A DNA stretch of 5,348 bases, taken from NCBI GenBank assembly GCA_030037185.1, contig JASHRR010000858.1:1-5348 (forward strand). The letters are read 5' to 3'. The stretch is from Xanthobacteraceae bacterium. GTDB lineage: Bacteria > Pseudomonadota > Alphaproteobacteria > Rhizobiales > Xanthobacteraceae. The notes beneath the pieces are model-generated. The model did no database searches and was not told the origin of the DNA. It worked only from the letters and a program-made list of their open reading frames with translations. Of this stretch, positions 1 through 5,348 are shown in pieces (the first letter of the stretch is position 1; the number at the start of each line of letters is the position of its first letter). The translations under genes were made by a program, and so were the position numbers.

Positions 1-513
1 GGCGTCGAATTTCGGCGGCTTTCCCGGTTTCACGTAAACATTGATAAACTCGATAGTATTGTTCTCGATGATGTTGCCCGGATACGGGTAGCTGCCGAAC
101 ATCATCTTGGACGTCTGCTTCTGCCAGATAAACAGCGCGTAGCGCTCAAACTGCGTTTCGGAGAGGATCTTGTGCTCCATATCACAGGCAATGTTCTTGA
201 GGTGCCGCGTATGCTGCCTGATCATCTGCTTCGGAATGGGCATGATTGGCGCGTTGACGCACAGCTTCCCATTTGGGCGGAGCACTCTTGCGCACTCCTG
301 CCAGACCGTCTGAATGTCGTCGAGATATGCGCCGTAGGATGCCCATTCGCACCCGCCGCCATCGTATTCGACGGCTGTCCAATAGGGAGGCGAGGTAATG
401 ACGAGATCGATAGAGCTGTCGGGAAAATCGGCCATGACGCGCGCCGCGTGGCCGACGAAAACCCGGTCAACGAATTGGTCGATCGTGTTTGGTTTTTGCG
501 GTCCTGGTCGCAT
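1..513 (-). CDS. Site-specific DNA methyltransferase, beta class (partial; C-terminus beyond the left edge)
   Basis: This gene would transfer a methyl group from S-adenosylmethionine to an exocyclic amino group of adenine (N6) or cytosine (N4) in DNA. The reverse complement reads 171 uninterrupted codons from ATG at 513 to the window edge. Catalytic motif IV is seen as DLVITSPPYW (residues 36-45), following VGHAARVMADFPDSSI. After it come an LRPNGKLCVNAPI segment (78-90) and an EFINVYVKPGKPP segment (155-167), typical of the N6_N4_Mtase fold. With motif IV this early, the order is that of the beta class, so the SAM-binding motif I (FxGxG) should lie in the missing C-terminal half; family members are often about 300 aa. 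SPPY is commoner in N4-cytosine enzymes, but it does not settle the target base. The start is chosen because AAGGTG lies just upstream and an in-frame TAA occurs at 550-552. No restriction partner is visible. G+C is far below that of recJ, which suggests acquired or phage-derived DNA. Confidence 0.88.
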   Translation of the reverse strand, partial: MRPGPQKPNTIDQFVDRVFVGHAARVMADFPDSSIDLVITSPPYWTAVEYDGGGCEWASYGAYLDDIQTVWQECARVLRPNGKLCVNAPIMPIPKQMIRQHTRHLKNIACDMEHKILSETQFERYALFIWQKQTSKMMFGSYPYPGNIIENNTIEFINVYVKPGKPPKFDA

Positions 514-549
514 TTTCACCTTACGGATCGGCGGAACGCCGCATGTAGT

Positions 550-687
550 TTACGCTGAGAACAGCTCCGCACCAATTGCTTCTCGGGTGTTTTCCACCTT
601 TATGCGCTCGCTGGCCCGCACAGAGCGAAGCGACTTTCGTCTTTTGATTATCCCGCGTATGCTCACTGGCGCAGTCCCTGCGACCAC
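550..687 (-). CDS. Doubtful short ORF upstream of the methyltransferase
   Basis: I do not recognise this ORF. From a GTG at 687 it encodes 45 residues with a basic centre (IIKRRKSLRSVRASERIKVE) and ends at a TAA 36 bases before the methyltransferase ATG, on the same strand. There is no clear ribosome binding site. The frame stays open upstream only as far as a TAA at 724-726, inside the end of the IscB element. It could be the tail of a host gene cut by the insertion, a small co-transcribed gene, or chance. Nothing else is recognisable in 514-700. Confidence 0.2.
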   Translation of the reverse strand: MVAGTAPVSIRGIIKRRKSLRSVRASERIKVENTREAIGAELFSA

Positions 688-709
688 CTGAAAAATCTCA
701 GCGCGGGGA

Positions 710-738
710 CTCCAGGCGGAACGTTAATTCGGCTGGAG
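710..738 (-). repeat. Right-end terminal hairpin of the IscB element
   Basis: On the minus strand CTCCAG (738-733) and CTGGAG (715-710) form a perfect 6-bp stem. The interior (CCGAATTAACGTTCCGC) can pair partly. The hairpin lies after the last recognisable IscB codons and just before GTCCCCGCGCTGA. Subterminal imperfect palindromes mark IS200/IS605-family ends, where TnpA binds them as single-stranded hairpins. Confidence 0.6.
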
Positions 739-744
739 GGCAAG

Positions 745-1250
745 CGCGCGCCGCCGCCCGTAGCCGTAGCCGACCTCCTCGCTGTAGCAGGCGACAACGT
801 TTCCAGTTGATGTCATTTAACGACTCCGACCTTGAAAGATGCTCTCGCTCGCACGGCTACCCGGCCGACATGCACACCTGCGGGCGCCGTTAGGCACCTC
901 TGCCCGCACCATTCGCCGGTCTGAATGGACGACTTTGATGCGGGTGAGATACCGGGGAAATGAGATTGGTGCGGCAATAATCGCCGCGCCCCTTGCCTTA
1001 ATTTCTGGCGTTGGTATCCGCCACCCCACGAGCGTCCCCACTGCGCCGACGCACGCAGCCTCGCGCGAATGCGTCTTTTTGGATGCCAAGTCTCAAACGA
1101 TTGACTTTGGTGCGACCGCCGCAAGACGCCTCCAAACCAGTAGCCACCAAAGCCTCGTACAAGGCCCAGCGTGTGGCGTCGACGGCGGCAGCGTCCTTTA
1201 GCGGCGCCTTAAGTTGCGCCTTGATGGCAGCAAGGCGTTTGTGATCGGGG
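745..1250 (-). pseudogene. iscB: IscB C-terminal remnant (RuvC-III and TAM-interacting region), frameshifted
   Basis: Three or four reading frames together spell the C-terminus of an IscB RNA-guided nuclease. Frame A, down to about 1080, gives KRLAAIKAQLKAPLKDAAAV, DATRWALYEALVATGLE, then GGRTKVNRLRLGI. Frame B, from about 1077, gives KTHSREAACVGAVGTLVGWR, IPTPEIKA, then TRIKVVHS and MVRAEVPNGA. Frame C, from about 885, gives AGVHVGRVAVRARASFKVG. A further frame, from about 810, gives INWKRCRLLQR. From memory of the family these match PLKDAAAVNATRW, GGRTKxNRxRLGxPKTHxLDAACVG, VGRVAVRA and HCRLLQRADGYGY, in order. The A-to-B shift lies at a run of five T (plus 1076-1080). The RuvC-III aspartate of LDAACVG is Glu here (REAACVG). 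The bridge helix, RuvC-I, RuvC-II and the HNH domain are absent because the omega RNA abuts directly. The gene is certainly non-functional; the IscB identity rests on several independent motif matches. Confidence 0.85.
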
Positions 1251-1410
1251 CTTGTCTGCTGTCTTGCCGTTTCGAGCCAGGAGCTGAGGAAGCACCCAGC
1301 GTGCGTCTTGAACCTGTCTGCAAGGTAGCTTGGGGCCGTAGTCCCAAGACCGGTAACCTCGGCTTCCCTGCCCCTTGGGGGGCCCGAAAGCCCCCTCCTC
1401 AACGGCTTTA
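1250..1410 (-). ncRNA. HEARO / omega RNA scaffold of the IscB element
   Basis: IscB nucleases are guided by a structured RNA encoded just upstream of the gene, with the guide at its 5' end. Read on the minus strand, this stretch holds a series of stable hairpins. GGGGGC / GCCCCC (1395-1390 with 1382-1377) closes a UUUCGG loop. CTTGGG / CCCAAG (1348-1343 with 1334-1329) has an 8-nt loop, flanked by AGGT / ACCT. GCTGGG / CTCAGC has one G-U pair. The block GACGCACGCTGGG (1307-1295), followed by TTCCTCAG and then ACAAGCC, closely matches the corresponding conserved block of published IscB omega RNAs as I remember them. The scaffold looks structurally intact although the protein is gone. The 3' end is approximate; iscB-like codons begin around 1250. 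Covariance searching with the Rfam HEARO model would settle identity and ends. Confidence 0.78.
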
Positions 1411-1421
1411 GCTGTTAGGAG
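1395..1421 (-). repeat. Left-end terminal hairpin of the IscB element
   Basis: On the minus strand CTCCTAAC (1421-1414) pairs with GTT-G-AGGAG (1403-1395): 8 bp with one bulged G. Inside it AGCTAAAGCC contains the small GCT/AGC repeat. It sits at the 5' edge of the omega RNA, where an IS200/IS605 left-end palindrome is expected. Its 3' arm overlaps the first strong RNA hairpin by one base, so in RNA the two stems would compete slightly. Confidence 0.6.
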
Positions 1422-1443
1422 AAGGATGGGTTACTGCAATCCG

Positions 1444-2433
1444 TCACAACTTGAATGTCTCATAAACCGAGGGATGAAACATCTCCTCGACCTTCATCAA
1501 CCGCGGTGACAGGCCCTGCGCATGATGGTGGCGCAGAAAATATTCCAGCCCGTGTCGGTTTGGCTCGACGCCGTAGGACCAGAAGTCGTCGCCCATCAGC
1601 TCGCGCACCGATTTGAGGGTCTCCTCGACGAAGGGCAGCGTCACCTTGGTGGCGGAGGTGTCGCTCAACGCCGCGAGCGCGGCGGTTTTTGATTGCTCGA
1701 AGGCCTTGAACACCGCAACCGGCAGCCACCGATGCTTGTCAACAAGCGTGCGACGAATCCCGATCAAATGCATGATCGGAAATATCCTGGTCCGTCGATA
1801 CCAATCCTTTGCGGCCGCAGCCGGATCGCGAAACAGCCAGCGAACATGAGGGTGGCCGCGGGCGATGAACGACGGGGGCCGCGGCGCGATGAAGCCGTCG
1901 ATTTCGCCCTGTTCGAGGAGGCCGGAAATCGTCGCGCCTTCCGGCGCGTTGTCGAGCCGCACACCCGCCGGCAGTTTCACGGCGATTTTCTCCGGACGTC
2001 CGGCCTCCTCGATACCGCCGCGGATCCACACGATGTCGGCGGGCTTGACGCCGAAATCGTCCTCGAGGATCGCGCGCGCCCACACATTGGCGGTGAGCTG
2101 ATATTCGGGCACGCCGACCTTGCGGCCCCTGAGATCGGCCGGCTCCGTGATGCGGTCGCTGCGCACGTAGATCGAGGTGTGGCGGAACGCCTTCGACACG
2201 AAGGCCGGAATGCCCACATAGGGACATTCGCCGAGCGCGGTCTTCACGGTGTAGCTCGACAGCGACAATTCGCAGACGTCGAAATCGACCGAGCGGAAGG
2301 CACGGAAAAAGATCTCCTCCGGCGATAACGTCATGAACACGGGATCGACGCCGTCGATGCGGACCGCGCCTGAGATCAGCGGGCGGTTGCGATCATAGTC
2401 GCCGATCGCGACGGATATACTGAGATTGGGCAT
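1444..2433 (-). CDS. 4,5-dihydroxyphthalate decarboxylase-like protein (Pht5 family)
   Basis: The family's founding member decarboxylates 4,5-dihydroxyphthalate to protocatechuate in phthalate breakdown; many paralogues have unknown substrates. The 329-aa length fits the family. Characteristic segments are SVAIGDYDRNRPL (7-19), LSPEEIFFRAFRSVDFDVCE (36-55), LSLSSYT (56-62), GVPEYQLTANVWARAILEDD (107-126) and WIRGGIEEAGR (136-146). The fold is related to NMT1/SsuA-type substrate-binding proteins, so such genes are often labelled ABC transporter binding proteins. There is no signal peptide or lipobox here: the protein begins MPNLSISVAIGDYD, which favours a cytoplasmic enzyme. ATG at 2433 is supported by GAGAAAGG ending nine bases upstream. 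No other phthalate genes (dioxygenase, permease) are visible, so the actual substrate cannot be assigned. It shares a strand with recJ but is separated by 243 bp, so it probably has its own promoter. The IscB element begins about 20 bp after its stop codon. Confidence 0.82.
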   Translation of the reverse strand: MPNLSISVAIGDYDRNRPLISGAVRIDGVDPVFMTLSPEEIFFRAFRSVDFDVCELSLSSYTVKTALGECPYVGIPAFVSKAFRHTSIYVRSDRITEPADLRGRKVGVPEYQLTANVWARAILEDDFGVKPADIVWIRGGIEEAGRPEKIAVKLPAGVRLDNAPEGATISGLLEQGEIDGFIAPRPPSFIARGHPHVRWLFRDPAAAAKDWYRRTRIFPIMHLIGIRRTLVDKHRWLPVAVFKAFEQSKTAALAALSDTSATKVTLPFVEETLKSVRELMGDDFWSYGVEPNRHGLEYFLRHHHAQGLSPRLMKVEEMFHPSVYETFKL

Positions 2434-2676
2434 GGGCGCTTGCCTTTCTCGCGAACATCAAGACAGATAGCGCGCTTGTTGCCGCCCTGCCAACTCATTG
2501 AAGCCAAAGCGATCGCGTCTGGCGCTGGCTCCTGCCTCCCCGGGCTTTGCGCCGGCCAGTGAGGGTGCGTTCAGGTGGGCCCAATTGCTGCTCAGAGCCT
2601 TTGGCGACGCCCCTCACCGCAATCAGCGCGAAAACGTTGCGACCTCTGCCCGCAAGCAGGCTGCGGACCAATATGT

Positions 2677-4500
2677 TCACACCCGCAAGCGCTCCACCGG
2701 GTCCGCCGGCGCCACGTCGATCATCCGCAGCTGAATGCGCTCGCTGCCCTGCCAGCGGTCGATAGCGAGCGTCCCGGCCACATGGACGGCGCGCCCCCGA
2801 TTGTTGAGCACGGCCTCTCCGAGCTTTTGCCCGGCAGCGCGGAATGCGATGGCGTTGATGGTCGCGCCATCGCGCGATCGCAGCCGGGCGCGCACATGAG
2901 CTTTCGCAACTTCTTCGGCGTGGGCGATGGTGTGCGCGGCAAGGGCGATCACCGGCTCCGGATTGCCGGCGCCGAACGGCCCTGCGGCGGTGAGCATCGC
3001 CAGCAGTTCCGCGCTGACCGCCCGCGCCGTCACGGCGGCGTCAACCAGCAACACGTCGTCGCGCCGCGCGGCTTCGACATCGGCGCAAAGGCGGCTTTGA
3101 AGAAAAGCCCGAAACTCGCCGAGCGCGCCGGCCTTGAGCGTGACGCCCGCCGCCATGGCATGCCCGCCGCCTTTGATGAGCAGCCCCTCGGCGACCGCGT
3201 GGCGCACGGCACGGCCGAGATCCACGCCCGGGATCGAGCGCCCCGAACCGGCGCCGATCTCGCCGGGTCCCAGTGCCACCGCAAACGCCGGCCGGCCGAA
3301 TCGCTCCTTGAGCCGCGCGGCCACCAGTCCGACCACGCCCGGATGCCAGCGCGGCGACGCCGTGACGACCACGGAGCCCTTCTCTTCGATGCCGAGCGCC
3401 GCCATGGCCTCGGCTTGCGCCTCTGCGACAGCAGCAAGCTCGATCTCCTGTCGCTCGCGATTGAGGCGGTCCAGTTGGGCAGCAAGCGCCGCCGCAGCTG
3501 TCGGATCGGTGCATAGCAGCAGCTCCGCGCCAAGATCGGCTCGACCGATACGGCCGCCCGCGTTGATGCGCGGCCCCAGCAGGAAGCCGAGATGCCATGG
3601 CTCCGGCGGCCCGCTCAGCCGCGACACGTCCATTAACGCCGTCAGGCCGACGCGCCCGCGCCTGCGCATCGCAATCAGTCCCTTCGCCACAAAAGCACGG
3701 TTGAGCCCCCTGAGCGCCACGACGTCGGCGACGGTGCCGAGCGCCACCAGGTCGAGGAGCTCCAGCAAGTCCGGTTCTGGCCGCGCCGCGCCCCAGAAGC
3801 CGCGCCGGCGCAGCTCCCGGTTGGTCGCCACCACCACCAGAAAGACGAGCCCAACCGCGGCGAGGTCTCCGAGGCCCGACAGATCGTCAAGCCGGTTCGG
3901 ATTGACCAGCGCCACCGCCGGCGGCAGAATCTCATCGGCCTGGTGGTGGTCGATCACCACCGTGTCGAGGCCGAGTCGCTGCGCCGCCGCAAGCGGCTCG
4001 ATGCTGGTGGTGCCGCAATCAACCGTCACCAAGAGATTGGCGCCGCGTGCGGCGAGGGAAGCGATCGCCTCGATGTTCGGGCCATAGCCCTCGAAAATGC
4101 GATCCGGAATATGAATCAGGGGTTCTATCCCGGCACTGCGCAGGAAACTTGCAAGCAGCGCAGCAGAGGTTGCGCCATCGACATCATAGTCGCCCAAAAT
4201 CGCAACCTGCTCGCGGCGCATCACAGCCTCGACCAGACGGCTTGCCGCCCGTGTCATATCGACGAGCACATCGGGGTCCGGCATCAGCCGCTTGATGGTG
4301 GGATCGAGATAGGCCTCGACGGCGTCGACTTGCACGTTGCGCCCCGCCAGGATGCGGGCGAGCATTTCCGGCACGCCATGGCGTTGACCGATCGCCAGCG
4401 AGCGCGCATTGCCGCGATCATCAAGGCGGTCGCACCATGGCCGCCCGGTCGCCGAGCGCTCCACCCCAAGGAAATGGCGATTGGACTGTCCTCGCATCAT
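2677..4500 (-). CDS. recJ: RecJ single-stranded-DNA-specific 5'-3' exonuclease
   Basis: RecJ degrades single-stranded DNA 5' to 3' in RecF-pathway recombination, mismatch repair and base-excision repair, in the cytoplasm. Numbered from a TTG at 4575, the motifs are LGDYDVDGATSAAL (127-140), TVDCG (184-188), the signature VIDHHQADE (207-215, Asp209-His210-His211), DLVALGTVADVVAL (275-288) and GPRINAGGRIG (334-344). The DHHA1 part has HPGVVGLVAARLKERFGRP (411-429) and GGGHAMAAG (469-477). The C-terminal 120 or so residues fit the OB-fold domain. All metal-binding Asp/His positions of the DHH superfamily that I can place are present. I chose ATG at 4500 (607 aa): homology-like sequence starts only at RHFLGVERSATGRPW, and the extra 25 codons from TTG at 4575 resemble no RecJ N-terminus. 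ATG at 4497 and GTG at 4503 are alternatives, and no strong ribosome binding site decides between them. The open frames antisense to this gene are G+C-driven shadows. Confidence 0.96.
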   Translation of the reverse strand: MMRGQSNRHFLGVERSATGRPWCDRLDDRGNARSLAIGQRHGVPEMLARILAGRNVQVDAVEAYLDPTIKRLMPDPDVLVDMTRAASRLVEAVMRREQVAILGDYDVDGATSAALLASFLRSAGIEPLIHIPDRIFEGYGPNIEAIASLAARGANLLVTVDCGTTSIEPLAAAQRLGLDTVVIDHHQADEILPPAVALVNPNRLDDLSGLGDLAAVGLVFLVVVATNRELRRRGFWGAARPEPDLLELLDLVALGTVADVVALRGLNRAFVAKGLIAMRRRGRVGLTALMDVSRLSGPPEPWHLGFLLGPRINAGGRIGRADLGAELLLCTDPTAAAALAAQLDRLNRERQEIELAAVAEAQAEAMAALGIEEKGSVVVTASPRWHPGVVGLVAARLKERFGRPAFAVALGPGEIGAGSGRSIPGVDLGRAVRHAVAEGLLIKGGGHAMAAGVTLKAGALGEFRAFLQSRLCADVEAARRDDVLLVDAAVTARAVSAELLAMLTAAGPFGAGNPEPVIALAAHTIAHAEEVAKAHVRARLRSRDGATINAIAFRAAGQKLGEAVLNNRGRAVHVAGTLAIDRWQGSERIQLRMIDVAPADPVERLRV

Positions 4501-4754
4501 CACGTTGCGCACCCGCCGCAATGTGCCGATTCGGCGCGTTTTTAAGAGTTCAGCGCAAATGGAGCCCGCCGGCAACGGAATTGATCAGGGCTGTTGATGT
4601 TTCGGGCGGCCGCAACACTTTCGCGCATGCCGTTATCAGGTCTCACAAAGCCATTGCGTGCGTATCGATCTCATTGGCGGCGAATCGGACATCGCGAAAG
4701 ACGCTGGGCGACAGTGTCTGCAACGCCAATGACCGGCGTGATCAACGCAGAAGA

Positions 4755-4946
4755 ATGACAAATTTAGTCGCAAGCTATCTGGCAATCGGCACGGCAATGA
4801 TGTGATTCGCGGCGAGATCACGCTCGCCAGATGTTCGAATCGCGCTCAAGAAGGATTACCAGCGATTGCTCGACCACCTTCGCGCCGAATTGAAACTGCG
4901 GACGCGAGGATGTGGTGATCAATCGCGTGGCAGCGAGCGGCACTAA
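4755..4946 (+). pseudogene. Possible small membrane protein interrupted by an in-frame TGA
   Basis: I do not recognise a family. ATG at 4755 opens a frame reading MTNLVASYLAIGTAMM, then TGA (4803-4805). The same frame goes on without another stop as FAARSRSPDVRIALKKDYQR followed by LLDHLRAELKLRTRG, and ends at TAA (4944-4946), 63 codons in all. Read through, it resembles a typical small protein: a short hydrophobic N-terminal segment, then a charged amphipathic helix. TGA is one base from TGG (Trp), a natural residue at a membrane edge, so a nonsense mutation is the simplest reading. AGAAG lies almost against the ATG and is a poor ribosome binding site. A perfect inverted repeat (GGCGAG 4811-4816, CTCGCC 4823-4828) lies just after the TGA. 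Chance cannot be excluded. Nothing else is recognisable between 4501 and 4985. Confidence 0.35.
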
Positions 4947-4987
4947 ACCGGCGGCGGGATCGCGCGGTCGCTGTGATGCTGCGGAGA

Positions 4988-5016
4988 GCTAAACCCTTGT
5001 TGAGCCGCGGCTTAGC
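4988..5016 (+). repeat. Candidate left-end palindrome of the tnpB element
   Basis: GCTAAACC (4988-4995) pairs with GGCTTAGC (5009-5016): 7 of 8 positions match, with one A-C mismatch. The sequence AGCTAAACCCTTGTTGAG (4987-5004) at its 5' side resembles the left-end region of the IscB element on the other strand. Confidence 0.5.
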
Positions 5017-5023
5017 CCGGTGA

Positions 5024-5099
5024 GGGGGATCCTTCGGATTTCGCCGCGCAGAAAAAAACACAAGCCTGCGGCTGTGGTCGGGGCGCAAGCGGCGCTCCC
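5024..5099 (+). other. Cluster of three hairpins in the tnpB leader
   Basis: Three further stem-loops follow the left-end palindrome. GGGATCC-TTC-GGATTTC (about 5025-5041) includes two G-U pairs. GCCG-CG-CAG pairs with CTGCGGC (5043-5051 with 5066-5072) around an A-rich loop. GGGGCGC pairs with GCGC-T-CCC (5080-5086 with 5092-5099), 7 bp with one bulged T. I know of no named RNA that fits. It may be a structured untranslated leader or an uncharacterised non-coding RNA; G+C-rich sequence also folds easily by chance. Confidence 0.35.
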
Positions 5100-5134
5100 T
5101 TCTCGGCGGTTGAAACATTAACGCGAACAGATCT

Positions 5135-5149
5135 ATGCCTGATAGGCAT
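5135..5149 (+). promoter_or_regulatory. Palindrome overlapping the tnpB ribosome binding site and start codon
   Basis: ATGCCT (5135-5140) and AGGCAT (5144-5149) are perfect 6-base arms around GAT. The right arm contains the AGG that would serve as Shine-Dalgarno and the first two bases of the tnpB ATG. As RNA it could hide the start; as DNA it could be an operator. TTGAAA at 5110-5115 could be a -35 element, but no good -10 box follows at the right distance. Confidence 0.4.
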
Positions 5150-5348
5150 GAAACGCGTTGCGAACATCCAACTGACGCCGACGGCAGAGCAGGTGAAGTC
5201 GCTTCGCGGTACGCTTGAACGCTGCAACGTCGGCTGCAACATGATTTCGCGGCGAGGTTTCGAAGCTCGCACGACGCGTCAATACGCCTTGATAAAGCTT
5301 GTCTATCATCAGCTGAGAGAGGAGTTCGCGCTTACCGCTCAGGCCGCT
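5148..5348 (+). CDS. tnpB: TnpB RNA-guided nuclease, OrfB_IS605 family (partial; N-terminal 67 aa)
   Basis: TnpB is the transposon-encoded RNA-guided DNA nuclease from which Cas12 proteins derive. It cuts donor sites and so helps keep the element in the genome. ATG at 5148 opens 67 codons that run off the right edge with no stop. The N-terminus matches the family pattern: MKRVANIQLTPTAEQVKSLR (1-20), TLERCNVGCNMISRRGF (22-38, the CNxxCNxIS-type signature), then YALIKLVYHQLREEF (46-60) and LTAQAA (62-67), which precede the usual VRCIAKVADAY in relatives as I remember them. RuvC catalytic residues and the zinc finger lie beyond the window, so activity cannot be judged. Val-Gly replaces the usual Ala-Ala in the CNAACN signature, a mild change. 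No frameshift is visible. The start overlaps a perfect palindrome, suggesting tight control of translation. Confidence 0.87.
   Translation, partial: MKRVANIQLTPTAEQVKSLRGTLERCNVGCNMISRRGFEARTTRQYALIKLVYHQLREEFALTAQAA

Follow-up and report, generated by a model that had tools for sequence, protein, structure and literature searches.

The stretch of DNA analysed here, hereafter the window, comprises 5,348 nucleotides of contig JASHRR010000858.1 from a Xanthobacteraceae bacterium. Its minus strand carries recJ at positions 2677–4575 (NCBIfam), a gene at 1444–2433 of weak substrate-binding similarity in Pfam, with matches below the cut-offs, and a DNA methyltransferase gene at 1–519 that is cut by the window (Pfam and NCBIfam). 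Between the last two genes lies an element of about 1434–699 which displays, in minus-strand order, the 5′ half of a HEARO/omega RNA, the C-terminal part of IscB and a right-end-like hairpin; the span of 745–1421 given in the initial annotation was slightly short. At the other end of the window, positions 5148–5348 of the plus strand probably encode the N-terminal part of a TnpB-like protein that continues beyond the window (seven plasmid matches, three of them named transposase and one TnpB; 43% identity over 67 residues), for which NCBIfam gave no match.

A related locus from a Hyphomicrobiales MAG (L007) was compared with the site. The upstream genes of the two loci share 93% identity over the best protein segment, and L007 aligns to window positions 2434–1446 and 485–1. 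Between these blocks there are 127 bases in L007 versus 960 in the window; both flanking genes are present in L007 and the element is absent, with no IscB found within its 4,734 bases. Because the gap sequences of L007 and the window align poorly, the insertion can be placed only approximately. Where the window has the IscB remnant, L007 has at 1196–1289 an intergenic stretch with GGATTACGCCACGCTGATCCACCCTACG, which resembles a common REP-type palindrome.

The IscB remnant and the deletion junction

Frameshift-aware alignment of 1246–745 (minus strand) revealed an IscB pseudogene that covers residues ~262–445 in the numbering of the Polaromonas protein (L003), from the RuvC-III region onward, and carries four frameshifts together with a number of in-frame losses; no stop interrupts it. 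The remnant is identical to the IscB of Allochromatium (L005) at 94 of 157 aligned residues, to that of L003 at 94 of 166 and to that of L001 at 88 of 158. A tblastn search with the longest frame found IscB in 30 plasmid records (best E 3e-12 among the matches listed). Complete IscB proteins encoded at five plasmid loci aligned from residue ~250–265 on, in up to three frames, and that of L001 did so in three pieces over window positions 1237–828 on the minus strand (E 3.5e-21); the earlier parts of these five proteins gave chance-level matches only, with a best E of 0.11. These searches bear out the IscB similarity that the initial annotation had proposed for two segments, as well as its view that most of the nuclease, including RuvC-I/II and HNH, has been deleted; the roughly 170 C-terminal residues it had placed in several frames come to ~180.

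The NCBIfam profile guided_IscB (NF040563) matched with an E of 6.4e-11 over profile positions 246–305 of 314, scoring 41.9 bits, below its cut-off of 175. The window holds no open reading frame with the PLMP, RuvC-I, bridge-helix, RuvC-II, HNH and RuvC-III parts of an IscB nuclease, a Pfam search of the remnant frames returned nothing relevant, and one remnant frame searched against solved structures found no match. Another locus, L002, was considered as a second remnant and rejected, its IscB being almost full-length and having a single stop close to the C-terminus.

The junction lies at 1246–1259 on the minus strand, the exact base being ambiguous by a few. The sequence GCAGACAAGC (1259–1250) occurs as in the HEARO of L001 (1579–1588) and L002, and is followed by three bases and then by the IscB residues DHKRL, starting at 1246. 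By the spacing of L001, about 0.9 kb is missing, made up of the rest of the RNA and IscB residues 1 to ~261. No supported match to the missing parts of HEARO or IscB was found elsewhere in the window, and the idea that they lie there was dropped.

The omega RNA and the ends of the element

The HEARO/omega RNA 5′ half, including the left-end or guide-adaptor stem, was located at 1269–1434 on the minus strand by two models. A covariance model of the HEARO 5′ half (R1), built from 11 loci with the window left out of training, matched 1434–1269 over model positions 1–144 of 144 with 22.5 bits (E 7.1e-6 under a short calibration), the second-best score within the window being 5.6 bits. R1 was also run on 31 other loci, namely 30 with the upstream gene and L117, which was included since Rfam HEARO had matched it; two of these matched, L117 with 27.5 bits and L031 with 14.5 bits (E 0.067). 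Since HEARO loci outside the training set (L120, L121, L129 and L131) score 23.3 to 72 bits, the window stands at the low end of R1 scores. A profile HMM of six loci (L001–L006) likewise matched 1328–1274 of the minus strand over model positions 83–140 of 241 (E 1.3e-5).

Features of the 5′ half of HEARO and IscB omega RNAs are present in the window, namely the first stem, the hairpin that follows it and the TGCTTCCTCAG hairpin region, the last of these being partly broken in the R1 alignment. In stem 1, GTAACC (1434–1429) pairs with GGTTAC (1358–1353) at six of six positions, with two compensatory changes relative to all six aligned relatives, which have GTCAAC or GTCAAT together with GTTGAC. 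The second hairpin also forms six of six pairs; its columns are not aligned as pairs in the relatives, so that it is neutral evidence. In the left flank, the 16 bases at 1435–1450 would occupy the guide position of a full omega RNA transcript, the guide sitting 5′ of the scaffold in the omega RNA described in PMC9640706, and these bases overlap the stop codon of the upstream gene (1446–1444).

The initial annotation had described the omega RNA as intact and had set a HEARO covariance search beforehand as the test of its reading. This test failed: Rfam HEARO (RF02033) gave no match in the whole window at its gathering score of 83 bits, and at E ≤ 10 it found nothing in 700–1500, nor in 1255–1450, the latter being searched alone to allow for a match truncated by an end. 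The same model matched all of L001–L006, six loci whose IscB is full-length or nearly so, at 88.6–120.7 bits. Since PMC9755519 reports RF02033 matches in 65% of IscB 5′ regions, the miss is not decisive alone.

Neither the profile HMM, over model positions 141–241, nor a covariance model of the HEARO 3′ half (R2) found this half in the window, including the nexus and central stem partners and the pseudoknot strand. R2 returned nothing at the junction, and its best score in the window, elsewhere, was 3.5 bits; it found the copy L155 on the Allochromatium plasmid pAt1, outside its training set, with 79.3 bits, and L117 with 19.5 bits. Because R2 also misses the divergent intact HEAROs L006 and L129, its silence is weak by itself and supporting only. 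Of the scaffold claimed for the minus strand, then, the 5′ half stands directly upstream of the IscB remnant and the 3′ half was not found. In OgeuIscB, according to PMC9640706, a pseudoknot joins the nexus hairpin loop to the bases after the nexus stem, and substituting the pseudoknot loop abolished editing. By position, the partner strand of this pseudoknot falls within the part lost from the window.

At the opposite end, a hairpin at 748–699 (minus strand) is the probable right end of the element, lying directly after the IscB remnant. The window shows CGCGCTTGCCCTCC..CTGGAGTCCCCGCGCTGAGA at the place where the relatives have CGCGCTATCCCTCC..GGGGTYTCYCGCGC. When the region was shuffled 500 times, 13 shuffles reached the score of its hairpin; the profile match, third among the four listed, lacked significance (E 8.6). 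The earlier claim that both ends were kept accordingly holds for the left part, given its covariance match, and becomes a probability for the right end. Eight right ends that we examined consist of a hairpin, a CGCGC-like motif and TGATGA, the last being present in all eight by selection, as they were located through it; the right end of the window is without TGATGA. A DNA search of the plasmids with 520–760 gave no match.

Solitary right-end-like hairpins were also seen, numerous in pAt1 and with several examples in other plasmids; in pAt1 and two other plasmids, hairpins of this sort with no adjoining HEARO or IscB recur, some of them in opposite orientations. Because the motif also occurs alone, it does not prove that an element ends there. 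At five right ends (L003, L123, L155 and pAt1 positions 15714 and 153492), the next gene has its annotated start at the ATGA of TGATGA; at L004, L005 and L148 it does not. HEARO was reportedly first described as inserting before ATGA or GTGA.

HEARO loci without a full-length IscB

Sixteen records carrying IscB or a part of it were searched for HEARO, which was found in 15 of them with 32 matches, and 30 of these matches were examined. A full or nearly full-length IscB follows at 23 of the 30 loci (in some cases truncated where the stretch ends) and not at the other seven, two or three of which lack it through insertions. Four loci (L151, L155, L156 and L157) scored below the Rfam gathering score, at 44.9–71.4 bits.

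Two loci retain IscB with a large internal loss. At L148 (pAt1 152017; gene 1782–2123), 113 residues remain, with residues 1–43 joined to 381–449 in one frame, and at L137 (Polaromonas JS666 plasmid 2), annotated as iscB, residues 1–203 are joined to 353–478, also in one frame. Both resemble the window in this loss, but their HEARO is complete and their parts share one frame. At L134 only 46 N-terminal IscB residues follow the HEARO, and ltrA is annotated before the rest of iscB. The HEARO of L155 is followed by another gene, and at L157 the HEARO 5′ part is joined to a right end.

L151 and L156, both on plasmid p1 of Cupriavidus necator C39, were rejected as IscB-less HEAROs. The former is interrupted by an insertion encoding a reverse transcriptase, and the latter has a comparable insertion at almost the same position. 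Both insertions lie near TGCTTC within the HEARO, and are possibly group II introns targeting a HEARO hairpin.

Plasmid pAt1 of Allochromatium tepidum (NZ_AP024564.1) holds HEARO elements or pieces without full IscB at 15479–15703, 94138–94537, 19563–19810, 152017–152255, 153502–153737 and 174748–174853 (stretches L183, L185, L132 and L184), beside one full-length element. A DNA search with L157 found the first of these as a shorter relative of the same build, together with partial relatives at 153502–153737 (left end missing) and 174748–174853 (left part only). At 15479–15703 and 94138–94537, as in the window, the HEARO 5′ part is joined to the right end. Unlike the window, these two derivatives retain no IscB coding and occur as several related copies on one plasmid, and their HEARO is less decayed, that of 15479–15703 scoring 70.9 bits with R1. 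The pAt1 group as a whole includes complete and core-deleted HEAROs. Since their breakpoints differ, separate deletions are as likely as the spread of one short form. Among the papers listed in our literature search, none named IscB-less HEARO elements, a result that does not show them to be unpublished.

HEARO was searched under stricter filters in 385 genomes of the class to which L007 belongs, and one weak match was obtained, in genome G544 (L117, 1254–1453 on the minus strand; 33.1 bits with Rfam HEARO); 14 named controls also gave no match under these filters. No IscB was found in the 1.2 kb downstream of the L117 HEARO.

Origin and status of the element

IscB (ISC) elements with HEARO (RF02033) have the order left end, omega RNA, IscB and right end, which the window shares, its own right end being probable; it differs from them by the missing 3′ half of the RNA, the missing residues 1 to ~261, the frameshifts and the lack of an Rfam match. 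With its two homologies in this order, its middle missing and its site empty in L007, the element is probably a dead, core-deleted IscB transposon of the ISC, IS200/IS605-like type. In a bacterium probably of the Hyphomicrobiales, an IscB element would have inserted between the weakly substrate-binding-like gene and the DNA methyltransferase gene; a deletion of ~0.9 kb would then have fused the omega RNA, at its middle, with IscB at residue ~262, and the RNA 3′ half would have been lost together with the PLMP, RuvC-I, bridge-helix, RuvC-II and HNH parts; and the leftover coding part would have drifted, gaining several frameshifts. We infer that the join was made by deletion rather than by recombination between two elements, that the deletion took place in situ and that the remaining RNA half is non-functional. 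An inert relic is the best reading because the partner strand of the required pseudoknot falls in the lost part. As a counterpoint, the full pairing of stem 1 and the lack of a stop in the remnant suggest that decay is not extreme, or that the changes in the stem predate the deletion.

Further copies were sought outside the window's own genome. By DNA, the plasmids gave a single match, which lies inside a near full-length IscB, and none of 24 genomes matched; among 391 genomes of the family to which L007 belongs, for which two candidates per genome among the matches listed were scored, short matches were found in three, none encoding IscB. The IscB C-terminus was found at E ≤ 1e-6 in none of 397 genomes of the order to which L007 belongs, and the same query recovered six of six positive records, an easier test as these are small plasmids or virus contigs. 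Two phage records had IscB-like matches by protein. A count with full-length IscB as query in 296 genomes of the family was discarded as useless: 282 had matches, and those listed were almost all to the generic HNH motif (query residues 206–255). The two longest family matches (L087 and L088) were likewise rejected, as they covered only the HNH region and its neighbourhood and did not extend beyond residue 275.

These searches bear directly on a non-autonomous, PATE- or MITE-like element, in which the short form itself would have moved through a Y1 transposase acting in trans on the kept ends. The left stem is kept and the right end probably so, and the left part may be intact enough for trans-mobilisation. 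PMC3119063 describes PATEs in Haloquadratum as core-deleted IS605 derivatives that have spread, with near-terminal palindromic ends joined after loss of the core, as is probable for the window element; pAt1, too, holds several IscB-less HEARO derivatives at different sites. PATEs, however, are numerous in their genomes, versus one known copy of the window element, which unlike them retains more than a third of the nuclease gene as well as half of an omega RNA. No second copy was found in the plasmids, the 24 genomes or the 391 family genomes, all outside the window's own genome; the right end is weakly supported and without the TGATGA of the eight right ends located by it; no transposase was recognised within the window; and the differing breakpoints of the pAt1 derivatives also fit separate deletions. 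We consider movement of the short form unlikely. By kind, the element belongs with the IS605-type elements that have lost their core and kept their ends joined (PATEs).

Alternatively, the left end might have been domesticated as a regulatory RNA or hairpin serving the upstream gene, such as its terminator. This would agree with a stem that starts after a gap of nine bases beyond the stop codon of the gene at 1444–2433, on the same strand, and with the fold of 1437–1341 at −40.5 kcal/mol (a value without shuffle control). Such a role is very improbable, as there is no second copy to show conservation and the hairpin is absent from L007. The chances are slighter still for an orphan omega RNA guiding an IscB encoded elsewhere, a use in trans that the initial annotation had entertained. 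A HEARO-like 5′ half does adjoin a possible guide, but the scaffold is not intact: the 3′ partners of the nexus stem, the central stem and the pseudoknot, the last of these needed in OgeuIscB according to PMC9640706, were not found, and the order genomes yielded no IscB C-terminus. Least probable of all is that two pieces of an IscB locus were joined artificially during assembly or sequencing, since frameshifts and in-frame losses spread over the remnant point to real decay.

By itself, the element is a trace of a former IscB invasion in a lineage in which IscB appears to be rare, judging from the 397 order genomes. The wider comparison, with seven of 30 HEARO loci lacking a full-length IscB, matters more. 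It is conceivable, if doubtful, that IscB elements have repeatedly given rise to short, nuclease-less, RNA-bearing elements by losing their core, the breakpoints falling within the omega RNA or directly behind it, and the window would be a late, decayed member of this class; L155, L148 and L117, which keep a complete or nearly complete HEARO, could then use IscB in trans. Plasmid pAt1, on which one full element was found alongside several short HEARO derivatives, offers a tractable setting for examining whether nuclease-less omega RNAs work in trans.
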